Shown here: piece by piece, positions 1 through 37,798 of the stretch
Layout: every line of letters starts with the position of its first letter
Position numbering within the stretch: position 1 is the stretch's first letter
IMG/VR virus record: IMGVR_UViG_3300012931_000048
Coordinates: 1-37,798 of that record
DNA length: 37,798 nt
Direction: 5' to 3' (one strand)
DNA from: a virus
Position numbers and translations under genes: made by a program
Notes under the pieces: model-generated
Databases searched by the model: none
Told to the model about the DNA's origin: nothing
The model's input: only the letters and a program-made list of their open reading frames with translations

Positions 1-132
1 AATGGAACAAAACATACATCGAAAATGTATACACAGTCGGAATGGCAATCTGGCAAAGGTTGGCATTGCCTGGGTACTTACATTTACGGCGGAGAAGCAT
101 GGCTTATGCGTGGATATGAAAGGCAATTATAA
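1..132 (+). CDS. C-terminal end of a cut gene, probably the tail fibre
   Basis: Frame 1 is open from the first base to a TAA at 130-132 and gives 43 residues ending in ...LMRGYERQL, rich in Trp, Tyr and Gly (contains GTYIYGGEAW). The stop overlaps the ATG of the next gene (TAATG), as in the coupled phage operon that follows. An aromatic and Gly-rich C-terminus is typical of phage fibres. The other window edge cuts a plus-strand fibre gene, so this is plausibly its end in a circular or permuted genome; that join is inference. The overlapping frame-2 ORF at 2-202 is judged a shadow. Confidence 0.6.
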   Translation, partial: NGTKHTSKMYTQSEWQSGKGWHCLGTYIYGGEAWLMRGYERQL

Positions 133-1331
133 TGATAAAAAAATATTATTTATTATTTTGGGTTATGTTTTTTTGTTTAAATGGAAATTGTTTTACGTTT
201 AGTACAAGCAATACAGTAATAGCAAATGACGCTATTGCCCCATTTAGGGACACTCCATTGCTTGAAAATTATTTAGACAGTGAAAACATAGGAACTTTTT
301 ATCGATACGGAACGGCATCGGATACATATAGTGACGGGGACTATGATTATATCGATGGGAAAAATTATTATCGAGTTTTTTTTATGTGTGATTTTACAAT
401 TGATATAGATGAATCAGATATTACAGCATATACGGATGTGGTCTATCTCGTTTCTGTATTTAAACAAGTAGGGGTATTTTGGCAATTATATGCATCTGTT
501 TACGAAAATGTATGTACATTAGAGCCTGGTGAAGGATATTACGAAAACAATACATTAGCCTGCGTTTTTTTATTATCTGAAGATTTATTGGATAGTTTGG
601 ATAATATTCGATTCCGTCCGATGGCAGCGTTAATTATTGCGGATAATGTAGTTAGCGAGTATTATTATGGAAGTTATAGCAATTATATAATTGTTTCGCA
701 AACAAATACCCCTACATCCACCCCTACTTTTACCCCAACAAATACGTCTATGAGCACACCCACAGGCACGTGGACGCCCACACCAAATTACACATTTACA
801 CCTACTGTCACGCAATCAAGTGATTACCATTTCGACGCGAAGACAGTACATTATGCCCCAGAAGCACTGCAGTACATTGTGAGTGGGGATTCCCTCGATT
901 GTCATGCAATTGATAGTAGAAAAACTACAGATTACCCAGATTCGGATCGAAATATTTCTCATACATTTTCATTTCGTACAGGAGTGAGTGACATTGTACT
1001 ATCGTCTTCTGTAATAGGATTTTCACTGAAACCAGGACAGTCTAAGGATGTGACAACCACCATGTCAACAACCGGATTACCGGGAGGCACTTATTATTTT
1101 TACAGTGAAGTCTGGGGTCCGGGATCGTATGATCTTTACCCATCGGATAATACGGCACATGTGACTGTATACGTAATTACGGCCACTCCAACATATACAC
1201 CGACATATACACCAACAAGCACGTCTACGCCGACAGTAACGCCTACGCCGACGATGACTAATACGCCGTTGACAAGTTCAATTTGCAAAATAGTAGGGAC
1301 CGATGTATACTGGTTAGTTGTGGAGGAATAG
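132..1331 (+). CDS. Secreted protein with TPT linkers and CARDB-like domain
   Basis: 399 aa. An N-terminal signal-peptide-like stretch (MIKK, then about 15 hydrophobic residues) is followed by a globular acidic domain (about 23-188), a Thr-Pro linker (about 189-231), a beta-rich domain resembling CARDB adhesion modules (about 232-350; hydrophobic strands, a late GGTYYFYSEV and DLYPSDNTAHVTV), a second TPT linker (about 352-385) and a short tail. The order signal, globular, TPT, CARDB, TPT matches the N-terminal half of the fibre at the right edge, so the two look like architectural relatives. The start overlaps the previous stop and has GAAAGG upstream. It is probably a surface or virion-associated adhesin; no enzyme motif was seen. 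Confidence 0.8.
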   Translation: MIKKYYLLFWVMFFCLNGNCFTFSTSNTVIANDAIAPFRDTPLLENYLDSENIGTFYRYGTASDTYSDGDYDYIDGKNYYRVFFMCDFTIDIDESDITAYTDVVYLVSVFKQVGVFWQLYASVYENVCTLEPGEGYYENNTLACVFLLSEDLLDSLDNIRFRPMAALIIADNVVSEYYYGSYSNYIIVSQTNTPTSTPTFTPTNTSMSTPTGTWTPTPNYTFTPTVTQSSDYHFDAKTVHYAPEALQYIVSGDSLDCHAIDSRKTTDYPDSDRNISHTFSFRTGVSDIVLSSSVIGFSLKPGQSKDVTTTMSTTGLPGGTYYFYSEVWGPGSYDLYPSDNTAHVTVYVITATPTYTPTYTPTSTSTPTVTPTPTMTNTPLTSSICKIVGTDVYWLVVEE

Positions 1332-1333
1332 TT

Positions 1334-1570
1334 ATGACATTATTGATTTCTATATTATTAAGCATGATGTTGACATCCGGCGAATGTGAACCAATCGATT
1401 TGACAGACGAAATGGTGACGGGCATTACCGATTCAGGATTGGTAATTTTGAACGAGTTGCCAATTACCATAGATCCAAAATGCTGTATTATAATTATGAT
1501 TGCAAATAATTGCAGTAGCACAGTAAAAACAACTGATTTGGAAATAATCGATATAGGAGTAGCAGAATGA
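1334..1570 (+). CDS. Small secreted or membrane protein, unknown
   Basis: 78 aa from the ATG at 1334, chosen over the in-frame upstream start at 1283 because a TGGAGGAA ribosome-binding site lies directly before it and it does not overlap the previous gene. The N-terminus MTLLISILLSMMLTSGECEP looks like a signal peptide. The rest is short, beta-prone and has a paired-Cys stretch (DPKCC). Its stop overlaps the next start (ATGA-type coupling), placing it in the lysis/surface operon. No family recognised. Confidence 0.7.
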   Translation: MTLLISILLSMMLTSGECEPIDLTDEMVTGITDSGLVILNELPITIDPKCCIIIMIANNCSSTVKTTDLEIIDIGVAE

Positions 1571-1938
1571 AAATAAAAACAATAATTTTATTATGTTTAT
1601 TGACTGAGGTTGCTTTTGGACAAGATGTATCCACTCCAGTAATAAGCGATGCAACAATATCTATTGCTGATTTACAAATAAAAAATGCCAGTAACGAGGA
1701 AACCATTTCTGTGTTATCACAAAAATTGCGTGATAACACAGACGAGATAAAGTACCTAACTTATCGTATTCAGGATCTAGGTGAAAAAATAATGGGATTA
1801 TATCGAGTATTTCGGCAAATTTCGGAATCAATTGATACTTTAAAAAATGTAGAAGAAAGAGAAAAATTTTTACAAAACTTAAAACAAATTTGTTTTACTA
1901 TAATTTATCAGGAAATTCAGACTGGAGAAAAAAAATGA
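1567..1938 (+). CDS. Small secreted coiled-coil protein
   Basis: 123 aa. A clear Sec-type signal (MKIKTIILLCLLTEVAFGQD, likely cut after the Gly near residue 19) is followed by an alpha-helical, heptad-like region (about 45-115, with SEETISVLSQKLRDNTDEI-type spacing). It overlaps the preceding stop by ATGA and the following transglycosylase start by ATGA. A short periplasmic coiled coil beside a transglycosylase and a lipoprotein could be a spanin-like component, but nothing diagnostic is visible; a virion-associated adaptor is equally possible. Confidence 0.7.
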   Translation: MKIKTIILLCLLTEVAFGQDVSTPVISDATISIADLQIKNASNEETISVLSQKLRDNTDEIKYLTYRIQDLGEKIMGLYRVFRQISESIDTLKNVEEREKFLQNLKQICFTIIYQEIQTGEKK

Positions 1939-2471
1939 CGAATGCAATATTTAACAATGTGATTGACAGATTTAATATTCACAAATTAAATATACGTGAT
2001 ATTTCCAAAGAATATGGATTGGATCCGTATTTGGTTGCAGCAATCTGCTGGCAGGAATCAGGATTTTTATCTCATTCATCGGCATATGAGGATGAATTTT
2101 ATAAAAGATATATTCGCAATAGAAGCAAAACATTTTTGAAAAGACTATATCCAAAATTAGGGGATGATATTGAGATAGAAAAAAGACAACTAGCCACTTC
2201 ATGGGGACTCATGCAGGTTATGGGAGAAACGGCAAGAGAATTAGGTTTTCGCGGAGAATTAAAAGAATTATATAATTCTGATGGTTTAAAATATGGATGC
2301 CTATATCTGTGTGATAGGATAAAGATTTATCATCAGATTGATACGGTTTTATCCGCATACAATGCCGGTACTCCAACGGCGAAAAATAGAGACCTTTATG
2401 TAGTCCCAGTATTGAACAAACAAGAAATTTTGAAAGAAGAAAAGGTTGTGATAGAATGCTTTGGAAAATAA
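1935..2471 (+). CDS. Lytic transglycosylase (SLT/goose-lysozyme fold)
   Basis: 178 aa from the ATG at 1935, which overlaps the previous TGA and follows a GGAGAAAAA ribosome-binding site; the in-frame ATG at 1890 lies inside the previous gene. Family motifs are visible: catalytic Glu41 in CWQESGF, the SWGLMQVM block at 89-96, and the AYNAG block at 141-145. This is the standard SLT order for cleavage of the MurNAc-GlcNAc bond with 1,6-anhydro product. There is no signal peptide, so it either needs a holin or is carried in the virion. It sits in the surface/lysis operon next to an amidase-like gene. An insertion of about 45 residues separates the first two motifs. Confidence 0.88.
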   Translation: MTNAIFNNVIDRFNIHKLNIRDISKEYGLDPYLVAAICWQESGFLSHSSAYEDEFYKRYIRNRSKTFLKRLYPKLGDDIEIEKRQLATSWGLMQVMGETARELGFRGELKELYNSDGLKYGCLYLCDRIKIYHQIDTVLSAYNAGTPTAKNRDLYVVPVLNKQEILKEEKVVIECFGK

Positions 2472-2848
2472 TAATTATCACGATGGCGATTGGTTTGATC
2501 GGATGTTCTGCATTTACTTTGCGCACGGCGAGAATTCAGAATGTTGAGCATGATCTAATTATCCGGGAAATAGCGGCCGGTGCACAGATGCAGGCTGGTG
2601 ACGGGACGACGATATCAGCCACACTTAGCGAGTCGGTAACTGGATCTGATCCAGTTACGATCGATGCAACGGGAGACGGTGTGGCTGGTATTTCTCGATG
2701 GTGGATTGGGAGTGTATCTGGGAGCGTAATTATTGAGAGAATATTGACAGATGCCCAGAACGTACCTATCCCTGAGGCATTGGGAAAACTCTATACTCCG
2801 GCGATATTTTCTGAAACAGTAAGATCATCTACAGGAGGAGGAAAATGA
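2456..2848 (+). CDS. Predicted lipoprotein
   Basis: 130 aa. MLWKIIIITMAIGLIGCSAF is a lipoprotein signal with lipobox L-I-G-C, lipidated Cys17. The mature part is beta-rich and Ser/Thr/Gly-rich (GTTISATLSESVTGSDPVTI). It overlaps the transglycosylase 3' end by 16 bp and the next gene by ATGA. A phage lipoprotein in a lysis cluster is often an outer spanin, but this one is not Pro-rich and has no obvious inner-membrane partner except possibly the coiled-coil protein at 1567-1938. The function is unproven. Confidence 0.72.
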   Translation: MLWKIIIITMAIGLIGCSAFTLRTARIQNVEHDLIIREIAAGAQMQAGDGTTISATLSESVTGSDPVTIDATGDGVAGISRWWIGSVSGSVIIERILTDAQNVPIPEALGKLYTPAIFSETVRSSTGGGK

Positions 2849-3393
2849 ATACATTTAAAACTAAAAATCAGATGAAACATTTAATTGAAAAAACAGATAA
2901 TATTTCCATAATACTTACGGATTATTTAAGATCTTCTGTTTTTTCATGGGGAATACGACATCATACGCATAATAGATATACACATGCTATGATCCAATAT
3001 GGACCAAATCATGTGGCAGAACAACAAAATATATTTCAGCGGGCGGATATGACAAAATATTTAAATGGAGATTACAGGATAAAAAGAATTACTATGCCAT
3101 ATATTAATTCTAAACTAAAATATTGGGATATTAATGAAAATATAGAAACATTGTTAAAAATTCAACCAAAATATGATTGGGGAGGGTTTTTTGGATTTAT
3201 ATTTAATATACAAAAAATTACTCAAATTTCTTACAGATATTTTTGTTCAGAAATTGTTCTTACAATATTGAAAAACTCGGGATTATACACAGGGGATGTC
3301 TGTATATCTCCTGGAGATATTGATAAATTGATAATGAATGAATCATCCTGTTTACCCGTAGAGGATATTCATGTGTTTGATCCAACGTATTAA
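2845..3393 (+). CDS. YiiX-like permuted papain/NlpC-P60 amidase
   Basis: 182 aa. The permuted order of the YaeF/YiiX (C92-like) cysteine peptidases is visible: His47 in RYTHAMIQYG first, and the nucleophile Cys134 in YFCSEIV later, preceded by a YDWGGFFGF stretch. These enzymes hydrolyse amide or thioester bonds of peptidoglycan stem peptides or lipids. No signal peptide. It starts ATGA-coupled to the lipoprotein with an AGGAGGAGGAAA ribosome-binding site. Together with the transglycosylase it forms a plausible wall-degrading pair. The His and Cys are visible; the third polar residue is not assigned. Confidence 0.72.
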   Translation: MNTFKTKNQMKHLIEKTDNISIILTDYLRSSVFSWGIRHHTHNRYTHAMIQYGPNHVAEQQNIFQRADMTKYLNGDYRIKRITMPYINSKLKYWDINENIETLLKIQPKYDWGGFFGFIFNIQKITQISYRYFCSEIVLTILKNSGLYTGDVCISPGDIDKLIMNESSCLPVEDIHVFDPTY

Positions 3394-3406
3394 TAGGAAT
3401 AAAAAA

Positions 3407-3976
3407 ATGAGAATTCCAAAATCAATAATTGAGGCGGCAGATAAAATAATTGCAAAATCAATTGAAGAGGGTAATAATTCGAAAATACTTAGATCAAAAT
3501 ATTTAATTGTTCAAATTTTGAACAGGAGATATAATGGAAATAATAGTGAAAATGGAATTGCTAATGCGTTAGGGATAGATCGCATGTCTGTAAATAGGAT
3601 TATAAAAAGGGGAGTAAAAAATCCAAAGTCAGCAGCCGGAATTTTTGCAAAATATTGGTTTCGATTATTTGAAGAGGCAGAAGAAATTATGTTAAATCAA
3701 CTGACAAAAAGGGGAATCGATGTAAAAACGCCAACAAAAGAAAAAATTGAAATTCTTCGTTTTCAGCGTCCTTATAAGTATCAATACGACCCGACGGGGA
3801 AAAGTCATCAAGGAAATCAAACGCTACAAATAACGAATAACTACTATTCCCCAGAAGTACTAAAGGCTGTACAATCAATTATAGATTTGCCAAAAGAACA
3901 GAGAAAATTGGCATTTGAAGAATTAAACGAAATAATTATAGAGCCAGATTTGGAAATTATCAATGAAAAAACTTGA
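3407..3976 (+). CDS. Small terminase subunit-like HTH protein
   Basis: 189 aa from the ATG at 3407, chosen over 3371, which lies inside the previous gene; TAGGAA lies upstream. Residues about 35-75 form a helix-turn-helix (NGIANALGIDRMSVNRIIKRG), as in DNA-recognising small terminases. The remainder is helical and ends with an acidic tail. It directly precedes and overlaps the large terminase by 14 bp. Role: recognition of the packaging site and recruitment of the large subunit. The call rests on HTH plus position; a general transcription factor is the alternative. Confidence 0.72.
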   Translation: MRIPKSIIEAADKIIAKSIEEGNNSKILRSKYLIVQILNRRYNGNNSENGIANALGIDRMSVNRIIKRGVKNPKSAAGIFAKYWFRLFEEAEEIMLNQLTKRGIDVKTPTKEKIEILRFQRPYKYQYDPTGKSHQGNQTLQITNNYYSPEVLKAVQSIIDLPKEQRKLAFEELNEIIIEPDLEIINEKT

Positions 3977-5492
3977 TTTTTCTTCGATTGATAAGATGCA
4001 AGCAAGGGAAATATTTTCCATCGCAAAGATAGCGGTGGCGGAAAAAGAACGTTTTAACAAAATACAAGATTTTGTTCCCAATCCGAGTCAATTGGAATTT
4101 TTTAAAAATACCAAAATTTATGACGAAATATTGCTATCATGGGCAAACCGGACTGGAAAAACTTGGGCAGTGGGTGCTATTATTTATTATCATCTTACTG
4201 GAAATTATCCAGATTGGTGGCCGGGAAGAAAATTTGATAGACCAGTTCGTGTAATGATTATGGGGTTAACCAGAAATGCATTACGGGAATCAGCGCAGAG
4301 AATTTTATTGGACGAATATCAAACCGGAGAGTATGGATCGGGAGTGATTCCAAAACATGTCTATGAAAAGTGTGAATTTAAATGGTCAAAGGATGATAAT
4401 TACTGCGTTGATTTCATACGCGTTCCTTATAAATCAGGGGGAAAATCTTATGTATTATTTACTACTCAACAGGTTGATTGGAAATCAATCCAAGGGACCG
4501 AATTCGATATATGCTGGGCAGATGAGCAATTAGAGGGTGTTATCCAGGAAAAAGGGGCTCCGCCAAGGCATTACAGTCAGTTTTTACGAGCAACGGCCAC
4601 AAATTTGGATGATCGTTTGATTATTCTTTCTGCAACTCCGGAAAATGGACGATTACCAATATTTGATTATTTTGAACAAACAAATAAGCGTAAACGGCTC
4701 ATTCATTATGCAACGTTATATGATGCACATTATTCTGTAGAAAAAGCGGATTCAATTAGAGATTCATATCCAGAGTATGAATGGGATTACCGAGTCTATG
4801 GGCGCCCAAGAATAGGTACGGGTTTAGTTTACCGATTTACAAGAGAATTACTTTTTTGCAAACCGTTTGAAATTCCAAAACATTGGCGTAGGCTTGGAGC
4901 ATTTGATTTTGGAAGAAAAGCGTCAAAAACAGCAGTAGTATGGATTACAAAAGATCCAGCATCAGGTATTTATTATTTTTATGACACGGATTGGAAGCGT
5001 GAATCTGATCCAATCGATATAGTACCGATGGTGAAAAAACGTGACCAGGATGCGGGATTTTGTATACCCTATGCCTGGCCGAAGGATGGCGCTCAATGTG
5101 AGCGTAGCACAGGTAATCAGGTAGCAAAGATTTATGCAGATTTAGGGGTACGGATGTTAGGAGAATGCGCTTATATGGTAGGACAGGATGGGAAGAAATC
5201 CGATTCTGTAGAGGCTGGAGTATCCCTGATTCAAGGTCTAATGGATGCTGGTTTATTGAGAATTTTTGATACCCCGGAAAATCAGGTGTTTAACGAGGAA
5301 TTGAGTTTTTATTGCCGGGATGAAAATAATAAAATAAAAAAAAGTTTAACGCGTGATCCGCATCATTTGGATGCAGCACGCTATGGAATGGTTATGTTTG
5401 AGCGGTTTGCATATTCATCAGGAAAATCTTATCATGGACAAATAGTTCCAATGACTATAAAAATTCAAAAGGGAATTTTTCATGGAAATTGA
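3963..5492 (+). CDS. terL: Large terminase subunit (ATPase and nuclease)
   Basis: 509 aa, typical length. The ATPase has a deviant Walker A (WANRTGKT, 60-67; Trp replaces the usual first Gly/Ala), Walker B ICWADE (Asp187, Glu188) and the coupling motif ILSATPENG (221-229). The RNase H-like nuclease has acidic residues Asp315 (GAFDFGRK), Asp375 (WPKDG) and Asp470 (HHLDAARYG). It packages DNA into the prohead through the portal encoded at 5698. It starts inside the end of the small subunit gene, with overlapping frames. The next small gene begins 9 bp after its stop. Confidence 0.93.
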   Translation: MKKLDFSSIDKMQAREIFSIAKIAVAEKERFNKIQDFVPNPSQLEFFKNTKIYDEILLSWANRTGKTWAVGAIIYYHLTGNYPDWWPGRKFDRPVRVMIMGLTRNALRESAQRILLDEYQTGEYGSGVIPKHVYEKCEFKWSKDDNYCVDFIRVPYKSGGKSYVLFTTQQVDWKSIQGTEFDICWADEQLEGVIQEKGAPPRHYSQFLRATATNLDDRLIILSATPENGRLPIFDYFEQTNKRKRLIHYATLYDAHYSVEKADSIRDSYPEYEWDYRVYGRPRIGTGLVYRFTRELLFCKPFEIPKHWRRLGAFDFGRKASKTAVVWITKDPASGIYYFYDTDWKRESDPIDIVPMVKKRDQDAGFCIPYAWPKDGAQCERSTGNQVAKIYADLGVRMLGECAYMVGQDGKKSDSVEAGVSLIQGLMDAGLLRIFDTPENQVFNEELSFYCRDENNKIKKSLTRDPHHLDAARYGMVMFERFAYSSGKSYHGQIVPMTIKIQKGIFHGN

Positions 5493-5500
5493 GGAAAAAT

Positions 5501-5695
5501 ATGGACTGGTTTATGCCATCTTCAAAAGTTGATACAGTTTTGCCACCTTCTACCGCTGGATATGGTGAGTCGGAGTTGGAAAAAGATTTAGCGAGGAGAA
5601 AGCGATATGGATCATTGATCCTTACCGGAAATCAAGGTGTGACAGATAATATGAATGATACAAATAATGATACTAGAAAAATGTTTGGGGTATAA
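5501..5695 (+). CDS. Small protein between terminase and portal
   Basis: 64 aa from the ATG at 5501 with GAGGAAAAAT upstream; an alternative TTG at 5489 overlaps terL and is less likely. It begins MDWFMPSSK and has a charged middle (ESELEKDLARRKR) then GSLILTGNQGV. Small proteins with an (R)-x-ILTG-QG type stretch sit in this position in many tailed phages; their role is not established. It ends two bases before the portal start. Confidence 0.7.
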   Translation: MDWFMPSSKVDTVLPPSTAGYGESELEKDLARRKRYGSLILTGNQGVTDNMNDTNNDTRKMFGV

Positions 5696-5697
5696 TT

Positions 5698-7338
5698 ATG
5701 AAAGTAGACGATTTGATTTCACTACAAGGTAAATTGGCGGAAAACCAAGCCCAGTGGAAGAATATGTGGGATACCGTTTCCATGTATGTTTTACCGGATG
5801 TAAAAGATATTTGGACGACATCTCGAGGACCAAGCGCATCTATCCATCCCGAATGTTTGGATTCCACCGCTCAGGCAGCAAATTTGCTTTTGGCTTCTTC
5901 GATGCATATGTCATTTACTTCGGATGCATCTGAGTGGTTTCGGATGCGTATACGGGATTCAGCATTGATGAAATCAATGGCCGTTAGGGAATATTGCCAA
6001 GAAGTAACCAGGAGAATTTATGATGCTTGTTTAATGAGTAATTTTTATCAAACAATGTTTACCGGATGGCTTACATTACCGGCATTTGGGACGTCAGCCA
6101 TGTTTATCGAGGATCGGGAAAATGACGGAATTTTACGGACACGATCCGTACCAATATATAATGTTTTTCCGGCTGAAAATTGGGATGGATTGATAGATAC
6201 TGTATTTATAAAAGATAGGTTTACAATTTATAAGATCGTTCAACGATGGCCGGGATCCAAGGAATTATCTTCAATTAAACAGGATTATGAAAAAAATCCA
6301 TTCAAAGAATTGGAAGTTTTACATTATGTTGGGCCATCCGAAGGATGGACAATGGCAGATAAAGAAAATAAATATGTTAGTATATATATACTAAATAGGG
6401 ATAGCCGAGATATATTAAATAAAGTTGGTAATGAATATGAAGGGTATAGGGAATTTCCCTATTTAGTGGATAGATGGAATGTATTGCCTGGTGAAGTATT
6501 CGGTATCGGTCCTGGAATTTATATTCTACCAACAATTCTGTCGTTGATGAAGACGACTGAAATAAAATATGAAGCCCTGGGAATGGTTATCAATCCCCCA
6601 GTAGCTTCTACAGAGGACAACATCCAGGCAATTGGAGAAAATGGAAAGATTGGTCCTGGAGTTCAATTGATTATGAGGGATTTGAATAATTCAAAACCTT
6701 GGATAACCGGAGCAAATATTCCCATCGCTGAATTATCTGAGGAAAAATTGAGGGATCAAATAAATAAAATGTGGTTTGTAAATGAATTGATGTTGTCTCC
6801 GGATCGACCTGAAATGACGGCATATGAGACAGCTAAGCGTGTTGAGTTAGTTCATCGTCTTTTAGGCCCAGTTTCAAATAGAATTCAGAGAGAAAGATTA
6901 AATCCTGCAATTGAAAGAATTTTTGGGATATTGCAACGTGCAAAAAAATTACCAAATTTGCCCGAAGAATTAATTTATGCTATGAAGGAAGAAAAAGATA
7001 TTTTAGATATTGAATATGTATCTCCGTTGGCTCGTGCCCAACGGTATAACGAGGTGCAAAGTGCTCAAGAACTTATTTCGATTGTTATTCAAGCGGCTCA
7101 ACTCGATCCTATCTATCTGGAAAAAATTAAATTCACAGATTATATTGATTTTGTTGCCGAACGTACCGGCGTACCCGTTTCTATACTCGCGTCAAGTAAA
7201 GAATTTCAAGCCATTAAAGAAGCCAAGGCACGGCAGGCAGCGCAACAAGCGCAATTGCAACAATTGGAAACGGCTGGCGGGGCGGCTCAGCGATTTAGCA
7301 GGGCCGCACAAGGGATGAAGCAATCAGGTATGATGTAA
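5698..7338 (+). CDS. Portal / head-to-tail connector protein
   Basis: 546 aa, the usual size for the head-to-tail connecting protein family of T7/BPP-1-like podoviruses. The N-terminus (DVLPDVKDI... DSTAQAANLLLASSMHMSF) and central region (ELMLSPDRPEMTAYETAKRVE, then PVSNRIQRERLNPAIERIFGIL) fit that family, in which a long helical stem is followed by a Gln/Ala-rich C-terminal helix (here about 505-535). It forms the dodecameric ring through which DNA is packaged and ejected. It follows terminase and precedes scaffold and capsid in canonical order. Confidence 0.88.
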   Translation: MKVDDLISLQGKLAENQAQWKNMWDTVSMYVLPDVKDIWTTSRGPSASIHPECLDSTAQAANLLLASSMHMSFTSDASEWFRMRIRDSALMKSMAVREYCQEVTRRIYDACLMSNFYQTMFTGWLTLPAFGTSAMFIEDRENDGILRTRSVPIYNVFPAENWDGLIDTVFIKDRFTIYKIVQRWPGSKELSSIKQDYEKNPFKELEVLHYVGPSEGWTMADKENKYVSIYILNRDSRDILNKVGNEYEGYREFPYLVDRWNVLPGEVFGIGPGIYILPTILSLMKTTEIKYEALGMVINPPVASTEDNIQAIGENGKIGPGVQLIMRDLNNSKPWITGANIPIAELSEEKLRDQINKMWFVNELMLSPDRPEMTAYETAKRVELVHRLLGPVSNRIQRERLNPAIERIFGILQRAKKLPNLPEELIYAMKEEKDILDIEYVSPLARAQRYNEVQSAQELISIVIQAAQLDPIYLEKIKFTDYIDFVAERTGVPVSILASSKEFQAIKEAKARQAAQQAQLQQLETAGGAAQRFSRAAQGMKQSGMM

Positions 7339-7361
7339 TTTTTTATTGAAAGGATAAAATT

Positions 7362-7604
7362 ATGCAGCCCGATTTCATTAATGCCGCAACTCAATCAATG
7401 ACGCCATTTATGCAATACGGTTTTGCTGGTTTTGCATTTGTACAGTTCTTGGCATTTGTATGGATTGCGTATAAGGCGGTAATGGTGATCGCGGAAAATA
7501 CGCAAGTCATAAAACAACTAAATGAACGAGATTTGGAAAGCACACGGAAGATAGATGAAATCCGAGACCATGTCATCCGGATGGATTTAGTTAAGGAACG
7601 ATAA
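7362..7604 (+). CDS. Small membrane protein, possible holin
   Basis: 80 aa with one strong transmembrane helix (about 18-42, GFAGFAFVQFLAFVWIAYKAVMVI) followed by a charged coiled coil (NTQVIKQLNERDLESTRKIDEI). AAAGGATAAAATT precedes the start. It lies between portal and the Bbp19-like gene, an unusual place for a holin but one where small membrane proteins occur in related podoviruses. The single-helix plus coiled-coil layout resembles XhlA-type or small class III holins. The function is tentative. Confidence 0.65.
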   Translation: MQPDFINAATQSMTPFMQYGFAGFAFVQFLAFVWIAYKAVMVIAENTQVIKQLNERDLESTRKIDEIRDHVIRMDLVKER

Positions 7605-7822
7605 TGAAATCAGCGTCAGAAATAATGAATAATCGTAAAAAAGTAAAAACAGCCTATAGACAGTTATTTGAATCATCTGATGGACGTATCGTATTAGATG
7701 ATTTAGCAGATGAAGCAGGGGATGGAAGAGATATTTTTTCTCCTAATGCAAATAAAACCAATTATGCTGTTGGAAAACGCGCATTATTGGTGTATATTAA
7801 AAAAATGATGAAGGAAGAATAA
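7604..7822 (+). CDS. Bbp19-like phage protein
   Basis: 72 aa. YRQLFESSDGRIVLDDLADEAG followed by VGKRALLVYIKKMM matches the conserved pattern of the Bbp19-like domain of BPP-1-type podoviruses (F-x-S-x-DG-x-x-V-L-x-D-L ... G-x-R-x-x-x-x-Y-I-x-x). The start overlaps the previous stop by one base. The family has no established activity but lies consistently between portal and scaffold, so a head-assembly role is inferred. Confidence 0.8.
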   Translation: MKSASEIMNNRKKVKTAYRQLFESSDGRIVLDDLADEAGDGRDIFSPNANKTNYAVGKRALLVYIKKMMKEE

Positions 7823-7824
7823 CA

Positions 7825-8631
7825 ATGGATAATCAATCGACGGATAATTCAACATCACAAGTAAATGATTTTGTTGGTATGCTTTCTACAGAATTACAAA
7901 ATCATCCATCAGCGTCAAAATTTAAAGGTAAGAGCGCGAGTGATGTTTTCCAATCATATACGAATTTGGAAAGTTTGATAAACAAAAAACAAGAAGGACT
8001 AATAAGAATTCCAGGGGAGAATGCATCAAATGATGAGAAAAAAACATTTTATCGATCACTAGGTGTACCAGATAAACCGGAAGATTATTCAGCCCCGGAT
8101 TTTGAAGATTTATATGAGTCTTTACCTGGAGGGAAAAACTGGAAACCTCATCAAGGCATGGATACCTGGTTCAGAAAACAAGCACATGAACTAGGATTAA
8201 CACCTAAGCAATTTGAAAAATTATATAAAAATCAAATTGCTTTTACGATTTCTGAACAAAAAAATATAAACGAAAATATGAAACAATATACCAAAAAAAT
8301 ATTTGGTGACAAATATGATGACGCAATCAAAACAGCAAATCGCGCCTTGGATAAAATGACAAAAGATCAACAAGACCAACTAAAAAATGATGTTGGAATT
8401 GATCCAAAAATAACGATGATTCTTTCTACTTTTGGAAAAAATTTAGGAGAAAGTCAATCTCCAGATGGATCGGGATCTTCGATGGCATCTGGGCAAACAC
8501 TGATTGAATTGAAAAAAAGACGAGATGAAATTAGAAATACAAAAGAATATCGAAACGGAAATGCAAAAACACCAGAAGTAATTGAGGTAAACAAGATTAC
8601 GCAAAAAATCGTTGCACTTGAAAGAAAATAA
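7825..8631 (+). CDS. Scaffold-like protein
   Basis: 268 aa, hydrophilic and charged, directly before the major capsid gene. It has the layout of podoviral scaffolds and phage proteins containing an LGVPDKPEDYSAPDFE segment (about 82-98, here SLGVPDKPEDYSAPDF), a helical region with HELGLTPKQFEKLYKNQIAF, and a basic C-terminus (RDEIRNTKEYRNGNAKT... KIVALERK) suited to capsid binding. It would template prohead assembly and then leave. Identification rests on position, composition and the P-x-x-YSAPDF segment. Confidence 0.8.
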   Translation: MDNQSTDNSTSQVNDFVGMLSTELQNHPSASKFKGKSASDVFQSYTNLESLINKKQEGLIRIPGENASNDEKKTFYRSLGVPDKPEDYSAPDFEDLYESLPGGKNWKPHQGMDTWFRKQAHELGLTPKQFEKLYKNQIAFTISEQKNINENMKQYTKKIFGDKYDDAIKTANRALDKMTKDQQDQLKNDVGIDPKITMILSTFGKNLGESQSPDGSGSSMASGQTLIELKKRRDEIRNTKEYRNGNAKTPEVIEVNKITQKIVALERK

Positions 8632-8840
8632 TAAAGATGATGAAATCCGATTGTTGAACCCAGAAGGATAATTCGACAAATAAAATTTTTACCTGGATAA
8701 CCGTATTGGCCCAGGAAGTGAGAATGGATTATTTTTCGGTATGATGACCGCCGTGAATGGTCGAGGCGAAGCCCGCATATGCGGATAACTTCTCCAATGT
8801 AATGAAGGTAAAGATACTTCATAACATAGGAGATAATAAG
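8632..8840 (+). promoter_or_regulatory. Long structured leader of the capsid gene
   Basis: A 209-bp untranslated stretch in an operon where genes otherwise touch or overlap. It contains a CCTGG/CCAGG pair (8692-8696 with 8711-8715), a GACC/GGTC pair (8746-8749 with 8759-8762) and a perfect 12-nt palindrome CCGCATATGCGG (8773-8784). The true capsid start has TAGGAGATAATAAG before ATG 8841. No convincing promoter was found. It may be an mRNA-stabilising or translational leader for the most abundant protein. Confidence 0.5.
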
Positions 8841-9797
8841 ATGGCTCTTGATGGTATTAGAAACCCAGTTGTTAGTCAGGATCAAATTACCGCGTATAGA
8901 GAACAATATTCCGGTAATTTTATAACAAAAGCCGGAGAAATGGAATCAAAATTAATTTCTACAATGACCCTTGAATCCATTGATCCAGGCGCGGAATACT
9001 TGTTGATGGATGCAGTTGAACAAAATTCTGATGACGACAGTAATACTCCTACTGCCTCAACCGGTAGGGCACAAACAACGTCGTATTCAAACACAAAATT
9101 TGCTAAAAGACAAATTGATTCAAATCTGTTTCAAAAGGCGGAATTGATAAAATCTGGAGATTTAAATTCTACACTGGTAAGTCCAACAACCAGAATCATA
9201 CCGGTATCATTGGGTGCTTTTAACCGGGATGTAGATGAAGCTATAATCACTGCAGCGTTAGGTTCTGCAACAGAAAAGTATTATGACGCAGATGGTGTAA
9301 AACAAACTGCGTCTCGTACATTTGATTCCGATATGGTAATTGAAGATACCAATAGCAAAGGTTTTACTTGGGAACGGTTTCTTCAAATTGAAAAAATGTT
9401 CCGAGACGTTGGAGTCAATGTTGATACGGAAGAGATATTCGTCGTCGTAGGAAGCAATCAATTTGCAGAAGCAAAAGAGGATGACCGGTTTATTAATGCC
9501 GATTATACGGGAGAGTTTGTGTTAAGAAATGGCGCAAAACTTCCCATGATTAATAACATGGTACTCGTTCACTCCAATCAATTGCCCGTTTCAAGTAGTA
9601 TTCGTGATTGCGTAGCGTATACTAGGATTGGGATGGGATTCGCGTGGGAATTGGAGTGGGATATAAGCCTAGAGGTTACAACTGGATATTGGCATAATTA
9701 TTCATTGTGCATGAAACGGGCTTATGGAGCCTCTCGTCTAGATGAAAAACGTGTTATTAAATTTCAATGCTACGAGGGCGGATCGATGACGGCATAA
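8841..9797 (+). CDS. Major capsid protein
   Basis: 318 aa from the ATG at 8841, chosen because a strong TAGGAG site precedes it; the in-frame ATG at 8757 would add 28 residues without a ribosome-binding site. The protein resembles the phage capsid family of podoviruses with an N-terminal QDQITAYREQYSGNFI segment, a central DEAIITAALGSA helix, and WERFLQIEKMFRDVGVNVDTEEIFVVVGSNQFAEA typical of HK97-fold A-domain edges. It ends KFQCYEGGSMTA. It follows the scaffold and a long leader. The fold is inferred; no cleavage site is proposed. Confidence 0.85.
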   Translation: MALDGIRNPVVSQDQITAYREQYSGNFITKAGEMESKLISTMTLESIDPGAEYLLMDAVEQNSDDDSNTPTASTGRAQTTSYSNTKFAKRQIDSNLFQKAELIKSGDLNSTLVSPTTRIIPVSLGAFNRDVDEAIITAALGSATEKYYDADGVKQTASRTFDSDMVIEDTNSKGFTWERFLQIEKMFRDVGVNVDTEEIFVVVGSNQFAEAKEDDRFINADYTGEFVLRNGAKLPMINNMVLVHSNQLPVSSSIRDCVAYTRIGMGFAWELEWDISLEVTTGYWHNYSLCMKRAYGASRLDEKRVIKFQCYEGGSMTA

Positions 9798-9822
9798 TCA
9801 TTGAGAGGAAAGGAATTTTAAA

Positions 9823-10353
9823 ATGTTTAAAAACAAAGAAAATAATGAATTAGTCTACTATTCAGCAGTAATTTTGCTTGTTTTTATGTTGGTTATGGCT
9901 AGTTTAGTACCAGTTAAAGCGCAATATTCTCCTTCATATAGTAATAATGAAGGAGATTTTCGATCGTACCAATTTTTTGCCCAAGCCTATCAGGGAGGCG
10001 TATCAACTCTGGTGGCGAATGGAGCAAGTGAAACAGTTCCAATACCTGTTATGAGCAATACAAAACTGACATTACAGGTATTTAAGGGACACATTGGCGC
10101 TTCTACGGCGGCGTTTACTGGTGCATCTAGTAGTATAAAATATTGGCTTGAGGGAAAGCCAGTTATTAATGCAGCTACAACATCGGTTAGTTGGGTTACA
10201 TATCCCATCTGTGATGCGGGTTCGACAACGTATTCTGCAACGGCATGGGACACTTATGGCTTGAGAAATACAGATTTGTATGGACTCGCTTATGTGCGAG
10301 TTCGGTGGTATGGAAATTCTGACGATAACCAGATTATCGTTGGGGTAAAGTAA
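9823..10353 (+). CDS. Signal-peptide protein encoded between capsid and tail genes
   Basis: 176 aa with a charged N-region (MFKNKENNE), a hydrophobic core (about 12-28) and a signal peptidase I-like site VPVKA-Q (about 33-34). The mature part is small and beta-rich, with repeated Tyr/Trp and Ser/Thr. GAGAGGAAAGGA precedes the start. In this position podoviruses usually encode head-completion, decoration or fibre proteins, which are cytoplasmic; a Sec signal is therefore odd. It could be a decoration protein, a cell-surface factor expressed with the head genes, or a membrane-anchored protein. Family unknown. Confidence 0.75.
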   Translation: MFKNKENNELVYYSAVILLVFMLVMASLVPVKAQYSPSYSNNEGDFRSYQFFAQAYQGGVSTLVANGASETVPIPVMSNTKLTLQVFKGHIGASTAAFTGASSSIKYWLEGKPVINAATTSVSWVTYPICDAGSTTYSATAWDTYGLRNTDLYGLAYVRVRWYGNSDDNQIIVGVK

Positions 10354-10362
10354 GAGAACATC

Positions 10363-11043
10363 ATGACGGCTTCTGCGGTTGTTTCATTGTGCAATTCGGC
10401 GCTCGATCGTTTAGGGCAACGCCCAGTATCGCTATCGGTTGCTGGTCATTTCACCAGCCCGGCGAATGATCTAGAGCGAATCTGTGCGCGGAATTTTGAT
10501 GATACAGTAAAAGCCGTTTTGGCAGCACATCCTTGGAGTTGCTTGCTGATGCGGGAGGAGTTGTCCGTTGATTCGGATAATCCTCCCGCATTCGAATTTA
10601 CTAATAGGTTTCCTTATCCATCTGATAAACGAGTGGTTAACCTAAAATCAGTTTGGCTAGGAAATTATGAAATAAAAACAGATGTGGATGTGCTTAGATA
10701 TGGTGATTTTAAAATTGAAGGACAATCAATTATTACTGATGCAGATGAAGTATCAATTACATTTATTTATTTTCCTGTTATCGCTAGTGGAGAAACAGGA
10801 GCAACATTTGATGCACGAATAGAGTCATATATCGGATTATTCGATGATGCTTTGCGCCAAGTAATAATTTATGAATTAGCGTTAGAACTTTGTTATCCAG
10901 TTACAAATAACGCTACTTTGCAACTTGCTTTAGCCGAAAAGTTACAAGCGGCGTGGACAAAGGCAATAGGGAAAAATAAACGAGAAAATCCGTTGCCGAG
11001 ATTTGCAAACCGTGACATGATTAATATTCGATGGAGTTATTGA
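10363..11043 (+). CDS. Tail tubular protein A-like adaptor
   Basis: 226 aa. The start ASAVVSLCNSALDRLGQRPVSL followed by LERICARNFDDTVKAVLAAHPWSCLLMREEL is the signature of T7 gp11-like tail tubular A / gatekeeper proteins (N-x-AL-x-x-LG ... A-x-x-x-x-PWSF). Length is close to the family norm. It forms the ring below the portal and joins it to the nozzle encoded next. It is separated from the nozzle gene by one base, so the two are translationally coupled. Confidence 0.88.
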   Translation: MTASAVVSLCNSALDRLGQRPVSLSVAGHFTSPANDLERICARNFDDTVKAVLAAHPWSCLLMREELSVDSDNPPAFEFTNRFPYPSDKRVVNLKSVWLGNYEIKTDVDVLRYGDFKIEGQSIITDADEVSITFIYFPVIASGETGATFDARIESYIGLFDDALRQVIIYELALELCYPVTNNATLQLALAEKLQAAWTKAIGKNKRENPLPRFANRDMINIRWSY

Positions 11044-11044
11044 T

Positions 11045-14000
11045 ATGCCAAAAACTTATCCGGCAAAAACCGATTTTACTCGTGGTAAGTTTTCTCCTTT
11101 ACTGGAGGACCGGTATGATGAAAGAATTTATCAAAATGGTGCGCGAAGTCTGGAAAATGTTTTTGTGCTACCACACGGGGGAGTTACTCGTCGTGGAGGT
11201 ACAAGATACTCAGGTTTAACTAGATCTAGTACAGGTGAAATAAATCTTGAAGGGTTTATATTTTCAGAAAATCCAAAGCAATCATATGTTTTGGAATTTG
11301 GAGACAAAGTACTCCGTTTTTTCTGGGGATATGACAAGTCATTAATTATAGACCCAAATTCAGTTGACCCATTGCCAAAGTATGCGTTTGTTGGGACTGG
11401 GTTAAATGATATTTCAATGTCTGGATCATATACAGGTACAGAAAATTGCTATTACAAAATACTTATTATAGATCCGGAAGATGGAAAGGATATTGTAAAT
11501 ATTTACATAAATGGTACAGCATCTACATCTTTGAATTTAGGAGAAGTATCCATTCCCTATACGCTTACAATAGACGGAATCAATTTTATTTTTGCATCTG
11601 ATAATGGTCATACCGTGGGAGATTATTGGGAAACGGAGGTTTATTGGCCGTATACACTTAGTACGCCTTGGACTGAATCAGTCGTAAAAGAACTGCGAAT
11701 TGCACAGCGCGAAGATGTAATGTTTATTGTCCATCCGAATTATGTTCCAAGAAAACTATCTAGATATGGTCATACTGATTGGTCACTTGAACCGTGGACC
11801 CCAACAAAATCTCCTTGGCAACCAACAGTAGGACTTACTTATAAATTATATGATTCTTCGTACGTATGGAGTTCGTACGGAGTACATGGTACATCAAAGG
11901 GATATTTGGATTATTATTTTGATGAAAATAGCGGAGCATCTTTAATAAAATCAAATCCATTTGAATCATCAATATCTATTAGTTTGGATAATACATATTA
12001 TTCAGAACTAACCAATGATTTAAGAATAGAATTGATTGATGCAATTGGCGATGTTGAGCAAGTATCAATCGAAATATTTGGGAGTATTTATATTCCAGAA
12101 GATGGTTCATATCAATTTTGTATGAATTGTGGTAGGCAGGCTTCCGATTTAATTATTGATGGAGATGTAGTTGCTTCTCGTTATGGAAAGGATTTTACTC
12201 CAGATAACCCAGCATCTTCAACTTTTCAAAGTATTTTAGAAAATAGAGCAGGAATAGTAACTTTATCTGCGGGTGAGCATGTAATTAGAGCAAGATGCTG
12301 GATTGGTGAAAAACTGCGGACTTTGGCCGTTTATTGGAAAAAACCGGGTGATACAATTTTTGAATTAATACCTGCAAAATATTTTGTAGAGCAATCAGAA
12401 CGGTATGGAGTATCATGCGCAAATTATATTTTTTATGATCTTGATGGGGATATTATAACACTCCCTCCGGTTTCCCAGGAAGAATTTGATGCTTTATTTA
12501 CAACGGATACTTCTGGGGTATCCATAAACCAGACAGGGAAATGGGACGACTGCATATCATTTCATTCTCAAGCAGGAATGTCTACCAATTCTTTTACCGC
12601 AGATTTGCCACCAAGTTTTATTGTTGATAGTACAAATCATTCTCTTGAAATTTCCGGATATTTATCAATTAGTGAAGATGGTTCATATCAATTTGCGGTT
12701 GATGGAAATGATGGTTGCGAATTTGTTTTATATGATAATTCAAATAACATTTTAGCATCTGTAATTTGGATTTCAAATATAAATACTCAGGCACAGGCAG
12801 ATGGTTATACCTCATTTATGTCTGTATCATGGGAAAAACATGTAAGTTCGTCGATATCATTGACATCAGGCATATATCCTTTTCGTGCCCGGTATTGGAG
12901 TCAATTAAAAGGATTTGCATTTTCTGTGGCTTGGTTGACACCTGGAGAAACAGAATTTGTAGTTATACCTCAATCTGCTATTACACCAAATCTTGGATAT
13001 TATCCTAGATGTATCACATTTCATGAACAAAGAATATTTGTTGGTGGTGCAAGTAATGAACCCCAACGTATATATGCTTCAAAAACAGAAGATTTTGAAG
13101 ATTTTACAATAGGAGCAGATGCCGATGACGGACTAGAATTAAGAATTGCCGCAGATCATGTTGATGCAATTAGATGGATTATTTCTAAGGAAGTTCTTTA
13201 TGCAGGTACCGTATCAACTGAATATATCATAAAGGGATCTAGCGGGGTTCTAACTCCTGATGACATACAAGTTATTCCTAATACCGCATATGGATCAGCA
13301 AATATTAATCCAGTAAAAGCTGAAGATGGATTGTTTTTTGTTGATCGATCAGAACGGGTAATTAGAGAATATTCATATGTATTGGAAAAAGACAAATCAG
13401 TCGGCACTAATATGAGCATTCTTGCTGAAGACCTTTTTCAGGCAGGAATTCAGAAGTTAATATTTCAGCAGGGGAGTAATGCGGCATTTCGATTTGGATT
13501 TGATACAATTGATGATTACATGAAATTACATAGCAAGTTGATCGATGATCCAATAAATACTCCTTACTCGCTAAATATATTGTGGGCATTGACAAATGAA
13601 GGAAAATTAAAGTCACTTACTATAGAAATGCTGGAAAAAGTTTATGCCTGGACCGAACAGGTCATAGGTGGGACTGGAGTGGTAGTACAATCAATGACGG
13701 TTATTCCTGGAGATGGAGGAGATTTGTTTTTTTTGGCGGTAGATCGAACAATTGGGGGAAATACGGTTAGGACAATTGAATGGATTGATCCAACCTTGCT
13801 CTGCGATTTGGGAGATGTTGATTATGAAATAGGAGGTAATACAGGATTGGGATCAATCACGTTGGCCCATCTTCCAAGCGAATCAATCCGGGCTATAGGA
13901 TTAATTATTTCTGCTAATGGGGATATAACATGGGAACCTATTTGCGATAGACATAATCCATCTATAGATAATTATGATATTGCATTAGACGCATCAGGCG

Positions 14001-14392
14001 TTATAAATTTTAATACTACTTATTGGCTTACACAATCAATAGTTTTGTCAAATAGATATCAAATAATTTATGCAGGATATCCATTTTATTGTACAATTGA
14101 AACATTACCTTTTGATGTACAAATAGGACAAAATATGACATCAATGGGCATGATGAAACGGTGGGTAGATATCCGGCTCAGCGTAGTAAATACCACGATG
14201 CCAATTTTGGCATTGTCTGCGTATCCGTCCGATACTGAATTAATGGATAATGAAGGAGAATTAGTTACCGGAAGAAAACGGTTTTTTATCCTCGGTTGGG
14301 ACCAAGAAGCCGGACTTATTGTAACACAAGATTATCCATTACCTATGACGATTCGTTCAATCTATGGAGAGTTGCAGGTAAATATGGGATGA
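11045..14392 (+). CDS. Tail nozzle (tail tubular B-like) with two PA14-like inserts
   Basis: 1115 aa, longer than the roughly 800 aa of T7 gp12. The N-terminus (TDFTRGKFSPLLEDRYDERI... SLENVFVLPHGGVTRRGGTRY) is typical of podoviral nozzle/stabilisation proteins. Two related domains are inserted in the middle: about 325-455 (GSIYIPEDGSYQF... GEHVIRARCWIGE... LAVYWKKPGDT) and about 518-645 (GYLSISEDGSYQFAVDGNDG... SGIYPFRARYWSQ... FSVAWLTPGET). Both have the PA14 pattern used for glycan binding. The family fold resumes after about 645 (RCITFHEQRIFVGGASNEPQRIYASK). The inserts may add receptor binding to the nozzle. Confidence 0.88.
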   Translation: MPKTYPAKTDFTRGKFSPLLEDRYDERIYQNGARSLENVFVLPHGGVTRRGGTRYSGLTRSSTGEINLEGFIFSENPKQSYVLEFGDKVLRFFWGYDKSLIIDPNSVDPLPKYAFVGTGLNDISMSGSYTGTENCYYKILIIDPEDGKDIVNIYINGTASTSLNLGEVSIPYTLTIDGINFIFASDNGHTVGDYWETEVYWPYTLSTPWTESVVKELRIAQREDVMFIVHPNYVPRKLSRYGHTDWSLEPWTPTKSPWQPTVGLTYKLYDSSYVWSSYGVHGTSKGYLDYYFDENSGASLIKSNPFESSISISLDNTYYSELTNDLRIELIDAIGDVEQVSIEIFGSIYIPEDGSYQFCMNCGRQASDLIIDGDVVASRYGKDFTPDNPASSTFQSILENRAGIVTLSAGEHVIRARCWIGEKLRTLAVYWKKPGDTIFELIPAKYFVEQSERYGVSCANYIFYDLDGDIITLPPVSQEEFDALFTTDTSGVSINQTGKWDDCISFHSQAGMSTNSFTADLPPSFIVDSTNHSLEISGYLSISEDGSYQFAVDGNDGCEFVLYDNSNNILASVIWISNINTQAQADGYTSFMSVSWEKHVSSSISLTSGIYPFRARYWSQLKGFAFSVAWLTPGETEFVVIPQSAITPNLGYYPRCITFHEQRIFVGGASNEPQRIYASKTEDFEDFTIGADADDGLELRIAADHVDAIRWIISKEVLYAGTVSTEYIIKGSSGVLTPDDIQVIPNTAYGSANINPVKAEDGLFFVDRSERVIREYSYVLEKDKSVGTNMSILAEDLFQAGIQKLIFQQGSNAAFRFGFDTIDDYMKLHSKLIDDPINTPYSLNILWALTNEGKLKSLTIEMLEKVYAWTEQVIGGTGVVVQSMTVIPGDGGDLFFLAVDRTIGGNTVRTIEWIDPTLLCDLGDVDYEIGGNTGLGSITLAHLPSESIRAIGLIISANGDITWEPICDRHNPSIDNYDIALDASGVINFNTTYWLTQSIVLSNRYQIIYAGYPFYCTIETLPFDVQIGQNMTSMGMMKRWVDIRLSVVNTTMPILALSAYPSDTELMDNEGELVTGRKRFFILGWDQEAGLIVTQDYPLPMTIRSIYGELQVNMG

Positions 14393-14826
14393 AAAATATT
14401 ACCGTTATCCCACTAGAACAATGGATGATTGATACGATCCGATTCAATCATCAGGATGAAGAAATTAAACGGCATCTAGTTGGGATTATTAGAAGAAATG
14501 ACGCTCGTTTATTTGGTGCATTATCGGATGAGCGTCTAGTTGGAATTGGCGGAGTTTGGAAATTTGGTTATATATTTGGGGAATGGGGGATATGGTTAAC
14601 TGAAGAAGTAAAAAAACGTCCATTTTGGTTAGTAAAAAACTGTTTGAAATTTATAAATATTACATGCATAGAGATGGATATCAGATACGTAATTGCATTA
14701 GCAGAAATTAAAAAACCAGAATCTGGTCGATTACTTAAATGTTTAGGATTTAATTTAAAAAATAATATACCAATCGTGGCGGATGAGATAAAATGTCATG
14801 TTTATGAAAAGGTGGTGGTGATATAA
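14389..14826 (+). CDS. GNAT-like acyltransferase / gp13-like protein
   Basis: 145 aa from the ATG at 14389, which overlaps the nozzle stop (ATGA); the longer in-frame ORF from 14296 runs through the nozzle gene. It has a compact GNAT-like outline: DARLFGALSDERLVGIGGVW (beta strands), GEWGIWLTEEVKKRPFWLVKNCLKF, and IRYVIALAEIKKPESGRLLKCLGFNL. Podoviruses often encode such a GNAT-related protein between tail tube and internal virion genes (T7 gp13 position). It may be virion-associated rather than catalytic. Confidence 0.75.
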   Translation: MKNITVIPLEQWMIDTIRFNHQDEEIKRHLVGIIRRNDARLFGALSDERLVGIGGVWKFGYIFGEWGIWLTEEVKKRPFWLVKNCLKFINITCIEMDIRYVIALAEIKKPESGRLLKCLGFNLKNNIPIVADEIKCHVYEKVVVI

Positions 14827-15314
14827 TGTTTTTGCCAATGTTAGCCGGTGCAGGCTTAGGAGCAGGACTTTCAAGCTCCGGAGTATTAGGCGCTACGTCC
14901 GCCGCAATGGTAGGTCTTGGAACAATGTCTACCATGTCCGCTGGAATGTCGGCTTATCAACAGGCAGAATATAACTCGAATATAGCGCAAAAGCAGGCAG
15001 AACAGAAACGCCAGGTAAACGATTATAACGAAAATCTCCAACGAAAACGCGTTGAAAGTCTTCTATCCATGCAGAAGGTGGCTACTGCTGGATCGGGGAT
15101 AACCTTTGAAGGCTCTCCGATGGCTGTTTCTCTAGATACTGCCTATCAATACGAAATTGATAAAAGGCTTCGAGAATATAATGCAGAAGTAGAAGCAACT
15201 GCTTTAGAAAATCAATCAGAATTATCCATGATGTATGGCCGATCTTCGCTATTTAATTCGCTCCTGGGAGCAGGTATCGGCGCTTATGATCGGGTGGATA
15301 GGTACGCACAATGA
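14826..15314 (+). CDS. Internal virion protein B-like
   Basis: 162 aa. An Ala/Gly-rich N-terminus (LAGAGLGAGLSSSGVLGATSAAMVGLGTMS, one or two membrane-compatible helices) is followed by a Gln-rich coiled region (YQQAEYNSNIAQKQAEQKRQV) and a conserved-looking SGITFEGSPMAVSLDTAYQYEIDKR block. This matches T7 gp14-type ejection proteins that insert in the outer membrane during DNA delivery. The start overlaps the previous stop by one base, and the end overlaps the next gene by ATGA. Confidence 0.82.
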   Translation: MFLPMLAGAGLGAGLSSSGVLGATSAAMVGLGTMSTMSAGMSAYQQAEYNSNIAQKQAEQKRQVNDYNENLQRKRVESLLSMQKVATAGSGITFEGSPMAVSLDTAYQYEIDKRLREYNAEVEATALENQSELSMMYGRSSLFNSLLGAGIGAYDRVDRYAQ

Positions 15315-18016
15315 GACTTTCTAGGTACTACCAACAGGAACAACTTACAAATCAATCACCATTAATTATGCAATCTAATCCATTTATTTCTCCTTTAGAG
15401 ATAGTTGGAGAGGGTTTATCCAATATATTTGAGCGTGTGGCTCAACAGGATCAACAGACCTATCTTGCAGAAGAATCGGCGCGGTCTCAGGCAAAAGTTT
15501 TTGAGATTGCCGACCAGGTAGAACAGGATATCAACGCTGGTAAAATTCTCGATCAGCGGGAAGTAGAGGAAGCGTTTAGAACCCGTGTTGATGAATCCTT
15601 TGGAGAAATGGGCATTCAGCCGAAGGTGAGAAGACAAATCCAGCCCGATCTAACACGGTTGATGGCGGTTAATGGGTTGAAACTCAATAAGGCGCTGGCC
15701 GTCAAGCGGGCGGACATTGAAGTAAAGAATCTAAACGATTCCCTGGATACGTTCAAACGGAAGGCTATTGACGCGACTTCGCCGGATGAATTAAATGAAT
15801 ATTTGCGTTTGATACGAGAAACCGTATCCAATGTGGAGGGAACATTTATAGACGAAACAAAGAAGCAGGCGGTTATTGCCGAAGCTTTGGATTCTATTCA
15901 CTCTTCCAGGGCAAATCGTTTATTGCTGGATCCTGCCGTCGATCCAGCAATAATCAAGGAATATTTAACAGTTCATAAAGCGGATATAACGCCGGAAACT
16001 TTTGAGAGACTCAACGCCGTGGCCGAGGGACGCATTCAGACCGAAAAGGAGGACGGAATATTTTATAATCTCATAGATGGAATCGAATCCGCCCAAAACG
16101 ATGGCCGCGTAAATTTAGATTCAATTCGTAAACAAATTGATGATAACCATCGGATACTGGGCCGTGATACAGTAGTTCGTCTACAAAATATGGCGGAGTC
16201 TGTTGAACGAGAACGAAGAAGCACTGAGGCAAATACTGTTCTTGCTCAGATAGAGCAAGAAACATTTGTTAATGAAAATTATGATAAAGCAATTCAAATT
16301 TTAAACAAAAACCGATCATTATTTGATCAAGATCAATTTGCAAACGCTTTGGTAACTGTCGAACGAGCTCAAAAAGGAGAAATTGAAGCAAACCAACGAG
16401 AACAATTAAAAACCGCTGGGGACTTGGTTTTTAATAAGGTTTCCCGAGCGATAGCAATCGATGAAGATTTTGATAAAGCCAATCGAATATTAGAAGAAAA
16501 TAAACAATATATTGATCAGAATACATTTGAAGATATCCAATTGAAAATTGAAGAAGCAAAAAAAGGAATAATTGATGAAGAGGAACGGGATAAGCAATGG
16601 AGTAATGTCCCTTCATTTATGTCGCAAATTAAAATGGGAAATTATGACAATATTAATTCACAGCAAATGCGCCATAAAATTGATTCCGAGATTGTGGTGA
16701 ATAAGTCGATTCCGAGAGGATCGAGAATGCAATTGATGTCTGAATATGAACAGAGGCAATTAACCATATTTAATGACCGGCAAGAATTGGCAAATGATTA
16801 TAAAGCTATTACTAATGGGTTGATACCAACTAATGAAAAAACGGCGGAACGTCTGTGGAAATCTCAACCACAATCTCAAATTAATCCTACAGAATTTGGA
16901 GAGTTTGTTGATAGATTTGGTTCTTGGAAGTTCCAATATGACCACGTTAAAGATTTGATATTCAATTCGAATCAGGCTGCTGATTTTGCGCGTGGTGTGG
17001 AGATGGGTGTTCAACTCTGGTTTAAAAATCCCAAGAAGTTCAAGGAACAAACCGATGAGGATACCCGGAAAGCCATATTCTGGGGATATCAGGAAATACG
17101 CCATGTAGACAACCAGGATTATGAAATCGATCCGAAGACTGACCAGAGAATTTATTCTCCGAACAAAAACCTGCAAAACGCCAATGATAAGATCAAGAAG
17201 CGTTTATTCCCTGAAAAAGAAATTTTGGGATTCACGCCAGATAAGATCAATACCAAAGAGATAGCCAATACAGCCGATAAATTTTTGAATGACATTTTTT
17301 ATGATCCTGGATTTTTTAAACAAATTTCAGGGATTTCAACTATAAATTATATTTCTAAATTAGCTGGTTCTTTAGCTGGTAGTCAAACTCTGGGGATTCG
17401 TTTGCAAGCGGGTTATTCCACCATGCTAGAAAATATGTCTGGTCCTCCCTATGACGCTCGTGAGTTTTATGAAATCTTGGTAACGGGGAAGGTATTGGAT
17501 GGGGTGCAAGATATTCAGAAAGCGGCAGAACTGGCTTTACCGGAATTTCTCGATACCTATGGAGTTACACGGATCGGCGTAACTCCCGGTACGGGATATT
17601 GGCAAATAGCACCGCCGGAATGGTGTATAAAAAAAGAATTTTATTCTAAAGACTCCGCTGAACATGCCATCAAATTGTTTACTGATTCCATTTATCAGAA
17701 GGCCATCGAGCTGACAAAGGACAATCCACAATATACACCTTTGCGTTGGATTAAGGCCGAAGATAAGGGTTATGCCGATGAACCGATAACATGGAAAATA
17801 GAGGTTCCCCCTCCGGTGCGTCTTATTCCCAAAATTATTACGCTAAATAACCGGATGCCGGATTACTATCTGGGCTATGAAGACGAAAAAACAGGGGTAT
17901 TCGTTCAATTATACGAAAATAATCAACCGGTTATTATTTCCGGGGAAGAACAACTTGACGAACTGCGGAAAAGTTCCAACCGCGATTTATTTTATGAAAC
18001 CAAGGGAAATTTGTAA
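15311..18016 (+). CDS. Internal virion protein C-like (ejectosome)
   Basis: 901 aa, largely helical, charged and Gln-rich, with repeated helical units (for example FDKANRILEENKQYIDQNTFEDIQLKIEEAKKG resembling the preceding NYDKAIQILNKNRSLFDQDQFANALVTVERAQKG). Position between gp14-like and gp16-like genes and size agree with T7 gp15-type ejection proteins that build the trans-envelope channel. The C-terminal third (about 740-900) is more globular. ATGA-coupled to the previous gene. Confidence 0.78.
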   Translation: MRLSRYYQQEQLTNQSPLIMQSNPFISPLEIVGEGLSNIFERVAQQDQQTYLAEESARSQAKVFEIADQVEQDINAGKILDQREVEEAFRTRVDESFGEMGIQPKVRRQIQPDLTRLMAVNGLKLNKALAVKRADIEVKNLNDSLDTFKRKAIDATSPDELNEYLRLIRETVSNVEGTFIDETKKQAVIAEALDSIHSSRANRLLLDPAVDPAIIKEYLTVHKADITPETFERLNAVAEGRIQTEKEDGIFYNLIDGIESAQNDGRVNLDSIRKQIDDNHRILGRDTVVRLQNMAESVERERRSTEANTVLAQIEQETFVNENYDKAIQILNKNRSLFDQDQFANALVTVERAQKGEIEANQREQLKTAGDLVFNKVSRAIAIDEDFDKANRILEENKQYIDQNTFEDIQLKIEEAKKGIIDEEERDKQWSNVPSFMSQIKMGNYDNINSQQMRHKIDSEIVVNKSIPRGSRMQLMSEYEQRQLTIFNDRQELANDYKAITNGLIPTNEKTAERLWKSQPQSQINPTEFGEFVDRFGSWKFQYDHVKDLIFNSNQAADFARGVEMGVQLWFKNPKKFKEQTDEDTRKAIFWGYQEIRHVDNQDYEIDPKTDQRIYSPNKNLQNANDKIKKRLFPEKEILGFTPDKINTKEIANTADKFLNDIFYDPGFFKQISGISTINYISKLAGSLAGSQTLGIRLQAGYSTMLENMSGPPYDAREFYEILVTGKVLDGVQDIQKAAELALPEFLDTYGVTRIGVTPGTGYWQIAPPEWCIKKEFYSKDSAEHAIKLFTDSIYQKAIELTKDNPQYTPLRWIKAEDKGYADEPITWKIEVPPPVRLIPKIITLNNRMPDYYLGYEDEKTGVFVQLYENNQPVIISGEEQLDELRKSSNRDLFYETKGNL

Positions 18017-18037
18017 TCCTAGAATAGGTGAAAGAAT

Positions 18038-21000
18038 ATGGATTTAATATTACGGAAAAAAGATAATGCTCCGTCCTTTCGCCGTCCCTTTTCGTCGCTT
18101 CCTTCAGAACAAGTTTCCCCTTCCTTACTTCGTACTCTTGAGGCGGCCGGTAGACAAGAGAATCTCGCCGGGGCTGCGCTTAGTAAATTAGGTAGATTTA
18201 ATATTTACAATTGGATTCAATCCTTCTGGGATCAGAACCCTAACCGAGACGATCCCGATTTTGACGCTTGGAAGCAAATTTCCGGTACGCGCTATGAGGA
18301 TTATGCCAGGGAATTTGCCAAAGCGAGAAGTAAGGATGATGTTCTATCCATCATGCGCGATATTGATTTGGAAATGGAAGATCGCCAGGTGTTGGCGGAT
18401 GCCGGGGGATGGGGAATGATGTCAGTACTCATGGCCGGTACGCTCGATCCGGTGAATCTAATTCCCTTTGGTGGTGCAGCTTCCCGGATAGCCAAGATAC
18501 CGGGGATGCTTCGACGGTTGGCGATGGGCGCCGTGGCTCAAACGGCGATCGGGGGAGTTACGGCGGCGGCTCAAGAATTTGGCCTGGGAGCTCTTCAGCA
18601 CACTCGTACTCGTGAAGAAATGATGATGGGTATATCTGGCGGCGCTTTTTTGTCCGGGGTTCTTGGCGGAGCGGCTTCATTGCTCCCGGCTCCCGTGGAA
18701 AAATTCGGGAAGAAAGCGTTCCTCGATTGGCAAGGGCGTAATCTCCAGGAAGTAAAGGTGGAACTTCTCCGGCAAGGTGGAACTTATTCTCGCCAGGATT
18801 TTAGAAATGATTTGGTGTGGGAATGGGATTTGCCATCAGAACAGGTAGATGCTGCGTTAGCGCATTTTGACGCAACTATTCTTAGACGATGGAGCGATAA
18901 ATATAATTTACCAGTAGAAAAGTTTTATGAAAAATATTTAGGACAGGTTGTTAATTTTACAAAGGAAGAATTAAATGTTGAAAATATTTTAGATGATTTT
19001 GGAAAAAAAATCGATCCAGATTCACTGGCGGCAAGATTGGAATCTGAATCAGGGGGACAATTTAAGGCGGCTACCGATTTTAATTACAGAAAAGACGGCA
19101 GGGCGATTTTAGTTGGGCTTAGAGGCTCTGTTGATCTTTCATCCCTTCTCCACGAAATGGTCCATGTTTGGAGAAATTCTCTCGATTTAGTTCAATCAAA
19201 AAAGCTGGGAAATTTTTTTGAAATAAAAAATGGAAATTGGACGATAGAAGCAGAAGAAAAAGTAGCATCTGCAGTGGAATCATTGTTTTTTGATGGAAAA
19301 CCCAGCCGTCCTATTCCAGAGGAAGCAAAACCAAAACTTGATCAATTTAGAAATTGGTTGCTGGAAATTTGGGGAAGATTGCGTTATACCCCAGTGGCAG
19401 ATGAAACAAATAAAGAAGTCCGGAATGCGCTTGAACGATATTGGATGCCTTGGAGTGGAAAAAATAAAGAAAAAATACCAATAGTAGAAAAAAAATTGAA
19501 ACGTCCGCCCCTTATTACTGGGGAAAATGAATTAAAGTTAGGATTAGAAGAACATTTAATAGGATTAGAAGAAAAGTTTTCAAAATATTCAAAAAGTGAA
19601 ATTGTAAAAATTGCAAAAGAAAGAGATATTCCAGTAGGAAATAAAGGAAGAAAAATTTTAATACCTCTTATTTTGGAAGATGAAAAAATAAAATTTAAAA
19701 AAGGGGAAATTCCTAAAAATCAATGGGAATTAACTTATGAATTTATTGATAAAATAAAAACTGATTTAGATTTAGATGCGGAAGATAGGGCACGAGAGGT
19801 AATTCCTAGACTATTCCAACCAAATTTAAAAACTCCATTATTTCAAAAGATGAATCGCACCGATTATGGGCTTGAACCGATCCCCTGGGTTCCCGATTTT
19901 GCGGTAAAATGGGCGGCAAAACTAGGACCTGGTGCGAGATTATTTACTACTCAATATTCAGATGCAGCCGGGAAACTGGCTGAAAAACTTATTTCTTTAT
20001 CTGTTTATTTAGGAAAGCATTGGGAAGGACGTTCGACCGAAATTCCGCCGGTGGAAATTCGTGTTTCTAAACGGATTAATCAGATCTATAGTGAAGCAAA
20101 AAAAACGATGTTAGATGAATTTGTTAAATATCGAGCGAGAATTGCAAAAGAACCGATTCCAGAAGAAGCACAATTTATTAAAATTATGAAGATGAGGGTT
20201 GGAGATTATTTGAATAAACGCATGGGTAATAAAATATTGGACGAAATGGATTTTCGACGGTTAATTTATGATGCATGGGGAGGAAAGGAAACAGAAATTT
20301 CTGAAGTTAAAACAGCAGCGGCAACGATTCGCAAAATAATGGATAATTTAGGAAGGGAATTATCTACTCAAGGATTATTACCAGATAATTTAAAGATACC
20401 ACTCGAAAAAGGATTAGGTCATCGTCCACGTATTTATCGTCCACATGTTGTAAAAGAATATAAAAGAACTTTTTTGGATATTGTGCGTGCACAAGCGGAA
20501 TTAGGAGAGATTAGTGGAGAGACTCGTCCAATTGAAGAAATTGCCAATGATATTACAAATTCATTTAATGGAAATCTTTGGCATGAAGTTGGAAAAATAG
20601 ATTTTGATAATCTGGAAAAATTAGAGAAGGAAAAATCAAAATTTTTACATTCAAAAGTATTGGATTTTGATGATGATTTTCTTATAGGACAGGATATTTA
20701 TGATGATTTAGGACGGGTAATTGATACCGTAGATTTTATAGAAACTGATCCTGATAAAATTTTGAAAATATATTTAAGATCCGTTATTCCTGATCTTGAA
20801 TTACAAAAGCAATTTGGTTCGATTGATATGATTGATCAATTTAAAGAAGTTCTAGCAGATTATGATAATATAATTTCAAAAACAAGAGGAAGCACAGGAA
20901 ATATTGAAGATGAAAAACGTCATGTTTTGCGGGACTTAGTAGCGTTGCGTGATCGTATTCGCGGAACCGATAGATTTAATGGTGATCCACAAAACTCATT

Positions 21001-22291
21001 ACGTCGAATGAATAATGCAATTATGCGATTGAATGGAACGCTTTATCTTGGAAATGTATTATTATCTTCGTTTGCTGATCCAGGACGGGCGGTAATGAGA
21101 TACGGATTGAATCCGTTTGCCAAAAAATTATCAGCAATAATTGGTGATCCGAAACGATGGAAATCATTACGGGGATGGGAAAGGACCATCGGTGCCGCCA
21201 CGGATATTCTTACAAATGAAACTTCACGTTATTTAGAATTTGCAGATTTGCAAGAACCAATACGTAAAAATTCTTGGGCAGAGGAAAAAATTGAATTTCT
21301 TTCTGATCAATTTGGGTGGCTATCTGGATTAGAAATATGGACAATAAAGTGGAAAGAATTAACTGGATTAATTTCATCTCATTATATCCTTGATAAAGCA
21401 AAAAAGATTAAAGATTCGTATAATTTAAAAGAATTTACATTTAAGGCGGATGGAACAATTGAGGGGAAACTACCGATTGAACAAAAGGAAATTCAACAAT
21501 TAGCTCAGATGGGTTTTACGGCGCGGGAATTGATGGATGTTGATGGAGAATTTTCAAAATATGGAGACAAGGAAAATCCTGATTTATTTCTTCCCCAGAC
21601 TGATAAATGGACTAACGAGGCAATTAAAAATAAGTTTGAAGCGGCAATTATACAAGAAATGAATAATGTAATAATTACTCCGACAATGGGGGATAGACCC
21701 ATTATGTCATCATCGCCCTGGGGAGCGATGTTTTTGCAATTTAAGTCTTTTACACTGGCATCAATGCAAAAAGTAATTTTATCCGGATTGCAACAACGGG
21801 ATAAAAATATTTTTCAAGGCGCACTTGTTATGACTATGCTAGGGGCAATGGGGTACTTCGCAAAGCAATTAAGCAGAGGAAACACGCCGACATCTAATCC
21901 ATCTGAATTGTTAGTTGAAGCAATTGACAATTCAGGATTACTCGGGATATTTAGTGACATAAACGGATTTATTGAATTAGCGAGTGGTGGTAGGACAGGG
22001 ATTCGTCCTATGGTAGGAGAGGGGATTATGTCGAGATATAGATCGAGAGATATCCTCGATCTACTTATGGGGCCGACAGGATCAACAATTAAACATGCAG
22101 TAACAGGAATTGTAAAACCATCATTAACCTTGGATATGACGGATCAAAATTTGTATTCATTAAATAAGATTATTCCTTATTCACAAATGTGGTATTGGAG
22201 ATGGATTGGAGAACGACTCCGCGCAGATATAGTTGATAAATTTGAATTAAAGGAAGAAATAGGAAAAGAAAAAAACGGGACAGAGGGGTAA
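18038..22291 (+). CDS. Giant internal virion protein D-like, with HExxH motif
   Basis: 1417 aa, the size class of T7 gp16. GGTGAAAGAAT precedes the start. The N-terminal third has an Ala/Gly-rich hydrophobic stretch (about 130-220). A HEMVH zincin-like motif (His372-His376, within SSLLHEMVHVWR) suggests metallopeptidase activity, unlike the transglycosylase of T7 gp16. About 508-545 (YSKSEIVKIAKERDIPVGNKG) resembles a SAP/Rho-N-type helical motif. The C-terminal region contains SSPWGAMFLQFKSFTLASMQKVIL and a membrane-compatible segment near 1260-1280, typical of gp16-like proteins. It is ejected into the cell at infection. Confidence 0.82.
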   Translation: MDLILRKKDNAPSFRRPFSSLPSEQVSPSLLRTLEAAGRQENLAGAALSKLGRFNIYNWIQSFWDQNPNRDDPDFDAWKQISGTRYEDYAREFAKARSKDDVLSIMRDIDLEMEDRQVLADAGGWGMMSVLMAGTLDPVNLIPFGGAASRIAKIPGMLRRLAMGAVAQTAIGGVTAAAQEFGLGALQHTRTREEMMMGISGGAFLSGVLGGAASLLPAPVEKFGKKAFLDWQGRNLQEVKVELLRQGGTYSRQDFRNDLVWEWDLPSEQVDAALAHFDATILRRWSDKYNLPVEKFYEKYLGQVVNFTKEELNVENILDDFGKKIDPDSLAARLESESGGQFKAATDFNYRKDGRAILVGLRGSVDLSSLLHEMVHVWRNSLDLVQSKKLGNFFEIKNGNWTIEAEEKVASAVESLFFDGKPSRPIPEEAKPKLDQFRNWLLEIWGRLRYTPVADETNKEVRNALERYWMPWSGKNKEKIPIVEKKLKRPPLITGENELKLGLEEHLIGLEEKFSKYSKSEIVKIAKERDIPVGNKGRKILIPLILEDEKIKFKKGEIPKNQWELTYEFIDKIKTDLDLDAEDRAREVIPRLFQPNLKTPLFQKMNRTDYGLEPIPWVPDFAVKWAAKLGPGARLFTTQYSDAAGKLAEKLISLSVYLGKHWEGRSTEIPPVEIRVSKRINQIYSEAKKTMLDEFVKYRARIAKEPIPEEAQFIKIMKMRVGDYLNKRMGNKILDEMDFRRLIYDAWGGKETEISEVKTAAATIRKIMDNLGRELSTQGLLPDNLKIPLEKGLGHRPRIYRPHVVKEYKRTFLDIVRAQAELGEISGETRPIEEIANDITNSFNGNLWHEVGKIDFDNLEKLEKEKSKFLHSKVLDFDDDFLIGQDIYDDLGRVIDTVDFIETDPDKILKIYLRSVIPDLELQKQFGSIDMIDQFKEVLADYDNIISKTRGSTGNIEDEKRHVLRDLVALRDRIRGTDRFNGDPQNSLRRMNNAIMRLNGTLYLGNVLLSSFADPGRAVMRYGLNPFAKKLSAIIGDPKRWKSLRGWERTIGAATDILTNETSRYLEFADLQEPIRKNSWAEEKIEFLSDQFGWLSGLEIWTIKWKELTGLISSHYILDKAKKIKDSYNLKEFTFKADGTIEGKLPIEQKEIQQLAQMGFTARELMDVDGEFSKYGDKENPDLFLPQTDKWTNEAIKNKFEAAIIQEMNNVIITPTMGDRPIMSSSPWGAMFLQFKSFTLASMQKVILSGLQQRDKNIFQGALVMTMLGAMGYFAKQLSRGNTPTSNPSELLVEAIDNSGLLGIFSDINGFIELASGGRTGIRPMVGEGIMSRYRSRDILDLLMGPTGSTIKHAVTGIVKPSLTLDMTDQNLYSLNKIIPYSQMWYWRWIGERLRADIVDKFELKEEIGKEKNGTEG

Positions 22292-22294
22292 AAA

Positions 22295-23005
22295 ATGGTA
22301 ATAAGAAATGGTTCTTGTAATTTTTATCTTTTTTCTGTCCACCCAAGCGCACAGAGTTATCGATCCGTGGGTATATTGTCAGAGAATACGCGGCATCTCG
22401 AATATCGAATAGAAAAAAATAATGACGCGGCGATCATGCGTGCGGAGGCAGACGGTGCTACATGGGGATGGCAGTATGATTTGGATGATGAGTCTCCAGA
22501 GATATGGGTCGTGAGAAACATATCGACCGGAGCCGTATTATATGTGCACGAATCAGAAAATAGACAAAGTGAATCCACATCCTCTCCTATCATATCCACA
22601 CAGATTGGTATAGATGGGACATCTCAATCAATTTTGCCTGAAAATTCAGAAATAAAAAAAATTATAATTCCTATGGATCAAGTTGTTGATGATATTGAAT
22701 TAATTGTCGAAGAAACAACTTTACCGTCGTGGATCATATATACTGACATGGCGTGGGTGCCTGACAGCAAAACATGGCTGGCGTTTTTATTTCAGCAAAT
22801 GCAAAAAAAACGATCAATTCACAATTTTTCCAATATAAGCGATGTTTTTGCTACGGAAATGGATTTAACACGATCCATGCTCTATACTATATTATGGCTA
22901 AGATGTGCTTCTTCAATTATTTATGACCATATAGATCAGGAAACTTGCATACCATTAATAATAAATAAATTTATTGTAAATTCTGCAGGAATTGTAACTG
23001 TTTAA
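22295..23005 (+). CDS. Unknown protein ending the late operon
   Basis: 236 aa with AGAGGGGTAAAA before its start, three bases after the ejection-protein stop. N-terminal half beta-rich (RIEKNNDAAIMRAEADGATWGWQYDLDDESPEIWVVRN), C-terminal half with amphipathic helices (TWLAFLFQQMQKKRS..., MLYTILWLRCASSIIYDHI). No signal peptide. It is the last gene before the rightward promoter at 23048. A virion-associated or tail-accessory role is possible from position only; no family recognised. Confidence 0.75.
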   Translation: MVIRNGSCNFYLFSVHPSAQSYRSVGILSENTRHLEYRIEKNNDAAIMRAEADGATWGWQYDLDDESPEIWVVRNISTGAVLYVHESENRQSESTSSPIISTQIGIDGTSQSILPENSEIKKIIIPMDQVVDDIELIVEETTLPSWIIYTDMAWVPDSKTWLAFLFQQMQKKRSIHNFSNISDVFATEMDLTRSMLYTILWLRCASSIIYDHIDQETCIPLIINKFIVNSAGIVTV

Positions 23006-23041
23006 AAAACAACAGATAAAATATTTTTGCTATTACAAAAA

Positions 23042-23076
23042 AAACCATTGACAATTAATGGTTTGTATTGTATTAT
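23042..23076 (+). promoter_or_regulatory. Consensus sigma-70 promoter overlapping an inverted repeat
   Basis: TTGACA (23048-23053), 17-bp spacer, TATTAT (23071-23076): a near-perfect host-type promoter for the replication operon. The -35 box lies inside an inverted repeat AAACCATT / AATGGTTT (23042-23049 and 23057-23064, 7-nt loop), well placed for a repressor operator. The repeat could also act as a weak stem-loop ending the late operon. A 13-bp direct repeat ATTGTAACTGTTT occurs at 22991-23003 and 23075-23087. Confidence 0.8.
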
Positions 23077-23127
23077 TGTAACTGTTTTGAATTTAAAATA
23101 AAAAAAAAGAAGATATGGAGATTTTAT

Positions 23128-23355
23128 ATGCTTATAAAATATAAAAACATAGAATCATCATGGATAAATACAAAAGAAGCGGCAGAAATCATGAGTATCA
23201 GTGAATCATTGCTAAGAAAAGAAATAAAAAGCCGAGATTTGCACCCTAGATGTGCAAAAAAGGTGGGGAAAAGGTGGAAATTTAATCGAAAAGTATTGGA
23301 AAAGCATGGAATTATTTACGTGAATGACCAAACTGACCAAACTGATCAATTTTAA
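23128..23355 (+). CDS. Small winged-HTH (excisionase/MerR-like) DNA-binding protein
   Basis: 75 aa from the ATG at 23128 with TATGGAGATTTT before it; the upstream ATG at 23068 is inside the promoter. SWINTKEAAEIMSISESLLRKEIKSRDLHPRCAKKVGKRWKFNRKVLEKH is the HTH_17/excisionase layout (helix-turn-helix plus wing with KRWKF). The C-terminal DQTDQTDQF comes from a 9-bp tandem repeat. With no integrase in the window, it is more likely a regulator or replication factor than an excisionase. First gene of the rightward operon, and a candidate for binding the operator at 23042-23064. Confidence 0.8.
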   Translation: MLIKYKNIESSWINTKEAAEIMSISESLLRKEIKSRDLHPRCAKKVGKRWKFNRKVLEKHGIIYVNDQTDQTDQF

Positions 23356-23373
23356 CTAATGAAGGAGAACGTC

Positions 23374-23676
23374 ATGAACACAAGTACAAAACAAACATTA
23401 GGCAGAGGATCAAAAGAAATACTCGCGGATCTAGGAGTGGAAATAAAATCCGAAAAGACTCCCGCGGGTTATATTTCACAGGAAATTTTGGCGGCTTCTG
23501 CAATTAAGGACATCGTTGAAATTATTCAAGACATTAATTCTGAATATCACAAAATTATTTTTCATTCAGTAATTGAAATTTTAGAGATAAAAAACAAAAA
23601 CGAAGTAAGGCCTTGGGTTGTTGAAGATAAATCCATTTCGATAAATTCAGAGAAAAAAGGATGGTGGAAAAGATGA
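23374..23676 (+). CDS. Small unknown protein of the replication operon
   Basis: 100 aa from the ATG at 23374 (AAGGAGAACGTC upstream; an in-frame ATG at 23359 precedes the ribosome-binding site). Polar N-terminus (TSTKQTLGRGSKEILADLGVEI), then an amphipathic helix region (EILAASAIKDIVEIIQDINSEYHKIIFHSVIEIL). Ends with a basic WWKR. ATGA overlap with the next gene. No family recognised; position suggests a role in early DNA metabolism. Confidence 0.65.
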   Translation: MNTSTKQTLGRGSKEILADLGVEIKSEKTPAGYISQEILAASAIKDIVEIIQDINSEYHKIIFHSVIEILEIKNKNEVRPWVVEDKSISINSEKKGWWKR

Positions 23677-23867
23677 AAAATATTTTATTAATATTATTCA
23701 AATACTCTGCCATGTTGGCAATCAAAAAGAATAAAATGTCAGAATTAATTTATGAATTGTATTTAATTGGAGAAGGAAATGAAAGAAAAAAAATAAATCG
23801 ATATTTTCAAAATAATGACTCACAAGAGGGGCTTTATAAAAAACTCACTTGGGAAACATGGAGATGA
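23673..23867 (+). CDS. Small helical protein, unknown
   Basis: 64 aa from the ATG at 23673 (overlaps the previous TGA; GGTGG five bases upstream). The in-frame ATG at 23661 has its only GG tract immediately adjacent and is less likely. The N-terminus MKNILLILFKYSAMLAIKK is hydrophobic then basic; the rest is charged and ends LTWETWR. Its stop lies just before the RecT-like start. Too short to classify. Confidence 0.55.
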   Translation: MKNILLILFKYSAMLAIKKNKMSELIYELYLIGEGNERKKINRYFQNNDSQEGLYKKLTWETWR

Positions 23868-23869
23868 TT

Positions 23870-24964
23870 ATGGAAAATGATAATGGTAATGGTAATAATT
23901 TATATCAAGTAGCGGCCTATGATCCAACAAAGTCGTTGGCCCTGATTACGGTTGCCGAGAGTTTGCTCAAGGCCAATATGTATCCATCGCTAAAATCACC
24001 AGAGGCCGTATTTGCCGTAATACAATATGGGGCGGAACTGGGATTCGGACCAATGGCTTCATTGCAAAATATTTCGATCATTGGTGGAAAACCGGCTTGT
24101 GATGCCAAATTTTTGCTGGCATTGATGAAGAGAGCCGGATGGGCTTACCGAATTGTCGAATCATCTCCTAGCATTTGCAAAATTGAATTTATGCAAGGAG
24201 AATATAAACAATTGATAGAATATTCTATTGATGAAGCAAAAACTGCGGGACTCGCTGGAAAGGAAAATTGGAAAAAATATCCTGCAGATATGTTGTTTAA
24301 CCGTTGTATCTCCAGGGCATCACGCAGGTTGGCGGCAGATACTACACTAGGTCTATACACTGTGGAAGAGATGGAATACCCTATCGTAGGCGCAGAAAAT
24401 GCAAAAAATATTACACCTGATATTACACCTGATGAGTCAGAAAATCAAAATAAAAAACCTAATTATTTTTCCCATTTATCATCTTGGTGTAAAGAAAAAT
24501 GGGATTGGATTGAAAAGTTTATTCTCCCAAAATGTGAAGAGATTAATGAAGCATTAGGGGAATGTAAACTAGATCACCCGGCGCATCTTATTAATTCAAT
24601 TGGAGAATTTGCTCAATCTGAGAATTGCAAAAAAATGAAATCAAAAAAGATTGAAAATTTTCTAGAAGAATTTATAAAATATAGAAAGGAAAAATATAAA
24701 AAAACTGACATTCAGCCAGAGGTAATACTATCTGGGGATACCAATCCATTAATTGATGAATCACAATCAATTGTTAATGAATCAGTTCAAGTTTTTTTGT
24801 CAGCGTTTAAATCTGCCGGATTGGATTTAAGCCAAAATAAAATTTTATTTTTAACAAATGTTGCCATTGAGCAAGGGCATATTACACTAGATATGTTAAA
24901 TTCAGACATATCCGAATGTGCAAACAAAGTGGTTGCGTTTTACAAAAATAATTTTGATTTATAA
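23870..24964 (+). CDS. RecT-like single-strand annealing protein
   Basis: 364 aa from the ATG at 23870 (GGAG six bases upstream; in-frame ATGs at 23849, 23858 and 23864 are poorer). The core LLKANMYPSLKSPEAVFAVIQYGAELGFGPMASLQNISIIGGKPACDAKFLLALMKRAGW followed by KYPADMLFNRCISRASRRLAADTTLGLYTVEEM is the RecT/Rct-family pattern seen in many phages. It would anneal homologous single strands during replication and recombination. The C-terminal half (about 200-364) is a variable extension, longer than in minimal RecT. No paired exonuclease gene was seen nearby. Confidence 0.85.
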   Translation: MENDNGNGNNLYQVAAYDPTKSLALITVAESLLKANMYPSLKSPEAVFAVIQYGAELGFGPMASLQNISIIGGKPACDAKFLLALMKRAGWAYRIVESSPSICKIEFMQGEYKQLIEYSIDEAKTAGLAGKENWKKYPADMLFNRCISRASRRLAADTTLGLYTVEEMEYPIVGAENAKNITPDITPDESENQNKKPNYFSHLSSWCKEKWDWIEKFILPKCEEINEALGECKLDHPAHLINSIGEFAQSENCKKMKSKKIENFLEEFIKYRKEKYKKTDIQPEVILSGDTNPLIDESQSIVNESVQVFLSAFKSAGLDLSQNKILFLTNVAIEQGHITLDMLNSDISECANKVVAFYKNNFDL

Positions 24965-24997
24965 ATTTGTGCATGGCTATAGCGAGAGAGAAAAAAA

Positions 24998-25432
24998 ATG
25001 ATCTATAAATTTTTTGTGACAGGATTGCCAAAACCAGGGGGATCAAAAAAAGCATTTATACATAAGCATACAGGTAAGATTATTGTTACTGATACATGTA
25101 ATAATAAAAATTGGAGAACTTTGGTAGCCACTGCGGCATTGAACGCAAAAATTCCGACATTGTTAAAACCACTATGTGTTCATTTTGTTTTTTATTTACC
25201 GCGACCAAAGAGTCATTATGGAAAAGGCAAACGAATAAGTGATGTACGTAAAAGTTCGCCTAAGTATCCGGCTGTTAAGCCAGATGCGACTAAATTAGTT
25301 AGATCGACGGAGGACGCATTGACGGGCATCATATGGAAAGATGATGCCCAGATTATAAATCAAATAGTAATTAAAAAATATGCTGATTTTGATCATCCAG
25401 GATGTGAAATCAGCATTGAAGAAATAGAATAA
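24998..25432 (+). CDS. rusA: RusA-family Holliday junction resolvase
   Basis: 144 aa, usual length. The N-terminus YKFFVTGLPKPGGSKKAF and the acidic core PAVKPDATKLVRSTEDALTGIIWKDDAQI are diagnostic: Asp96, then Asp106 and Asp115/116. In E. coli RusA the first motif is D-x-D; here the second position is Thr98 (KPDATK), a substitution that needs the other acids to supply metal binding. It resolves four-way junctions made during recombination and packaging, fitting the RecT neighbour. GCGAGAGAG precedes the start. Confidence 0.88.
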   Translation: MIYKFFVTGLPKPGGSKKAFIHKHTGKIIVTDTCNNKNWRTLVATAALNAKIPTLLKPLCVHFVFYLPRPKSHYGKGKRISDVRKSSPKYPAVKPDATKLVRSTEDALTGIIWKDDAQIINQIVIKKYADFDHPGCEISIEEIE

Positions 25433-25448
25433 CGTGCTCCATGATATA

Positions 25449-25494
25449 GCCGGGAAAATGTCCACTCTCCTATCATTTTCCCGGCATCTTTTTG
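25449..25494 (+). terminator. Perfect 12-bp stem-loop after rusA
   Basis: GCCGGGAAAATG (25449-25460) pairs perfectly with CATTTTCCCGGC (25474-25485) around a 13-nt loop, followed by ATCTTTTTG. It could be an intrinsic terminator or attenuator. The helicase-loader gene starts 11 bp after the T run with its own GAAAGGAAAACC site, so partial read-through or processing is likely. Confidence 0.7.
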
Positions 25495-25505
25495 AAAGGA
25501 AAACC

Positions 25506-26330
25506 ATGCAACAAATTTCATCTCTTATCGATCCATTGAGCAGGCTTGGACAATATATGGCATGTCCAGTAGAAAAACGTGATGAATGGTTAAAGTCGCA
25601 AGAGTGGTTTTGCGCTCTCCCAGACGATCGAGTATATCGTTGTCAACTGTGTCAAGACACTGGACATATACTGGATGGACAGGGACGTGCACGTGATTGT
25701 GGTTGCATACATGGACTTTCTCCCACTAAACAAGAAAATAATAAATATATTGCATTGCATGATTTATTATCAATCCAACATTGGGAAGGATGGCCCGTAT
25801 GGGAATTTGAGGAATTTGAAAAACAACCTAATTTTCAAACCACAAAATGTTATAATGCAGGAAAAAAATTAATATTATCGCAGGAAAAAAATTTTGCGCT
25901 AGTAATGATAGGGCAATCAGGGAGAGGAAAAACCTATACAGGATTACAGATTATATCTTGGGCAGCAAAACGAGGTTTAGATGCTATGGTGTTCCGCTGG
26001 GATGAAATGATATCATGGTATCAGCGAGGATCCCAAGATGATGGATATTATCAAAAAAAAATAGAAAGAAGGCAATCATGGATTAAAAAATTAGATGTAG
26101 TATTTATAGATGAAATAGGAAGGGGAGAAAATTCAAATCCGGATCATGCAAAAAATTTAATCAACTGGATAATTAGAGATTGTTACCGCCAACGATCATT
26201 AATCTTGGCGAGTAACATGGTACCTGATGAGTTTTATGCATATCTAGATACCTCAGTATTATCCAGGCTATCTGGATGGGCAACGATGGTATATGAAGAA
26301 ATAGGAACAAATGATTTAAGACAAAGATAA
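25506..26330 (+). CDS. DnaC-like helicase loader (AAA+ ATPase)
   Basis: 274 aa from the ATG at 25506 (GAAAGGAAAACC upstream); the ORF continues to 25434 but that part spans the stem-loop. An N-terminal Cys cluster (CQLCQDTGHIL... DCGC, 46-67) resembles zinc ribbons of phage DnaC/IstB-type loaders. Walker A is GQSGRGKT (136-143), Walker B VVFIDEIG (Asp202, Glu203), then sensor-like LILASNM. It would load the host replicative helicase at the origin together with the initiator encoded next. Confidence 0.87.
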   Translation: MQQISSLIDPLSRLGQYMACPVEKRDEWLKSQEWFCALPDDRVYRCQLCQDTGHILDGQGRARDCGCIHGLSPTKQENNKYIALHDLLSIQHWEGWPVWEFEEFEKQPNFQTTKCYNAGKKLILSQEKNFALVMIGQSGRGKTYTGLQIISWAAKRGLDAMVFRWDEMISWYQRGSQDDGYYQKKIERRQSWIKKLDVVFIDEIGRGENSNPDHAKNLINWIIRDCYRQRSLILASNMVPDEFYAYLDTSVLSRLSGWATMVYEEIGTNDLRQR

Positions 26331-26334
26331 AAAA

Positions 26335-27456
26335 ATGGTAAACGATTTTAGGATATCTACATCGTTTCGGGATAATATAAAGAGGATACGCCTACAACGC
26401 GCATTAGGGCCAGAAGGTGTACTAGCCATAATTGATCTATGGGGATATGCCGCGATGAACCGGCCGGACGGTACGCTAGATGGTATGGATGATGAAGCCA
26501 TATGCATCGCAGCTAATTGGCATGGAAAGATAGATGTTTTTATAAATGCAATTACGGATAAAAGATCTAATTTTTTAGATAAGGATGCTTCCGGAAATTA
26601 TATTTTACATGATTGGTCAACTCATAACCCATATGTTTCCGGGGCTAAAGATAGATCATCATCCGCAAGAAAAGCGGCAAAAAGTAGATGGATACAACCA
26701 TTATTAGAATCGCAATGCGGAGATGATGAAACCGCAATGCGGAATGTGCGAAACCGCAATGCGGAATGTGCGAAACCGCAATGCGGAAATGACGAAACCG
26801 CAATGCGGAATATGAAAAACCGCAATGCTCCATCTCCATCTCCATCTCCATCTCCATCTCCATCTCCATCTCCATCTCCAGAAAATATTTGCAAATCTAA
26901 AAATACGGATTTGCAATCCACACCAAAAAATATTTCAAAATCAGAGTCAGGAATGCCAGAAGAAAGGACGGAAACGGCCCAAGGTTTAAATATTATTTTA
27001 AACCCGACGCAAACCACCAATGAATTAGAAAAATCAATCCTGGGGGAAATGGGGCTGGATTCTCAAAATGATAAAAATGCAGAGTTTATTGCGATATGGA
27101 ACATCTGGCCTTCAACTCGCCGGGAAAGCAAAAAGGCAGTTTTAAAATCTTTTTCTTCCGCAATAAAACGAGAAAATTTTTCCACAATCATCCAGGGAGC
27201 TAAAAATTATTGCAATTCTCCCTACGTCACTAGCCGGATTGAGATGGGAGAATTTTCCACCATCAAAACATTACCCGCATGGCTTAATTCAGATTTATGG
27301 GAAAGGGATCCTGCCTCCTTCCAAGAACCATGTGCTTCCTGGCAAAAAAAACATTGCCAAAGGGAAAAACAAAATACCGCTTTTGGGGCAACCAATTTTG
27401 TAAGTCCCCAAAGCGGTATTAATCCAAAATCACAATATCAAAATAAATGGGAATAA
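26335..27456 (+). CDS. Replication initiator / replisome organiser containing the origin
   Basis: 373 aa. The N-terminal domain (about 1-110, RISTSFRDNIKRIRLQRALGPEGVLAIIDLWGYA) is the Lin1244/Lin1753-like winged helix of phage replication proteins. The C-terminal domain (about 243-330, FIAIWNIWPSTRRESKKAVLKSF... TIKTLPAWLNSDLWERD) matches the FWxxYP...K...TWLN..W pattern of initiators. Between them, about residues 125-165 are encoded by six 22-bp DNA iterons and 165-182 by a Ser-Pro hexamer tract. Layout parallels lambda O, where iterons lie within the gene. Last gene of the operon, before a bidirectional terminator. Confidence 0.85.
   Translation: MVNDFRISTSFRDNIKRIRLQRALGPEGVLAIIDLWGYAAMNRPDGTLDGMDDEAICIAANWHGKIDVFINAITDKRSNFLDKDASGNYILHDWSTHNPYVSGAKDRSSSARKAAKSRWIQPLLESQCGDDETAMRNVRNRNAECAKPQCGNDETAMRNMKNRNAPSPSPSPSPSPSPSPSPENICKSKNTDLQSTPKNISKSESGMPEERTETAQGLNIILNPTQTTNELEKSILGEMGLDSQNDKNAEFIAIWNIWPSTRRESKKAVLKSFSSAIKRENFSTIIQGAKNYCNSPYVTSRIEMGEFSTIKTLPAWLNSDLWERDPASFQEPCASWQKKHCQREKQNTAFGATNFVSPQSGINPKSQYQNKWE
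26711..26830 (+). repeat. Six 22-bp iterons: candidate replication origin
   Basis: CGCAATGCGG recurs at 26711, 26733, 26755, 26777 and 26799, and CGCAATGC at 26821: an exact 22-bp period. From the second copy the core is the palindrome CCGCA-A-TGCGG (the sixth is truncated). Because 22 is not a multiple of three, the repeat is read in a different frame each time, so selection must act on DNA, not on protein sequence. Two-turn spacing, position inside the initiator gene, and an AT-rich flank at 26881-26945 fit an iteron origin of the lambda-O type. Confidence 0.82.
26829..26880 (+). repeat. (TCCATC)n hexamer tract
   Basis: About eight copies of TCCATC follow the iterons and encode (Ser-Pro)n in the initiator. 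The strand asymmetry (pyrimidine on +, purine on -) and the following AT-rich 60 bp could help unwinding. On the other strand the unit is GGAGAT (Gly-Asp), the same type of hexamer that builds the Gly-X genes at 27811-30309. Confidence 0.75.
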
Positions 27457-27462
27457 AAATTT

Positions 27463-27509
27463 AAAATACACCAAATATATAAAAATGTACTATATATTTG
27501 GTGTATTTT
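27463..27509. terminator. Bidirectional terminator between convergent operons
   Basis: A perfect 19-bp stem (27463-27481 with 27491-27509, 9-nt loop) with A-rich 5' and T-rich 3' ends in both directions, plus a further CTTTTTT on +. It lies between the stop of the initiator (+, 27456) and the HTH gene (-, 27490), whose TAG stop is inside the stem. It should end both the rightward replication and leftward early transcripts. Confidence 0.88.
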
Positions 27510-27759
27510 CGCTCTTTTTTTTGGGGCGACCGACCTGACGATCGTAACATTTTTGTAAATCATTGGGTTGAAAAAGTACTTGTGCATTTTTACTGTCCCC
27601 AAATTTTATGGTAGGCAAGTACGCGCCAGTTCCACGGCATCTTGCGCACGTGCGCATCTTGCCATGACATGCTGGACATTTTTGTGATTGCATTTTTTTT
27701 ATTCGGTGCACACTTACTCCGAGTAAGTGTGCCGCCTCTCGTTTCGTTATAAGTTTCAT
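27490..27759 (-). CDS. HTH protein with an inserted Cys4 zinc-ribbon-like motif
   Basis: 89 aa. The N-terminus MKLITKREAAHLLGVSVHRIKKM is an excisionase-type HTH. It is followed by CPACHGKMRTCARCRGTG (Cys28, 31, 38, 41), a DnaJ-like CxxC...CxxCxGxG ribbon, then a wing-like PTIKFGDSKNAQVLFQPNDLQKCY and a basic VGRPKKK tail resembling an AT-hook. AAGGAAAAAAT precedes the start. Last gene of the leftward operon. Likely DNA-binding; regulator or replication accessory. The Cys4 insert between recognition helix and wing is unusual. Confidence 0.78.
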   Translation of the reverse strand: MKLITKREAAHLLGVSVHRIKKMQSQKCPACHGKMRTCARCRGTGAYLPTIKFGDSKNAQVLFQPNDLQKCYDRQVGRPKKKSENTPNI

Positions 27760-27810
27760 ATTTTTTCCTTATCCTTGTATATAAAAAGCCACCAATTCTC
27801 CAACAAAAGT

Positions 27811-28026
27811 TTATCTATCGCCCGATCCATCGCCATTGCCAGCGCCATCGCCATATCCAGCGCCATAGCCATCGCCCGATCCATTGCCATCGCCATCGCC
27901 ATATCCAGCGCCATATCCAGCGCCCGATCCAGCGCCATCGCCCTTTCCCGATCCATTGCCATAGCCAGATCCATATCCACGGCCCGATTCATTGCCAAAT
28001 CCATAGCCAAATCTATTTTCCGTCAT
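27811..28026 (-). CDS. (Gly-X)n repeat protein a
   Basis: 71 aa. MTENRFGYGFGNESGRGYGSGYG... continues as nearly perfect Gly-X dipeptides (X = Tyr, Ser, Asp, Asn, Ala) to GNGDGSGDR. GGAGAATATAA lies directly before the ATG, and the first codons match those of the genes starting at 28534 and 29580 (MT-x-NRFG). All six frames are open across this DNA because of its hexamer structure, so the frame was chosen by ribosome-binding site, shared N-terminus and stop position. No known domain; low-complexity, acidic, likely disordered or silk-like. Confidence 0.65.
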   Translation of the reverse strand: MTENRFGYGFGNESGRGYGSGYGNGSGKGDGAGSGAGYGAGYGDGDGNGSGDGYGAGYGDGAGNGDGSGDR

Positions 28027-28055
28027 TTATATTCTCCGCGAATAGAGTCCTCCAA

Positions 28056-28292
28056 TTATTTAAATCCATCGACAGTTCCATCACCATCGCCTGATCCAAA
28101 GCCCGATCCAGTTCCAAATCCATATCCTGATCCATCGCCATCGCCCGATCCATCACCAACGCTATATCCAAATCCAAAGCCCGATCCATTACCCTGGCCA
28201 GCGCCATCTCCATAGCCATGGCCATCGCCAGAGCCATTGCCAAAGCCCGAGCCCGAGCCATTGCCCGATCCAGAGTAAAATTTCTTAATCAT
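28056..28292 (-). CDS. (Gly-X)n repeat protein b
   Basis: 78 aa. MIKKFYSGSGNGSGSGFGNGSGDGHGYG..., ending GTVDGFK. GGGGAAAAAA precedes the ATG, which overlaps the stop of the next upstream gene on this strand (ATGA), implying coupled translation. X positions are Ser, Asp, Asn, Tyr, Phe, with single His and Gln. The N-terminus MIKKF is shared with the gene at 28942, while the repeat body differs, as if head and body recombine. Confidence 0.62.
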   Translation of the reverse strand: MIKKFYSGSGNGSGSGFGNGSGDGHGYGDGAGQGNGSGFGFGYSVGDGSGDGDGSGYGFGTGSGFGSGDGDGTVDGFK

Positions 28293-28534
28293 TTTTTTCC
28301 CCGTCCAGATCCATCACCAGCGCCCGATCCATTGCCATTGCCATTTCCCTCACCATATCCAGAGCCAGTTTTATTTTCAGAGCCAAAGCAAAACCCCTTG
28401 CCATTTCCCTCACCATATCCAGAGCCAAAGCTAAACACATTTCCATAATCTATTTCAATTATTTTATTTTCTCCCGTCCAGCGCCTGCGCCCGATCGATC
28501 CATTACCGAATCCAAATCTATTTTTCGTCATCAT
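28289..28534 (-). CDS. (Gly-X)n repeat protein c, apparent fusion
   Basis: 81 aa. It starts MMTKNRFGFGNGS, then has a non-repeat segment SIGRRRWTGENKIIEIDYGN (about 13-32), then resumes Gly-X with two copies of a GSGYGEGNG block. The inserted segment is the translation of an inter-gene leader: TGGACGGGAGAAAATAAA followed by ATAATTGAAATA, where related leaders read ATGATTGAAAT. So two genes appear fused by loss of a start codon (ATG to ATA). A roughly 30-bp direct repeat lies at about 28339-28369 and 28400-28430. Starts at 28534 or 28531. Confidence 0.58.
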   Translation of the reverse strand: MMTKNRFGFGNGSIGRRRWTGENKIIEIDYGNVFSFGSGYGEGNGKGFCFGSENKTGSGYGEGNGNGNGSGAGDGSGRGKK

Positions 28535-28546
28535 ATTTTTTCTCGC

Positions 28547-28942
28547 TTAAAATATATATCCAGCGCCAGCGCCCGAGCCCGATCCATTGCCCGATCCAAA
28601 GCCATATCCAGCGCCATATCCAGCGCCATCGCCATAGCCAAATCCAGATCCAGCGCCATCGCCCGAGCCCGATCCATTGCCCTTTCCATTTCCAAATCCC
28701 GATCCATCGCCATAGCCAGATCCAAAGCCATAGCCAGATCCAAAGCCATCACCATCGCCATAGCCAAATCCATTGCCATATCCATCGCCATCGCCTGAGC
28801 CATAGCCATGGCCATCACTAAAGCCAAAGCCATCGCCAAATCCAGCGCCATAGCCATAGCCCGAGCCAGATCCATTGCCAAAGCCCGAGCCCGAGCCATT
28901 GCCAGAGCCAGAGCCCAATCCCAATTCAAATTTCTTAATCAT
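28547..28942 (-). CDS. (Gly-X)n repeat protein d, long form
   Basis: 131 aa. MIKKFELGLGSGSGNGSG... then about 60 Gly-X pairs, ending GSGAGAGYIF. The leader AAGCGAGAAAAAAT before its ATG is identical to that of the gene at 28534. It shares about 60 bp of identical DNA (near 28787-28850) with the gene at 29161 (about 29045-29108, GFSDGHGYGSGDGDGYG). This indicates recent recombination within the array. Function unknown. Confidence 0.62.
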   Translation of the reverse strand: MIKKFELGLGSGSGNGSGSGFGNGSGSGYGYGAGFGDGFGFSDGHGYGSGDGDGYGNGFGYGDGDGFGSGYGFGSGYGDGSGFGNGKGNGSGSGDGAGSGFGYGDGAGYGAGYGFGSGNGSGSGAGAGYIF

Positions 28943-28954
28943 ATTTTTTCTCGC

Positions 28955-29161
28955 TTAAAATATATATCCATTGCCATAGCCATCGCCAAATCCAAAGCCC
29001 GATCCACGGCCAAATCCCGATCCATCGCCACGGCCATAGCCATCGCCATCGCCTGAGCCATAGCCATGGCCATCACTAAAGCCAAAGCCATCGCCAAATC
29101 CAGCGCCATCGCCATCGCCAAATCCATAGCCATCGCCCGATCCATCTTTTATGTCGACCAT
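28955..29161 (-). CDS. (Gly-X)n repeat protein e
   Basis: 68 aa. MVDIKDGSGDGYGFGDGDGAG..., ending GDGYGNGYIF, the same C-terminal YIF as the gene at 28942. ACAGGAGAAAATAAA precedes the ATG, one of the best ribosome-binding sites in the array. It overlaps the 3' end of the upstream gene by 13 bp. X includes Arg three times. No transmembrane segment or signal. Confidence 0.62.
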   Translation of the reverse strand: MVDIKDGSGDGYGFGDGDGAGFGDGFGFSDGHGYGSGDGDGYGRGDGSGFGRGSGFGFGDGYGNGYIF

Positions 29162-29580
29162 TTTATTTTCTCCTGTCCAGAGCCGGAGCCAGCTCCATCA
29201 CCAGCTCCATCACCAGATCCATCACCAGATCCTTCGCCCGATCCTTCGCCCGATCCTTCGCCCGATCCATATCCCTCGCCATAGCCCGATCCAAATCCAT
29301 TGCCATAGCTATAGCCATCACCCGATCCATCGCCATATCCATCGCCCTTTCCCGATCCATTACCATAGCCATAGCCATCGCCATCGCCAAATCCAAAGCC
29401 CGATCCATTACAAAAGCAATAGACATCACCAAAGCCCGATCCTTCGCCATCTCCAAATCCATCGCCATTGCCATTGCCATTGCCAGATCCAGTTCCACGG
29501 CCAGAGCCAGATCCCTTTCCAAATCCCGTTCCCGATCCATATCCAGAGCCAGCGCCATCGCCAAATCTATTTTTCGTCAT
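29149..29580 (-). CDS. (Gly-X)n repeat protein f, longest
   Basis: 143 aa. MTKNRFGDGAGSGYGSGTGFG..., with one break GFGDVYCFCNGSGFG (two Cys, about 50-64) and an acidic block of repeated GSGEGSGEGSGD near the end, finishing GQEKIKWST. The C-terminal EKIKWST is the reading of the downstream leader, so this gene runs through it. CGGGAGAATATAA precedes the ATG, which overlaps the end of the upstream gene. The two Cys are exceptional in the array. Confidence 0.62.
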   Translation of the reverse strand: MTKNRFGDGAGSGYGSGTGFGKGSGSGRGTGSGNGNGNGDGFGDGEGSGFGDVYCFCNGSGFGFGDGDGYGYGNGSGKGDGYGDGSGDGYSYGNGFGSGYGEGYGSGEGSGEGSGEGSGDGSGDGAGDGAGSGSGQEKIKWST

Positions 29581-29794
29581 TTATATTCTCCCGCGATTTT
29601 ACCTCTAATTTGTCATACATCTCTTCTGCTTTTTCATATGATTTAAAAAATTTAATCGCAATTTTTTCAGGCCTAATTTTTAAAACCCGGCCAAATTTCT
29701 TTATTTTTAAATATTGTCCCTTAGTCAAGGGTTTTCCTTCTTTCCAATTTATTTTTACTGTATCAACATGAAATCCATCCGATATTTCAATCAT
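29567..29794 (-). CDS. MIEIS-family small protein, copy 1
   Basis: 75 aa of normal complexity inserted among the Gly-X genes: MIEISDGFHVDTVKINWKEGKPLTKGQYLKIKKFGRVLKIRPEKIAIKFFKSYEKAEEMYDKLE. It is paralogous to the protein at 32266-32490 (same MIEIS-GFH start, I-x-W-x-EG-x-x-L-x-x-x-QY, LKI-x-PE). GGACGGGAAAAAAA precedes the start and ATGA coupling joins it to the upstream gene. Family unknown; a small regulator of host or phage function is plausible for early genes of this size. Confidence 0.72.
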   Translation of the reverse strand: MIEISDGFHVDTVKINWKEGKPLTKGQYLKIKKFGRVLKIRPEKIAIKFFKSYEKAEEMYDKLEVKSRENINDEK

Positions 29795-30030
29795 TTTTTT
29801 TCCCGTCCAGAGCCATCACCAGCGCCAGAGCCAGAGCCATTGCCCTTTCCATTTCCAAAGCCCGATCCATCGCCACGGCCATAGCCAGATCCAAAGCCAT
29901 CACCATCGCCAAATCCCGATCCATCGCCATAGCCAGATCCAGCGCCATCACCATCGCCAAATCCCGATCCATCGCCATCGCCATATCCAGATCCATAGCC
30001 ATCGCCCGATCCATCGCCTATTTTAATCAT
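29791..30030 (-). CDS. (Gly-X)n repeat protein h
   Basis: 79 aa. MIKIGDGSGDGYGSGYGDGDGSG..., ending GAGDGSGREKK. The full modular leader (30039-30062) ends in GCGGGAGAAAAATAA before the ATG. It shares its first 16 codons almost exactly with the next gene (30309). Contains internally repeated GSGFGDGDG blocks. Acidic, with aromatic Tyr/Phe at regular intervals. Confidence 0.65.
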   Translation of the reverse strand: MIKIGDGSGDGYGSGYGDGDGSGFGDGDGAGSGYGDGSGFGDGDGFGSGYGRGDGSGFGNGKGNGSGSGAGDGSGREKK

Positions 30031-30038
30031 TTATTTTT

Positions 30039-30062
30039 CTCCCGCGATTAGAGTCCGCCGAC
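30039..30062 (-). promoter_or_regulatory. Modular leader L1
   Basis: On the minus strand it reads GTCGGCGGACTCTAATCGC then GGGAG, placing the ribosome-binding site before the ATG at 30030. Same element as at 30318, 30693, 31867, 32213 and 32600. Confidence 0.75.
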
Positions 30063-30066
30063 TATA

Positions 30067-30309
30067 TTAATCGCCATATCCATAGCCATCGCCAAATCCA
30101 GCGCCATAGCCCGAGCCAGAGCCATCGCCATCGCCACGGCCACGGCCCGAGCCATATCCATTGCCATCGCCACGGCCATCGCCATCGCCATAGCCATCGC
30201 CATCGCCCCGGCCAAATCCATTGCCAGATCCATAGCCCGATCCAGAGCCACATCCACGGCCATAGCCAGATCCATAGCCATCGCCCGATCCATCGCCTAT
30301 TTTAATCAT
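30067..30309 (-). CDS. (Gly-X)n repeat protein i
   Basis: 80 aa, first of the Gly-X genes in transcription order. MIKIGDGSGDGYGSGYGRGCG..., ending GAGFGDGYGYGD. X includes Arg at several positions and one Cys. The modular leader (30318-30341) with GCGGGAGAAAAATAA precedes the ATG. Its TAA stop is immediately followed by the leader of the next gene. Confidence 0.65.
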   Translation of the reverse strand: MIKIGDGSGDGYGSGYGRGCGSGSGYGSGNGFGRGDGDGYGDGDGRGDGNGYGSGRGRGDGDGSGSGYGAGFGDGYGYGD

Positions 30310-30317
30310 TTATTTTT

Positions 30318-30341
30318 CTCCCGCGCTTAGAGTCCGCCGAC
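30318..30341 (-). promoter_or_regulatory. Modular leader L2
   Basis: Minus-strand GTCGGCGGACTCTAAGCGC followed by GGGAG, nine bases before the ATG at 30309. Nearly identical to the other leaders. Confidence 0.75.
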
Positions 30342-30343
30342 TG

Positions 30344-30374
30344 TGATGAGTGGCCGCAACGCGGCCACTCATCA
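30344..30374. terminator. Perfect 14-bp hairpin, GC-rich (copy 1)
   Basis: TGATGAGTGGCCGC pairs perfectly with its complement across a 3-nt loop (AAC). It follows the DUF6948-like gene and precedes leader L2. There is no T run, so it is more likely an mRNA 3'-end stabiliser or processing signal than a strong intrinsic terminator. Confidence 0.65.
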
Positions 30375-30387
30375 TTCACGCCCAAAC

Positions 30388-30684
30388 CTACTCGAGACAT
30401 TCCTCGTAGGTTTTTTCAGCCAATTCCGTAGTCGGAATTAACTCGATCGCTTCGGTGAGTAAGATCTCCCCAGTCCGCTCGGTTCTCCCGCCTTTCATTC
30501 CTTCATTGGCGATGGCAGATAGAGATAGTCCACCACCCTCCCAACACCAGATACGGATTGAGGAAGTTAAATAAACTTCCTTGCCTAAGACGTATTCCAC
30601 GTGGCCCCAATGCACTCCCGCCGAATACGTCCGCACGATACAATTCCGCCCAACCATTGGGTTTACTATTGTTTTTTCCGTCAT
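30388..30684 (-). CDS. DUF6948-like phage protein
   Basis: 98 aa. CIVRTYSAGVHWGHVEYVLGKEVYLTSSIRIWCWEGGGLSLSAIANEG... TGEILLTEAIELIPTT matches the conserved pattern I recall for DUF6948 (VRTYSAGVHxG ... GKEVxLxxxRRIWxWxGAxxLxxIAxxG ... EIxLTEAIEIIP), small phage proteins of unknown function. GCGGAGAAAATATA precedes the ATG. The coding sequence contains perfect inverted repeats (30422-30428 with 30433-30439; 30561-30568 with 30574-30581). Confidence 0.8.
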   Translation of the reverse strand: MTEKTIVNPMVGRNCIVRTYSAGVHWGHVEYVLGKEVYLTSSIRIWCWEGGGLSLSAIANEGMKGGRTERTGEILLTEAIELIPTTELAEKTYEECLE

Positions 30685-30692
30685 TATATTTT

Positions 30693-30715
30693 CTCCGCGC
30701 TTAGAGTCCGCCGAC
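30693..30715 (-). promoter_or_regulatory. Modular leader L3
   Basis: Minus-strand GTCGGCGGACTCTAAGCGC then GGAG, serving the ATG at 30684. Same element as the other leaders. Confidence 0.75.
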
Positions 30716-30723
30716 TATTATTA

Positions 30724-30744
30724 AGTGGCCGCAACGCGGCCACT
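30724..30744. terminator. GC-rich hairpin (copy 2)
   Basis: AGTGGCCGC pairs with GCGGCCACT across an AAC loop. It overlaps the stop of the degraded gene copy at 30744-30891 and precedes leader L3. Same hairpin core as at 30344 and 32244. Confidence 0.65.
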
Positions 30745-30891
30745 CATTTATGCCCATATTTCCATGCCGCTGCGCCTAGAGCGCGTAAAAATTCCTCTCT
30801 CGCATCATCTGGGTAGATCTGTATCTCTCTCGCGCCGCATGTGCACCCCTCCCACGGGCATAGATGCTTTCGTATGCGCCATTTCAATCAT
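30744..30891 (-). pseudogene. Truncated MIEIS-family gene copy
   Basis: The last 44 codons read RIRKHLCPWEGCTCGAREIQIYPDD... FLRALGAAAWKYGHK, clearly homologous to the C-terminal half of the protein at 32266-32490 (RILKHLCPWEDCTCGGRDLKIYPEE... FLRALGAAAWEYGHI). The first codons ATG ATT GAA also match its start, but the middle third is deleted and start and body are in different frames. The only possible start in the body frame is a TTG overlapping the previous stop. A relic or a TTG-started short protein. Confidence 0.65.
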
Positions 30892-31351
30892 TGCATTCCT
30901 CCTCCCTCTCCAAAGCGACACCAAATTTTAGCAAAGAAGAAAAAAAAGTACTAACGTTGCTGTGGCCGGAATCCCATTGGATCTCCGCCCACTCTCCATA
31001 TCCCCCTGGATATGGTATCTTGCCGAGGGGTTTGGCCCTGAAAAAACGATTCAGACGGTATGAATTACTACTGTCGGTGAATTCAGGATCGGGACGCCAT
31101 TCATACCAAGCGCCCAGTTTGGTTATCAAGCGCCCAGTTTGGACTTCCTCCATCTTTGTAATTTTGGCAATTCGATATAGTCGGGCTGGACCGATAACTC
31201 GTACCGCGTCCAACGGCGTTCGGCCAAAAACATCAGGCGCAATTCCCATAGCCAAGGCTTCCATTATTGGCGCCACTTGCGATTCTAAAACAATTAATTT
31301 TCCGGACTTTTTTTTCAATTCCAAATCCGGGTAGGGGATGAACTTATGCAT
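30884..31351 (-). CDS. Early protein, unknown, first gene behind promoter P1
   Basis: 155 aa with AAAGGAGAAATAAA before the ATG, 35 bp from the P1 -10 box. MHKFIPYPDLELKKKSGKLIVLESQVAPIMEALAMGIAPDVFGRTPLDAVRVIGPARLYRIAKI..., ending EREEECND. Mixed alpha/beta, no signal or membrane segment. The coding DNA holds a 16-bp direct repeat CAAGCGCCCAGTTTGG (31107-31122, 31127-31142), read in two frames, and a perfect hairpin (30996-31003 with 31008-31015). No family recognised. Confidence 0.75.
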   Translation of the reverse strand: MHKFIPYPDLELKKKSGKLIVLESQVAPIMEALAMGIAPDVFGRTPLDAVRVIGPARLYRIAKITKMEEVQTGRLITKLGAWYEWRPDPEFTDSSNSYRLNRFFRAKPLGKIPYPGGYGEWAEIQWDSGHSNVSTFFSSLLKFGVALEREEECND

Positions 31352-31385
31352 TTTATTTCTCCTTTTTCCTCTACTCTATGATGAT

Positions 31386-31414
31386 ATTATATCTCAATCG
31401 GCCCTAGATGTCAA
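31386..31414 (-). promoter_or_regulatory. Early leftward promoter P1
   Basis: On the minus strand TTGACA (31414-31409), 17-bp spacer, TATAAT (31391-31386): perfect sigma-70 consensus, with an A-rich UP-like tract upstream. The surrounding 67 bp (31369-31435) are identical to those of P2. The start of transcription should fall near 31379, giving a short leader to the ATG at 31351. Confidence 0.9.
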
Positions 31415-31490
31415 GTACTTTTTTCACTTTTTTTTGTAGGGTGGGGTGATTATCCCACCACGATTCCACCACGCCCTGCCGGGCGCATAA

Positions 31491-31533
31491 ATTAATGGGG
31501 GGGGGAGCAAGGTCTCCCCCCCCGACCATTAAT
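31491..31533. terminator. Long G/C-run hairpin
   Basis: ATTAATGG plus a nine-G run and AG pairs with CTCCCCCCCC and CCATTAAT (31491-31507 with 31514-31533, small GA bulge). It lies at the 3' end of the gene at 31533-31859, overlapping its stop. A second hairpin GCCC/GGGC lies at about 31473-31484. Probable end or processing site of the P2 transcript. Confidence 0.65.
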
Positions 31534-31859
31534 TATATCACCAATACTTCTTCCCCCTTTTCTATCCATTCCGCGTTTTTCACTCTTTCTTTTTCTTTTA
31601 TTTCGGCTAATTTTTTCGCCCCTTTTCGCAATATTTCTAGATCAAATTCGAATCCTCCTTCAATTTTAATTTCTCCCTCATTCCAATCCTTCACTTCGGG
31701 GTGATTGAATCGTATACCCTTAGGGATGCCCCAAAAACTATTAATGTCTTTCAAATATTCATCCCGTAATTCGCTTTTCGGCTTCACCCCGATTATTTCT
31801 ACAATTTTAACGAACCGCTCGCATTCGTTCCGGATTTCGTGATTTATTTTTATCTTCAT
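31533..31859 (-). CDS. Small early protein, charged, unknown
   Basis: 108 aa. MKIKINHEIRNECERFVKIVEIIGVKPKSELRDEYLKDINSFWGIPKGIRFNHPEVKDWNEGEIKIEGGFEFDLEILRKGAKKLAEIKEKERVKNAEWIEKGEEVLVI: an alpha/beta protein with a long basic-acidic helix near the C-terminus. GCAGGAGAGAAAAA, part of leader L4, precedes the ATG. No family recognised. Its stop overlaps the strong hairpin at 31491-31533. Confidence 0.75.
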   Translation of the reverse strand: MKIKINHEIRNECERFVKIVEIIGVKPKSELRDEYLKDINSFWGIPKGIRFNHPEVKDWNEGEIKIEGGFEFDLEILRKGAKKLAEIKEKERVKNAEWIEKGEEVLVI

Positions 31860-31866
31860 TTTTTCT

Positions 31867-31891
31867 CTCCTGCGCTTAAGGTCCGCCTGAC
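31867..31891 (-). promoter_or_regulatory. Modular leader L4
   Basis: Minus-strand GTCAGGCGGACCTTAAGCGC then AGGAG before the ATG at 31859; one extra base relative to the other leaders. Confidence 0.72.
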
Positions 31892-31902
31892 CATTATTGG
31901 TG

Positions 31903-31944
31903 CTCTACTTCTCCCAACTACCTAAGTAGTTGGGAGAAGTAGAG
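31903..31944. terminator. Perfect 19-bp hairpin with 4-nt loop
   Basis: 31903-31921 pairs perfectly with 31926-31944 around CTAA. It lies between the stop of the gene at 31967-32203 and leader L4. A diverged copy lies at 32637-32677, and both are next to the same AGGATCAATCCATTTCATCC segment (31943, 32678), so the 3' module was duplicated. Confidence 0.72.
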
Positions 31945-31966
31945 GATCAATCCATTTCATCCTCTA

Positions 31967-32203
31967 CTACCACAAAAAGATCCTTTCCTCTTCCCGCCCA
32001 TCGGGGAAAAGAACCCCGATGAATTTTATCCCCCCACCGATTTCCAGAATGGAATCGGTATCTCCCAAGATTTCTTGGGAGATACTGCGACCAAATTCAT
32101 CCTCTTCTCCGGCAAGATATGCCGGAGAAGTCGAAATAAACGATGGATATATATGCCCCTCTCCAATCGGGTTGTAGTTTATATAATACTTTTCCATTCT
32201 CAT
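31967..32203 (-). CDS. Small early protein encoded by four consecutive hairpins
   Basis: 78 aa: MRMEKYYINYNPIGEGHIYPSFISTSPAYLAGEEDEFGRSISQEILGDTDSILEIGGGIKFIGVLFPDGREEERIFLW. Start at 32203, or 32197 (second Met). The ribosome-binding site in leader L5 is weak (GCAGAAAAAAC). The coding DNA contains four near-perfect inverted repeats in a row (31999-32021, 32036-32059, 32058-32085, 32104-32130), highly unusual for a gene. No family recognised; acidic, no membrane segment. Confidence 0.7.
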   Translation of the reverse strand: MRMEKYYINYNPIGEGHIYPSFISTSPAYLAGEEDEFGRSISQEILGDTDSILEIGGGIKFIGVLFPDGREEERIFLW

Positions 32204-32212
32204 TTTGTTTTT

Positions 32213-32234
32213 TCTGCGCTTAAGGTCCGCCGAC
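32213..32234 (-). promoter_or_regulatory. Modular leader L5
   Basis: Minus-strand GTCGGCGGACCTTAAGCGC followed by AGAAAAAA before the ATG at 32203; here the GGAG core has decayed. Confidence 0.72.
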
Positions 32235-32243
32235 CAGTTTTAT

Positions 32244-32268
32244 TGAGTGGCCGCTTTGCGGCCACTCA
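32244..32268. terminator. GC-rich hairpin (copy 3)
   Basis: TGAGTGGCCGC pairs perfectly with GCGGCCACTCA across a TTT loop. The TGA stop of the gene at 32266-32490 lies in its right arm, as in the related copy at 30724. Confidence 0.68.
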
Positions 32269-32490
32269 TATATGCCCATATTCCCATGCCGCTGCGCCTA
32301 GAGCGCGTAAAAATTCCTCTCTCATCTCCTCTGGATAGATCTTCAGGTCTCTCCCTCCGCATGTGCAGTCCTCCCACGGGCACAAATGCTTTAGTATGCG
32401 CCGATATTGCCGAAGGCTCAATACCTCGCCTTCGTACCAATCAACTCTTATTGCCGCGACATTATGAAATCCGCCACTAATTTCAATCAT
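32266..32490 (-). CDS. MIEIS-family small protein, copy 2 (with Cys cluster)
   Basis: 74 aa: MIEISGGFHNVAAIRVDWYEGEVLSLRQYRRILKHLCPWEDCTCGGRDLKIYPEEMREEFLRALGAAAWEYGHI. Paralogue of the protein at 29567-29794, but with an added CPWEDCTCG segment (Cys37, 42, 44) that could bind metal. AAAAGGAGAAAGAAA precedes the ATG, 37 bp from the P2 -10 box, so it is the first gene of that transcript. The coding DNA has a perfect 7-bp inverted repeat (32411-32417 with 32428-32434). Unknown function. Confidence 0.76.
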   Translation of the reverse strand: MIEISGGFHNVAAIRVDWYEGEVLSLRQYRRILKHLCPWEDCTCGGRDLKIYPEEMREEFLRALGAAAWEYGHI

Positions 32491-32526
32491 TTTCTTTCTC
32501 CTTTTTTCTCTCTACTCTATGATGAT

Positions 32527-32555
32527 ATTATATCTCAATCGGCCCTAGATGTCAA
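32527..32555 (-). promoter_or_regulatory. Early leftward promoter P2
   Basis: Minus-strand TTGACA (32555-32550), 17-bp spacer, TATAAT (32532-32527). Identical to P1 over 32510-32576. An A-rich tract lies upstream. Confidence 0.9.
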
Positions 32556-32599
32556 GTACTTTTTTCACTTTTTTTTTTGTAATTTCCCTTGACTTTTTT

Positions 32600-32623
32600 C
32601 TCCTGCGCTTAAGGTCCGCCGAC
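32600..32623 (-). promoter_or_regulatory. Orphan modular leader L6
   Basis: Minus-strand GTCGGCGGACCTTAAGCGC then AGGAGAAAAAA, but the expected ATG is GTC and no ORF follows: promoter P2 begins instead. It is the remnant of a module whose gene was lost or replaced. Confidence 0.68.
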
Positions 32624-32636
32624 CATGATTGATACT

Positions 32637-32677
32637 CTTCCTCTCCCGACTACCTATATAGTAGTGGGAGAAGGAAA
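32637..32677. terminator. Imperfect hairpin after the 50-aa gene
   Basis: ACTAC/GTAGT plus CTCCC/GGGAG-type arms with single bulges. It is the diverged counterpart of the perfect hairpin at 31903-31944 and follows the stop at 32681. Confidence 0.6.
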
Positions 32678-32680
32678 GGA

Positions 32681-32833
32681 TCAATCCATTTCATCCTCAT
32701 AATCGCCCATATAGATGCTCATCTCCGCATCATTAAAAATTTGCTCCATGAGCATCAATTCTTGGATTTCGACTTCCTCCCGGATATCCGGGAGGTAATT
32801 TAGCAATAATTCCTGGCGTTCAATCGCATTCAT
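32681..32833 (-). CDS. Short acidic early protein (first gene behind P3)
   Basis: 50 aa: MNAIERQELLLNYLPDIREE then VEIQELMLMEQIFNDAEMSI then YMGDYEDEMD. Strongly acidic, amphipathic helical. AAAGGAGAAAGAAA precedes the ATG at 32833, 36 bp from the P3 -10 box, strong evidence despite the small size. The coding DNA contains a perfect 20-nt palindrome (32776-32795) and a 9-bp inverted repeat (32714-32722 with 32758-32766). Small acidic early proteins often inhibit host enzymes; that is only an analogy. Confidence 0.75.
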   Translation of the reverse strand: MNAIERQELLLNYLPDIREEVEIQELMLMEQIFNDAEMSIYMGDYEDEMD

Positions 32834-32868
32834 TTTCTTTCTCCTTTTTTCTCTTAATTTATACTCAT

Positions 32869-32897
32869 ATTATATCTCATTCAGGCCTAGATGTCAA
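32869..32897 (-). promoter_or_regulatory. Early leftward promoter P3
   Basis: Minus-strand TTGACA (32897-32892), 17-bp spacer, TATAAT (32874-32869). The spacer is a variant of that in P1/P2 (TCTAGGCCTGAATGAGA). The outermost early promoter. Confidence 0.9.
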
Positions 32898-32929
32898 GCA
32901 CTTTTTTTACTTTTTTTTGTAATATTATT

Positions 32930-33360
32930 CTCCCTCTTACCTATTAATGTAGTTATCCCCCGCACTATCTATCGGCGCCCATCCAATCCAAGTTCAGAGC
33001 AATCCTCCCCCGCCTTGTTTCTTTCTTTTCCTTCTTTCCCTTGACTTTTTTTTCTCCGATCGTATACTCTCCAAAAAAAGAAGAGGGAGAGGGGGGGGGT
33101 GGGGGGGGGGGCGTAGGCGATGATTCCTCCCTACCTTACTTCGCACTTCTTCTTTTCTTTTCCTTCTTTCTCTCTCTCACTTCTCTTTCTTATATAATAT
33201 AATATATCAAAGAAATGTAAATTAAAAAGTTTACATCCCCGCAACCTCTCTTATCTTCCTCACCCTTATTCAATCGAAATTCCCCCCACCCCCTCTCCCC
33301 TCATTAATCTCCCGCCCGCTCATTCTCTTCCTTTATCTCTCCCCCTCGCATTTTTAGCAT
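32930..33360. other. Non-coding pyrimidine-rich region with G tract
   Basis: No ORF with a ribosome-binding site was found on either strand. The plus strand is mostly C/T runs. 33091-33111 is G9-T-G11, a likely G-quadruplex or polymerase-slippage site. An inverted repeat ATGTAAA/TTTACAT (33215-33221 with 33230-33236) overlaps a weak minus-strand promoter-like pair (TTTACA, 16 bp, TATTAT). TATATAATATAATATAT at 33191-33207 is strongly AT-rich. It separates leftward early from rightward genes, so regulatory or packaging roles are possible. Confidence 0.55.
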
Positions 33361-33426
33361 AATCCAAAACTATAATTTTTTACGTCCGACTCTTCTAAAC
33401 ACCCAATCAAAAATGTTGTGCGTAAA

Positions 33427-33524
33427 GGCCTCTTTGGCTGGGGTAGTTGGGGAGTAGTGATTCTGTAAGGAACCTTCTTTAGGTAGGGGGTATGCCCCGG
33501 AATACGCAACCAGCCAAAGAGGTC
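33427..33524 (+). ncRNA. Candidate structured RNA or DNA element
   Basis: CCTCTTTGGCTGG (33429-33441) pairs perfectly with CCAGCCAAAGAGG (33510-33522), extended by G-C and G-U pairs to 15 bp, closing a 68-nt domain that holds AACC/GGTA-type and GTAT/ATAC small hairpins. A T run follows at 33542-33548. Base composition differs sharply from the flanks. It matches no RNA family I recognise; strand is undecided. Confidence 0.5.
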
Positions 33525-33693
33525 GAATGTTCACCGTGTGATTTTTTTAGGTGTTCAAAAAACAACAGTTAGTAATTTTGGGGATAAAAAGTTGATATTT
33601 AGAGAAAAGGAGTTGATTTTTGGGAGGGGAAGGGATAGAGTAAGGGGAGTAAAGGTAGATGGGATAGAAAAAATAGAAGAGAGGAGAAAGAAG

Positions 33694-34041
33694 ATGAAGT
33701 ATAGGGAAGAGTTGGAGAAGTTATCGAGAGGAGAGGTGAAGGGAGCGAGGATAGGAAGGGAAGGGGAGTGGGTAGTAAAGACGATAGCGATAGGATTTTT
33801 GTTGATAGGGGAGATGTTGGAGGGAAAGGAAGAAAGAAAAGAGGAGGAGAAGTGGGAGGAGAGGAAGAATGAAGGGCCGAAAGTGCAGGTTAAGGGTAAG
33901 AGGGGAAGGCCGAAGACGAAAGAATATCCGGAAGTAGAGAAGGAAGAGGGAGGGATGGGGGTAGTATTTGCGAATAGTCCATATGGGTCAGAGGAGGAGG
34001 AGGAGGAGGAGGAGGAGTTTAATGTGAGAGAGGAGGAGTAG
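33694..34041 (+). CDS. Highly charged protein with AT-hook-like motif
   Basis: 115 aa from the ATG at 33694 with GGAGAAAGAAG upstream; the ORF is open back to 33538 but lacks a ribosome-binding site there. MKYREELEKLSRGEVKGARIGREGEWVVKTIAIGFLLIGEMLEGKEERKE... KGKRGRPKTKEY..., ending with a poly-Glu run and FNVREEE. KRGRPK is an AT-hook core. The coding strand is almost all purine. It could bind AT-rich DNA; the poly-Glu tail is a DNA-mimic-like feature. First gene of the fibre operon. Confidence 0.62.
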   Translation: MKYREELEKLSRGEVKGARIGREGEWVVKTIAIGFLLIGEMLEGKEERKEEEKWEERKNEGPKVQVKGKRGRPKTKEYPEVEKEEGGMGVVFANSPYGSEEEEEEEEEFNVREEE

Positions 34042-34042
34042 G

Positions 34043-34732
34043 GTGATGAGGTGGAAGGAGGTGGTGTTATTTTTATTGGTGATGTGGGTAGAGGAGGTGT
34101 GGAGTGAAGAGCCAGACCCGGAGGAGTATTTTCCGTCGTGGGTTGAGATAAGAGAGAGGATACCAGCGGGAGTGACGGATGAGTGGTGGATGAGGGTAAG
34201 TAAGGGGTTGATATGGCATGTAACGCCAGCATTTGAAGTGATGCCGCCAGCGGGAGAATATGAGCCATATGAGATAATAAGATCGGCGACGAGTGGGTTT
34301 ATGATAAGATCAGAGACAGGGGAGGAGTGGGAGAAATGGCCGCCGGTATCGGGTGTAAACGTTTACAGTGCGACAACGATTATAAGTGTGACGCAGAACG
34401 TGGATATATTGAGTGCGACGGATGTATATGTTTCAGGGGTGATATCGGCATCAGCGGTAATATCGCCAAAGTTGGAGCAAAGTTTTGTTGGAAATAATTC
34501 AAAAGATTATGTTAATTTGGATACGCCAGCGATAAATGGGACGGTAGAGATATTAGCGATAACGGACCCGGTGATATCGCATGGGGTGGAGTGGGTGGAG
34601 GGTAATCATTGGGAAGCGGTAAAGATGCCGGGGATAGAGGGTGCGGGTGAGACAATAGTTTCGGTATCGCCGGTAGGGAAGTGGTGGCGTGGATGCACAT
34701 ATAGAATTCGATATTACGGGGTATCTGAATGA
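34043..34732 (+). CDS. Secreted protein upstream of the fibre
   Basis: 229 aa (start 34043 or 34046). MMRWKEVVLFLLVMWVEEVWSEEPDPEEYF has a signal-peptide outline. Then a Trp-rich domain (TDEWWMRVSKGLIWHVTPAFEVMPPAGEYEPYEIIRSATSGFMIRSETGEEWEKWPP) and a beta-helix-like, Val/Ile/Ser-rich region (SATTIISVTQNVDILSATDVYVSGVISASAVISPKLEQ), ending RIRYYGVSE. The second half looks like fibre repeats. Overlaps the fibre start by ATGA. Likely a fibre partner or adhesin. Confidence 0.72.
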   Translation: MMRWKEVVLFLLVMWVEEVWSEEPDPEEYFPSWVEIRERIPAGVTDEWWMRVSKGLIWHVTPAFEVMPPAGEYEPYEIIRSATSGFMIRSETGEEWEKWPPVSGVNVYSATTIISVTQNVDILSATDVYVSGVISASAVISPKLEQSFVGNNSKDYVNLDTPAINGTVEILAITDPVISHGVEWVEGNHWEAVKMPGIEGAGETIVSVSPVGKWWRGCTYRIRYYGVSE

Positions 34733-37700
34733 AAACGATACAATTTGTGGTATTTTTTGTATTATTTTCTATTAGATCATATGCGGGTGCATATTGGACG
34801 CAATGTAATCCTGATGGAATGGGATTAGTTTCTTTATTTTCAGAGGATGGGGAGATTTTATTTTGGGATTGGAGTGATGCCCCGGTGTATGAATATGGGG
34901 GATCGGTGATAGAAGCAGAAGTGGGATCAGTAGTAGGGGATGAAATTTTTTCTGGGGATACGGTGAGTCATTATGGGGGATATTACACGATAACGGCAGG
35001 GATACCTATACCAGCGTCATTTGCGGTAGGTCAGGCGACGGATGATTTTTCAATAATTCAGTTTTCTGTAGCGAGTTCACATGTTGATATAGAGGAAGCG
35101 AATGGTATAAATTCAGAATTTATGCAGACGTTTGGGTATGATTTAATTGTATGTAATATAATACCAAACGCTACTGATGAAATTAACCGGATTGAGTATA
35201 ATGAATATGAAAATTTAGTTGGAAATGTTTTATGTGTTCAAATTAAGATACCTGATAGTTACCAGGGAAGTACATTTTGGTTTTATTTAGATGCGCAAAC
35301 GTATAGGTCAGATGGATATCTATTACAGCATGGATTTACGGAAGATGCGTATTTAGTATTAGGGGAGAATGAGGCGACAGCAACACCTACAGTAACACCG
35401 ACAGCAACTCAGACACCTACTAATACAGAGACATCTACGCCAACGCCGACGCCGACGAGTACTGCAACTTTCACATTTACGCCGACGAAAACTCCTACGG
35501 TTCCTCCTACGCCTACTGGTACATTTACTAGTACATTCACGCCTACAGCAACCTGGACGCCGACGAAAACAAAGACGCCGACGCCGACGAGTACTGCAAC
35601 TTTCACATTTACGCCGACGAAAACAAAGACGCCTACTGCTACGGCTACATCAACATTTACGTTAACTCCGACATCGACATCAACGCCTACGCCAATACCG
35701 GGTATTTTAGATATAGCGGTAGTTGATATTGAATCTGCTACATCGGTGCAGATTCCTGGATGGACAAATTTATCTGTTGTAATCCGGAATATAGGAACTA
35801 TATCTTGTGCGACATCAACGATTTTATCCGTTTCAAATACATCGGATGAGGTTGTTTATGGGACGTGGACAATTTTACCGGGTATTCCGGCTCCTGGGGA
35901 TGAGACGACATATCAGTGTTACATCACAACGATGGGATTATCAGATGGAACTAAATCATTGAGGGCTTATTTTGATCTTGATGACAATGATATTTCAAAT
36001 AACGAATTAATAAGTACAATAGAATTTTTACCAGAATTTACGCCGACGCCAACGGTTATACCGACTTATACGTTTACGAGTACGCCGACAGCCACAGATA
36101 CGCCGACAGTAACGCCGACGCCGACATTTACTCCGACGGTTACAAATACTCAGACATTTACGTCTACGCCTACGTTTACGATGACGCCGACAGTTACGCC
36201 GACAATTATTCCAACAATAATAACCGAGGTAGATGCAGATGATGAATTGAATTTATGGCCGGGTGGGGCGAGGGCTGGAGCGATTCATGGTGGTATTATT
36301 GGAGCAACGCATGTTTTTGATTTATTACCGTCGGTTGGAGGTTTTACGTTAGATGATATTGCATATCAATTTCGTAGGGGGGATATAATCACAGTTAATG
36401 ATGCTACAGAGGCCTATCGATTATCCCTTGTTGGAACGAAGCATTGGGAGCCGATTGGTGCATCTGCAGCGCTTGTAGGGATAATGGAGGCAAGTGTAGA
36501 AAATCATGAGAATCGGATAAATTTATTGGAAATAACTGAAACGCCAGTTCCCACAGTAGTTATTACGGGATCGGGTAATGCAGGAATAACTACGGTAGTT
36601 GGTGGGTATAATATTGATGTACCAACAAATGTTCCGACATCAACATCAACGCCTACGCCTACATTAACCACCACATTTACCCCAACAAACACATTTACGA
36701 TGGTACCCACAGTAGTACTTACGGGAGGAGGGATAGCCGGGATCACTCCGGTGTCTGGAGGATATCAGGTGAATGTGCCTAATCCGACTGCCATCCCGAC
36801 CTACGCCTACACGCCACCCACGGCGCAGCCGACATATGCTTATACTCCACCGACGGCGATTCCAACGCTGGTGATAACGGGTGGAGGGATAGCAGGGATT
36901 ACGCCGGTAACTGGTGGATACAATGTGCAAGTGACAAATCCGACTGCCGCGAGTACGCCTACACCCCAACCAACTTATGCTTATACGGCTCCGACTGCTG
37001 CGAATACACCTACTCCTCAACCTACTACAGTACTTACGGGAGGAGGGATAGCCGGGATCACTCCGGTGTCTGGAGGGTATAATATACAAGTTCAAAATCC
37101 TACGGCAGCGAGCACGCCTACACCTCAGCCAACTTATGTGTATACAGCGCCGACCGCCGTCCCCACGGTAGTTATTACGGGTGGAGGGAGTATTACGGTA
37201 ACGCCAGTCAGCGGTGGGTATAATTTAAATTCACCGGTTTTTTCCTCGACATTATTGGACAATGTATTTAGTACAACTGGGTTACTAAAGCGGACTGGAA
37301 CTGCTACTTATACTACGATAACAGATAACTCATCCACTTGGGATAAGGCTTTGCAATGGGATGGGGGATCAACCTCCTTGGTATCAGCAACGGGTAGGAC
37401 TTCGCTTGGTTTGGGGTCAGCGGCTGTATTGGCTTCTGAAAACCCCGTGGCTAATGATGGAAATCTTCCCACAGGTGCGGCGGTAATAGCATATGCTACA
37501 AATATTATTTCTTCTCTTGTTGGTAATTATTTAAAATTAAACACGTCAAATAATAATGAATTGACGGGAACAATCGGAAATAAACTAACAAATAGTTCAT
37601 TTGACCAATCGACATCACGTATAGCTAATGCACAGACATCCTATGCCACTGGCGCGGCTAACGCGTTGTTGCTCAATGCGTCGACATCTTTTATCGGTGG

Positions 37701-37798
37701 AGGGAGCGGGAGTGGATATGAATTAACGGTAAATGGAGATACGTATATCGGTGGAGGGAGCGGGAGTGGATATGAATTAACGGTAAATGGAGATACGT
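34729..37798 (+). CDS. Giant tail fibre/adhesin with signal peptide, cut by window end
   Basis: Open for 1023 codons from the ATG at 34729 (ATGA overlap) with no stop before the edge. A signal-like N-terminus (MKTIQFVVFFVLFSIRSYAGA), a globular domain (about 20-215), TPT linker (about 216-324), a CARDB-like domain (about 325-440, GILDIAVVDIESATSV... LRAYFDLDDNDISNNE), second TPT linker (about 442-500), a short globular part, then five GGGIAGITPVSGGYN modules separated by Pro/Thr/Tyr linkers (about 610-835), then a fibre-like region (RTGTATYTTITDNSSTWDKALQWDGGS) and GGGSGSGYELTVNGDT repeats. Likely the receptor-binding fibre; secretion signals on phage fibres are unusual. Confidence 0.85.
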   Translation, partial: MKTIQFVVFFVLFSIRSYAGAYWTQCNPDGMGLVSLFSEDGEILFWDWSDAPVYEYGGSVIEAEVGSVVGDEIFSGDTVSHYGGYYTITAGIPIPASFAVGQATDDFSIIQFSVASSHVDIEEANGINSEFMQTFGYDLIVCNIIPNATDEINRIEYNEYENLVGNVLCVQIKIPDSYQGSTFWFYLDAQTYRSDGYLLQHGFTEDAYLVLGENEATATPTVTPTATQTPTNTETSTPTPTPTSTATFTFTPTKTPTVPPTPTGTFTSTFTPTATWTPTKTKTPTPTSTATFTFTPTKTKTPTATATSTFTLTPTSTSTPTPIPGILDIAVVDIESATSVQIPGWTNLSVVIRNIGTISCATSTILSVSNTSDEVVYGTWTILPGIPAPGDETTYQCYITTMGLSDGTKSLRAYFDLDDNDISNNELISTIEFLPEFTPTPTVIPTYTFTSTPTATDTPTVTPTPTFTPTVTNTQTFTSTPTFTMTPTVTPTIIPTIITEVDADDELNLWPGGARAGAIHGGIIGATHVFDLLPSVGGFTLDDIAYQFRRGDIITVNDATEAYRLSLVGTKHWEPIGASAALVGIMEASVENHENRINLLEITETPVPTVVITGSGNAGITTVVGGYNIDVPTNVPTSTSTPTPTLTTTFTPTNTFTMVPTVVLTGGGIAGITPVSGGYQVNVPNPTAIPTYAYTPPTAQPTYAYTPPTAIPTLVITGGGIAGITPVTGGYNVQVTNPTAASTPTPQPTYAYTAPTAANTPTPQPTTVLTGGGIAGITPVSGGYNIQVQNPTAASTPTPQPTYVYTAPTAVPTVVITGGGSITVTPVSGGYNLNSPVFSSTLLDNVFSTTGLLKRTGTATYTTITDNSSTWDKALQWDGGSTSLVSATGRTSLGLGSAAVLASENPVANDGNLPTGAAVIAYATNIISSLVGNYLKLNTSNNNELTGTIGNKLTNSSFDQSTSRIANAQTSYATGAANALLLNASTSFIGGGSGSGYELTVNGDTYIGGGSGSGYELTVNGDT
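36557..37215 (+). repeat. Five-fold module repeat in the fibre
   Basis: A unit reading V-(V/L)-(L/I)-T-GGG-IAGITPVSGGY recurs near 36559, 36712, 36869, 37025 and 37161, joined by PTA-x-(S/N)TPTPQPTYAYT linkers. The second and fourth units share about 47 identical bases (36714-36760 and 37028-37074), so the array was made by recent duplication. Confidence 0.8.
37692..37798 (+). repeat. 54-bp tandem repeat at the window edge
   Basis: 37692-37745 is repeated from 37746 to the end (53 bases present). It encodes IGGGSGSGYELTVNGDTY, 18 residues, in frame, so it is consistent with a real fibre repeat. A repeat at this point would also stop a short-read assembly, explaining the window end. Confidence 0.85.

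Follow-up and report, generated by a model that had tools for sequence, protein, structure and literature searches.

A candidate replication origin of phased iterons and a short-period tract inside a phage initiator gene

Where does replication of this phage begin, and do the repeats in the middle of its putative initiator gene mark the place? We analyzed a virus record of 37,798 bp (the window), a fragment lacking terminal repeats, so that a second origin could lie elsewhere. We consider it likely, with a probability of about 85%, that positions 26710-26945 are the phage's origin and are bound by P0001, the initiator encoded by the same gene. An earlier note on this DNA had proposed such an origin within the initiator gene. 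This reading is supported by the match of P0001 to the phrog_9474 replication initiation family, by 11-bp-phased sites conserved at the same place in relatives, by a fold resembling an iteron-binding domain, and by the precedents of lambda O and pSK41 rep. The features that it involves are as follows.

23849-24964, plus strand: RecT-like annealing protein, in a replication/recombination block with the initiator gene
24998-25432, plus strand: RusA-like resolvase, in the same block
25506-26330, plus strand: DnaC/IstB-like AAA+ helicase loader, 274 aa, 4 bp upstream of the initiator gene
26335-27456, plus strand: initiator gene, 373 aa, phrog_9474 replication initiation protein (E 1.3e-14)
26335-26640, plus strand: winged-helix-like N-terminal DNA-binding domain, codons 1-102 (AlphaFold2 pLDDT 85-98)
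26644-26718, plus strand: long helix after the wing, codons 104-128 (AlphaFold2), carrying the motif A-x-x-R/K-W/Y
26674-26691, plus strand: AAKSRW within this helix, codons 114-119, the instance of that motif
26710-26720, plus strand: iteron 1, TCGCAATGCGG (motif match)
26732-26742, plus strand: iteron 2, CCGCAATGCGG (motif match)
26754-26764, plus strand: iteron 3, CCGCAATGCGG (motif match)
26776-26786, plus strand: iteron 4, CCGCAATGCGG (motif match)
26798-26808, plus strand: iteron 5, CCGCAATGCGG (motif match)
26820-26828, plus strand: iteron 6, CCGCAATGC, its right arm lost to the tract (motif match)
26828-26880, plus strand: period-6 tract, CTCCAT x 8.8, 100% identical, encoding SPSPSP
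26881-26945, plus strand: AT-rich segment after the tract (low GC), proposed melting site
27016-27354, plus strand: helical C-terminal domain, codons 228-340 (AlphaFold2), proposed helicase or loader contact

Six copies of the core GCAATGC start at 26712, 26734, 26756, 26778, 26800 and 26822, with a spacing of exactly 22 bp. The earlier note had described six exact 22-bp iterons, which holds for these cores, but the longer CGCAATGCGG is complete in only five copies, the sixth being CGCAATGCTC, shortened at its junction with the CTCCAT tract. The full near-palindrome CCGCAATGCGG is present in four copies, and copy 1 starts with T. The note had also argued from rotating reading frames that the DNA is selected. 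Indeed, the codon phases of the six cores are 2, 0, 1, 2, 0, 1, with all three frames used. As a synonymous null, the protein was held constant and codons were resampled from the window's own usage in 20,000 sequences. None of these contained a six-copy 22-bp chain (the longest had 4 copies) and none contained four full motifs. Since no synonymous recoding matched the array, the iteron array is selected as DNA. Over the whole window, the 11-mer near-palindrome had 19 matches at up to two mismatches versus 6.8 expected, and 0 of 100 shuffles had as many. We considered CCGCAACGCGG at 30354 and 30729 as extra sites and rejected them as parts of repeated intergenic hairpins. These hairpins, GAGTGGCCGC(AAC/TTT)GCGGCCACTC, are found in three near-identical copies (30354, 30729 and 32251), one of them with an AGTGGCC variant; they adjoin AGTCGGCGGACTCTAAGCGC-like sequence and are apparently minus-strand gene leaders.

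The strand-asymmetric hexamer tract and the AT-rich segment that the earlier note placed after the array were both confirmed. The 8.8 CTCCAT units contain no G on the plus strand, and the following 60 bp have 23% and 27% GC in their two 30-bp halves, versus 40% in the part of the gene that codes for the N-terminus. Slightly lower GC is found elsewhere in the gene, in 60-bp stretches starting at 26521-26527. We propose that the CTCCAT tract is an unwinding or single-strand element.

The profile match of P0001 to phrog_9474 extends over residues 9-340, and this family was matched by all 39 members of a full-length alignment (P0001 and 38 relatives). AlphaFold2 predicts the N-terminal domain confidently (pLDDT mostly >95 at residues 10-100) and the middle part, encoded by the iterons and the tract, with low confidence. 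Further along, residues 203-327 match phrog_9327, a "primosomal protein" profile. In a structure search with the N-terminal domain, the best VIA matches were 5kbj, 4pql and 4pt7, with modest Z-scores of 6.2-6.4 and rmsd values of 3.7-3.8 over 84-85 superposed residues. We take these to be entries of the pSK41 Rep N-terminal domain, a Rep-DNA complex included. The predicted structure thus points, with modest strength, to the iteron-binding domain of pSK41 Rep as the nearest solved fold. A Foldseek search of the same domain against the PDB gave no significant match (E above 0.5), P0001 had no Pfam match to RepA_N and did not match the chains of pSK41 Rep in sequence, and searching the PDB sequences with profiles of the families returned noise only.

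Intragenic iteron origins are already known, in lambda and pSK41. In lambda, the initiator O cooperates with a partner that brings the helicase. The origins of lambda and Stx phages, which comprise iterons and an AT-rich tract, are placed centrally in gene O, as the earlier note had stated of the lambda iterons, and extra iterons in O genes of this type add residues to the O protein (PMC7466680). The window resembles the lambda origin and the six-iteron Stx origins in having iterons and an AT-rich part inside the initiator gene. It differs from lambda, whose iteron is a longer, 19-bp sequence (PMC5043065), in its 11-bp near-palindromes two turns apart and in the period-6 tract that precedes the AT-rich part. 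Phased iterons themselves are the rule among iteron plasmids (PMC5043065). No O-like match was found for P0001 in the profile search; among the aligned members, 6/39 and 3/39 matched the "replication initiation O-like" families phrog_678 and phrog_345, respectively. In pSK41, the origin is central in rep, and its Rep boxes are bound by the winged-helix N-terminal domain of Rep. The middle of the protein, encoded by the origin, acts as a linker and tolerates in-frame deletion, and DnaG is contacted by the C-terminal domain (PMC5703833). Origins of this pSK41 (RepA_N) type share with the window the central position of the sites in the initiator gene and, if the modest fold match holds, a winged-helix N-terminal domain. 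The description of pSK41 consulted here mentions no tract of 5-, 6- or 7-bp period (PMC5703833). What looks new in the window is the layout of sites and tract.

We compared about 100 non-redundant phage relatives overall. Direct searches with P0001 and P0002 against viral contigs, and with P0001 against named phages, yielded at most two weak matches, and phrog_9474 relatives were reached only by way of aligned N-terminal domains. Two peptide patterns from this alignment, neither including the iterons, fetched 52 loci, of which 40 were non-redundant; selection was by protein sequence alone, with repeats disregarded. In the region from the helix to the tract of these 40 relatives, base identity at lags of 11, 22, 33 and 44 bp was 0.33, 0.37, 0.32 and 0.32, versus about 0.25-0.28, with no lag peaks, in flanking parts of the same genes. 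Because 11 bp is not a multiple of a codon, this phasing belongs to the DNA. A single constant spacing separates the last core from the tract in 18/25 loci. Over the 30 bp that follow the tract, GC content is 0.40 versus 0.52 in the N-terminal coding part, with the lower value after the tract in 28/35 relatives. The 11-bp phasing is retained in 11 relatives that carry the tract without GCAWTGC (codon-shuffle z of 12); in one example, AACGNNCGTT palindromes adjoin the same SP tract.

The arrangement extends to other initiator families. Scanning viral contigs for three close GCAATGC copies gave at least 120 loci. Repeat spacing was out of frame in 80 of the 120 loci listed, and the other 40 were set aside as in-frame protein repeats of 15, 18 or 21 bp (VYGNA, LSNADL). 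Among 120 ORFs taken from both strands of 68 listed loci, 34 matched DUF1376 (PF07120) and 21 matched Lin1244_N (PF14297), and many matched "primosomal" or "replication initiation" families. Like the window, DUF1376 and Lin1244_N genes combine an SA..RW helix with GCAWTGC downstream of it in 11- or 22-bp phase and then a tract of short period; they differ in their N-terminal domains and in their tract periods of 7 and 5 rather than 6. P0001 had no Pfam match to either family, and Lin1244_N was matched by 2/39 aligned phrog_9474 members (best E 3.8e-4). Many Lin1244_N-type genes (at L022, L037, L056, L093, L134 and similar loci) contain two more GCAWTGC copies with 11-bp spacing, located some 180 bp upstream of the main array and within the part coding for the winged helix. 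Of 8 named phages inspected, 2 had two or three GCAWTGC copies at 22-bp spacing downstream of an RW helix; of the remainder, some had different repeats and some no obvious ones. Acinetobacter phage phiAC-1 and Vibrio phage 1.052.A show the layout of helix, iterons and tract, and in the latter an IstB-like gene adjoins the candidate origin gene. In Moraxella phage Mcat8 (L358), the gene matched by tblastn holds another kind of candidate intragenic array, made of long GGGGGTACAATTTTGCA-type repeats in its central part.

The period of the tract follows the initiator family. Scored per locus as the best period over the 60 bp that follow the last core, it was 6 bp in 23/24 phrog_9474 loci, 7 bp in 36/39 DUF1376 loci and 5 bp in 14/14 Lin1244_N loci. 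When all members were included, irrespective of iteron type, these periods were found in 35/41, 45/49 and 13/13 loci, respectively, and codon-shuffled controls gave scattered periods. The units vary (CTCCAT, CTCCTT, CAATAC, CACCAGA, CCCAATA, AAAGG), yet the period is constant per family, even after the iteron has changed. Periods of 5 and 7 are not codon multiples, which excludes a purely protein-level cause in DUF1376 and Lin1244_N. Judged from these comparisons, the tract is selected as DNA. It is also strand-asymmetric in all three families, with a mean absolute GC skew of 0.74 for phrog_9474, 0.53 for DUF1376 and 0.82 for Lin1244_N (n=4 loci), versus 0.15, 0.13 and 0.30 in control stretches.

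What might such a tract do? One comparison, on the level of function only, is with the DnaA-trio of bacterial oriC, which likewise is a short tandem repeat beside double-strand initiator sites. The repeated DnaA-trio is described as stabilizing DnaA filaments on single strands (PMC4980987). The trio has a period of 3 and is read by DnaA, whereas here the period is 5, 6 or 7, the initiator is unrelated and the tract is known from sequence alone. We put the idea that the tract serves as a register on single-stranded DNA at only slightly short of an even chance. Alternatively, the array may belong to an origin in which the tract is a soft, structure-free spacer of low duplex stability that no protein reads by its period. 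The strand asymmetry of all three tract types, their low tendency to form hairpins and the AT-rich step that comes after the tract would suit such a spacer. Against it, units vary while the period stays constant per family, even with a changed iteron, and CTCCAT has 50% GC, which argues that the tract is not merely a low-melting spacer. We regard the spacer as a possible but somewhat doubtful explanation.

Presence of the A-x-x-R/K-W/Y motif after the winged helix goes together with the iteron sequence. In phrog_9474, GCAWTGC was found in 29/29 genes with the motif (window included) versus 0/12 without it, such that helix motif and iteron core were concordant in 41/41 relatives; a narrower definition of the motif gave 27/27 versus 2/14. 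For DUF1376 initiators the numbers were 29/34 with the motif and 0/15 without. When proteins with an RW helix were selected by their N-terminus, at least two GCAWTGC copies were nearby in 24/32 DUF1376 and 9/13 Lin1244_N cases. The alignment in a profile comparison of DUF1376 and phrog_9474 covers the RW helix only. On a phrog_9474 tree built from the N-terminal domain, with the helix left out, helix state changes about 9 times, close to the mean of 10.7 in random shuffles; thus, winged-helix phylogeny is no predictor of helix state. Restricting the analysis to well-supported branches left five independent helix changes, with the iteron co-changing in 5/5; these branches are few, and a sign test on the five changes alone gives p 0.06. 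In DUF1376, four supported independent changes, again on few branches, included about 3.6 concordant and 0 opposed. Since the codons for helix and iterons are adjacent, joint exchange as a cassette accounts for this coupling at least as well as contact between them. This joint change of helix and iteron, which the winged helix does not follow, provides a natural experiment on the site-reading part of the initiator.

We infer that the initiator binds the iterons, that the DNA opens and that the loader is recruited, the first step by comparison and precedent and the later steps by inference. The origin would be of the theta type and would occupy the linker-coding stretch of the initiator gene, between the codons of the N-terminal DNA-binding domain and those of the C-terminal domain. 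Initiator molecules would bind the near-palindromes, which recur every two turns on the same side of the DNA, by means of the winged helix and the A-x-x-R-W helix that follows it. The loaded array would then bend and strain the DNA, leading to opening of the adjoining tract and AT segment. Once open, the short-period, strand-asymmetric tract could act as a single-strand register for the initiator or for loading of the helicase, and the C-terminal domain may recruit the helicase together with the DnaC-like loader.

The array might instead be an operator, through which the initiator autoregulates its own gene or organizes DNA, with no replication start at this place. Arrays of binding sites may indeed serve as operators, and binding for regulation and for initiation look alike in sequence data. 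However, this array is about 375 bp into the coding sequence, has an asymmetric tract after it at fixed spacing and then an AT-rich step, and is located in initiator families that adjoin helicase genes, all of which make an operator improbable. Least credible is selection on the protein, for repeated peptides or a rigid (XP)n linker with the DNA repeats as a by-product of slippage: phrog_9474 tracts do keep alternating proline and slippage does expand simple repeats, but the 22- and 11-bp units run through successive frames and code for differing peptides, the 5- and 7-bp tracts of the other families are not codon multiples, and in phrog_9474 tracts, whose period does fit the codon, serine (one vote per locus) is TCT in 28/29 versus 0.15 expected and proline CCA or CCT in 36/36 versus 0.45 expected.

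Returning to the origin reading, we tentatively suggest, at odds somewhat below even, that several phage initiator families share a two-part intragenic origin code. In its first part, the A-x-x-R/K-W/Y helix would be inherited with, and would probably read, the 11-bp-phased GCAWTGC; in its second, the adjoining strand-asymmetric tract of 5, 6 or 7 nt would set the register on single-stranded DNA for initiator or helicase loader, as a phage counterpart of the DnaA-trio. The helix-plus-iteron cassette would be exchangeable, whereas the tract period would stay with the initiator family. The layout, with sites 11 or 22 bases apart and then a tract of family-specific period, looks undescribed so far. 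We found no earlier report of this iteron, of these tract periods, of the helix-iteron pairing or of a family-bound tract period in the open-access literature, subscription papers being outside the search. To our knowledge, phage origins are seldom annotated, and the combination of RW helix, 11-bp-phased GCAWTGC and 5/6/7-bp tract would allow origins to be called in many uncultured phages. It also raises the question of how initiators other than DnaA arrange single-stranded DNA for helicase loading, and why by 5, 6 or 7 nt.

The surroundings of the initiator gene bear on two further points of the earlier note. The DnaC-like loader that it placed just upstream is there in the window, but such a loader is uncommon beside relatives: only 1/49 of their neighbor ORFs matches one, besides the window's own, and we therefore rejected it as a generally conserved neighbor. 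Matches to DnaB-like or primase/helicase families were found for 9/49 neighbor ORFs. The GC-skew check proposed in the note did not bear out the origin, as cumulative skew has a maximum near 26.7 kb, whereas a bidirectional origin would call for the opposite sign. This maximum coincides with the switch in gene strand, and GC skew was rejected as origin support. Beyond the initiator gene, on the minus strand at 27811-30309, lies a series of small ORFs that overlap in part and consist of XG dipeptides (GYGSGDGFG...); several of these ORFs begin with MTENRFG or MTKNRFG. They are built of 6-bp GCCATA/GCCATC-like repeats and have a GC skew near -0.45. Near the record ends, positions 132-1331 and 35375-36858 hold a Thr-Pro-rich secreted-looking protein and ACGCCGACG-type repeats, and the record closes with a perfect 54-bp x 2 tandem repeat (37692-37798), possibly an assembly edge or a longer array.

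Follow-up and report, generated by a model that had tools for sequence, protein, structure and literature searches.

Introduction

Eukaryotic Sm and LSm proteins can carry low-complexity tails, such as the RG tails of SmD1 and SmD3 and the tail of Lsm4. Among bacteria, Acinetobacter baumannii Hfq bears a tail of GGFGGQ repeats with an acidic tip, in which repeat number matters for function (PMC11617691), and an acidic Hfq tail displaces nucleic acid (PMC5606850). PMC3391216 (Table 3 and text) reports a GC-rich repeat, (KMGCCG)35, in Iodobacter phage phiPLPE, without an annotated CDS, and speculates that it may serve as an attachment site.

Here we describe a previously undescribed two-gene phage module in which a DUF6948 gene is followed by one or more genes for (Gly-X)n proteins (GX). 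Like A. baumannii Hfq, the module combines an Sm-fold core, predicted for DUF6948, with a Gly-rich, low-complexity and partly acidic chain; in Hfq, however, the chain is a tail in cis with another repeat, whereas GX is a separate and often multiplied phage gene, and Hfq and DUF6948 share no significant sequence match. Eukaryotic Sm/LSm proteins likewise unite an Sm fold (again predicted for DUF6948) with a low-complexity chain, and one locus, L084, is a natural DUF6948-GX fusion that joins the two. Unlike them, DUF6948 lacks the Sm1/Sm2 motifs, and the GX chain is separate with few Arg. The DUF7666 domain of other phage proteins (PF24703) stands at the N-terminus of one GX protein (L288), but most GX proteins are without it.

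Results

Eight Gly-X genes lie behind a DUF6948 gene

The window analyzed here is the whole 37,798-nucleotide stretch of virus record IMGVR_UViG_3300012931_000048; a search of cultured phages for its DNA relatives returned none. An ORF check recovered all eight small Gly-X ORFs (68–143 aa) that an earlier note on this DNA had listed. All lie on the minus strand and open with ATG at the higher coordinate given. By ORF and ribosome-binding-site survey, GX gene 1 (30067..30309, 80 aa) comes first after the DUF6948 gene and, like GX gene 2 (29791..30030, 79 aa), has an N-terminus of the MIKIGDG type. GX gene 3 (29149..29580, 143 aa; MTKNRFG type), GX gene 4 (28955..29161, 68 aa), GX gene 5 (28547..28942, 131 aa; MIKKF type), GX gene 6 (28289..28534, 81 aa), GX gene 7 (28056..28292, 78 aa; MIKKF type) and GX gene 8 (27811..28026, 71 aa; MTENRFG type) follow. 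The near-pure Gly-X composition ascribed to all eight holds for seven, with 42–48% Gly and pI 4.05–4.24, but not for GX gene 6. This ORF is a recombinant, frame-mixed hybrid, only partly Gly-X, that has just 31% Gly and pI 9.5 and is out of the Gly frame over GRRRWTGENKIIEID. The close packing and ribosome-binding sites described earlier were borne out: adjacent ORFs are 12–36 nt apart or overlap by 4–14 nt, and most have a GGAG/GAGA motif 8–12 nt 5' of the start. Runs of eight consecutive in-phase GG hexamers occur 207 times in the window, and none arose in 100 dinucleotide-preserving shuffles. Of the 207, at least two fall outside the array, at 26830–26879.

The array also holds a non-Gly gene (29567..29794, minus strand, 75 aa, pI 9.5) that overlaps its flanking genes by 4 and 14 nt. 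It has no family match, and relatives sought in IMG/VR numbered zero. The earlier note, which did mention DUF6948-like genes nearby, left this gene off its list.

Upstream on the same strand lie the DUF6948 gene (30388..30684, 98 aa) and, between it and the promoter of the operon, a 155-aa gene without family match (30884..31351). That promoter is a consensus sigma-70 site (TTGACA-17-TATAAT, 12/12) at 31386..31414, with identical 12/12 sites at 32527–32555 and 32869–32897. All three, on the array strand (at 32897, 32555 and 31414), agree with the earlier assignment to an early-type region. A repeated leader, GTCGGCGGACTCTAAGCGCGGGAG, precedes GX gene 1 (30318..30341, minus strand), GX gene 2 (30039–30062) and the DUF6948 gene (30692–30715), and recurs at 31872–31890, 32216–32234 and 32600–32623; the counts were 4 and 6 matches where 0–0.01 were expected.

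The Gly frame is protein-coding

Third-base purines occupy 43/69 Ser TCN codons in the window but only 5/69 GAN codons (Asp-versus-Glu test, p=4e-12); thus Asp is retained and Glu avoided. The comparison of codon-level selection between related phages, proposed in the earlier note, gave dN/dS values of 0.11 and 0.45 in two clear orthologous GX gene pairs. GX ORFs are therefore protein-coding, with purifying selection in both pairs. Read in other ORF frames, the array gives MAMDLAMD, IAIAK and PSPDP; of these frames it is the Gly frame that has ribosome-binding sites and bears a codon-level mark of selection. The pattern named beforehand as fatal to a coding role, tolerated frameshifts with only the hexamer DNA kept, was absent from the intact orthologues, while the hybrid remains one frame-mixed gene within the array.

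Codon choice bears on a different reading, that the hexamer DNA itself is functional, as an attachment site, recombination hot-spot or methylation array, with an incidental reading frame. It draws on the attachment-site proposal for phiPLPE, on the 50 GATC sites in the array and on the uniformly T-ending X codons of the window (0/164 C-ending, p=4e-11). GGA-TCN codon pairs can, however, produce GATC, so we set aside Dam-site enrichment as a DNA function. A similar set of amino acids is written GAT/TAT/AAT in the window and mostly GAC/TAC/AAC elsewhere, and GX lies on the DUF6948 strand in 109/109 cases. The phiPLPE repeat itself is that phage's GX gene: it lies at 46045–46293 of its record, contains exactly 35 matching hexamers and directly follows the DUF6948 gene phiPLPE_84. 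With the Asp/Glu codon test and dN/dS contradicting a non-coding repeat or attachment site, we consider the hexamer-DNA reading highly improbable.

GX and DUF6948 genes are paired across phages

The search of metagenomic phages for GX ORFs near DUF6948-like genes, also suggested earlier, was made in both directions. Among 115 loci with upstream DNA, found solely by the Gly-X DNA pattern, a DUF6948-superfamily gene lay directly upstream in 106, usually overlapping: 96 were identified by HMM, nine were of a divergent type linked to DUF6948 by hhalign (99%, E 3e-18), and one was of a further type named DUF6948 by Pfam. In reverse, 59 loci with downstream DNA were found solely by DUF6948, using a query built from GX-linked members, and 55 had a GX ORF directly downstream (59/59 under a looser residue set). 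A BLAST cluster of 118 DUF6948 loci was recounted with the HMM because single linkage may chain unrelated ORFs. All 109 HMM-found DUF6948 genes share the strand of GX and 105 are upstream, with a typical overlap of 1–19 nt. GX also stands beside DUF6948 in 9/9 named phage records examined. The pairing is near-invariant.

The module is present in well over 100 phage sequences, and its phage and prophage carriers span several bacterial phyla. GX copy number ranges from 1 to at least 8, N-termini of GX proteins vary between phage groups, and exonuclease, ERF, SSB and DnaB-like genes are recurrent neighbors. The window array is the amplified second half of this module. The earlier note knew of no phage family like it; no described family in Pfam or PHROGs indeed covers GX, but the module is not peculiar to the window phage. 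What that note missed is the constant feature, the DUF6948 gene of predicted Sm fold immediately upstream.

GX proteins form a distinct low-complexity type

GX gene products measure ~83 aa with mixed X residues, about one quarter of them Asp. Median pI is 4.05 over 185 proteins, of which 161 fall below 5; some families (L032, L045, L321) are Asn/Tyr- or Arg/His-rich. GX had zero matches in PHROGs and nothing above cut-off in Pfam, where the sole match was a sub-cut-off, low-complexity one to TrAA12. Some GX proteins carry C-terminal domains. F1 and F2 have no Pfam or PHROG match and stand behind GX in nearly every contig inspected, and so give no functional clue; F3 has two weak PHROG matches only (E~0.03).

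Two repetitive protein types were considered and rejected. Collagen-like phage proteins have the period-three Gly-X-Y repeat, whereas the GX period is two residues, or six bases. The long Gly-Tyr-tailed proteins that dominate a Gly-X scan of bacterial genomes, which we take to be tyrosine kinases, carry (GY)n at the end of ~800-aa chains with X nearly all Tyr.

DUF6948 is predicted to adopt an Sm/LSm-type barrel

The window DUF6948 gene matches the Pfam profile PF22253 at 67.2 bits (cut-off 27, E=1.4e-18). PF22253/phrog_18306 is a family without function; we found no mention of DUF6948 in the papers searched, and neither the GX partner nor the Sm-like fold on any record found. AlphaFold models of the window protein (pLDDT 93, pTM 0.84) and of a second member (pLDDT 96.5) suggest a strongly bent beta-barrel of the Sm/LSm type. 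For both models and in every comparison, the top 50 PDB matches were all Sm/LSm chains. Best structural Z-scores were 8.7 (rmsd 2.3, 66 residues) and 7.5 (rmsd 2.1, 61 residues), and Foldseek E-values were a modest 4e-3 to 3e-2; such values are close to those at which two proteins may share an arrangement by chance.

Sequence comparisons did not recover this likeness. A profile comparison of DUF6948 with Sm sequences was not significant (2.5% probability, single-comparison E 0.019), and its alignment was in Sm1 register, yet the D..MN residues were missing. The Sm1/Sm2 motifs, with their RNA-binding Asp/Asn and Arg-Gly, are not conserved in DUF6948. An hmmsearch of the PDB with A1 recovered no Sm chain, and comparison with one E. 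coli Hfq sequence gave 0.7% probability, short of an Hfq profile match. An acidic GX tail on a basic DUF6948 ring is weakened as a model because the window DUF6948 is itself acidic (pI 5.0) and DUF6948 and GX charge show no significant relation (rho -0.17, p=0.06); the charge comparison thus leaves this electrostatic model unsupported.

Discussion

We propose that a protein of predicted Sm fold works with a separately encoded low-complexity partner in an early nucleic-acid role. The pairing is observed; the biochemical role we regard as plausible, at slightly under an even chance. DUF6948 (~95 aa) would be the folded core, probably oligomeric and nucleic-acid-handling. GX, a short, mostly acidic, Tyr-bearing (Gly-[Tyr/Ser/Asp/Asn])n chain behind a 5–20-residue leader, directly follows it, in most cases with an overlap; translational coupling of the two is therefore probable. 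GX may then serve an Sm-like assembly as a detached tail of low complexity, with many copies supplying a multivalent Gly/Tyr/Asp chain by which the complex, in the early phase of infection, would gather in the cell or give up its nucleic acid. Such a design would resemble the use of disordered tails by Hfq and Lsm4, but in trans. Binding between the partners, ring formation, nucleic-acid binding, condensation and early timing are all putative steps here. In favor of the proposal we count the near-invariant pairing with its L084 fusion, the selection on GX, the fold prediction, the 12/12 promoters, codon use (Gly is written GGC in 60% of cases in GX but in 7% across eight of the phage's other genes), the recombination/replication neighbors and the Hfq precedents. 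Against it stand the modest structural scores, the missing Sm RNA-binding residues, the charge data, the chance that pure (Gly-X) chains form sheets instead, the hybrid gene of mixed frame within the array, and a reverse-search query made from GX-linked members. Its broadest version, a widespread split Sm-type ribonucleoprotein system whose Sm-like core and often amplified (Gly-X)n scaffold form a phage-specific early nucleic-acid condensate, strikes us as doubtful.

Other functions for GX can be weighed against the same data. Its low pI, and the displacement of nucleic acid by acidic Hfq tails (PMC5606850), would suit an acidic mimic or competitor that strips RNA or DNA from the DUF6948 assembly, or occupies a host nucleic-acid-binding protein, without condensates. 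Yet it is the Gly alternation and Tyr/Ser/Asn that are conserved, not charge density; together with the Asn/Tyr- or Arg/His-rich families and an acidic DUF6948 in the window, this makes mimicry unlikely. The small early-type genes with their 12/12 promoters, the varying copy number and the group-specific N-termini are what one might expect of an arms race, in which amplified, fast-changing repeats serve counter-defense or host takeover as decoys, inhibitors or sensor-blockers. A near-obligatory single partner and recombination/replication neighbors suggest rather a phage-intrinsic job, and we hold this explanation to be quite unlikely. Silks, too, are built on strict two-residue alternation that sets all X side chains on a single face; the earlier note raised them for their alternating Gly-X chains. 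For GX, structural beta fibers or sheets seem improbable: the stacking of sheets should be disfavored by Asp, which fills about a quarter of X positions, the genes sit in an early-type region away from structural genes, and the coupling to DUF6948 would be left unexplained.

GX is a protein type that annotation pipelines have missed or mis-framed, yet it is a regular companion of DUF6948; DUF6948 in turn gains a predicted fold and a partner, and the published phiPLPE repeat is reinterpreted. These very small natural low-complexity proteins lend themselves to studying sequence-driven self-assembly in bacteria. If the proposed function is true, the module would be a split phage counterpart of the design that joins an Sm core to a disordered tail.

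An operon of Gly-X genes

The window, a virus record of 37.8 kb, carries podovirus-type genes (terminase, Head-tail_con portal, major head protein, tail protein, RecT-like annealing protein, RusA and DnaC-like loader). On its minus strand, at 27811–30309, we found eight small ORFs for Gly-X proteins (GX ORFs), just as an earlier note had described; eight in-phase GG hexamers in a row occur 207 times in the window versus 0 in shuffles. The description of the products as near-pure Gly-X holds for seven clean ORFs (42–48% Gly, pI 4.05–4.24), but not for GX gene 6 (28289–28534), a hybrid that exits the Gly frame and later re-enters it. This gene runs from an MTKNRFG start through an out-of-frame stretch and a second leader remnant (IIEIDYG) into a Gly-X tail, a structure that shows recombination between copies and one tolerated frame change.

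The array genes overlap or almost touch, and a non-Gly gene (29567–29794) lies among them. Its start, MIEISDGFHVDTVKINW, is similar to that of another small gene at 32266–32490, MIEISGGFHNVAAIRVDW; by sequence the two look like paralogues, and neither has a family match over the cut-off. Three perfect TTGACA-17-TATAAT sigma-70 promoters (31414, 32555 and 32897, minus strand) stand ahead of the operon, and a repeated leader, GTCGGCGGACYYTAAGCGC, precedes several early genes (30039–30062, 30318–30341, 30692–30715, 31872–31890, 32216–32234 and 32600–32623). Promoters and leader are consistent with, without proving, early and strong operon expression. Elsewhere, the predicted protein of 26335–27456 contains an (SP)n stretch (SPSPSPSPSP) encoded by a perfect six-base repeat at 26828–26880, and the last part of the record is a pair of identical 54-bp copies within an open ORF (37692–37798), a possible assembly artefact.

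GX ORFs are protein-coding and under purifying selection

Three tests show that the GX ORFs are protein-coding. Of the window codons at non-Gly positions (X codons), 43/69 TCN codons, for which the third base is silent, end in a purine, versus 5/69 GAN and 5/27 AAN codons (Fisher p=4e-12 and 2e-4); because a purine in the latter two would give Glu or Lys, this bias counts as coding evidence. In a further 238 GX ORFs, most of them on uncultured viral contigs and a few in named phage records, X residues are Tyr (34%), Ser (27%), Asp (24%) and Asn (8%). Like residues are written in other codons, mainly C-ending (GAC, TAC, TCC) in the 238 ORFs and GAT, TAT and AAT in the window. Codon-level selection between related phages, a comparison suggested by the earlier note, is evident between arrays L430 and L431, in which two pairs are clear orthologues (90–91% identical; dN/dS 0.45 and 0.11), and more diverged comparisons, partly between paralogues, gave 0.24–0.50. 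The GX genes are under purifying selection.

A DNA-level history is also visible in the array. The hybrid gene shows recombination between copies, and none of the window's 164 Asp, Tyr, Asn and Phe X codons ends in C (p=4e-11), the pattern that recent hexamer expansion would leave. The array's 2.5 kb contains 50 GATC sites, where a share in proportion to its length would be ~13; most come from GGA-TCN codon pairs, and 50 of the window's 58 CCATCG copies lie at 27811–30309.

GX genes pair with DUF6948

We retrieved GX loci from viral contigs by DNA pattern alone. Their commonest neighbour family is DUF6948, that of the window gene immediately upstream of the array (30388–30684), found by HMM at no fewer than 109 loci besides the window, on the GX strand in 109/109 and upstream in 105; the junction typically overlaps by 1–19 nt. 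Among the matches listed, 96 of the 115 GX loci whose upstream DNA extends for 400 nt or more have an HMM-detected DUF6948 there. Of the other 19, nine have a divergent form (DRGFVYVG...WGTTKGLGEL; hhalign 99%, E 3e-18), one has a form that Pfam assigns to DUF6948, and at 9/115 none was found by HMM, hhalign or Pfam. The reverse search gave >580 IMG/VR matches, from which 80 loci were retained; a GX ORF adjoins DUF6948 in 55 of the 59 with enough downstream DNA, although the query, derived from GX-linked members, may miss those without a GX neighbour. In the four exceptions (L355, L356, L384, L407) the GX ORFs are richer in Ala, Glu or Trp. A tblastn search with a single member detected DUF6948 in just 15 of the 50,697 deposited phage records searched; the gene lies beside a GX ORF in all eight of those opened, as in a ninth record, L349, reached via a C-terminal GX domain (F1). 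At locus L084 the two form a single fused ORF. DUF6948 and GX genes are paired, in counts drawn from loci that are not phylogenetically independent.

Carriers include phages of Iodobacter, Pectobacterium, Vibrio and Chlorobiaceae, and pattern loci in genome_contigs fall in records labelled Sphingomonas, Methylococcaceae, Paludibacteraceae and Acidobacteria, among others. PF22253 (DUF6948) is present in 8/11 pattern-bearing genomes tested versus 0/14 controls. Most loci have one GX copy; arrays include those of the window and L431 (eight each), L430 (six within the fetched stretch, by the counting rule used) and L432, L433 and L437 (four each). In some GX proteins the C-terminus is a folded domain: F1 at about a dozen loci, F2 at six and F3 at two. 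F1 is a conserved ~150-aa domain (L046, L253, L272, L310, L313 and others) with no match in Pfam or PHROG, and F2 is found in L274, L317, L318 and others. One GX protein has an N-terminal DUF7666. Exonuclease, ERF, SSB and DnaB-like genes, named by reading sequences, recur within 4 kb.

We found no mention of DUF6948 in the literature searched, and the string GYGDG with phage returned only a paper on bacteriocins of pig-gut bacteria. In Iodobacter phage phiPLPE, the GX gene (46045–46293, exactly 35 KMGCCG hexamers) directly follows the DUF6948 gene phiPLPE_84 and has no annotated CDS; the stretch was published as a repeat and possible attachment site (PMC3391216). Gene25 of Chlorobiaceae phage CV-1-33 (L341, 4266–4537) is annotated in the wrong frame of a GX gene (MAMAMA).

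A predicted Sm-like fold and a candidate role

AlphaFold models of two DUF6948 members, the window protein (pLDDT 93) and one other (96.5), predict an Sm-like fold. The best 50 PDB matches were Sm/LSm-fold chains in each of four comparisons; TM was ~0.5, the lowest Foldseek E was 4e-3 and the highest Z scores were 8.7 and 7.5. Homology found no support in sequence profiles, so we do not file DUF6948 as an Sm member; the best profile alignment falls in the Sm1 register and lacks the RNA-binding residues.

Hfq offers two precedents, one with GGFGGQ repeats and an acidic tip (PMC11617691) and one whose acidic tail acts as a nucleic-acid mimic (PMC5606850). A pure charge model of the GX chain is weakened because the window DUF6948 is itself acidic, so our preference is for a multivalent Gly/Tyr scaffold. 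We infer that the GX chain may act as a low-complexity tail detached from an Sm-like assembly that would handle nucleic acid early in infection. Taken as a whole, with DUF6948 as the Sm-like part and the GX chain as its multivalent Gly/Tyr scaffold, this model is one we hold tentatively, with slightly more doubt than belief; if correct, these phages would encode the core and the tail of a nucleic-acid-handling assembly as separate, adjacent genes.

Follow-up and report, generated by a model that had tools for sequence, protein, structure and literature searches.

The perfect inverted repeats inside the small minus-strand genes of this phage are, as we judge with reasonable confidence, the local part of a genome-wide excess generated by template switching, and the hairpins between these genes are separate functional modules. 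The window, which is the whole stretch of DNA analysed, comprises 37,798 bp and corresponds to a complete virus record (IMG/VR record IMGVR_UViG_3300012931_000048). Its forward genes encode the terminase, the portal (head-tail adaptor), the major head protein and tail proteins, and the structural genes are followed on the same strand by a RecT-like annealing protein, a DnaC-like helicase loader and a replication initiator. The region 30388-32833 is a block of small minus-strand genes, mostly of unassigned function. Within the phage collection, the closest portal proteins, headed by those of Pelagibacter podoviruses, are about 32% identical, and all relatives found in the portal alignment lie at or below about 35% identity. 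No match emerged when the first 25 kb were compared with phages by megablast, single-query searches of IMG/VR with the 78-aa gene, the 155-aa gene and the portal returned no close relatives, and homologue searches with the 78-aa gene found none (ORFan).

An earlier note had described the small minus-strand genes as densely packed with perfect hairpins. We compared six of these genes with 2000 synonymous codon permutations each, a null in which dinucleotides spanning codon borders are not preserved. Perfect hairpins exceed the shuffles jointly at p=0.0005, which bears out part of that description, and at p=0.002 when the 78-aa gene is left aside. The genes and their hairpins are as follows.

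31967..32203, minus strand: ORFan gene of 78 aa that carries four hairpins in a row (p=0.0005)
31999..32021, minus strand: 8-bp perfect hairpin with a 7-nt loop, 78-aa gene
32036..32059, minus strand: 10-bp hairpin with a 1-nt bulge, ACCGATTTCCA/TGGAATCGGT, 78-aa gene (sequence read and folding)
32058..32085, minus strand: 13-bp perfect hairpin with a 2-nt loop, 78-aa gene
32104..32130, minus strand: 11-bp perfect hairpin with a 5-nt loop, 78-aa gene
32681..32833, minus strand: 50-aa gene in which a 20-nt perfect palindrome occupies 32776-32795 and a 9-bp pair lies within 32711-32759 (p=0.015)
30388..30684, minus strand: 98-aa gene, DUF6948 (PF22253), with two 8-bp arms, one extending beyond the stop codon
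30884..31351, minus strand: 155-aa gene with 8-bp arms at 30996-31015, within chance (p=0.21)
32266..32490, minus strand: 74-aa gene with 7-bp arms at 32411-32434, within chance (p=0.13)
31533..31859, minus strand: 108-aa gene, also part of this block, in which hairpins of at least 7 bp are absent

The signal originates mainly from the 78-aa gene, with contributions from the 50-aa gene and, weakly, from the 98-aa gene (p=0.015). Three of the four arms reported for the 78-aa gene are perfect (8, 13 and 11 bp), while the one given as 10 bp carries the bulge; the palindrome and the 9-bp pair of the 50-aa gene are both present, and among the short arms claimed for three further genes only those of the 98-aa gene rise above chance. 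A long-range 9-bp pair in the 78-aa gene (32018-32026/32093-32101) encloses two of its four hairpins. The folding energy, for which codon-shuffled controls had been proposed, lies below the shuffles for the minus genes on the sense strand (z -3.4) and for the 78-aa mRNA (z -4.1), which has a compact multi-helix predicted fold.

The excess is not special to the small early genes and is found all over the genome. Comparison of each gene with its own synonymous permutations gave 11 coding inverted repeats of at least 10 bp in the whole genome against 1.1-1.3 expected, and 8 of at least 11 bp against 0.5. The statement that structural genes are without such hairpins does not hold, as the forward genes alone contain 19 perfect repeats of at least 9 bp (4.6 expected) and 8 of at least 10 bp (0.93 expected, with a maximum of 4 in 100 shuffles). 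Examples on the forward strand are listed here.

1708..1742, plus strand: perfect inverted repeat with 13-bp arms, within a forward gene
2636..2658, plus strand: perfect inverted repeat with 11-bp arms, within a forward gene
15920..15953, plus strand: perfect inverted repeat with 13-bp arms, within a large forward gene
25449..25485, plus strand: perfect inverted repeat with 12-bp arms, within the gene of the DnaC-like helicase loader
27373..27420, plus strand: 15-bp arms, matched except for one T·C pair, within the gene of the replication initiator

The replication-initiator gene also holds iteron-like repeats with dyads inside them (26732-26808). As controls we took nine annotated phages and 77 portal-bearing IMG/VR loci, in total 86 sequences and 912 kb; they hold 28 inverted repeats of at least 10 bp against 26.9 expected, and the studied phage heads the ranking. 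The minus block is only marginally denser in repeats than the rest of the coding DNA: it makes up 1.7 of 29.9 kb and holds 3 of the 11 repeats of at least 10 bp (binomial p=0.02) and 3 of the 21 of at least 9 bp (p=0.12). The 78-aa gene is extreme even within its own genome, and a uniform mutation process alone leaves that unexplained. The hairpins first noticed in the block are real, but the frame drawn around them was too narrow.

What kind of process leaves such repeats? Under one shared null, inverted repeats (27 vs 6.0 expected) and direct, slippage-type repeats (36 vs 15.3) are both raised, whereas mirror repeats (8 vs 6.5) and complement repeats (5 vs 4.8) show no excess in the coding sequences of the genome. 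Because these two classes stay at background, chance or base composition is ruled out as the cause. The inverted-repeat excess falls with spacer length, from 7-fold at 0-10 nt to 2.7-fold at 10-40 nt and 2.1-fold at 40-80 nt; the control phages have no consistent excess by spacer class. Over the genome, local folding lies below that of the shuffles for the sense strand (z -8.6) and for the antisense strand (z -9.3) alike, and the energy ratio, which is higher for sense than for antisense in 7 of 8 control phages, is not so in the studied phage. Perfect stems are enriched (18 vs 4.2 expected), while one-mismatch stems with a sense G·U pair are not (2 vs 1.5, small counts) and those with an A·C pair number 2 vs 2.2; stems with one mismatch outside these two classes are also enriched (15 vs 7.2).

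The repeat classes, the spacer decay, the folding on both strands and the lack of G·U bias favour a DNA-level process such as template switching, and with its genome-wide reach this is the better supported of the two causes that the earlier note had offered. From the symmetry and the decay with distance, template switching during DNA replication is the most likely origin of the coding hairpins. The nascent strand would fold back on, or jump to, a neighbouring near-complement, the copying of which would leave two perfectly complementary arms (quasipalindrome correction), and the new arms would be tolerated wherever the protein permits. Quasipalindrome correction of this kind is known in prokaryotes, and we infer that its level here is extreme for a phage.

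Could the coding hairpins instead be selected at the RNA level, to protect or regulate early mRNA through RNase III processing, 5'-3' protection or translation pausing, with codons kept accordingly? We regard this as unlikely. The sense-strand folding of the minus genes, the compact fold of the 78-aa mRNA and the marginally higher density of the minus block would agree with it, but the late structural genes are enriched too, antisense folding is equal or better, G·U pairs are not enriched, and the 108-aa gene of the same block is without hairpins. Strand symmetry alone cannot exclude RNA selection, because perfect Watson-Crick stems fold on both strands. Folded early mRNA, the other cause that had been offered, is nevertheless unsupported as a general one, since the excess extends to the late structural genes and since, measured against shuffles, folding of the 78-aa gene is stronger in antisense (z -6.2) than in sense (z -4.1).

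It is very improbable that the repeats have a function at the DNA level, as binding sites or cruciforms for replication, recombination or packaging: the signal is strand-symmetric and the initiator gene has its iteron-like, dyad-containing repeats (26732-26808), but the listed arms differ in sequence, length and spacer, unlike sites for one protein. Amplification chimeras produce inverted repeats, and the source is an IMG/VR virus contig; we give still less credence, however, to an assembly or amplification artefact (fold-back chimeras, MDA), as the frames are open through every listed repeat, the arms are short, the spacers are short and exact, and the 77 other IMG/VR loci have no excess. Dispersed palindromic elements inserted in frame, comparable to those of Rickettsia or Wolbachia, can practically be dismissed, for although palindromes do sit inside open frames and the intergenic hairpins form repeated families, the hairpins within the 78- and 50-aa coding sequences match only themselves (blastn of the 30331-33100 block against the window).

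Apart from the coding repeats, for which template switching is the preferred origin, the intergenic hairpins are functional modules that have been duplicated along with the genes. The minus-strand genes are separated by repeated modules that consist of an inverted repeat and, before the next ATG, a near-constant leader, and sigma70-type promoter copies stand upstream of three minus-strand genes of the block.

31903..31944, minus strand: 19-bp intergenic hairpin, module type A
32627..32686, minus strand: imperfect intergenic hairpin, module type B, paralogous to A
30344..30374, minus strand: 14-bp intergenic hairpin TGATGAGTGGCCGC/GCGGCCACTCATCA, with sister copies at 30724-30744 and 32244-32268
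31384..31414, minus strand: sigma70-type promoter TTGACA-17-TATAAT, with sister copies whose 5' ends are at 32555 and 32897, minus strand

The inverted repeats of the modules comprise three copies of TGAGTGGCCGC/GCGGCCACTCA and two of the 19-bp type. According to blastn, modules and promoters are duplicated within the block, and modules A and B share a duplicated segment of 106 bp that is 87% identical. A second, decaying copy of the 74-aa gene lies at 30750-30887. The stretch that follows the 50-aa gene, with the codons for the last five residues of that gene included, recurs as non-coding DNA behind the 78-aa gene. Visual inspection of the alignments shows four non-Watson-Crick pairs at the differences between paralogous intergenic hairpins, and three of them are G·U in the mRNA; the cases are few, and they point in the direction of RNA. 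We rejected intrinsic termination for the AGTGGCCGC hairpins, as a U-run is absent from the sequence downstream. Rfam matches in the block were limited to weak microRNA models under their gathering scores.

The leader of these modules consists of GUCGGCGGACNNUAANCGC and a Shine-Dalgarno sequence, and can be written as a hairpin N-GUC[GGCG]GAC-N' followed by UAANCGC. The phage carries six copies, five of them with a hairpin upstream.

32209..32238, minus strand: leader hairpin GGTC-GGCG-GACC..TAAGCGC before the 78-aa gene
31865..31895, minus strand: leader copy with a 5-nt loop before the 108-aa gene
30690..30719, minus strand: leader copy before the 98-aa gene
30316..30345, minus strand: leader copy before the 80-aa Gly-rich repeat gene
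30037..30066, minus strand: leader copy before the 79-aa Gly-rich repeat gene
32598..32627, minus strand: orphan leader copy, with a promoter instead of a gene downstream

The leader of the 78-aa gene is without the GGAG that its sister copies have. In GTDB genomes the pattern GTCGGCGGACYYTAAGCGC has nine exact matches, against a chance estimate of about 7.5, and all nine directly precede a Shine-Dalgarno-like sequence and an ATG; they lie in Treponema, other Spirochaetia and Patescibacteria. With the N positions left free, eight sites were found in Spirochaetota and zero with the reversed control, and further sites lie on ten IMG/VR contigs, in a scan that demanded GRG 3' of the motif. A relaxed pattern gave mostly unconvincing matches.

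Over 32 distinct sites the closing pair is A-T in 17, C-G in 6, T-A in 5, G-C in 2 and non-pairing in 2. The flanking bases pair in 30 of the 32, using all four Watson-Crick pairs, and in 29 of the 31 rows of a curated alignment, whose covariation score was reached by none of 500 shuffles. A predicted stem variant with GCC/GGC for GUC/GAC precedes a Shine-Dalgarno sequence and ATG in all three contigs found with that pattern, although the flanking pair is missing in two of them; weaker leader copies in two phages have the same replacement and a start codon downstream. On the strength of these alignments the leader stem covaries and is under RNA-level selection in many genomes. The loop GCG and the tail CGC are invariant in the set, which was selected by pattern, and may form a 3-bp pseudoknot. 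Judging from its position, with the 3' end of the 19-nt element a few bases upstream of the Shine-Dalgarno sequence, the leader probably controls translation initiation. A metabolite sensor for a single pathway is unlikely because the genes downstream are diverse.

Rfam 15 contains no covariance-model match to the leader (E<=1 and gathering thresholds), and a text search for its sequence returned nothing relevant. We are inclined to believe that N-GUC[GGCG]GAC-N'-N-UAA-N-CGC represents a class of cis-acting RNA that has not been described before, whose stem covaries, which may form a GCG:CGC pseudoknot and which controls the start of translation in phages, Spirochaetota and Patescibacteria, within a phage whose coding DNA has been reshaped by unusually frequent template switching. 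A host-lineage effect on the coding repeats was considered and rejected: chromosome segments of Treponema, Patescibacteria and Spirochaetota, picked solely for sharing the leader, have no comparable excess (5, 5 and 1 repeats of at least 10 bp, with 2.5-3 expected each). In a small set of leader-bearing loci, repeats are mildly raised (10 vs 3 expected).

With an excess far beyond that of the 86 others, this phage offers a natural genome for testing the old dispute on whether coding inverted repeats reflect mutation bias or selected mRNA structure. One stretch of DNA displays the separation: strand-symmetric coding hairpins without G·U bias on one side, and a leader hairpin that covaries across phyla on the other. 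The leader itself is apparently a new RNA element, very small and linked to translation.

Several known systems resemble parts of this picture. Ladoukakis and Eyre-Walker, whose work is discussed in PMC4060949, ascribe to template switching the over-representation of short inverted repeats in the coding DNA of prokaryotes. The likeness lies in perfect short coding repeats, proposed to be imperfect palindromes made perfect; the excess described there is small, at 6-9 bp and in cellular genomes, whereas that of this phage is about 8-fold at 10 bp or more. Quasipalindrome-associated template-switch mutations are documented in phage T4 rIIB and E. coli thyA (PMC7202029), and template switching has been proposed to create RNA hairpins (PMC8794818). 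Both share local fold-back copying that yields perfect arms, but those studies show the mutation events and this phage shows the standing product only. Mitochondrial genes of Nematomorpha likewise contain perfect inverted repeats inside protein-coding genes, of up to 284 bp as compared with 8-13 bp here (PMC6649704). The SAS/ESAS of cluster K mycobacteriophages are similar to the leader modules in being repeated asymmetric sequences immediately before start codons, often with an inverted repeat upstream (PMC3203893). The SAS consensus GGGATAGGAGCCC is unrelated to the leader of this phage and does not match it, and unlike SAS/ESAS the leader is a covarying hairpin found across phages and bacterial phyla.

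The start-associated leader of the small minus-strand genes takes the form N-GUC[GGCG]GAC-N'..UAANCGC, with a covarying stem, and stands 5' of the Shine-Dalgarno sequence and ATG. It is common to phages, Spirochaetota and Patescibacteria, and has no match in Rfam 15. The copies in the window and the further loci are:

30037-32627, minus strand: six leader copies in the window
L094-L102, L112, L113, L133-L139, L160-L169, L177-L179: leader loci in addition to the window copies

In the leader of the 78-aa gene (32205-32222) the GGAG Shine-Dalgarno has been lost, while it is kept in the sister copies. In several Spirochaetota (loci L096, L098, L101 and L134) the leader lies 5' of a gene whose product, judged by eye, looks like a candidate fusion of a rubredoxin-like domain with a QueD/6-carboxytetrahydropterin-synthase-like domain.

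The 74-aa gene has a decaying second copy at 30750-30887, which is 84% identical over 203 bp, adjoining hairpin and leader included; this copy is frameshifted and has lost about 75-80 nt in a large internal deletion.

The leader also precedes two of the genes for Gly-rich repeat proteins (GDGSGYG...) at 28500-30330, the coding DNA of which consists of degenerate GATGGC-type repeats. The replication-initiator gene contains tandem repeats, CCGCAATGCGG..GAAACCGCAATGCGG, within 26732-26808, possibly origin iterons. Across the coding sequences of the window, 36 close direct repeats of at least 9 bp were observed vs. 15.3 expected under synonymous codon permutation, an excess larger than that of other phages.
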